From NCBI GenBank assembly GCA_036262055.1, contig DATAJP010000003.1:434001-498000 (forward strand): a stretch of 64,000 bases of DNA, read 5' to 3'. Under the pieces are notes generated by a model. It did not search any database and was not told the origin of the DNA. It worked only from the letters and a program-made list of their open reading frames with translations. Below are positions 1 through 64,000 of this stretch, one piece after another. This DNA is from Ignavibacteria bacterium (lineage in GTDB: Bacteria > Bacteroidota > Ignavibacteria > Tepidaquicellales > Tepidaquicellaceae). The number at the start of each line of letters is the position of its first letter. Positions within the stretch are counted from its first letter, which is position 1. Made by a program: the position numbers and the translations under genes.

Positions 1-1
1 T

Positions 2-178
2 AGATCTGAATCAATCACAAAGCTCAGCATAGATGTCGGCGGCGGAATAGAGCTGCTCACAATTTCTCCGAGCTATTCATTGATTTTTGATGCAAAGTAT
101 AAAATTATCATTAAAGACGAAGGGAACATTGACGGTTTTGTTGTAACCGGCGGAATTAAATTCCCCATGAATCCTTAA
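2..178 (+). CDS. 3' end of an unknown protein (possible outer-membrane barrel), 5' truncated
   Basis: An open frame runs from the window edge to a TAA at 176-178, giving 58 residues without a start. It is rich in alternating hydrophobic/polar stretches (IELLTISPSYSLIFDAKY, GFVVTGGIKFPM). This would suit beta-strands of an outer-membrane protein, but that is inference from so short a piece. A strong terminator follows 18 bases later, which supports this as the true end of a transcript. No family is recognised. Confidence 0.6.
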   Translation, partial: RSESITKLSIDVGGGIELLTISPSYSLIFDAKYKIIIKDEGNIDGFVVTGGIKFPMNP

Positions 179-196
179 AATAAAATAAAACTTTTT

Positions 197-237
197 AAAA
201 AAAGCGTATCTGATTGAATATCATTTACGCTTTTTTT
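197..237 (+). terminator. Rho-independent terminator
   Basis: The arms aaaaaaagcgta (197-208) and tacgcttttttt (226-237) pair around a 17-base loop and end in a T run. It lies just after the truncated first gene. Since A and T runs flank both arms it could work on either strand, but only the plus-strand gene ends here. Confidence 0.8.
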
Positions 238-290
238 GTTTATACTTGTTCTGCCTGCAAAGGCACAAAGACGTAAAGGGAAACAAAATA

Positions 291-320
291 ATTCCCCCTT
301 AGTAAAGGGGGTTAGGGGGT
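291..320. repeat. CCCCCTT-n-AAGGGGG-TTAGGGGG repeat (family D)
   Basis: The motif is attccccct, a short loop, agggggttaggggg. Related copies lie at 6137-6180 (variant), 7913-7945, 7960-7990 (opposite orientation) and 30746-30777, always between genes. It looks like a dispersed non-coding palindrome. Confidence 0.65.
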
Positions 321-328
321 TGTTTGAA

Positions 329-354
329 GTCATTCCCGCGGAAGCGGGAATCCC
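329..354. repeat. GTCATTCCCGC-GCGGGAATCCC palindrome (family A)
   Basis: The perfect 8-bp stem attcccgc (332-339) / gcgggaat (344-351) has a 4-base loop. It is one of about nine copies in the window (also inside coaX at 509-552, and at 6189-6213, 6258-6283, 14226-14252, 41053-41079, 49013-49054, 55412-55439 and 58781-58807). This one ends only 14 bases before the coaX start, so it would form a hairpin in the coaX leader if transcribed. Confidence 0.8.
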
Positions 355-367
355 AATACAGTTTTAA

Positions 368-1123
368 TTGAATCTTTTAATCGACATAGGTAATTCACGA
401 ATTAAATATTGCATGTCAAAAAATGGCAAGCTTGGGAAAGTATTTTCTTTAGAATATAAAAAAGAAAAATTTAGGTCAATCTTCAAAAAGGTATTATCAA
501 TAAATAATGGGATGACCCAAAGGGTGCCCCCCGCTTTCGCGGGAATGACTTCCCCTGAAAAAATTTATGTTTCAAATGTCGTGCCGGAATTTAATCAGGT
601 AATTAAACGAAGCGGTGCCAAACTTATTAACATAAACTCGAAGCTTCCTATTAAATTTAATTACAAAGGTAATCTCGGCTCTGATAGAATCTGTTCAACA
701 ATCGGAACAAGAGCTGAATTTCCAAAAAGGAAAAATATTCTTATTGTCGATTTCGGAACGGCAACAACATATAACTTGTTAAGAGGAAATAACTTTGCAG
801 GCGGATTGATTATGCCCGGGCTTAACACGGCACTCTCTTCCCTTCTCTCAAAAACCAGCCTGCCTAAAGTAAATTTGAAATACGATAAAAAACTTCTTGC
901 CAGCACAACTGATAAAAATATAATCAATGGTGTCTTTGCACAGCAAATATTTACGTTTTATTATATTACAAGTGAGCTAAAGAAAAAACATAAAGATTTA
1001 TTTGTTGTTTTGACGGGCGGAATGAGCAAAACGATTTTAAAATATCTGAAGAAAAATTCTTATAACGCAATAGATTTAAACTTAGTTTTAAAAGGATTAA
1101 ATTATTTAGCAAATAACGGGTAG
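368..1123 (+). CDS. coaX: Type III pantothenate kinase (CoaX) with an in-frame palindromic repeat
   Basis: The product phosphorylates pantothenate in the first step of coenzyme A synthesis; type III enzymes belong to the ASKHA fold and act in the cytoplasm. The sequence shows the N-terminal phosphate loop LLIDIGNSRIKY, the central DFGTATTYN motif near residue 128, GGLIMPGL, and a late VVLTGG strand. At 251 residues it has the family's usual length. The start is TTG at 368 with no clear Shine-Dalgarno sequence; it places the DIGNS motif at the normal N-terminal distance. Residues about 48-62 (GMTQRVPPAFAGMTS) are the translation of a copy of the dispersed palindromic repeat at 509-552. They fall between the helix FRSIFKKVLS and the strand EKIYVSNVVPEF, away from the motifs, and the frame is kept. 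The stop codon overlaps another palindrome (1123-1144). Confidence 0.93.
   Translation: MNLLIDIGNSRIKYCMSKNGKLGKVFSLEYKKEKFRSIFKKVLSINNGMTQRVPPAFAGMTSPEKIYVSNVVPEFNQVIKRSGAKLININSKLPIKFNYKGNLGSDRICSTIGTRAEFPKRKNILIVDFGTATTYNLLRGNNFAGGLIMPGLNTALSSLLSKTSLPKVNLKYDKKLLASTTDKNIINGVFAQQIFTFYYITSELKKKHKDLFVVLTGGMSKTILKYLKKNSYNAIDLNLVLKGLNYLANNG
509..552. repeat. Family A palindrome inside the coaX coding sequence
   Basis: Bases 530-543 form cccgc-tttc-gcggg followed by aatgacttc, the same sequence as the intergenic copy at 41053-41079 in the same orientation. The preceding gggat is separated from the palindrome by about 15 extra bases compared with that copy. The element is translated in frame, with no stop codon. 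Confidence 0.8.
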
Positions 1124-1144
1124 GACAGACATTCCTGTCTGTCC
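1123..1144. repeat. GGACAGACA-TTCC-TGTCTGTCC palindrome (family C)
   Basis: A perfect 9-bp inverted repeat with a 4-base centre overlaps the last base of the coaX stop codon. A near-identical copy lies at 50279-50300 after the Spy-like gene. It may serve as a transcript end or 3' stabiliser, but there is no T run. Confidence 0.7.
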
Positions 1145-1153
1145 CCAACTAAC

Positions 1154-1573
1154 ATGAAAATCATTAATAAAGAAATAGTTAAGAAAACTAAGGGTGATAA
1201 CGATATTATAAACCTGACAGATGACCTCATTGATTTATTAAACCAATCAAAGCTTCAGAAAGGAAACTGTACGGTGTTTTCAATTGGTTCGACCGGCGGA
1301 ATTACAACGCTTGAATACGAGCCCGGTTTGCTGAAAGACATTCCTGACTTTCTCGAAAAAATTGCTCCCAAATATGAAAAATATTTTCATAACGATACCT
1401 GGGGCGATGGCAACGGGCATTCGCATATTCGCTCGGCATTGTTCAAAACTTCTTTTGTAATTCCTTTTGACAAAGGAGAATTTTTTCTCGGCACCTGGCA
1501 GCAGGTTGTCTTCATTGACTTCGATAACAGACCCCGAACCCGAAGAATAATAGCGCAATTCATTGGTGAATAA
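1154..1573 (+). CDS. YjbQ/UPF0047 family protein
   Basis: This is a 139-residue protein of the YjbQ (UPF0047) family, the usual length. Some members have been reported to have weak thiamine-phosphate synthase activity; the physiological role is uncertain. The conserved blocks are visible: VFSIGSTGGITTLEYEPGL near residue 42, HNDTWGDGNGHSHIRSALF near 78 (the His cluster thought to bind metal), and LGTWQQVVFIDFDNRPRTR near 117. The ATG start is 9 bases after the palindrome that ends coaX. Its stop overlaps the start of the next gene by 11 bases, so the two are probably translationally coupled. Confidence 0.9.
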   Translation: MKIINKEIVKKTKGDNDIINLTDDLIDLLNQSKLQKGNCTVFSIGSTGGITTLEYEPGLLKDIPDFLEKIAPKYEKYFHNDTWGDGNGHSHIRSALFKTSFVIPFDKGEFFLGTWQQVVFIDFDNRPRTRRIIAQFIGE

Positions 1574-3110
1574 GATCCAAAATAAACTCGACCAAAAACT
1601 TCAAAACATTCCGGACGAAAAGGCTCAGAAGCTTTTTAAGATACTGATTCTTCTCTCAATCTTAATTACTCTTGTCATCCGCATATACAACATCGAACAA
1701 AAAAATGTATGGTTTGATGAAGTTTATTCGTGGAAGATTGCTCAGGAAAGTTTTTTTCAGGTAATTGCTTTATCATCAGGCGACATACATCCTCCGTTAT
1801 ATTATATAGTTCTCAAAATCTGGATGATGATATTCGGCGATTCAATTTTCTCGATCAGATTTCTAAGTGTCGTTTTCAGCATGCTGAGTTTGGTTTTCAT
1901 TTATAAAATCTGCAATTTAATTTTTAAAGATTCATTACAAACCTTTCTTGTTATATTTTTATATGCTGTCTCACCGCTGAATATTTATTACTCTCAGGAA
2001 GCACGGATGTTGAATCTCAATCTTCTGCTCTGTCTCGGCTCGATTTATTATTTCATTCTTTTGATTAATAATTATAAATCCAGGTATTCTGTCTTTTATG
2101 TATTCTATACTTTCCTTGCTTTATACACGCATTATTTTGCGTCGTTTATTGTGTTTACGCAATTTCTTATTGTATTGTTTGAGTACCGTTCGAAGGTAAT
2201 TCCAAAAGAACTTTTCAAAAAAATTCTGTGGAAAATCGGGATTGCTGTATTGCTTTTTCTCCCGTGGATACCTGTATTCATTGCTCAAACAACTAAAGGT
2301 CAGTCGTGGCGCACGCAGCAAGGTATTTGGAAAGTTACAGTCGGAGTTTATGATTATTTCAGGGAAATGTTTTTCAGTTATTACGCCGCTTATGAAAGCA
2401 ATCTTGTGATATATTCCGTAACTGCTCTGACTGTTTTCATAATTTTATTTTTTATTTACCGTCTGATAAAATTTTATAAATCGGACGACCGCAATGATAA
2501 ACATTTATTTTATATCTCGCTTCTGTTTTTAGTTCCTTTGCTCATAGCAACGATTATTTCGTTCAGACAAAGCATTTTGCTCTCACGATACCTGAGCATC
2601 CTCGTGCCTCTTATTCTCATTGCAAAAGTTGGTCTGTATTTCAAAATGAAAAAGAAATATCTGACATATACTATTATAATAATATTAATCGTTTCAAGTC
2701 TTTACGGAATTTTTCTTAACTATGATAACGATTTTAAAAATAATGACTATCGGAGAATTATAGATTATATTGAAAAAACATACAATCCGGGCGAGCAAAT
2801 TATTGTAGAGCCGCATTACATGGGCTGGATGATTGAATATGCAAACAAGCAGGGACATACAGATCTGCCAGTCCCCACTATTCAGGGGTATACTCTTAAT
2901 TCGGTCAGAGACTCTATAGCAAAGAATGCCGATAGCTTAAATAACTTGTGGATGATTCTGGATTACTCCGCGGTTGACGATACAGGGTATGACGACTTCA
3001 CAAACTTCATGAATGAGCAGGGTTTCGAGCTTGATGGGCAAAAGACATTTTACTTAATACCTGATAAGGTAAGAGTTATGTATTTCAGGAAGTTACAGCA
3101 AGAAGATTGA
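1563..3110 (+). CDS. GT39/PMT-type membrane glycosyltransferase
   Basis: A 515-residue multi-span protein of the GT-C superfamily (dolichyl-phosphate-mannose mannosyltransferase / ArnT-like). Such enzymes move sugars from polyprenyl-phosphate donors to lipid or protein acceptors on the outer face of the inner membrane. The first periplasmic loop has the GT-C acidic motif in KNVWFDEVYSW, followed by GDIHPPLYYIVLKIW, both characteristic of the family. About ten hydrophobic segments follow up to residue 390, then a soluble C-terminal domain of about 120 residues. TTG at 1563 and GTG at 1566 are both possible starts inside the end of the upstream gene. The acceptor cannot be read from the sequence. 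Confidence 0.85.
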   Translation: MVNKIQNKLDQKLQNIPDEKAQKLFKILILLSILITLVIRIYNIEQKNVWFDEVYSWKIAQESFFQVIALSSGDIHPPLYYIVLKIWMMIFGDSIFSIRFLSVVFSMLSLVFIYKICNLIFKDSLQTFLVIFLYAVSPLNIYYSQEARMLNLNLLLCLGSIYYFILLINNYKSRYSVFYVFYTFLALYTHYFASFIVFTQFLIVLFEYRSKVIPKELFKKILWKIGIAVLLFLPWIPVFIAQTTKGQSWRTQQGIWKVTVGVYDYFREMFFSYYAAYESNLVIYSVTALTVFIILFFIYRLIKFYKSDDRNDKHLFYISLLFLVPLLIATIISFRQSILLSRYLSILVPLILIAKVGLYFKMKKKYLTYTIIIILIVSSLYGIFLNYDNDFKNNDYRRIIDYIEKTYNPGEQIIVEPHYMGWMIEYANKQGHTDLPVPTIQGYTLNSVRDSIAKNADSLNNLWMILDYSAVDDTGYDDFTNFMNEQGFELDGQKTFYLIPDKVRVMYFRKLQQED

Positions 3111-3118
3111 AGCAAAGA

Positions 3119-4348
3119 TTAAATAAAAGATTCAACGCTTTCCTGAGACAAAATTCGTCTCGGATTATCTCTCGGGACTACCCTTCTCATAAAATCAAAG
3201 AATAGCTTGGTGGTAGTACAGCTTGGACAGATGCCTATATCCCCATCCCAAATTTCATCACAAAATGCTTCAGGAAGGTTTTTGTAAATGATTTCGGTAG
3301 CGCGTTCGTGAACGTCCCACATCCAGTTGGTATCGGGTGGTGTCATTCCTTCGTATGCGGTTCCGACCATAGGAATGAACGGACTCATTATCGGAAATAC
3401 ACCGTTTGAGGATAAATAATCGACTCCTTCTAAAAATGATTCCGCAGGTTCAAGCCCGACTACGAAAGAAGTCAATGCTCGTGCAGGTTTAAGCAAATCT
3501 CTTGCTTCGAATAATGATTGAATCCATCTCTCACGTCCGACTCTTCGGGTTTTTCCGGGACAAATTTCCTGAAATAATTTCTCATTCCATATTTCAAGAT
3601 TAAATGCAATCGAGCTTATTCCCAGACTGCAAAGATATTCGGTTTCTTCTTTGTTTCGTGTTGCTGTTATTGCAGTAACAATCGGAAAGTTCTTATTTTT
3701 TAAAAGCGGTTTTATTCTTTCAAGTATGTTCGGCAGATTTCCTAATCCATCATCTTTTGCTGCGCCTGCTGTCATGGCAAGATGTGTGCAAACAGGATTA
3801 TTAATTACTGCTTCCTCGACAACATCATAAATATCATCAGCTTCTTTGCGGGTAACGACATGATGCCTGTTTCTTTGTCTTGCAGGAACTATGTTGCAGA
3901 ACTTGCATTGCTCATCTTTTGCAAAATAGTTGCAAGCGTTATCAAAACACACACGCAAGCCGCAGTCGCCTCTCAGCGAAGCAACTTTTTTCATCGACTC
4001 ACCGCTTCTGGTATTCATATCATAAAAATGCGGACGGACAGGCCATTTAACTTCACAAAGCTCTTCTTTGCCGTTAAGCAAAATTAAAGTATCGCCGCTT
4101 TTATGAACGGTATATTTAGACTCGGGGTTATAACGCACATCGGCATAAATATCATAAGGCAATAGCATATCGTTCGGCAAAGGTCTTGAACCGTCACCTG
4201 AACCTTTGTGAGTTACCGGTGTCATTTCAAAAACCCAGAAAACTTTTTCAAGTCCGCCCTGTCCGACAGATGTCATCGCCTCATCGGTGATTTTCAATCC
4301 GTCTATTAAAAGCTCTGTCTTTAATTTTATCGCCTGGTCTAAAGTCAT
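3119..4348 (-). CDS. Radical SAM protein, second of a tandem paralogous pair
   Basis: A 409-residue protein that appears to be a radical SAM enzyme (reductive cleavage of S-adenosylmethionine at a 4Fe-4S cluster). The cysteines C129, C139, C148 and C151 form C-x9-C-x8-C-x2-C, ending in CKFCNIVP; this differs from the textbook CxxxCxxC. The same spacing is kept in the upstream paralogue. Downstream there are TIM-barrel-like blocks, including LTSFVVGLEPAESFLEGV and a late CPSC pair near residue 375. A shared N-terminal block of the form IKLKxxLLIDGLxxxD opens both proteins. The ATG is one base after the paralogue's stop, so they form one operon and may form a heterodimer. No specific family or substrate is recognised. 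No SPASM domain is evident. Confidence 0.75.
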   Translation of the reverse strand: MTLDQAIKLKTELLIDGLKITDEAMTSVGQGGLEKVFWVFEMTPVTHKGSGDGSRPLPNDMLLPYDIYADVRYNPESKYTVHKSGDTLILLNGKEELCEVKWPVRPHFYDMNTRSGESMKKVASLRGDCGLRVCFDNACNYFAKDEQCKFCNIVPARQRNRHHVVTRKEADDIYDVVEEAVINNPVCTHLAMTAGAAKDDGLGNLPNILERIKPLLKNKNFPIVTAITATRNKEETEYLCSLGISSIAFNLEIWNEKLFQEICPGKTRRVGRERWIQSLFEARDLLKPARALTSFVVGLEPAESFLEGVDYLSSNGVFPIMSPFIPMVGTAYEGMTPPDTNWMWDVHERATEIIYKNLPEAFCDEIWDGDIGICPSCTTTKLFFDFMRRVVPRDNPRRILSQESVESFI

Positions 4349-4349
4349 T

Positions 4350-5579
4350 CTAATTCTCTGCTGTTACTTTTTCTTCTTTAACGATTGGTACTTGTGACAA
4401 ATGGCATCCTGCGTGATAATTCGTAAGTCCTGCGTTTTCTTTTACTATGTCAAATAAAAATCCACCTGTGAAACACTCTGCGCAAATCGGGGCATCGTTC
4501 TGCCAATATTCTTCTGTTCCCATGAACGGAAGCTTCTTTAAAATAACATCAGCAATCTCAAGCTTGGTATCCATCATCCATTTATAAGTCGGAGGTCTGA
4601 AACCTTCGAATTGGCTTCCTGTCTCCGGAGAAAACGGCACGACAATCGGGATGATTCCCCTGTCAGCACACCAGTTCACACCTTCGAGCAATGTTCTTTT
4701 CGGTTCAAGCCCGGCGATCATTGCAGAAAAGACTCTGCCTTCGCCGAAATATTTCACAGCTTCAATTAATGACTGTTCCCATAATTCTCTTCCAATATAT
4801 GCATCTTTTCCCGGAACGATTGCCTTCCAGTAACCTTTATCGAACACCTCAAAATTAAATGATACTGAGTGCATTCCATGGTCATATAAAGCTTTTACGT
4901 CAGTAATATTTTTTGTAGGTGAAATCGTGAATAAAATCTTTGTGCGGTTATTATGTCCGTCGAATGGAAATCTGTTTGAAATCTCCTCGAGAATCTGAAT
5001 CGTTCCTCCAAGTCCGCTTTTATCTGCAGGAGTCCCGCGTGTTAAAATCGACTTAGGGTCAGGATGATATTTCTTTGCTTCTTCTATTACATCGACAATC
5101 TGTCTTGCGTTCTTATAAGCATTAGTAATATTTTCTTCGGGATAAAAATCCTGTGACGGAGTTAAGTTGCAGAAACGGCAAGCCATGTCGGTTCTGAAAT
5201 AATCACAGAAATAATTCCATGTAAAATTCAAATTACACGTTCCGTTATATACAACTATGTCGCTGAACAAACGGCCGTCTTTAGTAATCTTTCTTGCAAA
5301 CGGAGGCAAACCGATAAAATCTGCAAAGCAAACTATATTGCCGACTCTATCCTGAACTGCAAGCGCATCGTTGATAACGCGAAGTCTGAAATTTGCTTCG
5401 TTGTTTTCTCTTATCTGCACGTGAACTTCCTGCGGAAGCTTAAGCTCGGCAGGCAAAAACTTGTTTGCTCTGTCTTGCTCCCAGCCCTTTTCTTTAACCA
5501 AATCAGCGCGAAGGTCTTTTAATCTAAGACCGTCAATCAGCAAATCGCATTTAAGCTTAATTAAATCTTTTCTGTCCAT
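4350..5579 (-). CDS. Radical SAM protein, first of a tandem paralogous pair
   Basis: A 409-residue paralogue of the following gene, of identical length. Candidate cluster ligands are C115, C125, C134 and C137, again C-x9-C-x8-C-x2-C and ending in CRFCNLTPSQ. Shared downstream blocks include ARxxWEQSLIEA-like and SAMIAGLEPKRTLLEGVNW segments, PFSPETGSQFEGF, and a C-terminal CAEC near residue 373 that might hold an auxiliary cluster. The ATG opens the operon. Upstream on the same strand, about 150 bases away and beyond a terminator hairpin, lies a gene for a repeated-peptide protein. A maturation role for these enzymes is possible but not shown. Confidence 0.75.
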   Translation of the reverse strand: MDRKDLIKLKCDLLIDGLRLKDLRADLVKEKGWEQDRANKFLPAELKLPQEVHVQIRENNEANFRLRVINDALAVQDRVGNIVCFADFIGLPPFARKITKDGRLFSDIVVYNGTCNLNFTWNYFCDYFRTDMACRFCNLTPSQDFYPEENITNAYKNARQIVDVIEEAKKYHPDPKSILTRGTPADKSGLGGTIQILEEISNRFPFDGHNNRTKILFTISPTKNITDVKALYDHGMHSVSFNFEVFDKGYWKAIVPGKDAYIGRELWEQSLIEAVKYFGEGRVFSAMIAGLEPKRTLLEGVNWCADRGIIPIVVPFSPETGSQFEGFRPPTYKWMMDTKLEIADVILKKLPFMGTEEYWQNDAPICAECFTGGFLFDIVKENAGLTNYHAGCHLSQVPIVKEEKVTAEN

Positions 5580-5597
5580 ACTTATGTATTAAATTCC

Positions 5598-5637
5598 GTC
5601 GTGTCATTCTGAGGAGTGAAACGACGAAGAATCTCTT
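5598..5637. repeat. GTGTCATTCTGA...GAAGAATCTC repeat (family B)
   Basis: The sequence cgtgtcattctgaggagtga... aagaatctctttttt matches a dispersed family with further copies at 6091-6136, 6219-6250 (variant), 12099-12118 (partial), 33855-33896 and 41007-41045. It lies in the leader of the radical SAM operon. Confidence 0.65.
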
Positions 5638-5667
5638 TTTTATAAAAATTGATTTTCAAAGTGAAGC

Positions 5668-5706
5668 TAAAAAGCCCTTGAATTAAAATTAATCCAGGGG
5701 CTTTTT
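5668..5706 (-). terminator. Terminator hairpin after the repeated-peptide gene
   Basis: The arms aaaaagccc (5669-5677) and gggcttttt (5697-5705), with partial pairing in the interior, are flanked by A and T runs. It lies about 20 bases after the stop of the repeated-peptide gene. On that strand it reads as a GC stem followed by TTTTT. It separates that gene from the radical SAM pair, so the three are either separate transcripts or joined only by read-through. Confidence 0.75.
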
Positions 5707-5726
5707 AAAAAAGAATGTTTTAACAA

Positions 5727-5993
5727 TTACTTCCACGAACCAGCCGGCGGAAAAATTGAGTGTGATTTCTCATTCGCACAGTCCCAGCTGCCTGCCGGAG
5801 GGAATATTGAATGTGATTTCTCACTTGCATTATTCCAGCTACCTGCCGGTGGAAAGATTGAATGTGATTTCTCGCTCGCTGAATCCCAGCTGCCTGCAGG
5901 AGGAAATATTGAATGTGATTTTTCATTCACTTCGTTATTCCAGCTTCCTGCCGGTGGAAAAATTGTGTGTGAAGTTGTTTTAATGTTATCCAT
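5727..5993 (-). CDS. Small protein of five SHSIFPPAGSW repeats
   Basis: From ATG at 5993 the product is 88 residues; an in-frame TTG at 6047 would give 106. After a short head (MDNIKTT) it consists of five units, SHTIFPPAGSW once and SHSIFPPAGSW four times, separated by variable linkers NNEVNEK, DSASEK, NNASEK and DCANEK, ending in W-K-stop. The unit is 17 residues (51 bases), the first 18. Between copies the Ile, Phe, Pro, Ala and Gly codons vary at third positions, and one Ser changes from AGC to TCG. Only one core residue changes (S to T). That pattern shows selection on the peptide. There is no signal peptide or membrane segment. No known family is recognised. The layout resembles a multi-core peptide precursor, possibly modified by the downstream radical SAM proteins; this is inference. 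Confidence 0.7.
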   Translation of the reverse strand: MDNIKTTSHTIFPPAGSWNNEVNEKSHSIFPPAGSWDSASEKSHSIFPPAGSWNNASEKSHSIFPPAGSWDCANEKSHSIFPPAGSWK

Positions 5994-6090
5994 TATTAAA
6001 TCATGATTTAACAGCTTAAAATTAAAAGAATAATTAAAAACATTCAATTCTAAATTAAATTAATATAATGTAAAATTTTTGCTCCATTTC

Positions 6091-6283
6091 GTGTCATTCT
6101 GATGCCGACTTGTCGTCAGAAGAATCCCTTTTTATAATTCCCCTCTTGAGAGGGGTGGCACGAAGTGACGGGGTGTGTTTTAGTTGAAGTCATTCCCACG
6201 CAGGCGGGAATCCGCGTATGTCACCCTGAACTTGTTTCAGGGTCAACGAAACGTATATGGATTCCTGCCTTCGCAGGAATGAC
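6091..6283. repeat. Cluster of five different palindromic repeats
   Basis: The intergenic stretch 6048-6375 holds no gene. It contains, in order: a family B copy (6091-6136), a family D variant with ccctcttgagagggg (6137-6180), a family A copy (6189-6213), tgtcaccctgaacttgtttcagggt (6219-6250), and an inverted family A copy attcctgc-cttc-gcaggaat (6261-6280). An open frame across it encodes only the usual repeat translation (IPAFAGMT). The rest, 6048-6090 and 6284-6375, is AT-rich and presumably carries the two divergent promoters; none could be called with confidence. Confidence 0.75.
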
Positions 6284-6375
6284 AGAAGTGTTTTCACTCT
6301 CCTCTCTAAAATTTCCGCCGTTCCTTTCTGATAATTATCTTGTATTTTCATTCAACTCTAACTCTTACAAACAGT

Positions 6376-7347
6376 ATGAATAAAAAAATCATCCTCTCAT
6401 TACTTGTTGCATTTTTTATTTCAACAATTTTCGTCGGCTGTCAGTTTTTTGCTTTGATGACCACTCCGGAAAAACAACTTAACAATAAAGAAACTCCCCT
6501 TTCGAAAACGGCTGAAGATTTTTTCTGGTTTAATTTTCACGCAGGTAATTATGACAGCATTCCTAAAATGAAAAATCTACTTACAGCAGCATATCTCGAA
6601 AATCCCGGCAACTCAATCATTGCCGCGCATATTGCATTCGTGAATATGTGGGAGCTTGCAGAAAGACAAAAACAAAAAGATACAAACAATGCGACGATAA
6701 TTTATAATGCAACTATTGCAAAGAAATTTTTTGCAGAGTCTTATATGCTCAATCCCACTGACCCGAGAATAGAAGGATTTCTCGGCGTTGCGCAAATGAC
6801 TGAGGGTTCTATAAATGAGGATGAAAAAGAAACTGTCCGTGGATATTTCACGCTTGATCACGCTGTCGGAGATTGGCCTGAGTTCAATGATTTCACGATG
6901 GGATATATGCTAACCCAGCTTCCGAAAAGCAATGAAAGGTTTCCTGAAGGTATTCAGATGTTCTGGGATAATCTTGATGTATGTGTTGATGGAACTGTAA
7001 GCAGACAAAACCCTGACTATACTCCTTATATGCGATTAGAAACTACCAACGGTGAGAAGCGTGTCTGCTGGAACGGCTGGATTGCGCCTCATAACTTTGA
7101 GGGGTTTTTTATGGCGTTTGGCGATGCGCTTGTGAAAGATGGAAAAGTTGAAACCGCAGTAAAAATTTATAATAATGCAAAGCTTTCAAAGACATATTAC
7201 ACGTGGAAATACCGTGAGTTCCTTGAAAATAGAATTGCAAATGCAAAAGAAAATGTAAAATACTTTAATGATGATACTCAGACTGATGATAATAAGGTGA
7301 TTATGTTTAAGTCATCGTTCTCTTGCATGAGCTGTCATCAAAATTAA
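6376..7347 (+). CDS. Lipoprotein with C-terminal CxxCH motif
   Basis: From ATG at 6376 the product is 323 residues. It has a short lipoprotein signal, MNKKIILSLLVAFFIS followed by TIFVGC, so it should be lipid-anchored at the inner or outer membrane. The body is helical and TPR-like (repeated alanine/asparagine-rich segments such as FAESYMLNPTDPRIEGFLG), then GYMLTQLPKSNERFPEG and VCWNGWIAPHNFEGFF. The last residues are SCMSCHQN, a CxxCH c-type haem-binding motif seven residues from the end. Upstream in-frame starts (6340) are less likely because they would precede the signal peptide. The family is not recognised. Confidence 0.8.
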   Translation: MNKKIILSLLVAFFISTIFVGCQFFALMTTPEKQLNNKETPLSKTAEDFFWFNFHAGNYDSIPKMKNLLTAAYLENPGNSIIAAHIAFVNMWELAERQKQKDTNNATIIYNATIAKKFFAESYMLNPTDPRIEGFLGVAQMTEGSINEDEKETVRGYFTLDHAVGDWPEFNDFTMGYMLTQLPKSNERFPEGIQMFWDNLDVCVDGTVSRQNPDYTPYMRLETTNGEKRVCWNGWIAPHNFEGFFMAFGDALVKDGKVETAVKIYNNAKLSKTYYTWKYREFLENRIANAKENVKYFNDDTQTDDNKVIMFKSSFSCMSCHQN

Positions 7348-7878
7348 TTAATCTTCAATATAAGTTTCATATTTTTTATGTATCTCATCGATAACGGTTG
7401 TTGAGATATTAACTTCGTATCCTTCAGGAAGCTTAGGAATGAGCGCCCATTTTTCATAATAACGTCCGCCTGCCCTGCATCCGCCGTAGAAAATTTTTAC
7501 CCTGATGAAATATGTTTTTAAATCATCATTCTCACCAAACCCAAATCTGAACTTTGAGTGGCAATCAACTCCGTGATAAGCAAACAACACAAGAGTATTT
7601 TCATTAAAATCAATTTCCGTTCCATCCCATTTAACAGGACCGCCTATTCCCGTCGTATCAAGAAAGCGATTCAGGTCATGCTTACGTGTGAACACAAAAA
7701 GCTTATTATATAACATGTAGTACTTGCCATCAGTTGCATTGAGAATTTGCAATCTTCTGTCTGAAGAATCTTCATACGCCTGAAAAAAATCCCAAATGTT
7801 TGCCTCTTGAGCAGACACCTGGGATTTAAAGGAAAGAAAAATAATAAAAACAAAAACAGGTAAAAGAATTTTATTCAT
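7348..7878 (-). CDS. Secreted protein of unknown function
   Basis: A 176-residue protein with a clear Sec signal peptide (MNKILLPVFVFIIFLSFKSQVSAQ), so it is periplasmic or secreted. The mature part has no recognisable domain. It has three cysteines (DCHSKF, GGCRAGG) and a run LVLFAYHGVDCHS that looks like a buried strand. It converges tail to tail with the preceding lipoprotein with no bases between the stop codons. Downstream terminators were not found. Confidence 0.75.
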   Translation of the reverse strand: MNKILLPVFVFIIFLSFKSQVSAQEANIWDFFQAYEDSSDRRLQILNATDGKYYMLYNKLFVFTRKHDLNRFLDTTGIGGPVKWDGTEIDFNENTLVLFAYHGVDCHSKFRFGFGENDDLKTYFIRVKIFYGGCRAGGRYYEKWALIPKLPEGYEVNISTTVIDEIHKKYETYIED

Positions 7879-7912
7879 ATTTATTTTTTATTTCAGCAAA
7901 CCATCCTTAAAA

Positions 7913-7990
7913 GTCCTCCTTTGGAGGAGGATTTAGGAGGAGGACATTTGGAAATTAAATCCTCCCCCTTTATCCCCCTCCTAAGGGGGA
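7913..7990. repeat. Two family D repeats in opposite orientation
   Basis: A copy at 7913-7945 (gtcctcctttggaggagg...ggaggac) faces another at 7960-7990 (cctccccctttatccccctcctaaggggg), 14 bases apart. They sit between the stop of the type IX cargo gene and the start of the secreted protein gene. The pair could fold into a long hairpin in a transcript from either strand. Confidence 0.65.
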
Positions 7991-7993
7991 AAC

Positions 7994-10258
7994 TTATTTC
8001 AACAAAACCATCTTCTTCGTCATTGAAAAATTTTGAGTTCCGTTCTGTGCATCTAATCTGTAAAAATAAACACCGCTTGCCAATGCATTTGCATCGAACT
8101 CAACTGTATGGTATCCTGCACTTAACTCTTTGTTAACCAATTCAGCAATTAACTTTCCCGTAACATTATAAATCATCAGCTTCACATTTGACATTTGACC
8201 GTTCACATTATCAGGAATTTCAAAACTTATTTTCGTTACGGGATTAAAAGGATTCGGATAATTCTGGCTCAACTCAAACTTTCCAGGCACCTCTATAATA
8301 ACTTCATTAGATAAATCAAAATACTCAAAGTTGCCGTTGTAATCTACTTGCTTTAACCTGTAATTATATTTTCCTGAACTTAATCCCCTATCAGTATAGT
8401 TATAGTTTCTAATTTCCGAACTTGTTCCATTGCCTGAAACAAAACAAACGTTCTTCCATTCATCATTCGCAATTGATATTTCACGTCTTTCTATATTAAA
8501 ACCGCTATTATTTAATTCACTCACAGTTGACCAGTCCAACGTAACATTATTTTTATTGACAAATGAAGTGAAAGATGCTAACTCAACAGGCAGCGGATCA
8601 ACATTAGATACAAAAATAAATTCGCTGAAGCTTGTTATGTCCGCCTCTATTTCTCCCGAGCCCGACCAGTACACAGTCGGCAATTCTGTGAATGTTCCGC
8701 TTCCTACTGTTGGTCTTGAATAAACTTTCACAGAATCGGGCTGAGTAATTCCATTATTAGGAATTTCCGAAATCTTAAATCTTATTTTCCCTGTAAAAGG
8801 AACGGCAAGACCTGTCTGCGTAATTATCCATCTGTAATCACTCACGTGCAGCGACCGGGATGTAAAAACCGGAGGGTCAATCGGCGAATCGGAATATTTT
8901 GCAACATTCACAAACCCAGAACCAAATCCCGGACTTATCATTATGCTTGTTCCTGTAGTATCGGTTGTATTATTAAAACTTACAAAGCCAAAACCTGATG
9001 GCAATGTTCCTCCGACAGCAGGCGCAGAGCTCAGAGAGGTATCAGTCCATTGACAAATATTATTAACTACAGTTGCTCCCGCCCACTTAAATGTGCCGTT
9101 TGCAATTAAATTATTTCCCACAGCAGTTATCTGGTAAATTGTAGTAAACTCAGGAGCATTATTAATTTCGGTTCCAATTTCAGTCCAATTTGTTCCATCC
9201 CACTTTGCGATTTTGTCATCCATAAATCCACCGCTGACATCAAAACTCCCTCCCGCATAAAGCGTGCTGCCGCACTGTGTTAAAGAAATTACATTACCCT
9301 GGGAAAACTGAAACGTCAAACCTGAACCGATTGCATTCCAGTTTATTCCGTTCCATCGCGCAACATTATTTACAAGCACACCGCCTGCTGTTGCAAATTG
9401 TCCCCCGGCATAAAGATTACCGCCGGAAAGCATCAAAGTACTTACAGCCCCGCTCATTCCACCATTCATGTTATTCCAATTTATTCCGTCCCATCTTGCT
9501 ATGTAATTATAAGGTGTTGTAAATGCACCTCCGGCAAAAATGCTGAAATTATTTTCAACTGCAATAGCATAAACAAAAGCTCCCAAGCCGTTTCCTATCG
9601 GATGCCAGTTTGCTCCATCCCATCTTGCTATGTGATTTACAAGATTTCCACCTGCGTGAGTAAATATCCCACCTACAAAAACATTATTTCCAAATATTGT
9701 AATGCAATAAGCAGCTGCAGAAAACGACTCAAACAATCCGCTGCCAAGTGCATTCCAGTTTGTTCCGTCCCATCTTGCGATTTTGTTTGCAGAGACACCT
9801 CCTGCAATGGTAAATTCCCCGCCGGCATATACATTATTTCCTGATATAGCAATTGCCCTGACAATACTGTTTGTGCCTGTTCCTAATGGCTCCCAGCTTG
9901 TTCCGTTCCATTTTGCAATATTGTTTGCAGGAACTCCGCCTGCAGAATCAAAAAATCCTCCTGCATAAATGTCATTTCCTGAAATTGCCACGCATATGAC
10001 AATTTCACCCACGGGATTTCCTACACCGCTTCCGAACGCACTCCATACTCCTTCTATAGCATCTGGAGAAAAAACTAACTGACCTTTATCTGAACTGATA
10101 CTATAACCGTTAACGGAAAAATTTCCTTGCGTTCCTTTTTTAATTTTTCCTTTTGCATCCAGAACTTCAGAAATATTTTTTTGATATGCTTCTTGAGAAA
10201 AAGATTTTATGGCAATCGAAATAATAAAAATAATTATAAGCAATATTTTAGTTTTCAT
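7994..10258 (-). CDS. Type IX-secreted propeller-repeat protein
   Basis: From the ATG at about 10258 the product is 754 residues, beginning with a signal peptide MKTKILLIIIFIISIAIKSFSQ. Residues about 60-430 hold roughly eight repeats of the type IARWDGTNWNALGSGL followed by GNNVYAGGxFTxAGG, as in bacterial beta-propeller/kelch-like surface proteins. A beta-sandwich region follows. The C-terminus is a type IX secretion sorting domain: QNYPNPFNPVTKISFEIP, then VTGKLIAELVN and SGVYFYRLDA, ending in KKMVLLK. It should therefore be exported to the cell surface and processed by a PorU-type sortase, present at 25.4 kb. An upstream TTG (10333) would extend the protein but would overlap the small gene before it. 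Confidence 0.88.
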   Translation of the reverse strand: MKTKILLIIIFIISIAIKSFSQEAYQKNISEVLDAKGKIKKGTQGNFSVNGYSISSDKGQLVFSPDAIEGVWSAFGSGVGNPVGEIVICVAISGNDIYAGGFFDSAGGVPANNIAKWNGTSWEPLGTGTNSIVRAIAISGNNVYAGGEFTIAGGVSANKIARWDGTNWNALGSGLFESFSAAAYCITIFGNNVFVGGIFTHAGGNLVNHIARWDGANWHPIGNGLGAFVYAIAVENNFSIFAGGAFTTPYNYIARWDGINWNNMNGGMSGAVSTLMLSGGNLYAGGQFATAGGVLVNNVARWNGINWNAIGSGLTFQFSQGNVISLTQCGSTLYAGGSFDVSGGFMDDKIAKWDGTNWTEIGTEINNAPEFTTIYQITAVGNNLIANGTFKWAGATVVNNICQWTDTSLSSAPAVGGTLPSGFGFVSFNNTTDTTGTSIMISPGFGSGFVNVAKYSDSPIDPPVFTSRSLHVSDYRWIITQTGLAVPFTGKIRFKISEIPNNGITQPDSVKVYSRPTVGSGTFTELPTVYWSGSGEIEADITSFSEFIFVSNVDPLPVELASFTSFVNKNNVTLDWSTVSELNNSGFNIERREISIANDEWKNVCFVSGNGTSSEIRNYNYTDRGLSSGKYNYRLKQVDYNGNFEYFDLSNEVIIEVPGKFELSQNYPNPFNPVTKISFEIPDNVNGQMSNVKLMIYNVTGKLIAELVNKELSAGYHTVEFDANALASGVYFYRLDAQNGTQNFSMTKKMVLLK

Positions 10259-10275
10259 ATAAGTATACTTTGAGA

Positions 10276-10449
10276 TTAATTTTTTTGAGTAATTGAATTT
10301 TTTGTCTGAAGATGTTTTATGTAAAACATGCAAGCAGATGAGATTGCTTTGTCTGTGTTCGAGTTAAGCATTTTTTTAATTTTAGAAATTTTATTGTGAG
10401 TCGCAGGATGCAGCCTGTATCCTTTTGCCACTGTAATTTTTTTGTTCAT
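10276..10449 (-). CDS. Small putative DNA-binding protein
   Basis: A 57-residue basic protein, MNKKITVAKGYRLHPATHNK onward. The pattern YRLHPATHNKISKIKKML followed by a helix with KAISSACMFYIKHL resembles small ribbon-helix-helix-like or relaxosome-accessory proteins of Bacteroidota; that is a weak resemblance. It starts 17 bases upstream of the type IX cargo gene on the same strand and could co-regulate it. A repeated GTGCAC palindrome lies just before its start (10465-10484). Confidence 0.55.
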   Translation of the reverse strand: MNKKITVAKGYRLHPATHNKISKIKKMLNSNTDKAISSACMFYIKHLQTKNSITQKN

Positions 10450-10464
10450 ACTGAATTTAATTTG

Positions 10465-10484
10465 TGTGCACTCTGATGTGCACA
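10465..10484. promoter_or_regulatory. Candidate operator: duplicated TGTGCAC palindrome
   Basis: TGTGCAC occurs twice 12 bases apart (10465-10471 and 10477-10483, the second followed by A). Each contains the self-complementary GTGCAC, and the whole forms an inverted repeat. It lies 16 bases before the start of the small DNA-binding-like gene. Autoregulation is inference. Confidence 0.35.
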
Positions 10485-10625
10485 TGCAAAATCCAACATT
10501 AAAGTTTTATATGCAAAGAGAAATTATTGATTTTGTCACGGAAATAGATATTCTCAGAAGAAATGCGGGTTGATTAAAATAAGTTTTTTCAGTAGTTTAC
10601 AACGTTAAAATTTGACACGATAAAT

Positions 10626-12098
10626 TTGAACCGCAAAACAGAGAAGAATAATTTATACACACTTCTAAAATCTTTATCAAAAGAAGAAGTAAAAGATTTT
10701 AAAAAATTTATTGCTTCACCTTACTTCAGCACAGGGCGCGACCTTACTAAATATTATAATGTCATCATTAAATATTATCCCGATTTTAATGTTACCAAGG
10801 AAAAACTACGCAAAGATTATTTTAAAACTTTGAAAGATGAGAAAAAGCAACTGAAGATTATGAGGACTTTAAACTCCGATATGATAAAAGTACTTGAAAA
10901 CTATATGCTTGTGAAAGTATTGAAAAGAAATAAATATTATTCAACTTTAATGCTTGTTGAAGATTACTGGTACAGAAAATTATTTTCTTTTGGTGAAAAA
11001 AAATATAATGATTTTGTTAACAATCCCGAACATCTTTCGTCTGATTTTAATAAATATTCTCAATTATATTCATTAACTAATCCAATGTTTAACATTCTTG
11101 CATTTTCAGGAAAAGAAAATCAGTTTAAGGATATTTACAGAACAAAAAGCGATTTGCTTATTTCTTTTTTTCTTGGAGCTTCAGGCGCTTTAATGACCAA
11201 TCTGAATGCAAACGATAATATGTATAATATCAAGGAGTATAAAAATATTTTTAAGATTTTCTTGCAACATGTGAACTTTGAAAGATTTTTACTGCAGCTT
11301 GATGTAAGCGCTGAAAAAGAGGCGAGACTAAAGCTTGAAACATATATTTTAATGTGTCAAACAGATTTCCAAAACTTTAATAAGTATTTTGAAGATGTTA
11401 ACAATGCATACAAGAAAATATATAATACTTTAAATGATTCTGAAAAAACCCAGTATTTCATGAGAATTTTGAATTTATATACCGCTGTTGGTGAAAAAAA
11501 ACACCTTCAATCAAAATTTGAACTTGTAAAATTTGTGATTGATGAAAATTTGTTTCCTGAAAAAGAATTTAAATACATTCATTGGCAGTATTATAAAATG
11601 TTTCTTCAAACTGGATTATTTTCATACAACATAAAATGGAGTGAGAAATTTTATAATAACTACATAGATAAAACCGTTCCAGAAATCAGAGACATTATGA
11701 ATAAGTTTTCTCTCGCATTTCTAAGCCATTATAAAAAAAATTATCTCGAATCCTTAAAATATTTATCCGAAGTTGAATTCTTTAATGATTCCTTTATTTT
11801 TGACATGAAGCTTATGCAGATAAGAAATTATTATGAATTATTAAATGAATCCGAAAAATATTATGATACATTTACAGCAACACTTGATGCTTTCAAGCAT
11901 TTCATTGATACAAGCAAAAAAGTAAACCGTCATACAATCAAAACTGGAAACAGCTTTGTAAAAGCTATGCGACTGCTTGGTAAATACAGAATATCCAATG
12001 AAAAAATAAAAGATGAATTAATGCCTGAAATAATCAGCATGCAGCCGGCAATTCGTAACTTTTGGCTCATTGATAAATTCGATGAAATATTAAAATAA
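10626..12098 (+). CDS. Helical protein of a Bacteroidota-type uncharacterised family
   Basis: A 490-residue soluble, Lys/Asn/Tyr-rich protein with no signal peptide. The N-terminus LYTLLKSLSKEEVKDFKKFI followed by SPYFSTGRDL is typical of an uncharacterised group common in Bacteroidota and Ignavibacteria, where a 'SP-aromatic' motif follows an initial helix. The rest is predicted all-helical, likely repeat-type. TTG at 10626 is the only plausible start, since the next Met is near residue 79. Function is unknown. The gene stands alone, divergent from the small DNA-binding-like gene. Confidence 0.8.
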   Translation: MNRKTEKNNLYTLLKSLSKEEVKDFKKFIASPYFSTGRDLTKYYNVIIKYYPDFNVTKEKLRKDYFKTLKDEKKQLKIMRTLNSDMIKVLENYMLVKVLKRNKYYSTLMLVEDYWYRKLFSFGEKKYNDFVNNPEHLSSDFNKYSQLYSLTNPMFNILAFSGKENQFKDIYRTKSDLLISFFLGASGALMTNLNANDNMYNIKEYKNIFKIFLQHVNFERFLLQLDVSAEKEARLKLETYILMCQTDFQNFNKYFEDVNNAYKKIYNTLNDSEKTQYFMRILNLYTAVGEKKHLQSKFELVKFVIDENLFPEKEFKYIHWQYYKMFLQTGLFSYNIKWSEKFYNNYIDKTVPEIRDIMNKFSLAFLSHYKKNYLESLKYLSEVEFFNDSFIFDMKLMQIRNYYELLNESEKYYDTFTATLDAFKHFIDTSKKVNRHTIKTGNSFVKAMRLLGKYRISNEKIKDELMPEIISMQPAIRNFWLIDKFDEILK

Positions 12099-12206
12099 TG
12101 TGTCATTCTGAGCGCAACGATTAAACCCCCTTATTCACTTTTCAATCCCTTTTTATCTTTAAAATCATTATAAATTTCAGTAATTTGCTGTTTAATATAA
12201 TTTTAG

Positions 12207-14219
12207 ATGCTGAATACAATCATCTTTGCCGTTTTCTTCTTCGGAATGATTTCATTCTTCTTATATTCGGCAAAGAAATTTTTTACAATTCTAAGCTTCA
12301 CCAAACCTGAAAACAGGTTTAAAGATGTCGCACAGCGTATAAAAAATACTATCGTCTACGCACTTCTTCAGAAAAAACTTTTCAGACGAAAATTTGCCGG
12401 TTTCCTTCATCTCTTTATTTATTGGGGATTTTTAGTTTTGACTTTTGTGGTGGTCGAGGGATTCATTGAAGGATTTTTTCCTAATTTCACTTTTGCATTT
12501 CTTGGACCTGTTTATAGCTTCATGACGTTGTGTGCTGATTTATTCGGAGCTCTTGTTTTTGTAACGGTTGTATTCTCATTACTCAGAAGATATATCGGTA
12601 CACCAAAAAGATTGCAGGTTGAAAAATCCTCACGTCTCGATGCTACTTTTATCTTAATTATGATTGCGCTTGTGATGATAACAATGTTCGGAGTGAACAT
12701 CGAAAGAATTTTGCTCGGACATTCACACGGACTCAGACCTGTATCGCAATTGCTTGCAAACATTATCGGAGGCAGCGGTTCGCAAACTGCATATATGTTT
12801 TTTTGGTGGGCGCACAATGTAGTCGTGCTTTCGTTTTTAAATTATCTTCCCTACTCAAAACATTTTCACGTTTTATCATCTATACCTAATACATATTTTT
12901 CTAATCTCGATATTGAACCTAAAGGTGCTCTTAAACCTATTAATTTTGAGGATGAGTCAATCACTCAATACGGTGTAAAAGACTATACCGATTTAACCTG
13001 GAAGCAGACACTTGACGGATATACCTGCACTGAATGCGGAAGATGCACGGAAGTTTGTCCTGCAAACTTCACAGGCAAGATGCTTAATCCGAAGCGAATC
13101 GTGATGGAAATCAGACGACGCGCATCGGACAAAGGACCTTTGCTTGCAAAGAAAGTCGAGCAAGACCCCCTGTTAGATGTTGCGCTTGTGCCGGATTATA
13201 TAACTCCGCAGGAGCTCTGGGCATGCACTACCTGCCGTGCATGCGTTCAAGAATGCCCCGTTATGATTGACCACGTTACATCAATCGTTGATATGCGTCG
13301 CGACCTTGTGATGATGGAATCTATTTTTCCTGAAGAAATGAATACCGTTTTCAGAAATCTCGAAAACAACGAATCACCTTGGGCTTTCGGTGCGGAAGCT
13401 CGTAACGAATGGATTACCGAACTTAACGAAGATATCGAGAAAGATGGAAAAACCAATACCGTTAAAAAACTCAGCAACATCGGAACAGCCGAAGAGCTTG
13501 ATGTTGTGTTCTGGTCAGGTTGTGCGGGTGCTTTCGATAAGCGTTATAGAAACGTTACGAAAAGTTTTGCAAAATTATTAAACGAAGCAGGCGTTAAATA
13601 CGCAGTTCTCGGAAGCGAAGAAAAATGCACAGGCGACCCTGCAAGACGTTTAGGAAATGAATTTTTAGCACAGCAGTTTATTCAGCAGAACGTCGAGACG
13701 TTAAAAAGATACAATGTGAAGAAAATGGTAACTGCTTGTCCGCATTGTTTCCAGACATTGAATAAAGAATACAAGCCGTTCGGAATTGATTTGGAAGTAA
13801 CTCACCATACAGAATTTATTGACAAGCTTCTCGAAGAGAAGAAATTAAATCCGAAAAAAGAAATAAAAGAAAAAGTTACATATCACGATTCATGTTATCT
13901 CGGAAGATATAACGATGTTTATGAAGCACCGCGTAAGTCATTAATGAACGTTCCCGGACTTGAAGTAGTAGAGATGAACCGCAATCGCGATAAAGGTTTT
14001 TGCTGCGGTGCAGGCGGCGGAAGAATGTTCCTTGAAGAACATGAAGGCAAACGCGTGAACATTGAAAGAACCGAAGAAGCGCTTGCAACAGGTGCAAAAG
14101 AAATTGCAACTGCTTGTCCGTTCTGCATGACGATGTTAACCGACGGCGTCAAAGCAAAAGACAAAGCAGAAGAAGTTAAAGTAAAAGATATTTCAGAAAT
14201 AGTTCTGGAGAGTTTATAA
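12207..14219 (+). CDS. Membrane-bound HdrD-like Fe-S oxidoreductase
   Basis: A 670-residue protein combining about six N-terminal transmembrane helices (residues 1-220, resembling NarI/HdrE-type cytochrome b subunits), two 4Fe-4S motifs (CTECGRCTEVCP near 275 and CTTCRACVQECP near 340), and two CCG domains (C-terminal, with ACPHCFQT and GFCCGAGGGRMF). This is the layout of heterodisulfide reductase-related proteins that pass electrons between a soluble donor (for example ETF) and the quinone pool. The donor cannot be told from the window. It is single-copy, with no Hdr or ETF partner nearby. The ATG start is clear, and the gene is followed by a family A repeat. Confidence 0.88.
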   Translation: MLNTIIFAVFFFGMISFFLYSAKKFFTILSFTKPENRFKDVAQRIKNTIVYALLQKKLFRRKFAGFLHLFIYWGFLVLTFVVVEGFIEGFFPNFTFAFLGPVYSFMTLCADLFGALVFVTVVFSLLRRYIGTPKRLQVEKSSRLDATFILIMIALVMITMFGVNIERILLGHSHGLRPVSQLLANIIGGSGSQTAYMFFWWAHNVVVLSFLNYLPYSKHFHVLSSIPNTYFSNLDIEPKGALKPINFEDESITQYGVKDYTDLTWKQTLDGYTCTECGRCTEVCPANFTGKMLNPKRIVMEIRRRASDKGPLLAKKVEQDPLLDVALVPDYITPQELWACTTCRACVQECPVMIDHVTSIVDMRRDLVMMESIFPEEMNTVFRNLENNESPWAFGAEARNEWITELNEDIEKDGKTNTVKKLSNIGTAEELDVVFWSGCAGAFDKRYRNVTKSFAKLLNEAGVKYAVLGSEEKCTGDPARRLGNEFLAQQFIQQNVETLKRYNVKKMVTACPHCFQTLNKEYKPFGIDLEVTHHTEFIDKLLEEKKLNPKKEIKEKVTYHDSCYLGRYNDVYEAPRKSLMNVPGLEVVEMNRNRDKGFCCGAGGGRMFLEEHEGKRVNIERTEEALATGAKEIATACPFCMTMLTDGVKAKDKAEEVKVKDISEIVLESL

Positions 14220-14225
14220 CCTCGC

Positions 14226-14252
14226 TGTCATTCCCGCGAAGGCGGGAATCCA
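14226..14252. repeat. Family A palindrome before metK
   Basis: The stem attcccgc (14230-14237) / gcgggaat (14242-14249) has loop gaag. It lies seven bases after the stop of the Fe-S oxidoreductase gene and could act as its 3' hairpin, although no T run follows. Confidence 0.75.
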
Positions 14253-14328
14253 AGCAAAGCAGTTCCAGTGAGGAAAGTAGTTAACACACAAAAATTTTTA
14301 TATAATAACTAAAAGGAGAAATAACTTA

Positions 14329-15474
14329 ATGTCTTATTTTTTTACATCGGAGTCTGTTAGTGAGGGACATCCGGATAAAATTTGTGACCAGATTTCAGAT
14401 GCAGTGCTTGATGATATTCTTGCGCACGACCCGCATGCACGTGTAGCTTGCGAAACTTTCTGCGCAACGGGACTCGTTCTCGTCGGCGGTGAAATCACAA
14501 CTTCGCATTATGTTGATATTCCATCTCTTGTTAGAGAAGTAGTGAATGACATAGGATATACCAAAGGTGACTACCGCTTTGATTCTCACTCAATCAATGT
14601 TATGTCAGCTATCAACAAGCAGTCCCCTGACATCGCAATGGGTGTTGACCGCGGCGGCGCAGGCGACCAGGGCATAATGTTCGGTTATGCAACCAACGAA
14701 ACAAAAGAGCTCATGCCGATGGCTTTATTGTATGCCCATCATTTAGTAAAGAAGCTTGCTGACATCAGAAAAAAGAATCCAAAGCTGATGCCTTATCTGA
14801 GACCTGATGCAAAATCACAAGTAACAGTTGAATATGATGACAACGGAAAACCAATCCGCATTGATGCTGTTGTTGTTTCTACACAGCATGATCCTGATGT
14901 AACACAAAAAAGAATTAAAGATGATGTAATCAATAACGTAATTAAAAAAGTTATTCCTGCCGAATTAATCGACAAGAAAACAAAATATTTCATTAACCCG
15001 ACCGGTAATTTTGAAATAGGCGGACCTCACGGTGATACCGGTTTGACAGGAAGAAAAATTATCGTAGATACATACGGCGGAAAAGCTCCTCACGGAGGCG
15101 GCGCGTTTTCAGGAAAAGACCCTTCAAAAGTTGACAGAAGTGCTGCATACGCCGCAAGACACGTTGCAAAAAACATTGTTGCTGCGAAGCTTGCTGATGA
15201 GTGCACCATACAGCTTTCTTATGCAATCGGTGTTCCTGAACCAATTTCGATTTTAATTGACACACATGGCACAGGGAAAATTTCTCATAAAGAACTTGAA
15301 AAAATTGTAGCTGATAACGTTGATTTAACTCCTCAGGGAATTATTAAAAAATTGAAGCTAAGAAGACCTATTTACAGAAAAACCGCTGCTTATGGACACT
15401 TCGGAAGGAACGATAAAGACTTTACCTGGGAAGCACTTGATTTAAAAGACACTTTCCAAAAAGCTGTGAAATAA
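14329..15474 (+). CDS. metK: S-adenosylmethionine synthetase
   Basis: The enzyme makes S-adenosylmethionine from methionine and ATP in the cytoplasm, the methyl donor and the cofactor of radical SAM enzymes. The 381 residues carry the expected motifs: [20 protein letters not shown] at the N-terminus (ATP and Mg), [12 protein letters not shown] near 111, and the P-loop-like [18 protein letters not shown] near 252. Length is typical. A good ribosome-binding site, aaaggag, lies 10 to 16 bases before the ATG. No SAM riboswitch-like structure was seen in the 109-base leader. A hairpin of family E follows the stop. Confidence 0.97.
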
Positions 15475-15485
15475 TTTTATCTATT

Positions 15486-15555
15486 TCAGGAGTCTCTGAA
15501 AGGACTCCTGAAAATTTTTACTTCGCATGAGTCCCTGCGGAGACTCCTGCGGGAG
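15486..15555. repeat. Two family E palindromes (caggagtc...gactcctg)
   Basis: The first, tcaggagtc-tctgaaag-gactcctga (15486-15511), is followed by aaaattttt and may terminate metK. The second, around gagtccctgcggagactc (15529-15546), is immediately adjacent. Two more copies lie at 16366-16394 and 16405-16431, on the other side of the next gene. Confidence 0.7.
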
Positions 15556-15571
15556 AGAATAAAATATACTG

Positions 15572-16318
15572 ATGTCCGACTTTGCTTATGGTTTCTTTTA
15601 TCCGTTCAGATGCATTCCGCTGTTTTTCAGGAAGCCAAAGCTTATACTGTTTTCGATAGTCCCGGTTTTAATAAACTTATTAATTTACGGGACTATTTTT
15701 TATTTTGTGTTCAGCTGGATTTATAATACTTCATCTAACATTACCGGTGCAAATAATCCCGATGCCTTATTTTATCAGGAGCTTCTGCACATTCTTGTTC
15801 TTTTTACAACGGTAATTTTACTTTTAGTAATCTGTTATTTTTTCTTTATAACAATCGGCGGAATTATCTCAGCACCGTTCAACGAGCTGCTTTCGGTAAT
15901 CGTCGAAGAAGAACTAACTAAAATTAAAGTCGTAAATCCCCGCGGTTTTTTTGCTGATTCGTGGATGAGCATTAAAGCTGAGGTCGTGAAGCTTGGTTTT
16001 TATTTGTCGATTTCTATTCCGTTGTTCTTGCTTAATTTTATTCCTATTGTCGGTTTCATATTTGATATTCTGAACATTATATTTTCTTCATTTTATAACG
16101 CGCTCGATTTTCTTGATATACCAATGACACGCAGAGAAATAAAATTAAGACAAAAAATTAAAATTACAAATAGCGGTGGAATGTTGAGTTATGGTTTTGG
16201 TGCAATTGCTTTTATAATTATGTTTGTTCCGGTGATAAACGTATTATTGAAACCTTTGCTTGTTGTTTCAGGCACGTCACTTTTTTTTGAAAAAGATTAT
16301 CTAAAATTTTATAAATAA
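15572..16318 (+). CDS. EI24/CysZ-like integral membrane protein
   Basis: A 248-residue inner-membrane protein with four or more long hydrophobic segments (about 20-50, 70-100, 140-165, 200-235). The opening GFFYPFRCIPLFFRKPKLIL and the block FFITIGGIISAPFNELLSV fit the EI24 domain family, which includes the sulfate permease CysZ. The C-terminal LDIPMTRREIKLRQK block also fits, as does a final hydrophobic hairpin. Sulfate transport is not certain, as distant members have unknown roles. It is flanked on both sides by pairs of family E palindromes. Confidence 0.8.
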   Translation: MSDFAYGFFYPFRCIPLFFRKPKLILFSIVPVLINLLIYGTIFYFVFSWIYNTSSNITGANNPDALFYQELLHILVLFTTVILLLVICYFFFITIGGIISAPFNELLSVIVEEELTKIKVVNPRGFFADSWMSIKAEVVKLGFYLSISIPLFLLNFIPIVGFIFDILNIIFSSFYNALDFLDIPMTRREIKLRQKIKITNSGGMLSYGFGAIAFIIMFVPVINVLLKPLLVVSGTSLFFEKDYLKFYK

Positions 16319-16328
16319 ATTTTGTAGC

Positions 16329-16431
16329 CGAACCCTTCAGGGTTCGCAAACGAAAGCTTTCTACCGCAGGAGTCTCTTGCTAAAGGACTCCTGCGAAATA
16401 AAACGTTGGAGTCCCTAAAGGAGACTCCAAC
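16329..16431. repeat. Three palindromes between the EI24-like gene and purL
   Basis: Bases 16329-16346 form cgaaccct-tc-agggttcg. Then 16366-16394 (gcaggagtc...gactcctgc) and 16405-16431 (gttggagtc...gactccaac) are two family E copies. Compensating changes (gcagg/cctgc against gttgg/ccaac) keep the stems paired. Confidence 0.75.
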
Positions 16432-16446
16432 GGGAAATAATTAAAT

Positions 16447-18693
16447 ATGGAAGTAAACTTAGAAGTTGCAAAAGAATTAGGTCTCTTAGAATCCGAGTAT
16501 AACAAAATCCTTGAAATACTCGGAAGAACTCCGACATATACCGAACTGGGAATTTTCTCGGTTATGTGGAGCGAACATTGCTCATATAAAAACTCAATCG
16601 CAGAATTAAAAAAACTCCCCCGCTCAGGCGGACGTTTGCTTGTTTCAGCAGGTGAGGAAAACGCAGGACTCATCGACATCGGTGACGGACTTGCAGTTGC
16701 ATTTAAAATTGAGTCTCACAATCACCCTTCGGCAGTCGAGCCGTTTCAGGGCGCTGCAACAGGCGTCGGCGGTATTCTCCGCGATATTTTCACTATGGGC
16801 GCAAGACCAATTGCAGCTTTGAACTCGCTTCGTTTCGGCAACATCACTCCAAAACCCGATAACGATAAAGAAAAAATTGAGCGTTCAAAATTTTTATTGA
16901 AACATGTCGTCGAAGGCATCGGACATTACGGCAACTGCTTCGGTGTCCCGACCGTCAGCGGCGAAGTTTATTTCGAAGACTGTTATCAGGATAATCCCCT
17001 CGTCAATGCAATGGCAGTCGGTATCGTTAAGAATAACGAAACAGCTACTGCAAAAGCATCGGGAGTCGGTAATCCTGTTTTCATAGTCGGCTCATCGACA
17101 GGTAAAGACGGAATTCACGGAGCAACTTTTGCGTCTGAAGAAATCTCCGAAGAATCGGAATCAAAACGCCCGAACGTTCAGGTCGGTGACCCTTTTACTG
17201 AAAAACTTCTGCTCGAAGCAACTCTTGAAATTATAAAAGAAGGTATCGTTGTCGGCATTCAGGATATGGGTGCTGCGGGAATCACCTGCTCTACTTCAGA
17301 AATGTCCGCAAAAGGTGAATGCGGAATGAGAATAAATCTGGATTATGTTCCACTGCGCGACAAAAACATGAGCGCATATGAAATTATGCTTTCGGAATCT
17401 CAGGAAAGGATGCTTGTCGTAATTCAAAAAGGCAAAGAAGAAAAAGCAAAAGAAATTTTTGCAAAATGGGATTTAAACTGTGTTCAAATCGGCGAGATAA
17501 TCGAAAAACCCGTTGTTGAAGTCTATTATCAGGATAAGCTTATGGCTGAAGTTCCTGCCGAACCTTTGGTTCTTGGCGGCGGTGCGCCTGTTTATATCCG
17601 TGAGAAAAAAGAACCTGAATATTTCAAGACAACTCGTGCATTAGATGCAAATAAATTATCCGAACCGAAAAACTTAAATGAAGTTTTAATAAAGCTTCTT
17701 TCTTCACCGAGCATTACAAATAAAAAATGGATTTATAATCAATACGATACTCAGGTTCGTACTAATACAGTCATTCTTCCCGGCTGTGATGCGTCGGTCA
17801 TTCGCTTAAAAGGAACAAACAAAGCTCTTGCGATGAAAGTAGATTGCAACAGCAAATATGTTTATCTCAATCCTTACAAAGGCGGAATGATTGCAGTTTC
17901 CGAATGCGTTCGCAACGTTGTTTGCACAGGAGGGACACCTCTGGGTATAACGAATTGTCTCAACTTTGGCAATCCATATAATCCTGAAGTGTATTATCAA
18001 TTCTCTGAAGCGCTTCGCGGTATGGGGGACGCCTGTAAAAAATATGATACTCCTGTTACAGGTGGTAACGTTAGTTTTTATAATCAGTCGCGTGAGTATG
18101 CTGTCTTCCCTACCCCGACAATCGGAGTAATCGGATTAATCGAAGACGTTTCCAAAACCACTTCAAGCTTTTTTAAAAATGAAAATGATGTTATTATTCT
18201 CATCGGCAAACAAAATTCAAATGAAATCGGCGGTTCGGAATATTTAAATCAGATTCATAATCTTGTTCAGGGAGATACACCTGACCTTGATTTAAATTAC
18301 GAACATAACTTGCATCAGACCGTTCTGAAATTAATTGATAATAAATTAATTAATTCCGCTCATGATGTTTCTGATGGCGGTATTGCTACCGCTCTTGCAG
18401 AATGCTGCGTTATGAATACCGACAAAATGCTTGGGTGCGAAGTAAATCTGCCTTATAAACATAGAAAAGACTTCGAGTTATTCGGTGAAACCCAGAGCAG
18501 AATAATTGTCTCAGCTTCTGAGAATAATTTGGAAAAAATAAAGCAAATTTGTGAAACTAATTCCATAGATTTCAATGTTATCGGTAAAGTCAGAGGGGAA
18601 AAACTCAAAATCAATAATGACATTGAATTAAATTTGAATGATATTTATAATGCTTATTATAATTCGTTACATTCAATATTGGAAACAACTTGA
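16447..18693 (+). CDS. purL: Phosphoribosylformylglycinamidine synthase subunit PurL
   Basis: This is the large subunit that converts FGAR, ATP and ammonia to FGAM in purine synthesis. The 748 residues match the short PurL type, which needs separate PurS and PurQ; neither is in the window. Visible motifs are [14 protein letters not shown] near residue 36, [20 protein letters not shown] near 90, [17 protein letters not shown] near 275, and the second-half repeats ([25 protein letters not shown]). The ATG start gives the expected N-terminus. Its stop overlaps the next gene's TTG by four bases, although the two functions are unrelated. Confidence 0.96.
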
Positions 18694-19355
18694 GCAATAA
18701 GATACTAATTGCTTTACTTTTTATTTTATTAATTCACAATACGTCATACTCTCAATATTTAGATTCATCTGAGTATAATGTCCCATCTTATTCATTAAAA
18801 GATTTTACATCCTCAAAATTTCTAAAACCCGGAAATACTGAAATAAACCCTGCTCTACCCGCTGCTATATGGCTGTGGTCGGCAATTTATTTCTTTAATC
18901 CGATTGTTACTTTCCAAAACGGCGGAGCGAACGTCGGGCTTACAAAAGAGATTTCTCTCGGATTCGGTTATTTTGGTGAATACAGAATCGGTGCCGAATA
19001 CTCTTTAATCTTCAAAGGAAACCAAAAAAACCAGCTTCGTCTTTCGGCTAAATATGATTATCTCTTAAAGGACAGCATTCAGCCGTCAAATATGCTTCAA
19101 GGAACAACTGTTCTTTCGCTTGGAGGAGGTTACTTTACTGATTTTACTGATAGCGGAATTTTCCCCGAAGCATCTTTCGGTTATTCGATACGCAATGATA
19201 AATTTCTTTTTTATCCTCATATAAAAGCGCGTTATACATTTGTTAATCATGGCAGCGGAACTAATTTTTTTGATTTATCCGCAGGTATTATTATCGGCTT
19301 TGCAAATCCGTTCATAGATTTAAAAATAAGAAGAAACGACCCTAACTTTAACTGA
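18690..19355 (+). CDS. Putative outer-membrane beta-barrel protein
   Basis: A 221-residue protein with a signal peptide ([22 protein letters not shown]). The mature part has alternating amphipathic strands ([53 protein letters not shown]) as expected for a small barrel, though it ends in charged residues rather than an aromatic. It starts with TTG within the purL stop and its own TGA overlaps the ATG of the MlaE-type permease by one base. It is therefore cotranslated with the lipid transporter and is a candidate outer-membrane partner. No family name is assigned. Confidence 0.75.
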
Positions 19356-20173
19356 TGACTGACAATAATAATAGCAACGACGTTAAGTTATTCGGAAATT
19401 TTACGATTGCCCTGCCCGGTTCCATCGTAGGTTTTTTTGGAAAGTTAGGCAATCTCTTTTCATTTGCTGCCGCATATTTCAAACAGGTTATTGTTCCAAA
19501 ATATGAAATCAAAGAGACCTTTATACAATTTTATGCAATTGGGTATAAGTCCTTTGGATTAGTGGGAATTACTGGCTTTATTATAGGATTAACTTTAACC
19601 CTTCAATCCATACCGACTTTAACAATGTTTGGAGCTCAGTCTCTTGTACCCTCTATGGTAGCGGTTGCCATATTTCGTGAGATTGGTCCCGTTATTACAG
19701 CTCTTATATTTGCGGGAAAAATCGGATCAGGCATCGGGGCAGAACTTGGCTCAATGAAGGTCACAGAACAAATTGACGCAATGGAAGTATCCGGAACAGA
19801 CCCATTCAAATATCTTGTTGTTACACGAGTCACCGCTGCAACTTTAATGCTTCCACTCCTTATATTTTATGCTGATGCATTGGCTTTATTCGGTGGCTAT
19901 CTTTCATTTAATTTGAGCGAAGACGTTACTATACGCGGGTATTTGATTTCAACGTTTCAAAATATCGGCTTTGATGATATTCTGCCTGCAACTATAAAAT
20001 CATTTTTCTTTGGGTTTTCAATCGGAGTAGTCGGATGTTTTGAGGGATATAATGCAGACAGAGGCACCGAGTCTGTTGGAATTGCAGCTAATACTGCTGT
20101 TGTCATTTCCTCTTTGTGTGTAATCATTATCGATATGCTTGCAGTACAAATCACAAGCTTGCTTGGTATATAA
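19355..20173 (+). CDS. MlaE-family lipid ABC transporter permease
   Basis: A 272-residue membrane protein of the MlaE/YrbE/TrnB family, the permease of MCE-type lipid transporters that move phospholipids between inner and outer membranes. The diagnostic block GPVITALIFAGKIGSGIGAE followed by LGSMKVTEQIDAMEV is present near residues 110-145. About five hydrophobic segments are visible. It begins in the stop codon of the upstream barrel gene and is followed after three bases by the ATPase and then by the MCE protein, the usual E-F-D order. No MlaA, MlaB or MlaC is in the window. Confidence 0.93.
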   Translation: MTDNNNSNDVKLFGNFTIALPGSIVGFFGKLGNLFSFAAAYFKQVIVPKYEIKETFIQFYAIGYKSFGLVGITGFIIGLTLTLQSIPTLTMFGAQSLVPSMVAVAIFREIGPVITALIFAGKIGSGIGAELGSMKVTEQIDAMEVSGTDPFKYLVVTRVTAATLMLPLLIFYADALALFGGYLSFNLSEDVTIRGYLISTFQNIGFDDILPATIKSFFFGFSIGVVGCFEGYNADRGTESVGIAANTAVVISSLCVIIIDMLAVQITSLLGI

Positions 20174-20176
20174 TGT

Positions 20177-20989
20177 ATGGCTGACATAAAAGATACAAAT
20201 AATAAAAATACAAACGGTAATACCGCAAATAACGGAAATACTAACACATCTTCAAAATCAGGCGGAGACGTCATTAAGATTACCGGTTTGAAAAAAGCAT
20301 TTGGTTCAAACGTTGTTATTGATAATATGAACCTTACAGTTAAAAAAGGTGAGACACTTGTTATTCTCGGACGTTCAGGAACGGGAAAATCAGTTGTCTT
20401 AAAATGCATTGTCCGTTTGATTAAACCTGACGAAGGCACAATTGAAGTTGATGGACAAAATGTTGATAATCTAAACGGTGATGATTTACAAAAGTTCAGA
20501 AAAGAAGTGGGATTTTTATTTCAAAGTGGAGCATTGTATGACTCAATGACTGTTCGTGAAAATCTTATGTTCCCTGTTATCAGGCAGAGTGATTATGATG
20601 GAAGCAACGTTGAGCCTAAGGTCGAAGAAGAATTAAAAAACGTCGGGCTTTCACAGGCAATTGACAAAATGCCTTCCGAGCTTTCAGGGGGTATGCAGAA
20701 AAGAATCGGTCTTGCAAGAACATTAATGCTTGACCCCAAAATTATTTTATATGACGAGCCGACAACGGGACTTGATACTTATACATCAAAAGAAATCAGC
20801 GAGCTTATTATGGATATGAAAAAGAAATTTGGTGTAACTTCAGTAGTTGTTACTCATGATATGAACTGTGCTAAATTAATTTCAGACAGGATTGTGGTTC
20901 TCAAAGACGGACGTTTCGTTGCCCAGGGAAGCTTCGATGAACTATCAAAATCTGATGACGAATTTATTAAGAGTTTTTTTACATATTAA
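20177..20989 (+). CDS. MlaF-family lipid ABC transporter ATPase
   Basis: A 270-residue ABC ATPase that would power the adjacent MlaE-type permease. Walker A GRSGTGKS is near residue 60, the Q-loop FLFQSG near 115, the signature LSGGMQKRIGLAR near 172, Walker B IILYDEPTTGLD near 190, and the switch His in VVTHDM. Before the ABC domain there is an unusual Asn/Thr/Gly-rich head of about 30 residues (DTNNKNTNGNTANNGNTN), of low complexity. ATG at 20177 is the first possible start after the upstream stop. Confidence 0.93.
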   Translation: MADIKDTNNKNTNGNTANNGNTNTSSKSGGDVIKITGLKKAFGSNVVIDNMNLTVKKGETLVILGRSGTGKSVVLKCIVRLIKPDEGTIEVDGQNVDNLNGDDLQKFRKEVGFLFQSGALYDSMTVRENLMFPVIRQSDYDGSNVEPKVEEELKNVGLSQAIDKMPSELSGGMQKRIGLARTLMLDPKIILYDEPTTGLDTYTSKEISELIMDMKKKFGVTSVVVTHDMNCAKLISDRIVVLKDGRFVAQGSFDELSKSDDEFIKSFFTY

Positions 20990-21013
20990 AGATTTATATT
21001 AAGGATATTTTTT

Positions 21014-22084
21014 ATGGATAAGTCAAAAAAAGTAAAGCTGGGATTTTTCTTAGGAGTAGGTTTGCTCCTGTTTATTATTACCATGTTTTATCTGGGTAAT
21101 AAGGAAAATATTTTTACCCCGACAGTAACGCTTAACTCCATTTTTACGGATGTAAGCGGACTGACCGCAGGAAATAATGTAACATATTCCGGTATTAATA
21201 TAGGAACTGTCCAGAGTATAGATATTCAAGGTATCAATAAAGTAAGAGTTATAATGACCGTTCAGAAAAGTGTTCTTAAATACATTAAAAAAGATTCGCA
21301 GGTAACTATAAACTCAACAAGTCTTGTGGGAAGCAAAGCCGTATCTATTTCATCTGGTTCAGACACAGCTAAAACTGCTGAAGATGGAGATTATCTCCCT
21401 TCAAATTTGCCTATAGACATCGGACAGATAATGAACAACCTGTATAACTCAACAAAACAGGCGGATTCGATAGCGCAGGAGTTAACTACAATCGTGGCAA
21501 AGGTTAATTCAGGCGAAGGAACACTCGGGCAATTAATTAATAATAAGAGCTTATATAATAGTGTTGACTCGGCATTCAATACTTTTAGCAGTTACACCGA
21601 TCAAATTAATGCCGTTGTATTTAAGCTTTCCGGCATGATTGACAAAGTGTCTTACCAGATTAATGATTTTACTGTAGAAGTTAATAAAATCACAAGAGAC
21701 ATTGCCGCTATTACACAAAAAATGAATTCTAACCAATCCGTCATAGGCACAATATTGACCGACACAAATTTTGCCAACAATATAAAAGATATTATAAGAC
21801 AGTCGGACGAAGCTGTAAGAAACTTTGAGCGCGGCGCATTCAGTTTCCAGCAGAACATGGAAGCTTTGAAACATAATTTCCTCTTCAAAGGATATTTTGA
21901 AGATATGGGATATTGGGATAAAACAGAATTTGAAAAACAAGTTCAGCAAAAACAAAAAGAATTTGACCAGCGTCAGCAATACTTAGACCAGCAGCAGGCA
22001 ATAATCGAGGGATTGCAGAAAAAACTTCAGGAGCTTGAAAAACGTTTAGATGAAGAAATTCAGAAAAACAGTCAGCAGAAATAA
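21014..22084 (+). CDS. MCE/MlaD-family protein
   Basis: A 356-residue membrane-anchored protein: Lys-rich start, one transmembrane helix (residues 9-27, FFLGVGLLLFIITMFYLG), then an MCE domain (about 35-115) with DVSGLTAGNNVTYSGINIG, the core pattern of the family. MCE proteins form hexameric rings or tubes that carry lipids across the periplasm. Long helices follow, and the last 50 residues are a coiled coil rich in Gln/Glu/Lys. A weak aaggat ribosome-binding site precedes the ATG. It closes the transporter gene set. Confidence 0.92.
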   Translation: MDKSKKVKLGFFLGVGLLLFIITMFYLGNKENIFTPTVTLNSIFTDVSGLTAGNNVTYSGINIGTVQSIDIQGINKVRVIMTVQKSVLKYIKKDSQVTINSTSLVGSKAVSISSGSDTAKTAEDGDYLPSNLPIDIGQIMNNLYNSTKQADSIAQELTTIVAKVNSGEGTLGQLINNKSLYNSVDSAFNTFSSYTDQINAVVFKLSGMIDKVSYQINDFTVEVNKITRDIAAITQKMNSNQSVIGTILTDTNFANNIKDIIRQSDEAVRNFERGAFSFQQNMEALKHNFLFKGYFEDMGYWDKTEFEKQVQQKQKEFDQRQQYLDQQQAIIEGLQKKLQELEKRLDEEIQKNSQQK

Positions 22085-22094
22085 TTTTATTTAA

Positions 22095-22715
22095 ATGAAA
22101 AGATATTCGGTAATATTATCATTACCAATAATTTCATTAATCTTTTTATATGGTTGCTCAGGTGCGAGAACTGATGAGACATACACAGAAGAAACAACTA
22201 AAGAAGCCGAAGAAAAAATTGATACACCTGAAGAAGTATCCTCTACGGAGGCAGAGTTAATTTTTTCGACTGCTTTCGAAGAACAAAAAAACCCGATGTA
22301 TGCAAAAAATGCCGACACGATTTTTCTTTACTGGTTAAACAATAGAATCCTCGAACTCGGTTATCAATCCCGATGTAATATTTTCGCTTTGAATACTTTA
22401 CACAAAGCAGGTTTCAAATGCCCTGATGTAAATACTTTAACGCGTGATTTGATGGACACAACAAGATTTAACGATATATTCACATATATAAGAGTAGATA
22501 CTATTGCCCAGATAAAAAAAGGTGACCTGCTTGTCTGGAATGGTCACGTGATAATCTTCGAAAAGCTTGTTAAAAGCCGTGAAAAATATTTTGCTCAGGC
22601 AATCTGGGCAGGAACATCACAAGATGACGACGGAAAAATGATTATGAACAACGTGATTTATGGGAAGTACCCTCTTGAAGGATATTATATCATCAGACGG
22701 CCTGTAAAGAAATAA
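22095..22715 (+). CDS. Lipoprotein with NlpC/P60- or CHAP-like cysteine peptidase features
   Basis: A 206-residue protein with a lipoprotein signal (SLIFLYGC, lipid Cys at about 21), followed by a Glu/Thr-rich linker. The folded part has a candidate catalytic Cys in SRCNIFALNTLHKAGF and a His in KKGDLLVWNGHVIIFEK. This resembles the Cys...GDL.....GH.... layout of NlpC/P60 and CHAP wall amidases. This is a motif-level guess; the second half of the triad is not obvious. It lies 10 bases after the MCE gene and before acpP, so it may be cotranscribed with the lipid transporter. Confidence 0.7.
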   Translation: MKRYSVILSLPIISLIFLYGCSGARTDETYTEETTKEAEEKIDTPEEVSSTEAELIFSTAFEEQKNPMYAKNADTIFLYWLNNRILELGYQSRCNIFALNTLHKAGFKCPDVNTLTRDLMDTTRFNDIFTYIRVDTIAQIKKGDLLVWNGHVIIFEKLVKSREKYFAQAIWAGTSQDDDGKMIMNNVIYGKYPLEGYYIIRRPVKK

Positions 22716-22799
22716 AAAATCATCCAAATACATAACTTTCAAAAGTTTAATATTATTACTATTTTTACACAAATTAATTTCTAAATAAGGAGAAAAATA

Positions 22800-23042
22800 A
22801 TGACTCAAGACGAAATCAAAGACAAAGTCACAAAAGCAATCGTCGATAAATTAAATGTAGAAGAATCAAAAATTACCCCCGAAGCTTCGTTTATAAACGA
22901 TTTGGGAGCAGATTCACTTGATACCGTTGAGTTAGTTATGAAGTTCGAAGAAGAATTTGATATTAAAATTCCTGATGAAGATGCTGAAAAAATTCAGACC
23001 GTAGGTAATGCAATTAGTTATATTCAAGAAAAAGTAAAATAA
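22800..23042 (+). CDS. acpP: Acyl carrier protein
   Basis: An 80-residue acidic protein that carries fatty acyl chains on a phosphopantetheine arm. The attachment Ser is in [14 protein letters not shown], the family signature. Charge and length are typical. A strong ribosome-binding site (aaggag) precedes the ATG at a spacing of seven bases. It is followed at 13 bases by fabF and then by rnc, the classical acpP-fabF-rnc order. Confidence 0.97.
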
Positions 23043-23055
23043 GTAAAATTTTTAA

Positions 23056-24345
23056 ATGCGCAGAAGAGTTGTTGTAACAGGTATAGGTGCGGTAACGCCA
23101 ATCGGGCTAACCGTTGAGGAATTCTGGACTAATCTAATCGCAGGAAAGAGCGGTGTTGATTACATCACGGATTATGAGCGTTATTTTAATCCTGAGAATT
23201 TCAAAACAAAGTTCGCCGCTCAACTGAAGGGATTTGACCCGTTGAATTTTATGGACAGGAAACTCTCACAGAGAGTTGATCCCTTCACACAGTATGCCCT
23301 TGCAGCAACAGATATGGCGCTTAAAGATTCAGAATTGAATCTTGATAAAATCGACCGCGACCGTGCGGGTGTTGTTTACGGTTCGGGAATCGGCGGAATG
23401 ACAACATACGAAAAAGAACAGAACAAATTATTTTTCCGTCTGCCTCAGCCAACACCTGACGATAAAGCACCGCAAAACCCCGATAGAGTTAGTCCGTTTT
23501 TTATTCCTATGCTTATTGCGGATATTGCAGCGGGAAGAATCTCTATGCAATATAAGCTCAAAGGTCCTAACTATGCTACGATTTCCGCCTGCACAACTTC
23601 AGCGCACTCTATTATAGACTCTGTTATGATTATTCAGCGGGGTCTTGCAGACATTATGGTAACCGGAGGTTCAGAAGCAGTCATTACTCCGATGGGAGTC
23701 GGCGGATTCAATGCTATGCATGCGCTTTCAACCAGAAATGATGACCCTAAAAAAGCATCACGTCCTTTTGAGAAAAACCGTGATGGGTTTGTTATGGGTG
23801 AAGGCGGCGCAACGTTAATACTCGAAGAACTCGAACACGCAAAAGCAAGAGGAGCGAAAATTTATGCTGAAATTACCGGAATCGGAATGACCGGTGACGC
23901 TCATCACATAACCGAACCTGCACCACACGGTGAAGGAGTTGTAAAAGCAATTAAATACGCAATACAAGATTCGGGAATGACAATAAACGACATCGATGTA
24001 ATCAACGCACACGGAACATCAACTCCTGCAAATGATAAAAACGAAACAGCAGCAATCAAAATTGTATTCGGTGAAAAAGCTTATGACATCCCTGTTCACT
24101 CTATTAAATCAATGATAGGTCATTTGCTCGGTGCAGCAGGTGCAATTGAAGCAATTGCATCGATTTTGACTATTCGTGACGGAATAATTCCACCAACGAT
24201 AAATTATGAAGAAAAAGACCCCGAGTGTGATTTATTTTACGTACCTAATGTAGCATTGAAAAAAGAAGTTAACACTGTTTTATCTGACAATTCAGGTTTT
24301 GGGGGACATAACACGGCAATTGTATTTAAAAAATTTGGAGAATAA
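23056..24345 (+). CDS. fabF: 3-oxoacyl-[acyl-carrier-protein] synthase II
   Basis: This is the condensing enzyme that elongates acyl-ACP with malonyl-ACP in fatty acid synthesis. The 429 residues include the active-site Cys in ISACTTSAHSI and the two His residues in NAHGTSTPAND and KSMIGHLLGAAGAIEA, plus the terminal NSGFGGHNTAIVFKK. The N-terminus MRRRVVVTGIGAVTPIG is typical and fixes the ATG. It is slightly longer than E. coli FabF. It lies between acpP and rnc. Confidence 0.97.
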   Translation: MRRRVVVTGIGAVTPIGLTVEEFWTNLIAGKSGVDYITDYERYFNPENFKTKFAAQLKGFDPLNFMDRKLSQRVDPFTQYALAATDMALKDSELNLDKIDRDRAGVVYGSGIGGMTTYEKEQNKLFFRLPQPTPDDKAPQNPDRVSPFFIPMLIADIAAGRISMQYKLKGPNYATISACTTSAHSIIDSVMIIQRGLADIMVTGGSEAVITPMGVGGFNAMHALSTRNDDPKKASRPFEKNRDGFVMGEGGATLILEELEHAKARGAKIYAEITGIGMTGDAHHITEPAPHGEGVVKAIKYAIQDSGMTINDIDVINAHGTSTPANDKNETAAIKIVFGEKAYDIPVHSIKSMIGHLLGAAGAIEAIASILTIRDGIIPPTINYEEKDPECDLFYVPNVALKKEVNTVLSDNSGFGGHNTAIVFKKFGE

Positions 24346-24372
24346 TACATCCCTTTTCTGCCACAGTAATAA

Positions 24373-25215
24373 ATGTTTAAAACTTTAAAGAATCTTACCC
24401 GCATTATTCCTTTCCTGAAACGGAGAAAGAAGGAAGAGGATTTACCTGATATTATCCCTTCACGCCTTATCAGGAAAATCGATTTCGAAAAATTCCAGAA
24501 TGCAATTCATTATAAGATTCTGAATCGTGAATTTTTTGTTACCGCGCTTACACACCGTTCATTTATAAAAGTCCGTAAAGATACTTTAAAGCCCGGTCTC
24601 GTTTCTAATGAACGTCTTGAGTTTTTAGGCGATGCAGTTCTTGACCTTGTAGTTGCTGAATATTTATACAAAAACTTCCCTCACAATGAAGAAGGCGACC
24701 TTACAAAATTCCGTTCTATACTTGTTAACAAAAGATTCCTTGCAGAACGTGCTAAAGTTTTGAAGCTTAATGAATTCATTCTCGCATCATACACTGCTTT
24801 AAAATCAATCGAAGAAGGATATGATGCAATACTTGCCGATGCTTATGAAGCTGTTATCGGCGCAATATTTCTTGACTCAGGTTATACTGCCGCCAAAGAA
24901 TTTATTAATGAAGAAATTTTCGTCAAACTTGACGTTAAATGGCTCGACCAGTTTGATGAAAATCATAAAAGCAAATTCCTTGAATATGCGCAGGCGCATA
25001 CTGATTTTATTCCCGAATACAATGTGATCAAGCAGGAAGGACCGGAACATAATAAACTATTCACCGTTGAAGTTTATCTGAACAATCGAAGTTTGGGTAT
25101 AGGCAAAGGAAAATCAAAGAAACAAGCTGAACAGGAAGCGGCAAAAAACGCTTTACAGAACCTCGACGTGATTGAAAAGATGGGCTTGAAAAAACATTCG
25201 AAAAAGCAATTTTGA
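24373..25215 (+). CDS. rnc: Ribonuclease III
   Basis: A double-strand-specific endoribonuclease for rRNA and mRNA processing. The 280 residues comprise a basic N-terminal head of about 35 residues (longer than usual), the RNase III domain with the signature NERLEFLGDAVLDLVVAEYL near 78, the second acidic cluster in DAYEAVIGAIFLDSG, and a C-terminal dsRNA-binding domain ending with KGKSKKQAEQEAAKNAL. It is the last gene of the acpP-fabF-rnc group; a promoter for the next unit follows 24 bases later. Confidence 0.96.
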   Translation: MFKTLKNLTRIIPFLKRRKKEEDLPDIIPSRLIRKIDFEKFQNAIHYKILNREFFVTALTHRSFIKVRKDTLKPGLVSNERLEFLGDAVLDLVVAEYLYKNFPHNEEGDLTKFRSILVNKRFLAERAKVLKLNEFILASYTALKSIEEGYDAILADAYEAVIGAIFLDSGYTAAKEFINEEIFVKLDVKWLDQFDENHKSKFLEYAQAHTDFIPEYNVIKQEGPEHNKLFTVEVYLNNRSLGIGKGKSKKQAEQEAAKNALQNLDVIEKMGLKKHSKKQF

Positions 25216-25238
25216 ATGGCATAAAATTTGTTTAAGTA

Positions 25239-25269
25239 TTGACTATTTAGAAACTTACTAATATCTTTG
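25239..25269 (+). promoter_or_regulatory. Promoter before the porU leader
   Basis: TTGACT (25239-25244) lies 17 bases before TATCTTTG (25262-25269). The latter fits the Bacteroidetes -7 consensus TAnnTTTG. Transcription would begin near 25275-25278, leaving a leader of about 175 bases before porU. Confidence 0.6.
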
Positions 25270-25274
25270 TAAGG

Positions 25275-25400
25275 CAAAAATTAAAAGAAAGGAAAGTATA
25301 GCACAAAACGCGACTTTTTTGTAATTAAAGAAACTTTTTAATGAAAATAATAGTAAGCCATTTATCGAAGTTCAATCTGAACTTTAATAAATGGTTTTTT
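25275..25400 (+). ncRNA. Candidate leader RNA / small RNA upstream of porU
   Basis: The stretch between the promoter above and the terminator at 25358-25400 would make a discrete RNA of about 125 bases. It has no conserved protein; a 21-codon frame starting ATG at 25341 runs across the hairpin and could be a leader peptide. It could be an independent small RNA or an attenuator for porU-porV. Boundaries are approximate. No known RNA family was recognised. Confidence 0.4.
25358..25400 (+). terminator. Terminator hairpin within the porU leader
   Basis: A two-part stem is followed by TTTTTT: ccattta (25358-25364) pairs with taaatgg (25388-25394), and aagttc (25368-25373) with gaactt (25379-25384), loop aatct. 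It lies downstream of the promoter and upstream of porU, so porU needs read-through or a second promoter. Confidence 0.7.
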
Positions 25401-25452
25401 ATTTAATAATGATAATCTTTATAGGACACTAACTACAGGTTAAATTACACAT

Positions 25453-28400
25453 ATGAAAATCAATAAAATCGTTTTAATTTTATCATTTTTTGTTGTAGTA
25501 AATCTTAATGCGCAGGATAAAAATCAGCTCAGCAAGACACAGGAATCCCCTGTCCAAAAAACTGACGATTATGTTCCTGATTTCAAAGTTATATCTTCAA
25601 ACAACTCTTATATTGAGTTGGAATTTACACCGCAATACATCGACCGGTTCAATTTCAAGTATTCCAGAAATTATGGCGAGCAGACAGGAAAGCCTGATGT
25701 TCAATTCAAAACACTTCCGGTTTTTTTACCGTCTCCCAAAGACAACCGGATTGAAATAATTGATTATAAATATGAGGATGTTCAGAATGTGGACATTAAT
25801 CCCGTTCCCACAATTAAAAGAGGAAAAGAGGAAGATGATTGGAAGTTTGATTATATAAAGGACCCGAAAGCTTATGGTGAAAATTCTTTTTATCCTAAGA
25901 ATGCAGCCGATTTCAAATTTGGCGGTATAATGCGGAATAAATATGTCGGAAGTATTTTCTTAAATCCCGTACTTTATAATCCTGTTACAAAGACAGCAAG
26001 AAAATATACTTATCTAAGAGTCCGCGTGGTCTTTTCTGGAAGCCCTCTTTATACAAAAAGAATTCAGGATGCTGAAGAACTCGGCTTGATGCAGTTTGCA
26101 GCATTAAATTTTGACGTTGCAAAAAACTGGTCAACAAGAGAAGAACTTCAGCAAACAGATGCAGGAATTGAAAACAGCATTTTTGCGTCGGGCGACTTCT
26201 ACAGAATTGAAGTAAAACAAACGGGCATATACAAAATCGATAAAGCATTTTTGCAAAATGCGGGAATAAACGTTGCGAACATAAACCCAAAGACATTTAA
26301 AATATACGGCAACGGCGGTCATATATTGCCTTATAATAATTCTGATCCTGTTGCGCTTGACCCTGTTGAAAATGCAATTTTTGTTGCAGGTGAGAATGAC
26401 GGACAATTTAACGACGACGATTACATTTTATTTTATGGAAAAAGTCAGAGTGACTGGAGCTATGATGATGTTAACAAACAGCATTATCATTATATAAACC
26501 CTTACTCTGCTTCGAATTATTATTTCATTTCCTTTGGCGGTGCTGACGGAAAAAGAATGGAAACAGTTGCTTCCCCTAATGTTCCGGGTGCAGCTCAGCT
26601 TACACAGTTCTGGGACAGATTTTTCGAAAATCCGGATGTAAATAATCTTGGTGCTACAGGCACAGTTTGGGTAAGTCAGAGAATCGACAACGGCAACGGA
26701 ATGTCGTTTAACAAAGAACTGCGCGGATATGTCCAGAATAGTGATATAAATCTCAGAATGATGTTTGGAAACGCATCAATACCACCGGCAACCTTTGAAT
26801 TGAAAGATGAAAACTCGAGCTATTATAATCTTATCGGTATTCCGGGAATTTGGGATGAATTCTCTCACATAAATTTTATTTACCCTGCTCTGAATGTTTT
26901 TTATAATCTTGGCTCAAACACAAGCACAAGGTTAAGATTATCACTCCCCTCGTCACATAACTCCAATACTGTTGCGGGGTATCTCGACTATTATGAAATT
27001 CATTATCCGAGAATGATGTCAGCTGATAATAATTTTTTAAGATTTAACTCTCCCGACACCAATGCAATGATGGAGTTCAGAGTCTCAAGCTTTAACAGTT
27101 CCGAGGTAAAAGTTTTTGATGTAACCGTTCCTTATAATACTGCCTTAATAAACCCTGTGAGTTTCAATCAGGGAACAGTAGTATTTCAAAAAAATATTCA
27201 GCTGGGAACACCTTCCGAGTTTTATACAATCGGTAATAATTATCTTACTCCGGGCGCAATTTCTGCTAAACTGAATAATCAGAATCTTAAAGGATTTTCA
27301 GAAGGTGCATCATTCATTATATTGTCCCCCACTGAATTTTTAAGCGCGGCAAACACTTTAAAAGCTTATCGTGAAACTCCCGGTCCGAATTATATTAAAA
27401 CTCATGTTGTTGACATAAACCAAATCTATAATGAATTCTCGGCAGGACTTCAGGACCCGGTTGCAATAAGAAATTATATTAAGTATGCTTATAACAATTG
27501 GAATATTAAGCCGGTGCATATTCTGTTTTTCGCTGATGGAAGTTATGACTTCAGAAATTTATATAATCTGAACACAAAGAACTATCTTCCTCCGTTTCAG
27601 TTAGACCGTCTTGACCAAAATGAAATTTTCAGTTATTGCAGTGACGACTTCAGCGTGGAGATAAATGAAAACTATCCTTACCCTAACAGCGCTACTGTTC
27701 CTGATTTTTCGTGGGGAAGATTATGTGTTAACTCTCTGCAGGAAGCAAACGATGTGGTTTCAAAAATAATTTGCTATGAAAATCCGGCAAACTATGGAAT
27801 ATGGAAAAAGAAAATTATGTATGTTGCAGATGACGGATGGACAACAACATATACAAATGGTGAAGAAGGTGCTTTGCATACTTCACAATGCGAGATTGTT
27901 GCTGAGCAATGCACACCTCCGGATTTTGAAAAAGATAAAGTATATTTAGTTAATTATCCGGCTATATATACACCTCAGGGAAGAAGAAAACCGGGTGTGA
28001 ACGAGGCAATTATAAAAGGCTGGAACGAAGGACGTCTTGTTATTAATTATGTAGGACATGGAAGCACGGACTTATGGGCGCACGAACAGGTTTTTGACAG
28101 GCAGGTCAGTATTCCGCAATTAAACAACGGATGTAAACTGCCTTTTGTAACAATTGCAAGCTGTGACCTTGCAAGATATGATGACCCGTTTTTTATAAGT
28201 GCGGCTGAACAGCTTGTGAATAAACCTAATGGCGGCGCAATAGGTGTTATTGCTGCTGTCAGACCTGTATATTCAGGACCGAATGCCGCGTTCAATGAAG
28301 AGCTGTGGAGAAATTTTATGTTCAAAAAAGATACTCTTAATCTTCCTATAAGAATCGGCAGCGCAGTCTATAATACTAAAAATGTCCCCGGACTTTCAGG

Positions 28401-29517
28401 CGATAATACATTAAAATTTACTTTAATAAGTGACCCGACTTTAAGAGTTGCAATTCCTCAATACTTCACGAGAATTGACAGCATTAATAACGTTCCGGGA
28501 ACCGAAACTGCGCAGATAAAAGCATTGCAGAAAGTCAGCATATACGGAAGCGTTTTGAGAACCGATTCAACTTTCTGGGATAACTACAACGGCAACATAA
28601 ACATGAAAGTCTTTGACGTTGACAGGTTTGTTACAGTATTTGATTTTGGAATTCCATTCAACTTCCGTCTTGACGGTGGAACAATCTTTAACGGAAACGC
28701 AAGCGTAACAAACGGAAAGTGGAAAATTGAGTTTGTTGTTCCGAGAGACATTTCTTATGATACAGGTCACGGAAAAATCATCACATATTTTAATAACTCC
28801 GGAACTGACGGTTCGGGATATACAAATAAATTTTTCCTTAACGGAATCGATTCTAATGCCGCAGTTGATACTGTAGGTCCAAGAATTACTCTTTATATGG
28901 ACAGCAGAAATTTCCGTTCTGGTGATATGCTAAACCAGAATACAAAAATCATTGCTGATTTCTTTGATGAAAACGGAATGAACCTTACGGGAACAATTGG
29001 TCATAAAATAGAAGCAGTTATAAATAATAACGAAAATAATAAGATTGACTTAACCCAGTTTTATAATTCGACAACAAATTATCAGAACGGAACGCTCGAA
29101 TATGCCCTCAATAATCTGGCTGATGGTAATTATAGCATAAAATTAAGGGCTTTTGATACATATAATAATGTTGGCGAAACACAGGTGGATTTCACGGTTA
29201 CAAGCAATAAACAGCTAACTATTGAAAACATATATAATTACCCGAACCCGATGAAAGATATGACAAACTTCCTATTTCAGCATAATTTTGACGTTCCGTT
29301 GAATGTGGATATCCGTATATATACCGTAAGCGGAAGACTAATAAAAGAATTGAATAAAGAGAATATAAGCGATAAATTTGTTCAGATAGAATGGGATGGA
29401 AAGGATGCCGATGGGGATGCAATTGCCAACGGAACATATATATATCGCCTTGTAGTCAAATCATCTGATGGTAACTTTAATGCAAATTCAACAGGTAAAT
29501 TAGCTGTATTAAAATAA
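25453..29517 (+). CDS. porU: Type IX secretion system sortase PorU (C25 gingipain-like)
   Basis: PorU cuts the C-terminal sorting domain from type IX cargo at the cell surface. The 1354-residue protein has a signal peptide (MKINKIVLILSFFVVVNLNAQ), long N-terminal beta domains, and a C25 cysteine-peptidase domain at about residues 640-1000. There the catalytic His lies in NYVGHGSTDLWAHEQVF and the Cys in FVTIASCDLARYDDP. A C-terminal Ig-like region ends in YNYPNPMKDMTNFLFQ and VSGRLIKELNKEN, a FlgD/sorting-domain-like fold seen in this family. It is somewhat longer than the best studied PorU. porV follows 36 bases downstream, a common pairing. Confidence 0.9.
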   Translation: MKINKIVLILSFFVVVNLNAQDKNQLSKTQESPVQKTDDYVPDFKVISSNNSYIELEFTPQYIDRFNFKYSRNYGEQTGKPDVQFKTLPVFLPSPKDNRIEIIDYKYEDVQNVDINPVPTIKRGKEEDDWKFDYIKDPKAYGENSFYPKNAADFKFGGIMRNKYVGSIFLNPVLYNPVTKTARKYTYLRVRVVFSGSPLYTKRIQDAEELGLMQFAALNFDVAKNWSTREELQQTDAGIENSIFASGDFYRIEVKQTGIYKIDKAFLQNAGINVANINPKTFKIYGNGGHILPYNNSDPVALDPVENAIFVAGENDGQFNDDDYILFYGKSQSDWSYDDVNKQHYHYINPYSASNYYFISFGGADGKRMETVASPNVPGAAQLTQFWDRFFENPDVNNLGATGTVWVSQRIDNGNGMSFNKELRGYVQNSDINLRMMFGNASIPPATFELKDENSSYYNLIGIPGIWDEFSHINFIYPALNVFYNLGSNTSTRLRLSLPSSHNSNTVAGYLDYYEIHYPRMMSADNNFLRFNSPDTNAMMEFRVSSFNSSEVKVFDVTVPYNTALINPVSFNQGTVVFQKNIQLGTPSEFYTIGNNYLTPGAISAKLNNQNLKGFSEGASFIILSPTEFLSAANTLKAYRETPGPNYIKTHVVDINQIYNEFSAGLQDPVAIRNYIKYAYNNWNIKPVHILFFADGSYDFRNLYNLNTKNYLPPFQLDRLDQNEIFSYCSDDFSVEINENYPYPNSATVPDFSWGRLCVNSLQEANDVVSKIICYENPANYGIWKKKIMYVADDGWTTTYTNGEEGALHTSQCEIVAEQCTPPDFEKDKVYLVNYPAIYTPQGRRKPGVNEAIIKGWNEGRLVINYVGHGSTDLWAHEQVFDRQVSIPQLNNGCKLPFVTIASCDLARYDDPFFISAAEQLVNKPNGGAIGVIAAVRPVYSGPNAAFNEELWRNFMFKKDTLNLPIRIGSAVYNTKNVPGLSGDNTLKFTLISDPTLRVAIPQYFTRIDSINNVPGTETAQIKALQKVSIYGSVLRTDSTFWDNYNGNINMKVFDVDRFVTVFDFGIPFNFRLDGGTIFNGNASVTNGKWKIEFVVPRDISYDTGHGKIITYFNNSGTDGSGYTNKFFLNGIDSNAAVDTVGPRITLYMDSRNFRSGDMLNQNTKIIADFFDENGMNLTGTIGHKIEAVINNNENNKIDLTQFYNSTTNYQNGTLEYALNNLADGNYSIKLRAFDTYNNVGETQVDFTVTSNKQLTIENIYNYPNPMKDMTNFLFQHNFDVPLNVDIRIYTVSGRLIKELNKENISDKFVQIEWDGKDADGDAIANGTYIYRLVVKSSDGNFNANSTGKLAVLK

Positions 29518-29553
29518 TAATAGATTTTTTTTAAAATAACGGAGGACTAAATT

Positions 29554-30669
29554 TTGTTTTTAAGACACTCAAAAATTAAGAACTTATGCATAATTCTTGT
29601 TATGGGTTTTATGTTGCTAAGTGAATCAAAAGTTTTTGCCCAATCAACGAACGCCGTTACTACAGGTGTTCCGTTCCTTCTTATAGGACCTAACTCAAGA
29701 ATGGCCGGTATGGGTGAAACTGGAACTGCAATTGCTGATGATGCAACTGCTATGCACTGGAACCCTTCAGGTTTGGCTTATCAAACCGTAGGAACAGAAA
29801 TCAGCTTTACACACTCGCCTTGGCTTGCAGGTTTGAATATCGGTGACCTTTTTTATGACTATGTCGCCGCAAGAAAATATATTCCAAGCATAAACGGAAC
29901 AGTCGGCGCAAGCTTGACATATCTTAACATCGGTGAAATCATTTATACGGATGAAACCGGAAGAACAGATGAAACAAGAAACTATAAAGCATATGAGCTT
30001 GCATTTGCTGTTGCGTATGCAACAAAGCTCAGCAAAGACTGGGGCGTTGGCGTAACAACCCGTCTCATTTACAGCCGTTTGTCTCCTGAAATTACAGTAG
30101 GTAACGAAAGAGGAACTGGAACTGCTTTCACAACCAGCTTTGACCTTGCAGGTCTGTGGAGACCTACTTCAGGTTCAAAAATCATTGCTAACAAGCTTTC
30201 AGTCGGTATGAATTTATCAAATCTTGGTCCCAAAATTTCATACGTAGATGCGGCTCAGGCAGACCCTCTTCCGACTCAGCTGAGAGTTGGATTAGGTTAT
30301 CTTTTATTTGAAAACGAAGGAAACAGCTTAACTCTGACAGTTGATTTCGCAAAGCTTCTTGTAAAAAGAGATACAACAGGTCAGTCAGATCCTTTTTATG
30401 AAGCAATTTTCACTTCATGGAGCGGTGATGTCTTAAAATCAATACAAACCTCTATCGGTGCTGAATACTGGTATGGAAATCCGAAACTTATTGCGTTAAG
30501 AGCAGGATACTTTTATGAAGATCCTTCATACGGTAACAGAAAGTTCATAACCTTAGGTGCAGGTATAAGATATAGCTTATATGGATTTGACTTCAGTTAT
30601 ATAAACGCTCTCGAGGAAAATCATCCTCTTGCAAATACGCTTAGGTTCGGTTTATCCGTAAGTTTCTAA
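29554..30669 (+). CDS. porV: Type IX secretion outer-membrane protein PorV
   Basis: A 371-residue FadL-like outer-membrane barrel that shuttles type IX substrates from the translocon to the PorU sortase complex. A signal peptide ends near SESKVFAQ. The family's N-terminal hallmark follows: GPNSRMAGMGETGTAIADD and ATAMHWNPSGLAYQ. Barrel strands fill the rest and the protein ends in LRFGLSVSF, with a terminal Phe suited to BAM recognition. The start is TTG at 29554 with the ribosome-binding site ggagg about 9 bases before it. A strong terminator closes the unit. Confidence 0.92.
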   Translation: MFLRHSKIKNLCIILVMGFMLLSESKVFAQSTNAVTTGVPFLLIGPNSRMAGMGETGTAIADDATAMHWNPSGLAYQTVGTEISFTHSPWLAGLNIGDLFYDYVAARKYIPSINGTVGASLTYLNIGEIIYTDETGRTDETRNYKAYELAFAVAYATKLSKDWGVGVTTRLIYSRLSPEITVGNERGTGTAFTTSFDLAGLWRPTSGSKIIANKLSVGMNLSNLGPKISYVDAAQADPLPTQLRVGLGYLLFENEGNSLTLTVDFAKLLVKRDTTGQSDPFYEAIFTSWSGDVLKSIQTSIGAEYWYGNPKLIALRAGYFYEDPSYGNRKFITLGAGIRYSLYGFDFSYINALEENHPLANTLRFGLSVSF

Positions 30670-30690
30670 GCTTTAATTAAATTTTCACAG

Positions 30691-30722
30691 CGTCATCCCT
30701 GTCAAACGGGATGACGTTTTTT
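30691..30722 (+). terminator. Terminator after porV
   Basis: The perfect 9-bp stem cgtcatccc / gggatgacg has an 8-base loop and is followed by TTTTTT. The stem sequence (gtcatccc) resembles the repeat families but the T run makes it a proper terminator. Confidence 0.88.
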
Positions 30723-30745
30723 ATATTAATACCCATATCAAAATT

Positions 30746-30777
30746 ATTCCCCCTTTGGAGGGGGTTAGGGGGAGGAC
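30746..30777. repeat. Family D repeat
   Basis: The sequence attccccctttggagggggttagggggaggac is the best preserved copy of this family in the window. It lies between the porV terminator and the next gene. Confidence 0.65.
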
Positions 30778-30816
30778 ACCTCTCTCCATTTTTTCCTGAA
30801 CAGAACAATCTATTTA

Positions 30817-33800
30817 ATGAAAAACAGAATTCTTTTTTTAATAGCGCTCATAACAATAATCCCCTCTTTATTATTTTCACAGAATAAATTCAACGGAAAC
30901 TACAAGCTTTCTCATCCGTTAAAGTTCGGAGCTGAAAATACTTTTAACTCAAATGCTTTCAAGAGAGGAAATGATTCGATTAAAGTTGTTGCAATCCTTG
31001 TTCAGTTTCAGGAAGATAATTCGGGTTTGACTTCAGGCAACGGAAGATTTGATTTATCCAATAAATACTTAAATCCATCTACAGGACGTGATACGGTAAT
31101 CGATGCTCCTCCTTATGACAGCGCATACTTTGTCGACCACTTAGAGTTTTTGCAAAATTATTTTACTAAATCCTCCAAAGGTCAGTTAAATATTTCTTAT
31201 GATTTATACGGAAGAGTTATTACTCTCCCTAAAAAAATGGAAGAATACTCCCCTCGTGACGGTGAGCCGCTTAATAAGCTCGGCGGATTGTTTACTGATG
31301 CATGGGCAGCAGCAGACAGTTTCATAAATTTCTCTCAGTATAATCCTTCAAATACTATGTTCATAGTATTTCATGCCGGAGTTGGTAGAGATGTCGATTT
31401 AAAATCAATTCTTGGTTTTGACCCGACGCCTTTCGATATTCCATCCGTTTACCTCGGATTAAAAAATCTCAGAGAATTTTTCGGAACAACATATAACGGT
31501 TTTCAGACACAGGATGGTTTTTTTATTCAAAACTCGGCTATCATGCCTTCAACCGAGCTTCGTGAGCTTGATTTAATCAGCGGTAATTTTCTGCTTGAGC
31601 TCGGCATAAACGGTTTAATATGCGCAAATGTCGGAAGTTTTCTCGGTTTGCCTGACCTGTTTAATACTTCAAACGGAAAAACTGCAATCGGAAGATTCGG
31701 GCTTATGGATGGGCAGTCAATTTTCAGTTACAGCGGTATTTTTCCTCCTGAACCGTCTGCATGGGAAAAATATTATCTCGGATGGGTTGAACCAATCCCA
31801 ATTTCTTACGGTGAGTTTAATTACAAAGTTAAAACTTCATCAACAGGCACGTTCTCCGATTCCACGATGTATAAAGTTTTGATTAACAGCAGCGAGTATT
31901 TCTTAGTCGAAAACAGAAACCGTGATGCATTAAATCTCGGACAAACTGTTTATACACGAAACCGCGCTTTCAATGATTCAACAAGATATACTCAGGATGT
32001 TGAAGGATTTGTTTATTATGACATTTCAAAAATCAATGGTAACGTTACCGATGTTACTACTCTCGACTGGAGCTTGCCGGGATTAATAAACGATACAGCT
32101 TATTACAAAGGTGGAATTTTAATCTGGCATATCGATGAAAACGTTATAAACGCTAATCTTGCTAATAACACCGTTAATAATAACATAAATCACCGCGGAG
32201 TTGACCTTGAAGAAGCAAAAGGCGCACAGCTTATCGGTGTCACTTTTAACACTCCTTTTGGTGAAGTAACCGGTGACGGTTCATATTATGATTTTTGGTA
32301 TCGAGGCGAACACGGCGTTCCATCAACGATTTATAAAAATGAATTCACTCCGACTTCATTCCCGAGTTCATTAAGCTACTCACTTGCAAACAACAACATA
32401 AACATTTATAACTTCGACACGATTCTTCCTGTGATGACTTTCACAGTCCGCATCGGCGGAAATACAGTAAAGCCAATAGCAAACTTCCCGAAATTCTTGG
32501 GAATTGATACAACGGGAAATTCGCAGCCAATAGCTTTCAATTTTATTGGAAATAATTCCGATGAAATTTTTGTCAATAATAATTATAGAACTTATGGCTT
32601 TAATTCTATCGGTAATAGCCTAACTGCTTCTGCTGATGGATTAATTGACACATCAGGGAAATATATTCCCGCATTAATGACAAATCCAAATAATTCAAAA
32701 CTTCTGATTGCAATAGGCAAATATTCTTTTAATTCTAACAACTCTATCAATTATATTGATACTAATTTTGTTAAACAATTTATAACAGGAAGTGTGTTAG
32801 CCTTAACTTCTGTGCCACTTATTTCAGATACCTCACTTTATACAGCATCGAATAAAATTATTTGGAAGTTTTCACCAAATCAGTCTTCACAAATCTCATT
32901 TGCTGATACGACTGTTATTCAGTTTACTAAACTTCAAACTTCCGATGTTGAATATATTACTATTAAACACAAGTATATAACTTCTGGAATTTTTCGTTCA
33001 GCTCCTGTTGAAAGAACGCTCATAACAACTCTTGATAATAAATTAATTCTTAACGGAACACAGTTAAATTTAAATTACAACATTCAGAATATTCAGCAGC
33101 CACCTATTTTTGTTCCTGTAAGCAAGAACTCAGACCAGAGCATTGTTTTCGTTGCTGATAATAAAGTTTATGCGTTAAACGACAAAGGGGTTATGCTTGA
33201 TAACTTCCCTGTCCAGCTTACATCTAATGTTACATCGGGAATATCAGTTGCTGACTTAAACAGCGATAATATTTATGATTTAATTTTTGTAACCGGAGAA
33301 GGAAACTTAATGGCTTATGGAATGGATGGAAAAATCGTTGATGGATTCCCTGTACTGGTTGGAGAAAATACAACTTCAACACCAGCAATCGGTAACTTCA
33401 ATGACTCTATCGGAATAATAGTAATGGGCAGTGATGGGTATTTATACGGTTTCAAAACTTCTTATGCTTATAATACGGCAAATGTCTTATGGAAAAACTA
33501 CCTCAAGAACTCTTCATTATCAAATTCGCAGTCAAATATTGCTTCCCAGTCATCATTCGCAACAAAGCTTCCTGCTGACCGTGTTTATAACTGGCCAAAT
33601 CCTGTTTATGACAACAAAACTTATATCAGATATTATTTAAACGGAAACGCAACTTCCGTAACAATCAAAGTTATGGATTTATCAGGAGAGCTCATCACAG
33701 AGCTTCCGGGAACGAAATTCCCTAACCTCGATAACGAAGTCGCATGGGACGTAAGCAGTGTTCAGAGCGGTGTTTATTACGGCGTTGTTGAAGCGGAAAT

Positions 33801-33849
33801 AGACGGAACAAAAGAATCACGCATTATAAAAATAGCAATTGTTAAATAA
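30817..33849 (+). CDS. Type IX-secreted M6 metalloprotease homologue lacking the zinc site
   Basis: A 1010-residue protein with a signal peptide (ILFLIALITIIPSLLFSQ). The N-terminal half follows the M6/immune inhibitor A layout: IKVVAILVQFQEDN, GLMDGQSIFSYSG, WEKYYLGWVEP and GGILIWHIDEN. The zinc motif HExGHxLGLPDLY should stand where it reads ANVGSFLGLPDLF (residues 270 on), so both His ligands and the catalytic Glu are gone. Residues about 760-890 form an FG-GAP/propeller-like region (VADLNSDNIYDLIFVTGEG). The C-terminus is a type IX sorting domain (YNWPNPVYDNKTYIRYYLN, VMDLSGELITELP). It is probably a non-catalytic surface protein. It lies just downstream of porU-porV. Confidence 0.88.
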   Translation: MKNRILFLIALITIIPSLLFSQNKFNGNYKLSHPLKFGAENTFNSNAFKRGNDSIKVVAILVQFQEDNSGLTSGNGRFDLSNKYLNPSTGRDTVIDAPPYDSAYFVDHLEFLQNYFTKSSKGQLNISYDLYGRVITLPKKMEEYSPRDGEPLNKLGGLFTDAWAAADSFINFSQYNPSNTMFIVFHAGVGRDVDLKSILGFDPTPFDIPSVYLGLKNLREFFGTTYNGFQTQDGFFIQNSAIMPSTELRELDLISGNFLLELGINGLICANVGSFLGLPDLFNTSNGKTAIGRFGLMDGQSIFSYSGIFPPEPSAWEKYYLGWVEPIPISYGEFNYKVKTSSTGTFSDSTMYKVLINSSEYFLVENRNRDALNLGQTVYTRNRAFNDSTRYTQDVEGFVYYDISKINGNVTDVTTLDWSLPGLINDTAYYKGGILIWHIDENVINANLANNTVNNNINHRGVDLEEAKGAQLIGVTFNTPFGEVTGDGSYYDFWYRGEHGVPSTIYKNEFTPTSFPSSLSYSLANNNINIYNFDTILPVMTFTVRIGGNTVKPIANFPKFLGIDTTGNSQPIAFNFIGNNSDEIFVNNNYRTYGFNSIGNSLTASADGLIDTSGKYIPALMTNPNNSKLLIAIGKYSFNSNNSINYIDTNFVKQFITGSVLALTSVPLISDTSLYTASNKIIWKFSPNQSSQISFADTTVIQFTKLQTSDVEYITIKHKYITSGIFRSAPVERTLITTLDNKLILNGTQLNLNYNIQNIQQPPIFVPVSKNSDQSIVFVADNKVYALNDKGVMLDNFPVQLTSNVTSGISVADLNSDNIYDLIFVTGEGNLMAYGMDGKIVDGFPVLVGENTTSTPAIGNFNDSIGIIVMGSDGYLYGFKTSYAYNTANVLWKNYLKNSSLSNSQSNIASQSSFATKLPADRVYNWPNPVYDNKTYIRYYLNGNATSVTIKVMDLSGELITELPGTKFPNLDNEVAWDVSSVQSGVYYGVVEAEIDGTKESRIIKIAIVK

Positions 33850-33854
33850 AATGC

Positions 33855-33896
33855 TGTGTCATCCTGAACGAAGTGAAGGATCCCATTCTTTTTATT
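33855..33896. repeat. Family B repeat (TGTCATCCTGAACGAAGTGAAGGATCC)
   Basis: The core tgtcatcctgaacgaagtg... aaggatccc is followed by a T-rich stretch. A near-identical copy lies at 41007-41045. It sits just after the pseudo-protease gene and could serve as its transcript end. Confidence 0.7.
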
Positions 33897-33962
33897 AAAT
33901 AAAATTTTTTTGCATTTCAAATTCAAAGTGAATTATCGTAATTGATAGTTCACTTTTCATTT

Positions 33963-35063
33963 ATGACAGAATTTTTCCTAATTGCGGCTGTTCTATATCT
34001 GTTAATTCATCTTTATATTTTTTCAGGATTATTAAAATCTTTTAATCTTAAAAAAACTAAAGACCTGCCTGCATTTGTTTCCGTTATCGTTGCAGCAAGA
34101 AATGAAAAAGATAATATCGTTCAATGCATCAATAGCTTAAAAGAGCTGACTTATCACAAAGGAAAGTTTGAAATCATTTTGGTTAATGATAAATCAACCG
34201 ATGACACGAAAAATCTGATGCTTGATCATACAAAAGGATTACCGCAGTTTGTCGTGATTGACTCACGTTCAACCGAATCAACCAACCTTAAAGGCAAAGC
34301 AAACGCAATCGATACGGCAATTGAAATCTCGAAGGGAGAAATAATTATGACTTCCGATGCCGATTGCATTATTTCGAAAAATTGGATTACTGAAACTGTG
34401 TCTTATTATGATGATAAAACAGGAATGGTCTGCGGTTTTACAAATATCAAATCCGATAAATCCTTATTTGAAAAAGTTCAGGCAATAGACTGGGTTTATC
34501 TGCTTTCACTTGCATCAGGAAGCTCGGGAATAAATCAGACTCTAAGCTGCATAGGAAATAATTTATCATTCAGAAAGTCCGCTTATGATGATGTCGGCGG
34601 CTACAACGGTATTGATTTTTCAATTACGGAAGATTTTGCATTAATGCGCGCAATCCATAAGCTGAAAAAATATAAAATAAAATATCCTGTAAACCCTGAG
34701 AGTGTTGTGTGGACTGAAGGTTGTTCCGATTTCAAAACTTTATACAAACAAAAGAAAAGGTGGTTTAAAGGAGGACTCAAAATAAATCTGCTTGGCTACT
34801 GCATGGGTTTTGAGTTGTATTCGATGAATCTTGCGCTCTTCTTCGGATGGATTTTTCTGCCTTTGCCGGTTTATCTTTTTGTTATTCTCATAAAATTCAT
34901 TTCTGAATTATTGCTGATTATCCCCGTTATGAAAAGATTAAATTTGATTAAGCTTTTAGAGTATTACATATTTTTTGAAATATATTTTGCAGCGTATGGA
35001 TTGCTTCTCCCGTTAACATTCATAACAGGACATAAAATAGAATGGAAGGACAGAAAGTTTTAA
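33963..35063 (+). CDS. Family 2 membrane glycosyltransferase
   Basis: From ATG at 33963 the product is 366 residues: one N-terminal transmembrane helix, a GT-A domain with the nucleotide-binding SVIVAARNEKDNIVQCINSL segment near 45, the DxD-type motif TSDADCIIS near 130, the acceptor-side ED in ITEDFALMRAI, and a RWFKGGL block (QxxRW-like, here KKRWFKG) near 265. Two or three C-terminal membrane helices follow. This is the plan of processive or lipid-linked GT2 enzymes. The sugar and acceptor are not evident. An upstream TTG (33942) is less likely as a start. Confidence 0.88.
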   Translation: MTEFFLIAAVLYLLIHLYIFSGLLKSFNLKKTKDLPAFVSVIVAARNEKDNIVQCINSLKELTYHKGKFEIILVNDKSTDDTKNLMLDHTKGLPQFVVIDSRSTESTNLKGKANAIDTAIEISKGEIIMTSDADCIISKNWITETVSYYDDKTGMVCGFTNIKSDKSLFEKVQAIDWVYLLSLASGSSGINQTLSCIGNNLSFRKSAYDDVGGYNGIDFSITEDFALMRAIHKLKKYKIKYPVNPESVVWTEGCSDFKTLYKQKKRWFKGGLKINLLGYCMGFELYSMNLALFFGWIFLPLPVYLFVILIKFISELLLIIPVMKRLNLIKLLEYYIFFEIYFAAYGLLLPLTFITGHKIEWKDRKF

Positions 35064-35066
35064 TTT

Positions 35067-35693
35067 TTAAAATTTTATTATAGGAAAGTGAAATCTCAAT
35101 CTGGTGTAAACCGTTGAGAAATCTTTTGCATGAGAATAGCCGACGTTTATATCAAAAATAAAAATTGTAAACCCTATACTTCCGCCAAAAGCAAGTATGT
35201 TTTCGGAAGCCGCAAGACCTACGTTAGTTGTATCAGGTAGAATAGTCCTCGATACATTCATCATTTTTGCCTCAAGCCCCAATATCGGTATAGTAAAATC
35301 AGTTTTCAGATACTTGCTCAAAATAATGTCAATGCTTCCGCCGAACGAGGTTACTTTTGTCTCGAATGAATTTAAAAAATACTGAGACTTAAACGCATCC
35401 TGACCGGGATACTTTGCATGTTCAAAAAATCCTCCGATGATAAATGGATATAATTTTGATGATGCAAACTCAAGCTTAACACCGAGCGTCAAAGCTTTTT
35501 CGGAATTATTACTCAATGCTTTTATCGGAAATGCAAACCCTATCATTGGAGATATAAACAGTCCTCCGGCATTCGGTATTGAGCTTGTTCTGTTTAACGG
35601 AGTGGAAGTGGTTGTATCCTGCGCGTTGGCATTTGCACCTATAAAACCGCCTAATAAAATAAGAAAAATAAAATACTTTAAATTCATTCTCAT
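35067..35693 (-). CDS. Putative outer-membrane beta-barrel protein
   Basis: About 208 residues from ATG at 35693 (MRMNLKYF...; an alternative ATG is at 35687), with a signal peptide ending ANANAQ. The mature part has regular amphipathic strands (GGLFISPMIGFAFPIKAL, LTLGVKLEFASSKLYPFIIG, GGSIGFTIFIFDINVGYSHA, YTRLRFHFPIIKF) typical of an 8-stranded barrel and ends close to an aromatic. It is the last gene of the prmC operon, 4 bases after the DUF2520 gene. Function is unknown. Confidence 0.72.
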   Translation of the reverse strand: MRMNLKYFIFLILLGGFIGANANAQDTTTSTPLNRTSSIPNAGGLFISPMIGFAFPIKALSNNSEKALTLGVKLEFASSKLYPFIIGGFFEHAKYPGQDAFKSQYFLNSFETKVTSFGGSIDIILSKYLKTDFTIPILGLEAKMMNVSRTILPDTTNVGLAASENILAFGGSIGFTIFIFDINVGYSHAKDFSTVYTRLRFHFPIIKF

Positions 35694-35697
35694 AAAA

Positions 35698-36549
35698 TTA
35701 TTTTGACAGGGCTTTTTTTTCTTTTGCAACTTGTGAGGTTAATTTTAACAACTCTGTATAATAATTATACAGCTCGGGTATTTTACTCCTGATTTCCGAA
35801 ATATGTTCATTTATTATTTTTTTGTCACCCCTCACGACAGGTCCGGTAAGCGATAAAACCGCACCTTTTTTATCTATGTTTGAAATAGTCTCATTAACTA
35901 TGCTCTTGAACACTCCGCTCGCCTTTGCATTATTAATCCCGATTTTTCTCAAAATTTTATCGAGTAAATAATATTGAGTTACAAGATAATTCGATGAAAT
36001 CACACAAGCAATATGATAAATAGTTTTATATTTTTTATCAATTATTAAATAATTTGAATTTAAACTTTTAGTTATGTTTTTAAGCAGGCTAATTGCTTCG
36101 CTTCCTCCTTCAATTCCGAAATAAACCTCATCAAAAATTTTTTTGTTCTTAAAATCTATGCTGCTGAACGTCTGCACGGGGTGAAACGATGCTATTCGTT
36201 TTGAATTAACTGCACGTGATTTAAATATATCGGAAGTCAGAGAACCGCTTGTATGAATAAAATATTTATTTTTTAAATTTAACTTAAGACTCAAAATTCT
36301 CTTAAACACATTGGAAATATATCTATCCTGAACGCAGATTAAAATTACATCCGAATCATTAATAACATCTTTGGATATTTTATCCGTTACAAAAACTTTT
36401 TTGAAATCTTTTCTTATTATGTTGTTAACCTTTTCATCACGGTTAACAACATATTTAATTGAATACTTCCTTGAAACTAAATTCGTAATCAAATGCGAAC
36501 CGAGTTTTCCCGCGCCAATAATACAAATATTCAGTTTCTTTGCATTCAT
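35698..36549 (-). CDS. Rossmann-fold/DUF2520 protein
   Basis: A 283-residue cytoplasmic protein. The N-terminal Rossmann domain opens with ICIIGAGKLGSHLITNLVSR (GxGxxG nucleotide motif) and has DVILICVQDRYISNVF; residues about 110-270 form the helical DUF2520 domain, with HPVQTFSS and LTGPVVRGDKKII. Members are often annotated as predicted NADP oxidoreductases, but their substrate is unknown. The ATG is directly adjacent to the stop of dtd, with no gap. Confidence 0.87.
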   Translation of the reverse strand: MNAKKLNICIIGAGKLGSHLITNLVSRKYSIKYVVNRDEKVNNIIRKDFKKVFVTDKISKDVINDSDVILICVQDRYISNVFKRILSLKLNLKNKYFIHTSGSLTSDIFKSRAVNSKRIASFHPVQTFSSIDFKNKKIFDEVYFGIEGGSEAISLLKNITKSLNSNYLIIDKKYKTIYHIACVISSNYLVTQYYLLDKILRKIGINNAKASGVFKSIVNETISNIDKKGAVLSLTGPVVRGDKKIINEHISEIRSKIPELYNYYTELLKLTSQVAKEKKALSK

Positions 36550-36999
36550 CTATTCTTTTTCAAGAATTATTGTTACAGGACCATCATTAGTCAGATTAAC
36601 TTTCATATCAGCGGCAAAAACTCCTGTTTTGATTTTATCAGAATCATAATTTTGCTTTAGTTCGTTCACAAAATATTCATACATCTCATTCGCAATTTGC
36701 GGCTCTTCAGCAAATGTAAAACTCGGTCTGTTGCCGCTTTTATTTTTATCTGTGCATAAAGTAAATTGTGAAATTACTAAAATCTCTCCCTGCACGTCTT
36801 TTACACTTAGATTCATTTTTCCGTTTTCATCTTCAAAAATTCTCAGGTCAAGAATCTTGTTTGCTAAGTGCTTTCCCGTTTCTTTTGTATCGCCTTTCTT
36901 AACTCCTAAAAGAACCATCAAACCTTTATTTATCTCACTGTAAATCTTGCCATCAATGACAACATTAGAGTTCAGAACTCTTTGTATAACCGCAATCAT
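36550..36999 (-). CDS. dtd: D-aminoacyl-tRNA deacylase
   Basis: The enzyme removes D-amino acids mischarged onto tRNA. The 149 residues carry the two active-site motifs, SQFTLC near 78 and NDGPVTIIL near 137, and the opening MIAVIQRVLNSNVVIDG. Length is typical. Its ATG overlaps the prmC stop by one base, and the next gene begins right after its stop. This makes a tight operon with prmC, linked loosely by translation quality. Confidence 0.96.
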   Translation of the reverse strand: MIAVIQRVLNSNVVIDGKIYSEINKGLMVLLGVKKGDTKETGKHLANKILDLRIFEDENGKMNLSVKDVQGEILVISQFTLCTDKNKSGNRPSFTFAEEPQIANEMYEYFVNELKQNYDSDKIKTGVFAADMKVNLTNDGPVTIILEKE

Positions 37000-37889
37000 T
37001 AATTAACTACCTCAATCACACGATCTATACCGCTAAGGTCTTTATATATTTCATAGTCTTTAAATCCATATTGCTCAACTAAATTCTTAATTTTTCCCGA
37101 TTGGTTATAAGCCATTTCACAAAAAACTTTAGCATCAGTATATCTCTCTTTTTTTAATCTGAAAATTTCCTTATAAAATTTTAACCCGTCACCAAAATCA
37201 GTAAGCGCAATTTTAGGTTCAAAATCACGAACTTCAACGTCTAATTCTTTAAATTCATCTTCGGAAATATAAGGCGGATTAGAAACTATGTAATCAAACC
37301 TCACGGAATCATTCTGAAACTCAAATAAATCACAAACCGAAAACTCAAGATTGTTGCTAATGTTATTCAACTCTTTATTTTTATTTGCAAGCTCAACGGC
37401 TTCTGTTGATTTATCGATTGAAATAATTTTATGACCTATGTTTTTCTTTGTCAATTCTCCTGACAACGCAATTGAAATACATCCCGAGCCTGCGCCTATT
37501 TCAAAAATATTCACAAATTGCTTGCTTGAATTAATAATGTCATTTAAAACTTTCTCAACTAAAATTTCAGTTTCCTGCCTGGGAATTAAAACATTTTTAT
37601 TAACCTCAATTTCATAACCATAAAAATTAGTCTTTCCTAAAATATACTGAAGCGGTTCATTAGTCAATCTTCGTTTTAAAATCTGCTTAAACTGCGTTAT
37701 CTCAGCCATGCTTAATGGTTTCTCAAAATCAAGATACAGCTTCATTCTGTCGCATTTCAAAACTTCACACAACATTAGCTCAACATTTAACCTCGCATCA
37801 TTAATCCCCTTTTCTTTCAATAAATCAGCTGAGTAATTCAAAATATCCAATAACGAACTCAGCTTTTTCTTTTCTTTCGTCAAACTCAT
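36999..37889 (-). CDS. prmC: Release factor glutamine methyltransferase
   Basis: The enzyme methylates the GGQ glutamine of peptide-release factors RF1 and RF2, using S-adenosylmethionine. The 296 residues have the helical N-terminal domain with the PLQYILGKTNFYG block near 80, LIPRQETEILVEKVL, the SAM motif IFEIGAGSGCISIAL near 140, and the catalytic NPPYISEDEF near 210. It is the first gene of a four-gene minus-strand operon (prmC, dtd, DUF2520, barrel protein). Confidence 0.96.
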   Translation of the reverse strand: MSLTKEKKKLSSLLDILNYSADLLKEKGINDARLNVELMLCEVLKCDRMKLYLDFEKPLSMAEITQFKQILKRRLTNEPLQYILGKTNFYGYEIEVNKNVLIPRQETEILVEKVLNDIINSSKQFVNIFEIGAGSGCISIALSGELTKKNIGHKIISIDKSTEAVELANKNKELNNISNNLEFSVCDLFEFQNDSVRFDYIVSNPPYISEDEFKELDVEVRDFEPKIALTDFGDGLKFYKEIFRLKKERYTDAKVFCEMAYNQSGKIKNLVEQYGFKDYEIYKDLSGIDRVIEVVN

Positions 37890-37900
37890 TTTCTATTAAT

Positions 37901-37970
37901 AACACAAAATTACAAAAGCACAAAAAATAAAATTAGTTCTTTAAATTTTGTGATTTCGTGTTTTTGTGTT
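37901..37970. repeat. 25-bp imperfect inverted repeat rich in TTTTGTG
   Basis: The left arm 37901-37925 and the right arm 37946-37970 match at 21 of 25 positions when one is reversed and complemented. The loop is about 20 bases. A related single arm (tttttgtgattttgtgtt) occurs at about 40312-40330 before the MerR terminator. It lies between the amidohydrolase-like gene and prmC and may end or start transcripts there. Confidence 0.5.
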
Positions 37971-37976
37971 TGAATT

Positions 37977-39638
37977 TCAATTCCCTGATTGATAAACAAC
38001 TTTTCCGTTTATAATTGTTTTTTCAACTTTTGCAGATAACAAATTCTTTGGATTGGCATATATATCATTTGAAATTACAACCATATCGGCAAATTTGTCT
38101 TTTTCAAGCGAACCCTTATACTCCTCCTGAAACGCCGAATACGCCGCCCATATTGTATATGCTCTTATAGCATCATCCAATGAAATTTTTTCATTCGGAT
38201 TTGTGATGCTTGCCATCGTAGTATCTGTAAATTGTCTTGTTGTCAGGTAATACATATTTACAAACGGATTAATTTGCTGAAATGGAAAATCAGAGCCGAT
38301 AGTCAGTTTCCCGGCAGCTTGCAGCAGACTATTCCACAGAGCCCACTGGGATAAGCTTCTATCCCCGACCTTCGGAGTAATAATTTCAAAGTCCAGCATT
38401 GCATTCTCAGGACGAACAGATGGAATTATGTTGTAATCTCTTATCCTATTAATCGAATTTTTATCGGCAAACTCAATGTGCTCAAACACTGTTCTGCTGT
38501 CAGTCAGTTTTATTTCGTTGTTTACTTTTTCGTATGCATTCAAACTTGCAACAACAGCATTGTCACCTACTGTTTTCACCCTGACCTGGAAATTCTTCGC
38601 TGCTGCTTTTTTTAATAAATCAACAATATCCGGTTCAACTGCATAAGGAACAATCCTGTGCGGTTCCGTTTTGTAATCATCAAGCATCGAGGCACTTTGC
38701 AGTCCGAACGCACCGTCATAATCAATGGAAACCGCTCTTACGGTCAGCTTGTCCTTATAATTCAGCTCAATTCCTTTTTGTAAATATTCATTAAAAGTAT
38801 TATCACCTGATGAAAGCACCGCATACATTCGAATCGGAAATTTATCTTCATTTATTAACTGCTTTATTGCTTCGAGAGATGTTGAATTAACTGTTCTATC
38901 CTGAAGCTCTGTGATACCATATTTCACAAGTTCATTGACCCCTTTTATCATCGACTGCTTCATTTCATCATTCGAAAATTCAGGAATATTTTCTCTAACA
39001 AGATTTACAGCAGCATCAAATAGAAATCCGTTCAGTTCCCCATCTTCGTATCTTCCGATTTCACCATCCTTTGGATTAGGAGTATCTTTTGTAATCTTTA
39101 AAGTATTCAAAAGTTTGGAATTTACCCAAACTATCGAACCATCAAGATTAACTAAATAAATATTTTGTGTTGTTGAAATACTGTCCAAAACACTTTTATC
39201 CATTTTATTCAATTCAGCTTCAGGTAATATTAACTCATTCCAGAAAAATCCACCAACCCAGCTATCAGAAGGAAGATTTTTAACTCTTTCATTTACAAGT
39301 GCTGTAATTTCAGCAACTGATTTTGCAGTGGAAAGATTAATCAAACTCAAATTCTTCGAAAATTCCGCCAACGAGCCCTCACAATCAATAAAACCGGGTA
39401 AAACTACTTTTCCTCCCAAATCTACTATGTTTACAGATTCATATTTGCCTAAAATATCATTATTTGTACCAACCTCAAGTATTTTCCCATCTTTTATGGC
39501 AATTGCCTCCGCAATAGTGTTATTTGCGTCGTATGTATGTATCTTACCATTTTTATATATCACATCAGGCTCTTTACCGCAGGACTGCAAAAGCAAACAA
39601 CCTAACAAAAGTATTAAAATTGCTCTCAATTTCATCAT
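37977..39638 (-). CDS. YtcJ-like amidohydrolase lipoprotein with degenerate metal site
   Basis: A 553-residue protein with a lipoprotein signal (ILLLGCLLLQSC, lipid Cys 20). The fold is that of the YtcJ/LAF3 amidohydrolases (VIYKNGKIHTYD near 26, KVVLPGFID near 78, SDFPFQQINPF near 450, DKFADMVVISND near the end). The metal ligands are changed: PGFIDxHxH reads PGFIDCEGS (E87, S89), the usual Lys before the DG motif reads VSIDYDGAF, and HxxGDxA reads VKTVGDNAV. Only the His in VFEHIEFAD and the Asp in GSDFP remain. It is therefore probably not a normal metal-dependent hydrolase. It lies 87 bases upstream of prmC. Confidence 0.83.
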   Translation of the reverse strand: MMKLRAILILLLGCLLLQSCGKEPDVIYKNGKIHTYDANNTIAEAIAIKDGKILEVGTNNDILGKYESVNIVDLGGKVVLPGFIDCEGSLAEFSKNLSLINLSTAKSVAEITALVNERVKNLPSDSWVGGFFWNELILPEAELNKMDKSVLDSISTTQNIYLVNLDGSIVWVNSKLLNTLKITKDTPNPKDGEIGRYEDGELNGFLFDAAVNLVRENIPEFSNDEMKQSMIKGVNELVKYGITELQDRTVNSTSLEAIKQLINEDKFPIRMYAVLSSGDNTFNEYLQKGIELNYKDKLTVRAVSIDYDGAFGLQSASMLDDYKTEPHRIVPYAVEPDIVDLLKKAAAKNFQVRVKTVGDNAVVASLNAYEKVNNEIKLTDSRTVFEHIEFADKNSINRIRDYNIIPSVRPENAMLDFEIITPKVGDRSLSQWALWNSLLQAAGKLTIGSDFPFQQINPFVNMYYLTTRQFTDTTMASITNPNEKISLDDAIRAYTIWAAYSAFQEEYKGSLEKDKFADMVVISNDIYANPKNLLSAKVEKTIINGKVVYQSGN

Positions 39639-39821
39639 ATTGTTGTGGTTTAATAACTTGATTAATCCTCAAAAATACATTTTTAATAAATAAAATTGTA
39701 TGGTATTAAATATCTTTATTAATGCCCTACTTTATGTTCAGCAATATAACTACTTTAATCAAATAACATTTGTATTGCTATTTTTTAAGTTCTTATTTAT
39801 TTTACAAAAAAATTTTTCGTT

Positions 39822-40295
39822 ATGAAGAAGAATTTCGCAATGAAGAAATTGTATTATTCGATAAGTGAGGTCAGCAAAATCACAGACCTTGAACAATATG
39901 TTTTACGTTATTGGGAGACTGAATTTGACTGTCTGAAGCCTGCAAAAAACTTGGCAGGCAACAGGATATATACCAATAAAGATATAAAGTTAATTCTTTA
40001 TATCAAAAAGCTTTTAAGGGACGAAAAATATACCATAGAAGGCGCTAAGAAGCTTCTGAAGAACTATAACTTCAAAGAAGATGAACCATCATACGGAAAA
40101 GAAGAGCAAAGACCTCGCGAAGAATCAAAGCCACAGATGAAAATTGTTCAGCATTATAATGAAGATGAGCTAAGCTTATTTGGCGAAGGTGCAGGCAGCA
40201 AGGAAATAAAAGCAGTCATAGATGAAAACCGCCAGCTTAAAAAAGACCTGCATGAGCTGAAATCTTTATTAGGCGATCTATTAGAAAATTTATAA
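39822..40295 (+). CDS. MerR-family transcriptional regulator
   Basis: A 157-residue protein with an N-terminal MerR winged helix (YYSISEVSKITDLEQYVLRY, then WETEFDCLKPAKNLAGNRIY) and a short C-terminal coiled coil (ENRQLKKDLHELKSLLGDLL) for dimerisation. A charged, Glu-rich linker lies between. There is no effector domain and no cysteine sensor. The DNA-binding part matches the MerR proteins common in Bacteroidota and Ignavibacteria. An alternative ATG lies 18 bases downstream. A terminator follows, so it is transcribed alone. Confidence 0.88.
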   Translation: MKKNFAMKKLYYSISEVSKITDLEQYVLRYWETEFDCLKPAKNLAGNRIYTNKDIKLILYIKKLLRDEKYTIEGAKKLLKNYNFKEDEPSYGKEEQRPREESKPQMKIVQHYNEDELSLFGEGAGSKEIKAVIDENRQLKKDLHELKSLLGDLLENL

Positions 40296-40342
40296 TATTT
40301 AACAAAACTTTTGTATTTTTGTGATTTTGTGTTAGCCATTCT

Positions 40343-40369
40343 TCCCGCTCCATTGCGGGATTTTTTTTT
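40343..40369 (+). terminator. Terminator after the MerR gene
   Basis: The stem tcccgc (40343-40348) / gcggga (40355-40360) has a 6-base loop and is followed by nine Ts. Confidence 0.88.
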
Positions 40370-40383
40370 CTTACTCAACACTA

Positions 40384-40995
40384 ATGCTCGAAAACAAAAC
40401 AATCATAAAAAAAATTTTTTATACTCCTCTTGAATTTTCAAATAAGCTTGTAACAATGAAGCTTATAAGTCTCGACCATATTCAGGATTTACTTAAAGTT
40501 GCGCTTGAACCTGAAATCTGGAAATATACTCCGACAAAAGTATTCAATGAAGATGACATGGTTTATTATGTTTATAATGCCATGATGGAATACAAAGACG
40601 AGAAAGGCGCAGCGTTTGTAATCACCGATAATCAATCCGGAAAAATTGCGGGAAGCACACGCATCTCAAACATTTCTCTTCCCGACAAGCGTGCTGAAAT
40701 CGGCTGGACGTGGCTCGGAAAAGATTTTCATGGTAAAGGTTTAAGCAAAGCATCTAAGTTTGAGCTATTAAGATTTTTGTTTGAAGAGCTGCAATTTCAG
40801 CGGGTTGAATTTAAAACCGACGTCCGCAACCTGAAAGCTCGCAAATCGCTCATCAGCACCGGAGCAAAAGAAGACGGTGTCCTCCGAAGCCATACATACC
40901 TCGGTGACAACTACTGGCGCGATTCAGTCTATTACTCCATTCTCTCAAAAGAATGGGAGGAAGCCAAACAAAATAATTTTAAAGAGTTTTTGTAA
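40384..40995 (+). CDS. GNAT-family N-acetyltransferase (RimJ/RimL type)
   Basis: A 203-residue protein with the GNAT fold of the RimL/SpeG branch. AAFVITDNQSGKIAGSTRIS forms the central strands, GKDFHGKGLSKASKFELLRF is the acetyl-CoA loop (R/QxxGxG/A-like, here HGKGLSK), and the late motif VRNLKARKSLISTGAKEDGV is typical of the branch. The substrate (a protein N-terminus or a small amine) is unknown. The upstream gene ends in a terminator and the downstream region holds repeats, so it appears monocistronic. Confidence 0.88.
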   Translation: MLENKTIIKKIFYTPLEFSNKLVTMKLISLDHIQDLLKVALEPEIWKYTPTKVFNEDDMVYYVYNAMMEYKDEKGAAFVITDNQSGKIAGSTRISNISLPDKRAEIGWTWLGKDFHGKGLSKASKFELLRFLFEELQFQRVEFKTDVRNLKARKSLISTGAKEDGVLRSHTYLGDNYWRDSVYYSILSKEWEEAKQNNFKEFL

Positions 40996-41006
40996 AAATA
41001 GTCGCA

Positions 41007-41079
41007 CTGTGTTATCCTGAACGAAGTGAAGGATCCCCTTCCTTTTAACTAATGGGATTCCCGCTTTCGCGGGAATGAC
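41007..41079. repeat. Adjacent family B and family A repeats
   Basis: Bases 41007-41045 (tgttatcctgaacgaagtga...ggatcccc) are a family B copy. 41053-41079 is a family A copy in inverse orientation, stem attcccgc (41057-41064) / gcgggaat (41069-41076). The second is the closest match to the insertion inside coaX. Confidence 0.78.
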
Positions 41080-41228
41080 TTCGATTTTCCTTCCCCATTT
41101 TATTCTAACATTTTTAGAACAAATTTCTCTACAACCTCACTATTTTTGTAATATCAATCTTGAGATTATTTCTCTTGACATTAAAATAAAAATACCATAA
41201 TTTTATATGGGTTTATAAAGAAGATAAA

Positions 41229-41558
41229 ATGCAAAACCTTAAAAATAACACCAGACAACTAAATCTTCTCAAAAGAAGAAGCTTAATCGAATCATTTCTG
41301 ACTGAAATTGCGTTTAATGCAAACGTTAAAGAGCTTCTTTATGGAATGAACAAAAGAAATGATTTTATAATCTCCTGCAACGGTAACAAGAAAACTTTTC
41401 CTTTTAATACCCCCGTTAATTTTATTAAAAGCGAAATCTATAATTGCATCCTTAACGACACTCCTAAAAGCGAATTTTATGCAAAATCCTTACCTGAGGA
41501 AAGCTTATTCAGTAATAGCGAATCACTAAATTCAAATTATTACAGAAAAGCAATATAA
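41229..41558 (+). CDS. Small orphan protein
   Basis: A 109-residue protein with a basic N-terminus (LNLLKRRSLIESFLTEIAF) and a Ser/Asn-rich tail. No signal peptide, membrane helix or known motif is seen. It begins with ATG and is preceded by TATTTTTG about 85 bases upstream, which fits the Bacteroidetes -7 element. Coding is supported only by the open frame and its position in an otherwise empty gap, so it may be lineage-specific. Confidence 0.5.
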   Translation: MQNLKNNTRQLNLLKRRSLIESFLTEIAFNANVKELLYGMNKRNDFIISCNGNKKTFPFNTPVNFIKSEIYNCILNDTPKSEFYAKSLPEESLFSNSESLNSNYYRKAI

Positions 41559-41654
41559 GACCTCTCATATTTTTATCCTCTTATTATTAAATTAAAAATG
41601 AGTAAAATATTAGCTATTTTGCAAATTAATTAATTTAATACATATATTTACATA

Positions 41655-43328
41655 ATGGCAGATAATAAGATTATATTCTCGATGGTTGGCGTATCGAAAA
41701 CGTTCCCTCCAAATAAGACAGTACTAAAAAACATTTACTTATCATTTTTCTACGGTGCAAAAATCGGCATCATAGGTCTCAACGGTTCAGGAAAATCAAC
41801 ACTTCTCAAAATAATCGCCGGAAAAGAGACTAACTTTCAGGGCGAAGTTCATTTTACAAAAGAATATTCAATCGGCTTGCTCGAGCAGGAACCGGATTTA
41901 GATGATACTAAAACTGTTCGCGAAATCGTCGAGGAAGGTGCAGGCGATGTTATTTCACTTCTCAAAGAATATGAGGAGGTAAATAACAAATTCGCCGAGC
42001 CGATGTCAGATGATGAAATGACAAAACTTATTGAACGACAGGGCGAGCTTACAGAGCTTATTGAAATGAAAGGCGGATGGGAAATCGATTCGAAGCTTGA
42101 GCGCGCAATGGATGCTCTCAGAACTCCCGAAGGTGATAAGTTAATTAAACATCTATCAGGAGGCGAACGCAGAAGAGTTGCTTTATGCAGATTGCTTTTG
42201 CAAGAACCGGATATTCTTCTACTCGATGAACCGACAAACCATCTTGATGCTGAATCGGTTGATTGGCTCGAACAGCACTTGAAGCAATACAAAGGAACAG
42301 TAATCGCGATTACTCACGATAGATATTTCTTAGATAATGTTGCTGGATGGATTCTTGAGCTCGACAGAGGCGAAGGAATTCCATGGGAAGGTAATTATTC
42401 TTCATGGCTTGAACAAAAGTCAAATCGTCTTGCAATGGAAGAAAAACAGGAGTCCAAACGAAAGAAAACTCTTGAACGCGAGCTTGACTGGGTGCGTATG
42501 TCTCCTAAAGCACGTCACGCAAAATCAAAAGCACGATTAAGTGCATATGATAAATTGCTCAATGAAGACACAAAGCAAAAAGAAGAAAAGCTTGAAATAT
42601 TCATCCCGAATGGTCCGCGTCTCGGAAGCAAAGTAATTGAAGCTAACAATGTCTCCAAAGCATTTGATGATAAATTATTATTCGAGAATTTAAGCTTTTC
42701 GCTTCCTCCGAACGGAATTGTGGGAATCATCGGACCAAACGGCGCAGGTAAAACTACTCTTTTTAGAATGATTCTCGGAACCGAAAAAACCGACAGCGGA
42801 AATTTTGAGCTTGGCGATACGGTTCAGCTTAGCTATGTTGACCAGCAGCACGAGGAAATCGACCCTGAAAAAACCGTTTGGGAAGTTATATCAGGCGGTA
42901 ACGAAGTAATTGAATTAGGCGGCAAGCAAATGAACTCACGCGCATATGTAGCGAGATTTAATTTCAGCGGCGCAGACCAGGGCAAAACCGTTGCAATGCT
43001 TTCGGGCGGTGAACGAAACCGCTTGCATCTTGCAATGACTTTGAAATCTCAGGCAAACGTTCTACTTCTTGATGAACCGACAAACGATATAGACGTGAAC
43101 ACTCTTCGCGCGCTTGAAGAAGGTCTCGAAAGCTTTGCCGGCTGCGCTGTTATCATTTCGCACGACAGATGGTTTCTCGATAGAGTTGCTACTCATATTC
43201 TTGCATTTGAAGGTGATTCACAAGTTTATTATTTTGAAGGCGGATATACCGAGTACGAGGAGAATAGGAAAAAACGTCTCGGGGATGATGTGCCGCATAG
43301 AATAAGATATAAAAAGCTTGTGGAATAA
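41655..43328 (+). CDS. ettA: Energy-dependent translational throttle protein EttA (ABC-F)
   Basis: A ribosome-binding ABC-F ATPase that gates the first elongation cycle according to the ADP/ATP ratio. The 557 residues contain two ABC domains: Walker A GLNGSGKS near 42 and GPNGAGKT near 361, signatures LSGGERRRVALCR and LSGGERNRLHLAM, and Walker B ILLLDEPTNHLD and VLLLDEPTNDID. The interdomain linker (KRKKTLERELDWVRMSPKAR) and the 'arm' insert in the first domain are as in EttA. Length and N-terminus (IIFSMVGVSKTFPPNK) match that subfamily closely. Confidence 0.94.
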   Translation: MADNKIIFSMVGVSKTFPPNKTVLKNIYLSFFYGAKIGIIGLNGSGKSTLLKIIAGKETNFQGEVHFTKEYSIGLLEQEPDLDDTKTVREIVEEGAGDVISLLKEYEEVNNKFAEPMSDDEMTKLIERQGELTELIEMKGGWEIDSKLERAMDALRTPEGDKLIKHLSGGERRRVALCRLLLQEPDILLLDEPTNHLDAESVDWLEQHLKQYKGTVIAITHDRYFLDNVAGWILELDRGEGIPWEGNYSSWLEQKSNRLAMEEKQESKRKKTLERELDWVRMSPKARHAKSKARLSAYDKLLNEDTKQKEEKLEIFIPNGPRLGSKVIEANNVSKAFDDKLLFENLSFSLPPNGIVGIIGPNGAGKTTLFRMILGTEKTDSGNFELGDTVQLSYVDQQHEEIDPEKTVWEVISGGNEVIELGGKQMNSRAYVARFNFSGADQGKTVAMLSGGERNRLHLAMTLKSQANVLLLDEPTNDIDVNTLRALEEGLESFAGCAVIISHDRWFLDRVATHILAFEGDSQVYYFEGGYTEYEENRKKRLGDDVPHRIRYKKLVE

Positions 43329-43351
43329 ATAATTAAATTATACACTAACCT

Positions 43352-44047
43352 ATGCTCAGGGGTTTAGTTTCCGACATAAGAGATTTTATTTTTCCTGACG
43401 TGTCGATTTTTTCGGAAGAAAAAATTCATATCGAAAATTCAAACCGCTATATTTTAAATTCCGAATTCGAGAATTTAGAAAAAGTAATAACGGAAGATTT
43501 AGCCAAACTTAAATCCAGAGTAAATGCCGATTATGTCCTGAGTTTTTATGAGTTCAAAGCCGATAACGAGGTTCAAAAATTAATTCACAGTATTAAGTAT
43601 GCCGGAATGAAAAATCTTGGATTCTATTTTGGTAATTATGTAGGGAAATCGGTCAAAGAATATCTTGATAATAATAAAATCAAAATAGATTTTATCATTC
43701 CTGTGCCGCTGCATAATGCTAAAATGCGCGAGAGAGGTTTCAATCAATCCGATTATATTTCTTCGGGAATAAGCGCCGCAACCGGAATACCCATTGAGAA
43801 AAATACCGTAATAAGAGTCAAAAACACACGCTCACAAACAAAGCTAAAGCTTGAGGCACGATTAAAGAATGTTAAAAATGCTTTTACATTTGAAAAAAAT
43901 AAGCAAAATTTTTTGCGCTCTAAAAATATTATGCTTGTTGATGATATAATTACAACAGGCTCAACAGTGAACGAAATAATTTCTTTATTAAAAAAACATA
44001 ATACGGGGGAAATCACAGTTTGCTCTCTGGCAATAGCTGAGGATTAA
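43352..44047 (+). CDS. ComF-family phosphoribosyltransferase-like protein
   Basis: A 231-residue protein of the ComF family (linked to competence and DNA uptake, with a type I PRTase fold). VPLHNAKMRERGFNQSDYIS near 118 and the PRPP-binding loop IMLVDDIITTGSTVNEI near 195 are clear. The N-terminal zinc finger (two CxxC) that opens most ComF proteins is absent: the start reads IRDFIFPDVSIFSEEKIHIE, keeping the FP that leads into the finger but no cysteines. No competence machinery lies nearby. It is followed 6 bases later by a histidine kinase. Confidence 0.85.
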   Translation: MLRGLVSDIRDFIFPDVSIFSEEKIHIENSNRYILNSEFENLEKVITEDLAKLKSRVNADYVLSFYEFKADNEVQKLIHSIKYAGMKNLGFYFGNYVGKSVKEYLDNNKIKIDFIIPVPLHNAKMRERGFNQSDYISSGISAATGIPIEKNTVIRVKNTRSQTKLKLEARLKNVKNAFTFEKNKQNFLRSKNIMLVDDIITTGSTVNEIISLLKKHNTGEITVCSLAIAED

Positions 44048-44053
44048 AAAATT

Positions 44054-46018
44054 ATGAAAGAAATTGCAGGCGTTAAAAGAACTCCGGAATACATGGAAAA
44101 ATATGGCGCATTGGTAAGGCGCGCCGATGAAGCAAGAGGCGTCAATCCGGAAGAATTTAAAAAAGTTGCCGATGAGTTTATGGATGCTGCAAAAAAATCA
44201 GGGGATGTGGATGTTCGAATTGAGGCGGAGTATCTCCTTGCTGATTATTATTGGCAGAAAAATGATTTTAAAGAATCCATAGATTTAATAACAAAAACCA
44301 AATCATTAGCTTTCAAAAATAAAAGATTCCATTGGGTCGCTTCTTGCAATAATCTTCTTGGTATTAATTATATCAACAAGGGAGATTATGAAACGGCAAT
44401 AAATCATCTTGTCGATGCATTGAACTTTTATTTAAAAGTGAATGACAGACGCGGTCTTATCGGTTCATACGGAAATCTCGGCACAGCATATTATTTTCTT
44501 GATGACTATCCAACTGCTCTCGATTTTTTCATTAAAAGTGTAAATTACAGCAAGGATGCCGATAGCGGAAATTCCGGAGCTACTGCTCTTATGAATATCG
44601 GAAATATAAACTTCCGTAATGAAGATTATAATCAGGCAATCGATTACTATACACAAGCGCTTCAAAAAAGCAGTCTTGATAACAATAAAATCGGAATAGC
44701 TAACTGCTTGAACAACATCGGTATTTGTTATAAAATGATGAATCAGATGGGATTTGCGGTCAAGTATCTTAAAGATGCATTGGACATAGGAGTTGAAATA
44801 AGTAATCTGAAAATACAATCTGTTGCCATTTTTAATTTAGGATTTATCGAGCTGACGGCTCAAAATTATAAAGTTGCGAAAGAATATTTTGAAAAAGGTC
44901 TTTCAATTGCCGAAAGCAAAGAAGACAAGTACAACATGGTTGAAGGATATTTTGCTTTGGGTAGTTATTTTAAAGATCCCGAAATAAATGACACTGAAAA
45001 TGCCCTTATTTATTTCAAAAAAGCTTTTGAGCTTGCGGTTGAAATAAAAGCAATGAACATTCTGTCAAAAATTGAAGTTGCCTTGTCGGAAATTTTTGAA
45101 TCTAAGGAGGATTATAAAACATCTCTGGAATATTACAAACGTTATCATAATACAAAAGAAAAAATGTTTAATGAGACTTCTGATAAAAAATTAAAAAGTC
45201 TCCAGACACTATATAAAGTAGAATCTGCCCTCAAAGAAACTGAAAGTTTGAGAAATAAAAATGCTGAGCTTGATAAACTGAATGAAGACCTGACATATGC
45301 AAACAACCGTCTTCATAAGCTCAATCTTGACAAGACCGAGTTTATGAACATTGCTGCTCACGATTTGAAAAATCCCCTGCTTGGTATTAAGGGTGTTGCC
45401 GAGCTTCTTAGATTTGATGAAGATTTGGCTAAAGATGAATTTGACAGCTATCTCGACATGATAATTTTTTCATCCGGAAATATGTTCCAGATAATTAAGA
45501 ATATCCTTAACGTCAATCTTATTGAAGAAGGTAAAATAGATTTTCATTCTGAAAAATTCGATGTAGCTGAATTAATTAATAAGCTCATAATTTCATATAA
45601 CCTTCCCGCTTCAAATAAAAGCATTAATATAAATTTTGAAAATAAGCTGACGGAAAAAATTCTTCAATCCGACAGGCATCTCATTTATCAGGTGTTCGAT
45701 AACCTGATTTCAAATGCTTTAAAATATTCTCCTCATAATAGCTTGGTTAATGTAAATGTTTATAATGATAAAAGCAGCACGCGTCTGGTATTTGAAGTTG
45801 AAGATAAAGGACCCGGTTTCTCAGAAGAAGATAAAACCAAAATATTCGGAAAGTTTTCAAAATTATCCGCTCAACCGACCGGTGGTGAGCAATCATCAGG
45901 ACTGGGATTGTTCATAGTTAATAAATTATTGAATATTTTAAACGGCGACATAACATTGGAAAGCGAAAAAGGAAAGGGAAGCAAATTTATTGTAACTATT
46001 CCTTTAAGTCATAACTAA
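44054..46018 (+). CDS. Soluble TPR-containing sensor histidine kinase
   Basis: A 654-residue two-component kinase with no signal peptide or membrane helix. Residues about 40-370 hold seven or more TPR units (GNLGTAYYFLDDYPTALDFF, NIGNINFRNEDYNQAIDYYT and others), then a coiled coil to 430 and a HisKA domain with the phospho-acceptor H436 in EFMNIAAHDLKNPLLGIKG. A HATPase domain follows (N box NLISNALKYSPHN, G boxes DKGPGFSEED and SGLGLFIVNKLL). It is close to Bacteroidota TPR kinases, but those usually have a membrane segment. No response regulator is nearby. It converges with the next gene by 4 overlapping bases. Confidence 0.92.
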   Translation: MKEIAGVKRTPEYMEKYGALVRRADEARGVNPEEFKKVADEFMDAAKKSGDVDVRIEAEYLLADYYWQKNDFKESIDLITKTKSLAFKNKRFHWVASCNNLLGINYINKGDYETAINHLVDALNFYLKVNDRRGLIGSYGNLGTAYYFLDDYPTALDFFIKSVNYSKDADSGNSGATALMNIGNINFRNEDYNQAIDYYTQALQKSSLDNNKIGIANCLNNIGICYKMMNQMGFAVKYLKDALDIGVEISNLKIQSVAIFNLGFIELTAQNYKVAKEYFEKGLSIAESKEDKYNMVEGYFALGSYFKDPEINDTENALIYFKKAFELAVEIKAMNILSKIEVALSEIFESKEDYKTSLEYYKRYHNTKEKMFNETSDKKLKSLQTLYKVESALKETESLRNKNAELDKLNEDLTYANNRLHKLNLDKTEFMNIAAHDLKNPLLGIKGVAELLRFDEDLAKDEFDSYLDMIIFSSGNMFQIIKNILNVNLIEEGKIDFHSEKFDVAELINKLIISYNLPASNKSININFENKLTEKILQSDRHLIYQVFDNLISNALKYSPHNSLVNVNVYNDKSSTRLVFEVEDKGPGFSEEDKTKIFGKFSKLSAQPTGGEQSSGLGLFIVNKLLNILNGDITLESEKGKGSKFIVTIPLSHN

Positions 46019-47217
46019 AACTTCTTCAATTCCTTACATAAAGTTAAAATATCTTCTTCATTATTGAAAATATGTGGAGAGATTCTCAAAAATCCTTCTC
46101 TTAAAGCAATAAAAATGTTTTTCTTCTCAAGCTCTTTCTGCACAAACTCATTTTTACTCATGTCTGAATGACTGAATATTAAAATATTCGACCTGTGTTC
46201 CGGTTCAAGGCTTGATTCAATATTAAAATTCGTATCCTTTATGTTTGCGATAAATATATTTAGAAGATTAGTGATATGTTCAAAGATATTTTCCACACCG
46301 AGCTTCATAAATAATTCTATTGTGCTTTGCAATCCAATCATTCCCAGACAATTCAATGTTGAGTTTTCATACGCCTGACCGTCATCTGCAAAGTTTAATT
46401 TGTAATCCAAAAAGTTTTTGAAATCATATTTAATGCTCATTGTCCCGATAAAGGAAGGATGAATTAATTTCCTGTTGCGCTTCGGAATGTAAGCAAAACC
46501 GATTCCCGAAGGTGCTTGCAGCCACTTCTGCGCTCCTGCGGCAAGAAAATCTATCTCAGGAATTTTTTTCACATCGAGAGGAATAATTCCCATTGACTGA
46601 ATTGCGTCAACGACAAACAACGTTCCTGTTTCTTTGCATAACTTTCCTATTTTTTCTATGTTGTTTCGATAACCTAAAAACTCAACCGATGAAATAGTCA
46701 GAGCTTTTATTTTATTATTTCTTAAAATGCTTTCTATGTCTTCAAATTTTATGACGCCGTTTTTTGATGGTATATAAACACACTCAACACCTTTCAATTT
46801 TTCCTGATTCAACCAGGGGTAAACAACAGCAGGAAACTCAGAATCCGCAAACGCAACTTTGTCACCTTTTTGCAAATCAAGTCCGTTCACAAAAATATTT
46901 AATCCGTGCGTTGCACTTGTTGTGATTATCGTCTCATCTTTATCGGCATTTATTAATTCCGCACATATTCCACGCAGCTGTTCTGCTAAACGAAAATTAA
47001 ATAAGCTTAAATTTTTATTTGTAAAGGTAAATTCGTGAATGAAATTGGTTAATCTGCGGTATGTCTCGAGTGAGTATTGCGAATAATGAGCGCTGTCAAT
47101 GTAAATACAGGTTTTCGTTACAGGAAAAAGCTCCCTTGCCTGTGATACGGATTTAATATTTTCAAATAATGATTTAATCTTTTCATTTTCTTCAGAGGAA
47201 GGAGGTGAAATTGTCAT
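46015..47217 (-). CDS. Class V aminotransferase (PLP-dependent)
   Basis: A 400-residue PLP enzyme of the cysteine desulfurase/isopenicillin epimerase-like branch of class V. The PLP Lys is in DFLAAGAQKWLQAPSGIGF near residue 235, the cofactor Asp in LFVVDAIQSMGIIPLD near 207, and the phosphate-binding SATHGLNIFVNGL near 105. No catalytic Cys-loop typical of NifS/SufS is seen, and no Fe-S assembly genes are nearby, so the substrate is open. Its start overlaps the lytic transglycosylase stop by 4 bases. Confidence 0.88.
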   Translation of the reverse strand: MTISPPSSEENEKIKSLFENIKSVSQARELFPVTKTCIYIDSAHYSQYSLETYRRLTNFIHEFTFTNKNLSLFNFRLAEQLRGICAELINADKDETIITTSATHGLNIFVNGLDLQKGDKVAFADSEFPAVVYPWLNQEKLKGVECVYIPSKNGVIKFEDIESILRNNKIKALTISSVEFLGYRNNIEKIGKLCKETGTLFVVDAIQSMGIIPLDVKKIPEIDFLAAGAQKWLQAPSGIGFAYIPKRNRKLIHPSFIGTMSIKYDFKNFLDYKLNFADDGQAYENSTLNCLGMIGLQSTIELFMKLGVENIFEHITNLLNIFIANIKDTNFNIESSLEPEHRSNILIFSHSDMSKNEFVQKELEKKNIFIALREGFLRISPHIFNNEEDILTLCKELKKF

Positions 47218-48242
47218 TTAGATTTTTTCTTTTTCGATTTTTTCTTTGGTTGTTCTTTGAGGTTCGATGCAAACATATTTTTATACTGGTCATAATAATA
47301 ACTAATGCTCTCGACATAATTATACGGCTCTTTCCAGTTATTCAGAATTCCATAAGGAGGACGCTGCGATTTAGGCCAGACTGCCGCGTGAATGCTGTCA
47401 TTGCCCGACGCAAGATATTTATAATTTTCTTTCACGTTCTCCCATTTATTATAATCAAGACCCTGATAAGCAGTAATCGTCATTGCATCTATAACTCTTC
47501 CAAGTCCTGCGTTATAAGCAGCAAGAGCAAACTTATATTTATCTTCACCGGCAAATTCAAAATTCGCAACCATCGTTGCGTAATAATAAATTCCTGCAAT
47601 CAAATTATTCTCGGGAGTTTTAGTTTCCTCTAAATTTAAATCCATCTGAATTCCCGCTCCCGTTCTGGGCATTATCTGCATAAACCCGATTGCGCCTGCA
47701 TGAGAAACCGCATCCGAATTAAAATACGATTCCTGTCTTATCATTGCAAGAATCAACCGCCAGTCAAGCTTATAAAAATTAGCTTCGCGTTTTATTATCT
47801 CTCCGTATTCATCGGCAAGTTTTTCTACGTTTCCCAAATTACCCGGCTTGAAATCGGTTTTTGTTTTGCTGATGCTTTCATTCAATGACTCAAGCTTCTG
47901 CGCATCCATTCTTTTTGATTCCTGAACATACGCAGGATTAAATGCAAACAACTCAAACAATCCATCCCAGTTATTAAACAAAGTCTCAACAAAATATTTA
48001 TTCTTTGAAGAGTTAAAACCGTTTTCCTCAGTACGGGTTTGATTTTGTTCGCTGAATGACGGAGTTATAATTTTCTCGGATTCGGTATTTTTAAGATTAA
48101 GGTCAATTTTTTCGACAGGATTCTTAGGAATTGAATTCAAAGTGCTAAAAACCACTACCCCTAAAAACACAAGAGGAATGAATAAAAAAATTATTTTATT
48201 TAGATTTAACGACTTTACCACTTTTTTCGTTTTCTTTTCCAA
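47214..48242 (-). CDS. Membrane-anchored lytic transglycosylase
   Basis: A 342-residue protein with one N-terminal transmembrane segment (IIFLFIPLVFLGVVVFSTL), a linker, and an SLT/GH23 domain at about residues 150-290. The catalytic Glu is in LILAMIRQESYFNSDAVSHA, followed by GAIGFMQIMPRTG and the late YNAGLGRVIDA; these define the Slt/MltE-type fold that cleaves peptidoglycan with anhydro-sugar formation. The C-terminus is a Lys tail (KKKSKKKKSK). The start is TTG at 48242, inside an inverted repeat (48240-48263). Confidence 0.9.
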   Translation of the reverse strand: MEKKTKKVVKSLNLNKIIFLFIPLVFLGVVVFSTLNSIPKNPVEKIDLNLKNTESEKIITPSFSEQNQTRTEENGFNSSKNKYFVETLFNNWDGLFELFAFNPAYVQESKRMDAQKLESLNESISKTKTDFKPGNLGNVEKLADEYGEIIKREANFYKLDWRLILAMIRQESYFNSDAVSHAGAIGFMQIMPRTGAGIQMDLNLEETKTPENNLIAGIYYYATMVANFEFAGEDKYKFALAAYNAGLGRVIDAMTITAYQGLDYNKWENVKENYKYLASGNDSIHAAVWPKSQRPPYGILNNWKEPYNYVESISYYYDQYKNMFASNLKEQPKKKSKKKKSK

Positions 48243-48263
48243 TTACTTGGACTTAAGTAATTG
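48240..48263. promoter_or_regulatory. Perfect 9-bp inverted repeat over the transglycosylase start
   Basis: Caattactt and aagtaattg are separated by 6 bases. The repeat covers the TTG start codon and ribosome-binding region of the minus-strand transglycosylase gene. It could be a protein-binding site or a hairpin that hides the start. The remaining stretch to 48429 is AT-rich and presumably holds divergent promoters. Confidence 0.4.
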
Positions 48264-48429
48264 AAAATTAGTCATTTGTTAAATTAATATCACTTCAAAT
48301 TGCTATCAATTATTACTAATTTAAAGTAATATATGTTTCACTTAAGGTTTAATCCGAACTTCCAATCCAAAAAATTTGTATATAATTAAACTATTTATTG
48401 ATAAAATTGTCAAATAAACAGACGAAATA

Positions 48430-49005
48430 TTGACCGGTCCAATTTTAAATACGGATTCTGATGATTCGGTGTTAATTGATGAATTTAAAAACGGTAATGT
48501 TAATGCTTTTAATATTTTAGTCAGAAAGTACCAGAAAAGAATTTACTGGGTAATAAGAAAAATTGTTATTGACCACGATGATGCTAATGATTTGACACAG
48601 GAGGTTTTCATAAAGCTTCATAGCTCGATTAACGAGTTCAGAGGCGATTCAAAGTTCTTTACATATATTTACAGAATTGCAGTTAACTATTCGATTAATC
48701 ATATTAATAAAAATAAAAAGATTAATTCGAGAAAAGCCGACTTGGAGATAGAAGGTTTCAAAATTGCTTCAACTGATAAAATTTCTGATGAAAAATTCGA
48801 TGACAAGATAAATACAAAATACCTTGAGCAGGCAATCTCAACTTTGCCCGAACAGCAGCGTGTTGTGTTTAACTTACGGTTTTACGAAAACCTGAACTAT
48901 GAAGAGATTGCAAGCATCACAAAAAAATCAGTCGGAGGAATGAAAGCCAATTATTTCCATGCGGTAAAAAAAATACAGGAGTTTATTAAGAAAAAAAATT
49001 TGTAA
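48430..49005 (+). CDS. ECF-type RNA polymerase sigma factor
   Basis: A 191-residue sigma-70 family factor of the ECF (RpoE-like) group, with region 2 (YQKRIYWVIRKIVIDHDDAN, then DLTQEVFIKLHSSINEF) and region 4 (LPEQQRVVFNLRFYENLNYE, then EIASITKKSVGGMKANYFHA). It starts with TTG at 48430, no strong ribosome-binding site. The next gene encodes an anti-sigma-like membrane protein and then a Spy-like periplasmic protein, so this is likely an envelope-responsive regulon of which these are part. Confidence 0.93.
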   Translation: MTGPILNTDSDDSVLIDEFKNGNVNAFNILVRKYQKRIYWVIRKIVIDHDDANDLTQEVFIKLHSSINEFRGDSKFFTYIYRIAVNYSINHINKNKKINSRKADLEIEGFKIASTDKISDEKFDDKINTKYLEQAISTLPEQQRVVFNLRFYENLNYEEIASITKKSVGGMKANYFHAVKKIQEFIKKKNL

Positions 49006-49012
49006 AAATTAA

Positions 49013-49054
49013 CTGTCATTCCTGCTCGTCACTTTGTGGCGCATGCAGGAATCC
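49013..49054. repeat. Family A palindrome with enlarged loop
   Basis: The arms attcctgc (49018-49025) and gcaggaat (49045-49052) lie around a 19-base loop; the loop holds a second pairing element (gtcac/gtggc-like). It sits between the sigma factor and its anti-sigma-like partner, where it could set their ratio. Confidence 0.6.
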
Positions 49055-49106
49055 ATAGAAAAATAAAAAAAGCGTATAGAAAAATTCTACTACCCTTTTA
49101 AGTATT

Positions 49107-49784
49107 ATGAAACATCTAAACGAAGAGCTGTTATACAGCTTGCCCGATTATATAAACGATCAGATTAAAGACCAAAAACTGATTTCAGAAATTGAAATGG
49201 AGATTAATAATAATCCCGGTTTCAAGCTTGAATATGAAAATCTGAGAAATACTTTTTTGTTTCTCAACAAGACTCAGTTCGAAGAGCCGTCAGAGGCATA
49301 TTTTAATAACTTGCTGCCTAATATTCACGCAAAAATCGATGCTAAAAAAGATAAAAAGAAATTTAACATTTTAGATTATCTTTCCCCAACATTGAAGTAT
49401 GTTTTACCGGTTATATGCATTATGTTTGTTGTCTATATTTACACAAAAGATGCCACTGTCGAACAGGTTGCTGTAATTAATCAGCCTGAAACTACCATTG
49501 TAAATGAAAATACCACGGCGAATAATATTCAGGGTGATTCAAATGCTTCAACTAATCAATCGGCTGAAAACACTAACGAATCGATTACTAAAAATCAAAC
49601 TGAAACCTCTCAAATTCAAATTGAAAACATACCAGTTGAAACCATAAGTCAGATTGAAACGGATATTATAGCGACTGATAATGCTTTTACAACCGAAGAT
49701 GATATATATGACATTCAGTATGAAGGTTTATCCGATGAAGATGAGGAGCAAATTTTAAACAGTTTAAAAAATTCAGACTTATAA
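49107..49784 (+). CDS. Putative anti-sigma factor
   Basis: A 225-residue single-pass protein. A soluble N-terminal part of about 90 residues opens MKHLNEELLYSLPDYINDQI, the helical start common to anti-sigma domains. One membrane helix follows (about 96-113, VLPVICIMFVVYIYT) and then a Thr/Asn/Glu-rich outer part of about 110 residues. The usual zinc HxxxCxxC is absent. Its position right after the ECF sigma factor is the main evidence for the role. Confidence 0.75.
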   Translation: MKHLNEELLYSLPDYINDQIKDQKLISEIEMEINNNPGFKLEYENLRNTFLFLNKTQFEEPSEAYFNNLLPNIHAKIDAKKDKKKFNILDYLSPTLKYVLPVICIMFVVYIYTKDATVEQVAVINQPETTIVNENTTANNIQGDSNASTNQSAENTNESITKNQTETSQIQIENIPVETISQIETDIIATDNAFTTEDDIYDIQYEGLSDEDEEQILNSLKNSDL

Positions 49785-49796
49785 TTTTAAAATATT

Positions 49797-50267
49797 ATGA
49801 AAAAATTAATATTCTTTTTTATCATTGCACTTTTTGGCTTTATCAGCTTTACGGATTCCTATGCTCAGAATGACCGTGATGATTTCAAACAGAAACTTGA
49901 CCAAGTCAGAAAAGAAAAATTCATCGAAAAGATTAAAGTCGATGATGCGACCGCGGACAGATATTTTCAGGTGACAAATACTTTCATGGAAACAATGAAA
50001 GATTTGAATCAGAGCCAGAGACGAATTATGAAAAGCATCGAAGATAATCCCGATGCATCCGATATCGAGTCAAAGTTAAACCAGTTCATCGAAAATGAAG
50101 CTAAAATTGGAAATGTTAAAAAAGAATATTACGAAAGTCTCAAAACTTTTCTCACACCAAAACAAGTCGCCCAGACGATTATCTTTCAACGCCAGTTTAT
50201 GAAAAAACTTAAAAACGAAGTTGATAAACGCCGCGGTAAAGACAAGAAAAAAAGAAAAAGAGATTAA
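49797..50267 (+). CDS. Spy/CpxP-like periplasmic protein
   Basis: A 156-residue protein with a signal peptide (MKKLIFFFIIALFGFISFTDSYAQ) and an all-helical, highly charged mature part. The block FLTPKQVAQTIIFQRQFMKK resembles the LTxxQ helices of Spy/CpxP periplasmic chaperones and heavy-metal sensors. It ends in a Lys/Arg tail (RRGKDKKKRKRD). It lies 12 bases after the anti-sigma-like gene. In many Bacteroidota such proteins accompany ECF sigma factors, which fits an envelope-stress unit. Confidence 0.75.
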   Translation: MKKLIFFFIIALFGFISFTDSYAQNDRDDFKQKLDQVRKEKFIEKIKVDDATADRYFQVTNTFMETMKDLNQSQRRIMKSIEDNPDASDIESKLNQFIENEAKIGNVKKEYYESLKTFLTPKQVAQTIIFQRQFMKKLKNEVDKRRGKDKKKRKRD

Positions 50268-50278
50268 ACTTTTTAGTA

Positions 50279-50300
50279 GGACAGACATTCCTGTCTGTTC
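50279..50300. repeat. Family C palindrome
   Basis: Ggacagaca-ttcc-tgtctgttc matches the copy at the end of coaX (1123-1144) at all but one base. Here too it follows directly on a gene's 3' end (12 bases after the stop). Confidence 0.7.
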
Positions 50301-50377
50301 TATTCATTAGTCCCTCCCTTTTATTTCATTGATAATCCCTAAATATATGCGTATTTTGTATGTTTATCTCGATTTTA

Positions 50378-53300
50378 ATGTTCAAAAATCTACCGGAAAA
50401 TATAAATTTACCTCAATTAGAGACCGAAATCATACAATTTTGGAAAGAAAATGATATTTTCAACAAAAGCGTCAACTCACGCCCGGAAAATAAACGTTTC
50501 ACATTTTATGAAGGTCCTCCGACTGCTAATGGTCTTCCGGGCATTCACCATGTAATTTCGCGCTCAGTCAAAGACATTATGTGCCGTTATAAGACGATGC
50601 AGGGCTTCCGTGTCTATCGAAAAGCCGGCTGGGATACTCACGGCTTGCCTGTGGAAATCGAAGTCGAGAAAAAGCTTGGCATAAAATCGAAAAGCGAAAT
50701 CGAAGAGTTCGGTGTTGTTGCTTTCAACAACGCCTGCAAAGATTCAATTTTTACCTACCGCTCCGAATGGGAAAAGCTCACAGAGAGAATGGGTTACTGG
50801 ATTGATTTATCTATTGCTTACGTAACCTACCATAATGAATACATTGAATCTGTCTGGTGGGCGTTAAAAAAGTTTTTTGATGATGATTTAATCTATAAAG
50901 GATATAAAATAATTCCTTTCTGTCCTGTATGTGAATCTTCGCTTTCATCACACGAAGTTGCGCAGGGCTATGAAGATTTAAAAGACCCCTCTGTTTATGT
51001 GAAGTTTAAAATAACTTCAGGTAAATATAAAGACAGTGATTTCCTTGTTTGGACAACAACTCCATGGACACTGCCATCAAATGCTGCGCTTTCTGTAAAT
51101 CCTGAATTCACTTATGTCTTAATCGAAACAGAAAAAAACGATAAGCTCATTCTTGCAAAAGAAAGATTAAGTGCCATAAAAGAAGAATACAAAGTTTTAG
51201 AAGAAATAAATGGCGTTGATTTAGAATATACAGACTACGAACCGTTGTTTAATTACTTCAAGCCCGAGAACAAAACGTGGTTTGTAACGCTTGGTGACTT
51301 CGTAACAATGGAAGACGGTTCAGGAATAGTTCACATTGCTCCTGCATTCGGTGAAGATGATTATCAGATTGGATTAAAATATAAGCTACCTGTATTTCAG
51401 GCAGTCGGCACAAACGGACGTTTCAAAGATTTTGCAACAGATTACGCAGGCAAGAACTTCAAAGAAGCCGACCAGGATATTATGAACGACCTTAAATCAC
51501 GTGGTCGTTTATACCGAAAAGAAATGTTTGTTCACAGCTATCCGCATTGCTGGAGACACCACGTTCCGCTTATGTACTATGCTACCGATACCTGGTTTAT
51601 CCGCACTACCGATTTCAAAAACGAGATGATAAAGAACAATAAAAAAGTTCATTGGCATCCCGAAGAATTTGGCGTAGGACGTTTCGGAAACTGGCTTGAA
51701 GAAAACCGTGATTGGGCTTTATCACGAAACCGCTTCTGGGGAACTCCCCTTCCGGTTTGGTATTATCTGGATGATGAGGGCAAACCTTATTATGAATGTA
51801 TCGGCAGTCTTGACGAATTAAAATCAAAAGCTGTCAACTTCGATGAAGTTTATCCTGACGGCAAGCTTGACTTGCATAAGCCGTTCATTGACGACCTAAT
51901 TTTAAAATCCCAAGACGGCAAAGAAATGAAACGCGTCACAGAGGTAATCGACTGCTGGTTTGACAGCGGCTCAATGCCTTTTGCACAGCATCATTACCCT
52001 TTCGAGAACAAAGAGTTATTCGAAAACAACTTCCCTGCTGATTTCATCGCGGAAGGTCTCGACCAGACACGCGGATGGTTTTATTCTCTTCATGCAATCT
52101 CGACTTTTCTGTTCAAGACACCTGCTTATAAGAATTTAATCGTCAATGGTTTAATTCTCGATAAGACCGGCAAAAAAATGAGCAAGTCTATCGGCAACGT
52201 GGTCAATCCGTTTGAGATGATGGATAAATACGGAGCTGATGTTTTAAGATGGTATCTCATTTCATCTTCACCAATCGGAAAATCAAAACTTTTCAATGAA
52301 GACGATTTAATCGATGTAAAAAATAAATTTTTTGATACGCTTATAAATACTTATAAGTTTTTTGTTATCTATGCAAACCTGAACGGATTTAAGTACGATA
52401 ATTCTCAAAGAACCGATGTAAAAGATAGAAATGAAATCGACAGATGGATAATTTCACGTTTTAATACCTTAAAACGCGATTACTTTGATTTAATGGATGG
52501 TTACGATATAACCAAAGCATCCCGAATTGTAGCGGAGTTCACTCTCGATGAACTTTCCAACTGGTATGTGCGTAGAAACAGAAAACGGTTTAGAAATCCT
52601 GCAAACGAAAAGGATAAGCAGTACGTTTTCCAGACTTTATATGAAGTTTTCATTGAATTGATAAAGATGACCGCGCCTTTCTCCCCTTTTTTGGCAGAGA
52701 AATTATACCTAAATTTGTCGGATAATTTTGAGTCAATTCATCTTTCGGAATTCACTCTTATAGATGAAAACTCAATCAATCGCGAGCTTGAAGAAGAAAT
52801 GTATCTTGCACAAAGAGTCGTTTCTCTTGTTCGTGCGATGCGAGTAAAAAATAACTTGAAGATTCGACAGCCGTTGAAACAGATTTTAATTCCTGTTCTA
52901 AACAGTAACTTAAAAAACAAGCTGACGAAAGTTAAAAATATAATTCTTGAAGAAGTAAATATTAAGGAACTTAATCTAATCGAAGGCGATTCTGATATTA
53001 TCATCAAGAAAGCCAAGCCCGACTTTAAAGTCATAGGTCCTAAATACGGAAAAGATGTTAAGACGGTGCAGAAGTCGATTAACAGCTTAAGCAATGATGA
53101 AATAAAAGAAATTGAGTTGAATGGTTACTTAGAAAAAGATAATTTCAAAATCCATCTCGAGGACATCGAAATTTACACCGAGAAAATCGAAGGATGGATT
53201 GTTGAATCTGAAAACGACATAACCGTTGCGCTCGATACACGGCTTGATGATTCCCTTCTTGAAGAAGGATATGTTCGTGAGTTTATTAACAAAATACAAA

Positions 53301-53518
53301 ATTTTAGAAAGAACAATGATTTCGCAGTAAACGATAAGATTATTTTAAATTTAAAATCATCTGATTATCTTATCGGAATCATAAATAAAAATATTGATTA
53401 CATTAAATCGGAAACTTCCATTACTGATATTACATCGGTTGTTAATGTAAACGGAGAAAAGTTAGAGTCTGCAGAAGTTAATAATGAGTTAATTGAGTTT
53501 TCAATAAAAAAAGTATAA
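50378..53518 (+). CDS. ileS: Isoleucyl-tRNA synthetase
   Basis: The enzyme charges tRNA-Ile and edits misactivated valine. From ATG at 50378 it has 1046 residues. Class I motifs: the HIGH equivalent in ANGLPGIHHVISRSVKD, the editing domain near 200-390 (FLVWTTTPWTLPSNAAL), and KMSKS in DKTGKKMSKSIGNVVNP near 598. The length and the GLPGIHH form match the IleS2 (eukaryote-like) subtype, members of which are often naturally less sensitive to mupirocin; that is inference. No T-box leader was seen. An upstream ATG at 50360 is also possible. Confidence 0.96.
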   Translation: MFKNLPENINLPQLETEIIQFWKENDIFNKSVNSRPENKRFTFYEGPPTANGLPGIHHVISRSVKDIMCRYKTMQGFRVYRKAGWDTHGLPVEIEVEKKLGIKSKSEIEEFGVVAFNNACKDSIFTYRSEWEKLTERMGYWIDLSIAYVTYHNEYIESVWWALKKFFDDDLIYKGYKIIPFCPVCESSLSSHEVAQGYEDLKDPSVYVKFKITSGKYKDSDFLVWTTTPWTLPSNAALSVNPEFTYVLIETEKNDKLILAKERLSAIKEEYKVLEEINGVDLEYTDYEPLFNYFKPENKTWFVTLGDFVTMEDGSGIVHIAPAFGEDDYQIGLKYKLPVFQAVGTNGRFKDFATDYAGKNFKEADQDIMNDLKSRGRLYRKEMFVHSYPHCWRHHVPLMYYATDTWFIRTTDFKNEMIKNNKKVHWHPEEFGVGRFGNWLEENRDWALSRNRFWGTPLPVWYYLDDEGKPYYECIGSLDELKSKAVNFDEVYPDGKLDLHKPFIDDLILKSQDGKEMKRVTEVIDCWFDSGSMPFAQHHYPFENKELFENNFPADFIAEGLDQTRGWFYSLHAISTFLFKTPAYKNLIVNGLILDKTGKKMSKSIGNVVNPFEMMDKYGADVLRWYLISSSPIGKSKLFNEDDLIDVKNKFFDTLINTYKFFVIYANLNGFKYDNSQRTDVKDRNEIDRWIISRFNTLKRDYFDLMDGYDITKASRIVAEFTLDELSNWYVRRNRKRFRNPANEKDKQYVFQTLYEVFIELIKMTAPFSPFLAEKLYLNLSDNFESIHLSEFTLIDENSINRELEEEMYLAQRVVSLVRAMRVKNNLKIRQPLKQILIPVLNSNLKNKLTKVKNIILEEVNIKELNLIEGDSDIIIKKAKPDFKVIGPKYGKDVKTVQKSINSLSNDEIKEIELNGYLEKDNFKIHLEDIEIYTEKIEGWIVESENDITVALDTRLDDSLLEEGYVREFINKIQNFRKNNDFAVNDKIILNLKSSDYLIGIINKNIDYIKSETSITDITSVVNVNGEKLESAEVNNELIEFSIKKV

Positions 53519-53565
53519 TAAACTCTTAAAATTCCATAGCCCTGACTATGTGAAAGGAGTCGCAA

Positions 53566-54360
53566 TTGAAACGCAAAACTACTAAAAAATCCGTACCAAA
53601 GAAGAAACTGAAGAAGGCTGTTGCCAAAAAAGTTGTATCTAAAAAATCCGTTGTGAAAAAGATAAAACCAAAAGGTAAAGCTAATATAAAAAATACAAAG
53701 ACAGCATTGAAAGGAATAAAGAGTTTGAAGAAAAGTTCATCCAAAAAATCCGCAGCAAAAACTGCAGTTAAAAAATTACCTGTAAAAAAATCTGTTGCCG
53801 TTAAAAAAGCCGAAGCATCCGTAAAGCCGAAGCTTTTAACTGCCAAAACTAAACAAGTTGTAACAAACCCTAATAAAATTGTCGCAAAACCGGTTCCGTC
53901 GCCGCCTGTGATGAAACCTTTGAAAAGATATAAACCAAATTCAAAAACACGTTATACTCCGAAAGAGTTAAAACATTTCAAGGATATAATTCTTGAAGAA
54001 AGAAGAAAAATCATTCAGAGTGCAAAAGCAAATATGGAAGCGCTTGTCGATGACGAGTCAGGTGAATATGTTGGCGATAATGCCACCTATGCGTCTCATA
54101 TGGCTGAGCAAGGAAGTGATGAAATGGAGCGTGAAAAAAATTATATGTTTGTTCAGCGTGATGAAAAATATCTCGGCTACCTTGAGGAAGCTTTGATCAG
54201 AATCGATGCAGGAACATACGGCGTTTGTATCGACTGCTTCGATACACCCAAGAATTTATGCAGAACTTGTCCTCTGATTGACCCCGAGCGTCTTGAATTA
54301 GTGCCTGTAACACAGCATTGTATTGAATGTAAAAATTTGAGAGGAATGGTTAATTATTGA
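53566..54360 (+). CDS. DksA/TraR-family zinc-finger protein with histone-like tail
   Basis: A 264-residue protein in two parts. Residues 1 to about 125 are Lys/Ala/Val/Ser-rich, similar to histone H1 or AlgP tails (KKSVPKKKLKKAVAKKVVSK near the start), and should bind nucleic acid. Residues about 130-264 are the DksA/TraR fold: a coiled coil with an EYVGDNATYASHMAEQGSDE segment, then the C4 zinc finger CIDCFDTPKNLCRTC. DksA tunes RNA polymerase with ppGpp. The start is TTG at 53566 with aaaggag seven bases upstream. The stop overlaps lspA by 4 bases. Confidence 0.88.
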   Translation: MKRKTTKKSVPKKKLKKAVAKKVVSKKSVVKKIKPKGKANIKNTKTALKGIKSLKKSSSKKSAAKTAVKKLPVKKSVAVKKAEASVKPKLLTAKTKQVVTNPNKIVAKPVPSPPVMKPLKRYKPNSKTRYTPKELKHFKDIILEERRKIIQSAKANMEALVDDESGEYVGDNATYASHMAEQGSDEMEREKNYMFVQRDEKYLGYLEEALIRIDAGTYGVCIDCFDTPKNLCRTCPLIDPERLELVPVTQHCIECKNLRGMVNY

Positions 54361-55019
54361 GAGTCCTATTTGTAAGTTTATTCATTATTATTCTTGACCA
54401 GGTTTCTAAGTTTTTAGTAAAGGGCATATCTATTCCTTCCCTGAACATAAACATACAGGGAATGCACTATCAGCAGTCCATTAACTTAATCGGAGATTTT
54501 TTCAAGCTTACCTATATAGAAAATCCGGGAATGGCTTTCGGCATTCAGATTGGCGGAAAGCTTTTCCTTTCGCTTTTCACAATTGCCGCAACACTTCTTA
54601 TTGTTTATTTCATTTACAAAAACAGAAACGAACCGCTTTATCTGAGAGTTGCTCTTGCATTGATACTTGGCGGAGCGGTGGGAAATTTAATTGACAGAAT
54701 TTTCTACGGAGTAATTTACGGATACGCACCACTTTTCTATGGCAACGTTGTTGATTTTTTTCACATTGATACTCCGAACTTTATGATATTAGGAAAACAG
54801 TTTTACTCCTGGCCTATATTTAATATAGCGGATGTTGCGGTGTCTTTGGGATTTGTTATGATTTTATTTGGTTATAGAAAAATCGCAAAACCAAAAGAAA
54901 CTCCTGAACAGGAGCAGATTAAACCGGAAGAAACGGAAAATACTTTTACTACAGAAATAAATTCCCCATTAGAACCTCCTCCAATGGAGCGGGATGACAA
55001 CACACAGTTATCTTCCTAA
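54357..55019 (+). CDS. lspA: Signal peptidase II (lipoprotein signal peptidase)
   Basis: An aspartyl protease in the inner membrane that cuts the signal peptide of prolipoproteins; the window encodes at least three lipoproteins. Catalytic Asp residues are in [10 protein letters not shown] and [15 protein letters not shown]. Four membrane helices are visible, and [11 protein letters not shown] is the conserved N-terminal-loop motif. It is longer than usual: about 35 hydrophilic residues rich in Pro/Glu/Thr follow the last helix. The start is TTG within the stop codon of the DksA-like gene. Confidence 0.95.
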
Positions 55020-55340
55020 ACCGTCAAGCATTTCTTTTTTAGCAAGCAAAGTATCTTTATCTTCAACATGTTTCGGATCCGGAACGCAGCAATCAACCGG
55101 ACATACGGCAGCACATTGCGGTTCATCGTGGAAGCCGACACATTCGGTGCATTTATCAGGCACAATATAGAAAAAATCATTTGAAAAAAAACCTTCGGAG
55201 CCCGATGGCGCAGGATCGTTTTCATCAAAAGTTTTTCCTGCTAAAACCCAGTTCGTTCCACCCTCATAAATCGCCGTGTTCGGACATTCCGGCTCGCACG
55301 CTCCGCAATTTATGCACTCCGATGTTATCATTATTGACAT
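55008..55340 (-). CDS. 2[4Fe-4S] ferredoxin
   Basis: A 110-residue ferredoxin of the YfhL-like type with two cluster motifs, [16 protein letters not shown] near residue 9 and [20 protein letters not shown] near 64. The second has the widened loop (CxxC-x8-C) found in this group. A stretch of about 30 residues separates the clusters. It is an electron carrier for unknown partners. The ATG is preceded by aaggag on its strand. It converges with lspA, overlapping by 12 bases. Confidence 0.92.
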
Positions 55341-55658
55341 TAAGTATCTCCTTTATTCATCAATTTAATCATTTAATCCACGTTTATCAATTTACGAAAT
55401 AATCACCTCGCTGTCATTCCCCGCGCAGGCGGGAATCCAAACAAGTATGATTCTTGATGCATATAATTTTATTCAACAATAAAACAATATTATTTTTGTC
55501 ATACACGTCACAAACCATTTAATTCAAAATTATATTCTGACTTTTAGTGTTAATTCTCAGCCAAATTTAGCAAAATGAAGCAATGGAACGTCTTTTGCAA
55601 TTTAAATTGATAATTAATAATTGTAAATTTAATACTTAACTAAAAACCGACTGAATTA
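55341..55658. other. 318-base intergenic region before secA
   Basis: The region holds no gene. It contains a family A palindrome at 55412-55439 (attccccgc-gcaggcgggaat). The rest is AT-rich and should contain the divergent promoters for the ferredoxin gene (minus) and secA (plus). A TATTTTTG at 55491-55498 fits the Bacteroidetes -7 element, but no good -33 partner stands out. Confidence 0.5.
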
Positions 55659-58600
55659 ATGTTCAAGTTTATAACCAAACTATTTCCATCGAAGCACGAA
55701 AAAGATGTTAAGGAAATACTGCCTATTGTTGATGAAATTAATGAATACTGGGAGAATTTAAAAAATCTTTCAGATGATGAACTCCGTGCAAAAACGACTG
55801 AATTCAAACAAAAAATAACAGACGAAACTTCTGAAATAACCTCACAGCTTAATGAACTTAGAGAAAAACTAAAACAGGAGCTTTCACACGATGAACGTGA
55901 AGAAACTCAATCTGAAATTGAATCGCTTGAAAAAGATTATTATGAAACTCTGAAAGCTGTTCTTGATGATATTTTGCCTGAAGCATTTGCAGTTGTAAAA
56001 GAAACCTGCGTTCGTCTTAAAGGAAAACAATACGAGGCTGCCGGAAATAAAATTACATGGAACATGGTTCCTTATGATGTTCAACTTCTTGGTGGAGTTG
56101 TGCTTCACAGCGGAAAAATTGCAGAGATGGCAACCGGTGAAGGAAAAACTCTTGTCGCTACTCTTCCCATGTATCTGAATGCTCTTGCAGGAAAAGGCGT
56201 GCATCTTGTTACTGTCAATGACTATCTTGCAAAACGTGACAGCGAGTGGATGTCTCCGATTTTTGATTTTCATGGTATATCCGTCGGAGTTATTCTTAAC
56301 GATATGGATTCAGCAAAACGCCGTGAAATGTATAACCGCGACATTACTTACGGAACAAACAATGAGTTTGGTTTTGATTACCTTAGAGACAACATGGTTG
56401 TCGATAAAACTCATCTTGTCCAACGCGAACATTACTATGCAATCGTTGACGAGGTTGACTCGGTTTTAATCGATGAAGCAAGAACGCCGCTTATTATTTC
56501 AGGACCTGTCGAAGCAAGCGTGCATAAGTTTGATGAAATGAATCCGAGAATCAAACGTTTGTTTGAAGCTCAAAGAAGACTTGTTACTGATTTCACCTCA
56601 GAAGCCGAGAGAATTCTTTCCGGCGAAGATAAAATAAGCCGTGAAGACAGGGAAAAAGCAGGGCTCGCATTGCTTCGCGCTCACAGGGGTCTTCCGAAGC
56701 ATAAAAAATTTCAGAAGCTTATTGCCGAACCTGCCAACAAAGCATTGATGCAGGAAACCGAAATGTTTTATCTACGGGACAACTCGAAACAAATGCACAT
56801 AGTTGATGACGAGTTGTATTTTATGATAGATGAAAAATCTCATATAACCGATTTGACTGAAAAAGGTCGTGAGTTTCTTGCTCCTTCACATGAAGAACGT
56901 GACTTCTTTACTCTTCCCGATGTCGGTACTGAAGTAGCTGTTCTCGAAAATGACCCTAATCTTTCTGTTGAAGAACGTGAAATGAAAAAAGATGAGCTTG
57001 CAAAGATTTATTCTGAGCGAAGCGACCGTCTGCATACCGTTCAGCAATTATTGAAAGCTTATGCTTTATATGAAAAAGATGTTGAGTATGTTATTCAGGA
57101 TGGAAAAGTTATGATTGTCGATGAGTTCACGGGTCGTGTGCTTTCGGGAAGACGTTATTCAGAAGGATTGCACCAGGCAATTGAGGCAAAAGAAGGCGTT
57201 AAAGTAGAAAAAGATACCCAAACTCTTGCAACGATTACCTTGCAGAACTACTTCCGGCTTTATAAAAAGCTTGCAGGTATGACTGGAACTGCAGAGACCG
57301 AAGCTGCTGAATTTTATGATATTTATAAGCTCGACGTTGTAGTAATTCCTACCAATAGAGATGTTATCAGAACAGACCAAAATGATTTTATATATCGCAC
57401 CAAGCGTGAAAAATATAACGCCTTAATTGATGAAATTGAGGAAATGAGAAAGAAACGTAGGCCGACACTTGTTGGAACAACATCAGTTGAGGTTTCCGAA
57501 ATTATTTCCCGTTTTTTAAAACGTAAAAACATTCCTCATGAAGTTCTGAACGCAAAACAGCATCAGCGTGAAGCGCAAATCGTAGCAAACGCCGGCTTGC
57601 CGGGAGCGGTAACAATCGCTACCAATATGGCAGGTCGTGGAACCGACATTAAGCTCGGACCCGGTGTTCCTGAGGCAGGCGGATTGCATATTATCGGAAC
57701 AGAGCGTCACGAGTCACGCCGGATTGACAGGCAGCTCAGAGGTCGTTCAGGGCGTCAGGGTGACCCCGGCTCCACAAAATTTTTCTTATCTCTTGAAGAT
57801 GATTTGATGCGTTTATTCGGAAGCGAGCGGATTGCAAACATCATGCAGCGTCTCGGAATCGAAGAAGGTCAGGCAATTGAACATAAAATGATTACAAATT
57901 CTGTCGAACGTGCTCAGAAAAAAGTTGAAGAAAACAATTTCGCCATCAGAAAAAGACTACTTGAATATGACAACGTGATGAACCAGCAGCGTGAGATTAT
58001 TTACGCACGCAGACGTCAGGCGCTTATGGGTGAACGCTTAAAAGATGAAATTCTCGATATGGCTTATAAGCATATCGATATTATGGTTGATGCATATTTC
58101 CCCGAAGCTGACCTCGACGGACTTAAAGATGAAGTTCAAAGGACTTTCCTTGTTCGTCTCGATATAAAACCTGAAGAATTCCAAAAACTTGGCGAAGCAG
58201 GATTAAAAGATTTAATAAAAAAAGAAGTTAAAGGATTTTACGACAGAAAAGAAGAACGTTATGGTTCGGAATTAATGAGCCAGGTTGAACGCTTTGCTGT
58301 TCTTAGCGTAATCGACAACAAGTGGAAAGAGCATCTGCGCGAAATGGATGACCTCAAAGAAGGTATAAACTTCCGTGCTTACGGACAAAAAGACCCGTTG
58401 ATTGAATACAAAATGGACGGCTTCAAAATGTTCGGGGAGATGATGGATGAAATTTCAAAAGACATTATAAATTTTATATTCAAGTTCACAACTCAGACAC
58501 CTGAAAAACAGCAGCCATTAAATCAACCTAAGTCGGTCAATATGTCCCGTTTGAGAACCTCTCATGCATCGTCATCGGGAATGGGATTCATTGGAAATGC

Positions 58601-58742
58601 TGACCCTGTGCAGTCACAAGGCGGACAACAGCCTGGCGGAAAGGTCGAAACTGTGAAAGTTGGTCCTAAAATCGGAAGAAATGACCCGTGTCATTGCGGA
58701 AGCGGTAAGAAATATAAAAACTGTCACGGCAAAAACGCTTAG
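55659..58742 (+). CDS. secA: Protein translocase subunit SecA
   Basis: The ATPase motor of the Sec pathway, pushing unfolded proteins through SecYEG. The 1027 residues include Walker A MATGEGKTLVA near 164, the Walker B region VDEVDSVLIDEARTPLII near 265, an extra stretch at about 300-420 typical of FCB-group SecA, the second motor domain with AGRGTDIKLG near 660 and RIDRQLRGRSGRQGDPG, and the C-terminal zinc SEC-C motif IGRNDPCHCGSGKKYKNCHG. It supplies the Sec step for the many signal-peptide proteins in this window. Confidence 0.98.
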   Translation: MFKFITKLFPSKHEKDVKEILPIVDEINEYWENLKNLSDDELRAKTTEFKQKITDETSEITSQLNELREKLKQELSHDEREETQSEIESLEKDYYETLKAVLDDILPEAFAVVKETCVRLKGKQYEAAGNKITWNMVPYDVQLLGGVVLHSGKIAEMATGEGKTLVATLPMYLNALAGKGVHLVTVNDYLAKRDSEWMSPIFDFHGISVGVILNDMDSAKRREMYNRDITYGTNNEFGFDYLRDNMVVDKTHLVQREHYYAIVDEVDSVLIDEARTPLIISGPVEASVHKFDEMNPRIKRLFEAQRRLVTDFTSEAERILSGEDKISREDREKAGLALLRAHRGLPKHKKFQKLIAEPANKALMQETEMFYLRDNSKQMHIVDDELYFMIDEKSHITDLTEKGREFLAPSHEERDFFTLPDVGTEVAVLENDPNLSVEEREMKKDELAKIYSERSDRLHTVQQLLKAYALYEKDVEYVIQDGKVMIVDEFTGRVLSGRRYSEGLHQAIEAKEGVKVEKDTQTLATITLQNYFRLYKKLAGMTGTAETEAAEFYDIYKLDVVVIPTNRDVIRTDQNDFIYRTKREKYNALIDEIEEMRKKRRPTLVGTTSVEVSEIISRFLKRKNIPHEVLNAKQHQREAQIVANAGLPGAVTIATNMAGRGTDIKLGPGVPEAGGLHIIGTERHESRRIDRQLRGRSGRQGDPGSTKFFLSLEDDLMRLFGSERIANIMQRLGIEEGQAIEHKMITNSVERAQKKVEENNFAIRKRLLEYDNVMNQQREIIYARRRQALMGERLKDEILDMAYKHIDIMVDAYFPEADLDGLKDEVQRTFLVRLDIKPEEFQKLGEAGLKDLIKKEVKGFYDRKEERYGSELMSQVERFAVLSVIDNKWKEHLREMDDLKEGINFRAYGQKDPLIEYKMDGFKMFGEMMDEISKDIINFIFKFTTQTPEKQQPLNQPKSVNMSRLRTSHASSSGMGFIGNADPVQSQGGQQPGGKVETVKVGPKIGRNDPCHCGSGKKYKNCHGKNA

Positions 58743-58780
58743 TTAATTTTATAATATATTAATATTGGACAAAAGACGAA

Positions 58781-58807
58781 GTCATTCCCCGCGAAAGCGG
58801 GAATCCC
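58781..58807. repeat. Family A palindrome after secA
   Basis: Gtcattccccgc-gaaa-gcgggaatccc lies between the convergent ends of secA and the regulator gene, 38 bases past the secA stop. Confidence 0.75.
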
Positions 58808-58844
58808 AGTATAATAGCAACGAAAATACAGGTGTATTTTAACA

Positions 58845-61800
58845 TTAAACCGATATATTATACCTTTTCTTAATATCAGTAAAATATTTCTTCAGCTTTT
58901 CATTTCGTGTAAGGTTAAATTCGTTCTTCATAGCTTTCTTGTGTTTATCGAAAACAAATTTAACCTTATTCATATCACCTATCGAATTATAATAATTCAA
59001 TAATTTATTTGTTATTTCCTCATCTGCAGGGTCTAATTCATACAGCTTCTCAAGCAGCTTGTTATATTTTTCAAACATCACTTCATTCTCATAATAAAAC
59101 AGAAGCTTTGTTGAAATTTTCTGAAAGTTAAATTTAAGGTTTTCACGAATGTCTTCAGCCCAATTTAAATATATATTCGGTAAAAATTCATTTTTGTACA
59201 TTTCAAATGCCTGTTCGTTGTCAGGTATCAGGCTGCTGTCGCTTAATCTGATAAACTCGAGGGTGTCAAAATTTATTTTAACGTTATAATTGTTTCCGAA
59301 CAAAAGATATTTCTTGTCTTTTACAAGCAGTATGTCTTTTTCTGAAGAGCCGGGAACATTCTGTTTCAAAAAAGCTTGAAATGCTTTTCTCACTTTATTT
59401 ATTTCAACGTCGATAAATGCATTCAGATTATTGCTTGATGTATTCATGAAAATATCATTAATTAACGCATCCTTTGTTATGTCTTTTATGTTATAAAATC
59501 TTAACAGTAAGTACATAAAAATTAATTTTGACTTAGGTCTTTCCCATAACTTGTCATCAAAATGTTTGCCATTAATGATTATTTTGCCTTCATTCAAAAA
59601 TTCAATTCTGACATTAAGCTGAATTGAATTTCTTGCATCTATGCTTACCTGTGCCTTGCTGGATAAAGAAGTCAAATATGTTCTTTCAATGTTTTTTTCA
59701 ATTGCATATGTAAAAACAAAACGCATTTTATTAAGCTTCATTCTGAAAATAAGATAATTCTCGTAACTGCATCCCTTAACCAAACTTATGAAGCTTCTGA
59801 ATTTTTTCTCAAATTCTTCTTCATTGTTTTTCATTGCCTCAATATAACTTTCACAGAAATAAATTACTGCCTGATTAAATAAAGTAAAATTTTCTCTTTT
59901 TATTTGCGAAATTTCCTTTAAAATAATCTTTGCATTATCGAATTCATCAAGCAATAAACACGCTTCAAGCTTCAGAATAAGTTTGCGGGTATTTGATACA
60001 CTATAATCTTTTGTATCATTAAGGAAATAAATGACTTTAGCCGGTTGATTTAATAAATTATAGCAATAAAGAATAAGAGCATCTATGAAGAAAATATAAT
60101 TTTTCAGATAAACATTTTTCTTAATAATTTCAAGCTGCCCTATTGTATCTTTTATGTCATAATTCAGAAATCTCAACAATACTCTCTGAAATTCGAATTG
60201 ATTTTTATATGCAAGAAATAAAGTTTTATTCTTTTCCCGGTTTTTTTCTTTCAGCTTATTAAAGAAAAACTGAAAATCATTTGCATTATAACTCGTGAAT
60301 AATGCAAAACAAACCTGACTGTAATTAGATAAATCAAATTTGTTAAAATCTATATGATTTTTTATAAAGCTTATGACTTTATTACCCGTTTTATAATCTC
60401 CGTAATCAAAAAATATCAGTAGAGAAAATATGCTCTCAATAAAATTATTATCGGAAATGCTCCTTAACCCCTTTTCGTATTCACTAATAAGATTATCAAA
60501 TATTTCCCTCAGGCGGTTTATGTATGGTTTACTCTTAGAATTATTGGAAGTCGTTATGTATGATTTTATAAGCGTTATTAAAAACTGAATCTCCTGCTCG
60601 GGTGTCAGTTTAAATTTTAGTATATGCTTTGCAATGTCAATGTTCACCGGTGAAATTCCATATTTAAGAAAATTACAGTTACTGATAAGCATCAGAATTT
60701 CAGTGTAATAAGTTACATCGCTTTTATTTATTTTTATTTTTGAAATCAGATAATTATCAGGATTTTTTATTTTAAATTTTCTTACAATTAAGTTTTTAAG
60801 ATACTCGAGGGTCTTATCAAGATTTTTCTCTATATAAATGTATGTATTAACATTTAAAAGAATATACTCAAGAGAATCCTTAAATTTATTATCTTTTATG
60901 TCCTGAATTTTATTAAATAAATTACTTGAGTGAATCAAAAAAAGCTTTTCAGTCGCGTTTAATCTTATCCAGCTTTTTAACAAATCGTATTCACCTGCAT
61001 CAATCAAATAATTCAATCCGATGTATTCACTTCTCCAGTCCCCAAGTCCGAGATAATAACCCCCTAATTTAATAAATAAATCTTGTAAATCACTTGCTTT
61101 CAGATAAAGTACCGCGTTCTTGTTCAGATATTCTTTAAACAATTCATGGAAACGGTATATGTTATCTTCCCTGCTTATGAAAACATTATTTTCATAAAGC
61201 GTATTAATGAATTTATATCCGTTCTCATTTCCCAGAACACGGTTTAAAATTACTTCATCGAGTGATTCAAGATATGAAGTAAGATATAAAAACTTTTTCT
61301 CTTCTTCTGAAAAAGTATTAAAAATTTCATTTGTAAAATAACTGAACAAATCATGCTTCGACTTGATAATATCCTCAAGCTTAAAATGTTCAAAGTCGTT
61401 TACAAGAAATACAAGCTGTATCGCAGTTATCCATCCCTCGGTAGATTTCAAAAACTCTTCAAGAAGACTTTTGTCGATGTTAATTATCTTATTATTTTTT
61501 TTAAGGAACGCAAAAAACTTCTTGAAATCGTCTTCTTTGAAAGCTAAATCGTTTTTTGTAATTCTGCCAAGCCAGTTCTTTGCAAGAAATTTTGAATAAT
61601 TAATTTTTGGTGGCTCACGTCGTGATATAAAAACAAAATGAACATTGGTCGAAAGATAATCCATAAAATAATTTAGCGCTTCACTTACTTCCGGGCTGTC
61701 GTCTATATTATGAAAGTCATCTAAAAATATGTGTATGTTTTTCTTTTTTGTTTCGAGATATAAAAACAAATCATTCGAGAAAGAAGAAATTACATTGTGA

Positions 61801-62153
61801 ATTTTTTCTTTTGAGGAAATATCCTGATTCGTTGCTATGACTTTTTTTATGTTCTCACCGAAATGCGCATCAGGTATGTTTTTTTCAAATGCCAGTGAAA
61901 GCAATAAGAAAAAATTTTCTATTGAATTATCATAATGACTTAAGCTTATCCAGATTTTTATGTCACGCTTGATTGAATTGAAATATTCGGCAGACAAAGA
62001 AGTTTTTCCGTAACCTGCAGGCGCAGTTATAAGAATCAGCTTTTTATCTCTGAATGAATGGATTTTTTCCAGAAGTCTTTCTCTTGAATAATAAAATTCG
62101 CTGTTAGAAGGCGAAATTATCTTCTGAGAAAATTTAATGTTAATAAGTGACAT
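58845..62153 (-). CDS. MalT-like STAND ATPase with SARP-type winged helix and BTAD
   Basis: A large (1102-residue) regulator. The N-terminus is a STAND/MalT-like NTPase: Walker A ITAPAGYGKTSLSAEYF near 42, Walker B IHIFLDDFHNI near 140, and VFISRREPPKI. The middle is a helical, TPR-like sensor region of about 500 residues. The C-terminus carries a winged helix (residues about 860-960, KSKLIFMYLLLRFYNIKDIT) and a BTAD (LLEKLYELDPADEEITNKLL), as in SARP/AfsR regulators, instead of the LuxR helix-turn-helix of MalT. It likely activates transcription when ligand and ATP drive oligomerisation. Its targets are unknown. Confidence 0.85.
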   Translation of the reverse strand: MSLINIKFSQKIISPSNSEFYYSRERLLEKIHSFRDKKLILITAPAGYGKTSLSAEYFNSIKRDIKIWISLSHYDNSIENFFLLLSLAFEKNIPDAHFGENIKKVIATNQDISSKEKIHNVISSFSNDLFLYLETKKKNIHIFLDDFHNIDDSPEVSEALNYFMDYLSTNVHFVFISRREPPKINYSKFLAKNWLGRITKNDLAFKEDDFKKFFAFLKKNNKIINIDKSLLEEFLKSTEGWITAIQLVFLVNDFEHFKLEDIIKSKHDLFSYFTNEIFNTFSEEEKKFLYLTSYLESLDEVILNRVLGNENGYKFINTLYENNVFISREDNIYRFHELFKEYLNKNAVLYLKASDLQDLFIKLGGYYLGLGDWRSEYIGLNYLIDAGEYDLLKSWIRLNATEKLFLIHSSNLFNKIQDIKDNKFKDSLEYILLNVNTYIYIEKNLDKTLEYLKNLIVRKFKIKNPDNYLISKIKINKSDVTYYTEILMLISNCNFLKYGISPVNIDIAKHILKFKLTPEQEIQFLITLIKSYITTSNNSKSKPYINRLREIFDNLISEYEKGLRSISDNNFIESIFSLLIFFDYGDYKTGNKVISFIKNHIDFNKFDLSNYSQVCFALFTSYNANDFQFFFNKLKEKNREKNKTLFLAYKNQFEFQRVLLRFLNYDIKDTIGQLEIIKKNVYLKNYIFFIDALILYCYNLLNQPAKVIYFLNDTKDYSVSNTRKLILKLEACLLLDEFDNAKIILKEISQIKRENFTLFNQAVIYFCESYIEAMKNNEEEFEKKFRSFISLVKGCSYENYLIFRMKLNKMRFVFTYAIEKNIERTYLTSLSSKAQVSIDARNSIQLNVRIEFLNEGKIIINGKHFDDKLWERPKSKLIFMYLLLRFYNIKDITKDALINDIFMNTSSNNLNAFIDVEINKVRKAFQAFLKQNVPGSSEKDILLVKDKKYLLFGNNYNVKINFDTLEFIRLSDSSLIPDNEQAFEMYKNEFLPNIYLNWAEDIRENLKFNFQKISTKLLFYYENEVMFEKYNKLLEKLYELDPADEEITNKLLNYYNSIGDMNKVKFVFDKHKKAMKNEFNLTRNEKLKKYFTDIKKRYNISV

Positions 62154-62280
62154 TCCCCAATTTAAATCCTTACAATAAATAAATAAATTTATTAAAAAGT
62201 AAGGTTAATATTTTGGTAATTGTCTAAAAATGCCTCACTTTTATAGGAATCTACCACTATAACTATAAAAATAAGTTAAA

Positions 62281-62802
62281 CTACTTTTTGCCCATAAGTG
62301 CATGAAGACCATCTGTTTTTTTGCCGCGTAAATGCTTAAATACTCGTTTAATATTTAACTTAAGAGAATCTTGGGTTTTCAGAGATCCAAGATATCGAGC
62401 TATTTCTTTTTGACGTCCCGGTGTAAGTTTGTCAAATGCAGCTTTTGCTTTTCTGTCTTTGAGAAGTGCTTTTTGAAATAAAATAGGTATAGTAAATGTG
62501 GGGGGTGAAGGATTAAATGCAATCGTTACTTTTATTTTTTGTCCGGCGATGGTAGTGACACTCTTTGTGAATTTAAGCCCGGCGGCTTTTGCTATAACAT
62601 TGTTAATATATAATCGCCAGTCACCTGAATATCGAACTAATGTTTGCTGAAAAGCTGCGCCATTAACTTTGCCTTCGACAGGAATTGGACTCGTTTCTTT
62701 ACCTGCCTGTTTAAAGATAAATTTTAATATTGAATCTGGCGGACGCACATAAGGATTAACGCCAATTATTAAAATTTCAGCACTGAACGTCCGCCTCTTC
62801 AT
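62281..62802 (-). CDS. YdeI/OmpD-associated and DUF1905-type protein
   Basis: A 173-residue protein made of a DUF1905-like beta domain (LIIGVNPYVRPPDSILKFIF, then GKVNGAAFQQTLVRYSGDWR) and a C-terminal YdeI/OmpD-associated helix pair (FDKLTPGRQKEIARYLGSLK, NIKRVFKHL). The family is widespread and is named for YdeI-type bacteriocin-protection proteins; its biochemical role is unknown. It starts in the stop codon of the upstream gene (4-base overlap). Confidence 0.85.
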   Translation of the reverse strand: MKRRTFSAEILIIGVNPYVRPPDSILKFIFKQAGKETSPIPVEGKVNGAAFQQTLVRYSGDWRLYINNVIAKAAGLKFTKSVTTIAGQKIKVTIAFNPSPPTFTIPILFQKALLKDRKAKAAFDKLTPGRQKEIARYLGSLKTQDSLKLNIKRVFKHLRGKKTDGLHALMGKK

Positions 62803-64000
62803 GCCATAACTTCTTCTTCCTTTTTAAATCCTATCTCTTCAACTCTCACAATATCATTTTTCTTTTCATCAAGGAATTTAATTCGTTTCAATAATTCTTC
62901 TTCATTTCTCAACTTCGCTTCAAGCTCTTTTAATTTTTCTTCAATAGTTCTTTGTTTGTTGTTTTTCGCTATCATGTCTTCGCGATATCGTTTCAAGAAG
63001 TAGCTGATTGTCTCAACACGAATCTTAATTGCACCCGATGGCTTATTCTCGTCAATGTCTTTGAATGAAAAATACGGTGTTCCCGAACTTTCAACAATCT
63101 CCTGAATTACCGTATAAATCGGAGCATCATGTCCGCATTTAAATGATGAAAGCTCAAGCGCAACAAGGTTCGGATGCCTTGCAGTATATTTCGCAGCCCA
63201 GACTTTTCGCGATGTATTTTCAGAATAAGAATTTTTCCATACGTCTTCAATGTCCATAGCAGATTTAATCATGCCTGCTTCGACCTCAGCACCGAATAGT
63301 TCTTCTAAAACATCAGGGTCAGTCGGCAATGTATCTTGATAGAAAACAGGATATCCAAGCTTTTGGAATTCCTCCAGTATTTCGTGATTAATTCCCGGGT
63401 CATTGTGATACGGTCTTGCAAGAACAACAATTCCGATTTTATCTTCTTTCTTCAAATCATCAAGCGTTTTTCTTGAACCGTCTTTAAGGTCATTCATGAA
63501 TTTATTATACGCCTTATATCCTTCATTGACTGCTTTATAATTCTCTTCCTCTGTTAGTCCAAGTCTGTCCTTAAACTCTTCAAACAACTGTCTTGCCGTC
63601 AATTGCGGATTGAACAATTGAACAAATGTTGATATATACTCAAGTCCTGATTCCTTAAACAAGTCACCTTCTTTTGTAAATGCAGCTTTTGCGGCTTCAA
63701 TCGTTGCGGTAATTGTTGGACAAGCATTATGCGCCTGCGCATGCACCAAATCAGACGGCATATTATCGACTATCGGAGAAAAAATGAAATCAAGTTTTTT
63801 CTTTTTATGCTGAACATACATCAGGTTATGAACGTGAGGGATAGCAACTTTCGACGGGAAGCATGGGTCAATGCTTCCGCGCTTTGCGCCTGCTTTGTAA
63901 AGCTCCTCGGAAGTATATTCCGAATAAACAAAATTACCCGGCATAATTCCAAGCGCTTCAAAATACGCAGTGAAAAACGGAGTATGCTGATACATATTAA
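62799..64000 (-). CDS. Acyl-CoA dehydratase activase-related protein, 5' end outside the window
   Basis: At least 400 residues of the C-terminal part of a BadF/BcrA-type activase-related protein with a DUF2229 region (2-hydroxyacyl-CoA dehydratase activator-like). Typical blocks are FVYSEYTSEELYKAGAKRGS, DPCFPSKVAIPHVHNLMY and GIVVLARPYHNDPGINHEI. A later block, LVALELSSFKCGHDAPIY, carries the Cys residues thought to bind a cluster. A coiled-coil tail follows (IEEKLKELEAKLRNEEEL). An ATG at 63995 exists, but the frame stays open to the edge (L-N before the Met) and the family's NMY block at this point is internal, so the true start lies beyond 64000. Confidence 0.85.
   Translation of the reverse strand, partial: NMYQHTPFFTAYFEALGIMPGNFVYSEYTSEELYKAGAKRGSIDPCFPSKVAIPHVHNLMYVQHKKKKLDFIFSPIVDNMPSDLVHAQAHNACPTITATIEAAKAAFTKEGDLFKESGLEYISTFVQLFNPQLTARQLFEEFKDRLGLTEEENYKAVNEGYKAYNKFMNDLKDGSRKTLDDLKKEDKIGIVVLARPYHNDPGINHEILEEFQKLGYPVFYQDTLPTDPDVLEELFGAEVEAGMIKSAMDIEDVWKNSYSENTSRKVWAAKYTARHPNLVALELSSFKCGHDAPIYTVIQEIVESSGTPYFSFKDIDENKPSGAIKIRVETISYFLKRYREDMIAKNNKQRTIEEKLKELEAKLRNEEELLKRIKFLDEKKNDIVRVEEIGFKKEEEVMA

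Follow-up and report, generated by a model that had tools for sequence, protein, structure and literature searches.

A repeat peptide encoded beside two variant radical-SAM enzymes in Ignavibacteria: a putative multi-core modification system

Many of the known radical-SAM peptide maturases came to light through a SPASM domain or an RRE that binds the leader. In the TvgA/TvgB system one radical-SAM enzyme modifies a repeat peptide composed of TVGG units, unit by unit (PMC9062424). The auxiliary cluster of LipS2 is ligated by C85, C276 and C279, with the CxxC motif at +230 from the last cysteine of the radical-SAM motif (PMC9585515).

Here we describe a window of 64,000 nucleotides from an Ignavibacteria bacterium (GCA_036262055.1, contig DATAJP010000003.1, positions 434,001 to 498,000) that encodes a peptide with five repeated cores, followed by two radical-SAM genes (Table 1). 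An earlier note on the same DNA is borne out as to selection, the age of the repeats and the multi-core nature of the peptide; it had missed the two downstream radical-SAM genes.

Table 1. Positions of the precursor gene, its cores, the hairpin and the enzyme genes in the window.
Feature	Position	Strand	Description
Multi-core precursor peptide gene	5727..5993	(-)	88 aa, MDNIKTTSHTIFPPAGSW...GSWK; no Pfam/NCBIfam family
Core 1, SHTIFPPAGSW	5940..5972	(-)	Thr at position 3, same in all orthologues
Core 2, SHSIFPPAGSW	5886..5918	(-)	
Core 3, SHSIFPPAGSW	5835..5867	(-)	
Core 4, SHSIFPPAGSW	5784..5816	(-)	
Core 5, SHSIFPPAGSW	5733..5765	(-)	Followed by one Lys and TAA
Terminator-like hairpin	5667..5708	(-)	Between precursor stop and rSAM_A; RNAfold
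rSAM_A	4350..5579	(-)	Variant radical-SAM enzyme, 409 aa; NF045502 E 1.2e-82, 277.7 bits; model pLDDT 88
rSAM_B	3119..4348	(-)	Paralogue of rSAM_A (~30% identity), 409 aa; NF045502 E 1.4e-94, 317 bits; model pLDDT 88

The precursor peptide, its orthologues and selection on its cores

The full translation of the precursor (minus strand, 5727-5993) is MDNIKTTSHTIFPPAGSWNNEVNEKSHSIFPPAGSWDSASEKSHSIFPPAGSWNNASEKSHSIFPPAGSWDCANEKSHSIFPPAGSWK. The five repeat units and their synonymous pattern were found as the earlier note had described them, the sole amino-acid difference between the cores being Thr/Ser at position 3 of core 1. The repeat period is 17 residues (18 once), each inter-core linker terminates in E-K, and only seven residues lie ahead of core 1 and one after core 5. 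The gene had previously been drawn up to 6047; we moved the start from the TTG at 6047 (106 aa) to the ATG at 5993 (88 aa), because the orthologues align from the ATG and their N-terminus is M-x-[EDNK]-[VI]-K throughout. The peptide matched no family in Pfam or NCBIfam, no solved structure of a relative was found and no paper on the core string was retrieved. ORFs in other frames and on the plus strand over the repeats were rejected as by-products of the repetition.

In a search of 59 genomes the precursor gene was present in the window's own genome and in 11 of 58 relatives, with E values from 2e-45 to 1e-19; a twelfth match of the peptide search, in G008 (E 0.008), was spurious and was left out. 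The peptide-bearing genomes belong to two families (f1 and f2) of one order. Their peptides share the core and differ in linkers and copy number, with four to six cores per fully read gene, as had been predicted for relatives of this genome. A chance ORF is excluded by the orthologues with the same core in 11 other genomes, and a pseudogene by the open frame in every fully read orthologue (the gene of G021 contains a run of N). The fully read set consists of 11 genes with 48 cores and 37 inter-core linkers. SH[ST]IFPPAGSW was exact in 43 of the 48 cores, and the five deviating cores differ by one residue each, either Ser-10 to Asn, Lys or Thr, or Ala-8 to Ser. Across the orthologues position 3 is always Thr in the first core and Ser in the other cores. 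All 37 linkers end in E-K, preceded by variable residues. Each core thus has an invariant Lys before it, but core 1 is preceded by K-x-x and not by E-K, so that in all orthologues its Lys stands two residues further off than at the other cores.

Within the 11 fully read genes the cores had a pS of 0.563 and a pN of 0.037 (pooled pN/pS 0.066) and the linkers a pS of 0.484 and a pN of 0.264 (pooled pN/pS 0.55), values that are descriptive since within-gene pairs are not independent. The low pN and high pS of the cores in comparison to the linkers indicate that the cores are old copies under purifying selection, which was also the claim of the earlier note. The cores have diverged at many synonymous positions (within-gene pS 0.56), which excludes a recent tandem duplication, again as had been proposed; only the repeats of G022 look partly homogenised. 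The precursor of that genome (L020 5090-5353) has four identical E-N-A-G linkers and a core pS of 0.29, pointing to an apparent recent expansion or homogenisation there.

When 84,980 species genomes were scanned for the exact words SHTIFPPA and EKSHSIFP, only the relatives already found were recovered, labelled Ignavibacteria, Bacteroidetes or Chlorobiota. A phage or plasmid origin was rejected, with no match in viral contigs, plasmids or phages. We found no paper on such a system in Ignavibacteria and no earlier description of a repeat peptide with a paired radical-SAM system.

The two radical-SAM enzymes and their association with the peptide

The gene order peptide, rSAM_A, rSAM_B was kept in every locus with enough contig, and in the window all three genes lie on the same strand with the enzymes downstream. 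Some genomes have extra genes between rSAM_A and rSAM_B, spanning up to ~3.4 kb (G006). As the flanking genes vary among loci, the conserved unit comprises three genes, and no protease, transporter/exporter, regulator or immunity gene was conserved with them in the compared loci. In three loci (L020, L024 and L026, of G022, G016 and G001) rSAM_A is directly followed by the gene of a related protein (~385-395 aa) that apparently carries a signal peptide; it is absent from some other loci.

Among the 59 genomes, orthologues of rSAM_A (identity 66-78%) were present in the window's own genome, in 10 of the 11 peptide-bearing relatives and in none of the peptide-less genomes. The sole peptide-bearing genome without rSAM_A, G024, is 67% complete and its peptide lies at a contig end. 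This co-occurrence (Fisher p 4e-11, uncorrected for phylogeny) shows a functional link between the peptide and the enzymes but does not by itself make the peptide their substrate. No further orthologues of rSAM_A were found among 294 genomes of the class, and four distant matches (23-27% identity) were of another type. Presence is patchy within genera (G022 has the genes and G013 does not; G038 has them and the remaining genus-17 genomes do not), and therefore the genes appear to come and go together by repeated joint gain or loss. In the A/B tree the window's rSAM_A clusters with f2 genomes (98/99), whereas the SecA tree separates f1 and f2 fully (100/100), a conflict which suggests that rSAM_A may have been transferred horizontally between the families. 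For rSAM_B the A/B tree gave no resolved grouping.

Both enzymes exceed the curated cut-off of NCBIfam NF045502 variant_rSAM (125 bits; scores in Table 1) and score near the cut-off of Pfam Radical_SAM (PF04055). The CX8CX2C motif is invariant in 31 aligned sequences (A, B and other NF045502 relatives), and corresponds to C125-x8-C134-x2-C137 in rSAM_A and C139-x8-C148-x2-C151 in rSAM_B. Three extra cysteines (C115, C366 and C369 in rSAM_A; C129, C374 and C377 in rSAM_B) are invariant in A and B and missing from ten other aligned NF045502 relatives. The last two form a CxxC, located at +229 (A) or +223 (B) from the final Cys of the radical-SAM motif; by this spacing, which resembles that of the LipS2 auxiliary-cluster ligands, the three are candidate cluster ligands. 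AlphaFold models of A and B matched LipA, HydE, BioB, MqnE, NifB and others at Z ~15-18, the closest folds being LipA, HydE and BioB, with MqnE and PylB at similar Z. The models thus predict a BioB/LipA-like radical-SAM barrel and do not narrow the assignment further. When a profile built from the 31 sequences was compared with the PDB, it matched biotin synthases of B. obeum and V. parvula (E 8e-6 and 9e-5). The three-Cys motif, in its variant CX8CX2C form, together with the TIM-barrel fold of the models places both proteins in the radical SAM superfamily. They fall far under the cut-off of the LipS2 profile NF053743 (270 bits), with 26.3 bits for rSAM_B and no match for rSAM_A, and thus outside that family. 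They are also placed outside the SPASM/twitch maturases, as Pfam and NCBIfam searches up to E 1 returned no SPASM domain, and no RRE family was matched by the Pfam and NCBIfam HMMs, which RREs can escape. Because neither domain was detected at the sensitivity used, searches based on SPASM or RRE likely miss the present system.

Elsewhere in the Bacteroidota genomes have up to 12 variant_rSAM genes (L050, L052-L056). At L050 1910-16759 (G192) seven of them lie within 15 kb beside NifH- and NifDK-like genes, and other loci with several variant_rSAM genes have ABC transporters nearby.

The hairpin between the precursor stop and rSAM_A has an equivalent at the same gap in all 11 loci examined with RNAfold; the stem sequences vary among genomes and the position is kept. 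A strict test (uninterrupted stem of >=7 bp, >=3 G-C pairs and a T-rich tail) was passed by 10 of the 11 loci, and none of 300 mononucleotide shuffles was as good. The window's own hairpin, whose long stem contains a 1x1 mismatch and is followed by a tail of five Ts, passes neither this strict test nor a separate scan, yet folds clearly. A promoter scan gave sites no more numerous than in shuffles. If the hairpin acts as a partial terminator, it would raise the ratio of peptide to enzymes.

Proposed modification of the cores and alternative readings

Building on the observed repeats, selection, synteny, co-occurrence, predicted fold and cysteine pattern, we consider it probable that the 88-aa peptide is a leaderless, multi-core RiPP-like substrate, made in excess, of which every core is modified by rSAM_A and rSAM_B. 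In keeping with the definition of a RiPP, a ribosomal precursor is encoded beside putative modifying enzymes, judging from synteny and co-occurrence, and these would act on the peptide. The multi-core precursor proposed earlier is supported, with the peptide as the presumed substrate. As to expression ratio, processing and chemistry, we infer the following. Partial read-through of the terminator-like hairpin would leave the peptide in excess of the enzymes, which would act on each SH[ST]IFPPAGSW unit and, as only seven residues precede core 1, would recognise the core itself. Radical chemistry would take place on each core, in the simplest case with each paralogue performing one of two consecutive steps or modifying a site of its own. 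An unlinked protease may then free the modified units at the invariant Lys ahead of each core, and such a Lys-directed cut would yield mainly 17-residue SHSIFPPAGSWxxxxEK units; alternatively, the modified units may remain as a chain. Cutting at E-K, as suggested in the earlier note, would be one possibility; the conserved cluster encodes no protease and K-x-x instead of E-K precedes core 1, although the Lys itself is invariant.

Several points stand against this explanation. Among the conserved genes there is none for a protease, an exporter or immunity, Pfam and NCBIfam gave no recognisable RRE or SPASM, and two families share a nearly invariant core. The cores of most antibiotic RiPPs are not near-invariant, unlike those of the present peptide, for which the role of a cofactor or conserved signal would be a better fit than that of an antibiotic whose cores diversify under selection. 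With its core fixed, the system is predicted to yield one conserved product. Chemistry of the sactipeptide or ranthipeptide type, with ordinary Cys-derived thioethers, is excluded, since none of the 48 cores of the 11 fully read genes contains a donor Cys.

In a narrower version of the same explanation each core would become a small intracellular redox or metal-binding cofactor, the repeats providing several copies per translation. We give this a rather low chance: the core is near-invariant across families and an exporter or immunity gene is absent from the conserved cluster, as in the PQQ and mycofactocin pathways, but no dedicated user enzyme or extra maturation gene is conserved nearby, and the known examples of peptide-derived cofactors have one core and SPASM enzymes. 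As for the chemistry, A and B might, like LipS1/LipS2, sacrifice an auxiliary iron-sulfur cluster and place its sulfur on unactivated carbons of the core. The three cysteines common to A and B and missing in the ten other relatives, the CxxC position close to the +230 of LipS2 (PMC9585515), the weak LipS2 match of rSAM_B, the nearest folds (LipA, HydE, BioB) and the Cys-free cores are all consistent with sulfur insertion. It is nevertheless unlikely in our judgement, given that the third Cys precedes the radical-SAM motif instead of following it, that non-sulfur chemistry uses the same folds (HydE, MqnE and PylB, at similar Z) and that the CxxC may instead bind a cluster for electron transfer or a metal with a structural role. 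Doubtful, too, is a combined proposal in which two paralogous CX8CX2C enzymes of the BioB/LipS-like branch, each with an auxiliary cluster, would introduce sulfur (or else a new cross-link) in the Cys-free units in a leaderless manner, the near-invariant product being a cofactor or signal; this would be the first peptide-maturing pathway based on that branch.

The repeat protein could instead be a scaffold or regulator of both enzymes, whose product would then be some unrelated small molecule. Since many NF045502 relatives have no repeat peptide beside them, the family as a whole probably does not act on such peptides; fixed cores with variable linkers and copy number, however, fit a repeated substrate better, and we regard a scaffold as quite unlikely. 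The close match in occurrence between enzymes and peptide makes a repeat ligand or binding protein, the other suggestion of the earlier note, less likely. It is very improbable that the pair stands in for lipoyl synthase, with the repeat serving as a minimal lipoyl carrier and E-K providing the acceptor Lys. The enzymes do have LipS2-like features, and 11 of the 12 system-bearing genomes lack a LipA over the cut-off and all but one have GcvH. However, LipA is also missing in 17 relatives without the system, and A/B is therefore not a general stand-in for LipA; moreover, the distance of the Lys differs between core 1 and the other cores. In the window's own family f1 (G000-G026) most genomes have gcvH and no LipA over the curated cut-off.

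Comparison with known systems

A and B have the CX8CX2C motif of NF045502 variant_rSAM and score well above its cut-off, whereas the aligned relatives in other Bacteroidota have neither the three extra cysteines nor an adjoining repeat peptide, and no repeat peptides were seen next to other NF045502 genes of the phylum. For this widespread and uncharacterised family the system, with one short peptide and two enzymes, is a compact test case. Multi-core RiPPs, for example the multi-core microviridins, likewise have several cores per precursor, but their enzymes belong to another superfamily and are leader-guided, neither of which was found here (PMC5934393).

The LipS1/LipS2 pair also consists of two BioB-like radical-SAM proteins with a peptidyl substrate, as proposed for A and B, and the auxiliary cluster of LipS2 is ligated by one Cys and a late CxxC, a pattern similar to the cysteines read from the A and B sequences. 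It differs in its CX3CX2C motif, in its substrate, the octanoyl-Lys of lipoyl proteins, and in having no repeat peptide (PMC9585515). In the TVG pathway of Halomonas the unit is TVGG, the single enzyme belongs to another radical-SAM subgroup, and the cluster has an oxidase and peptidase/transporters, in contrast to the present conserved unit without peptidase or export genes. As here, however, a repeat peptide lies next to a radical-SAM gene and successive repeats are acted on, as we suppose for the present cores (PMC9062424). TvgA/TvgB is the nearest precedent in logic.
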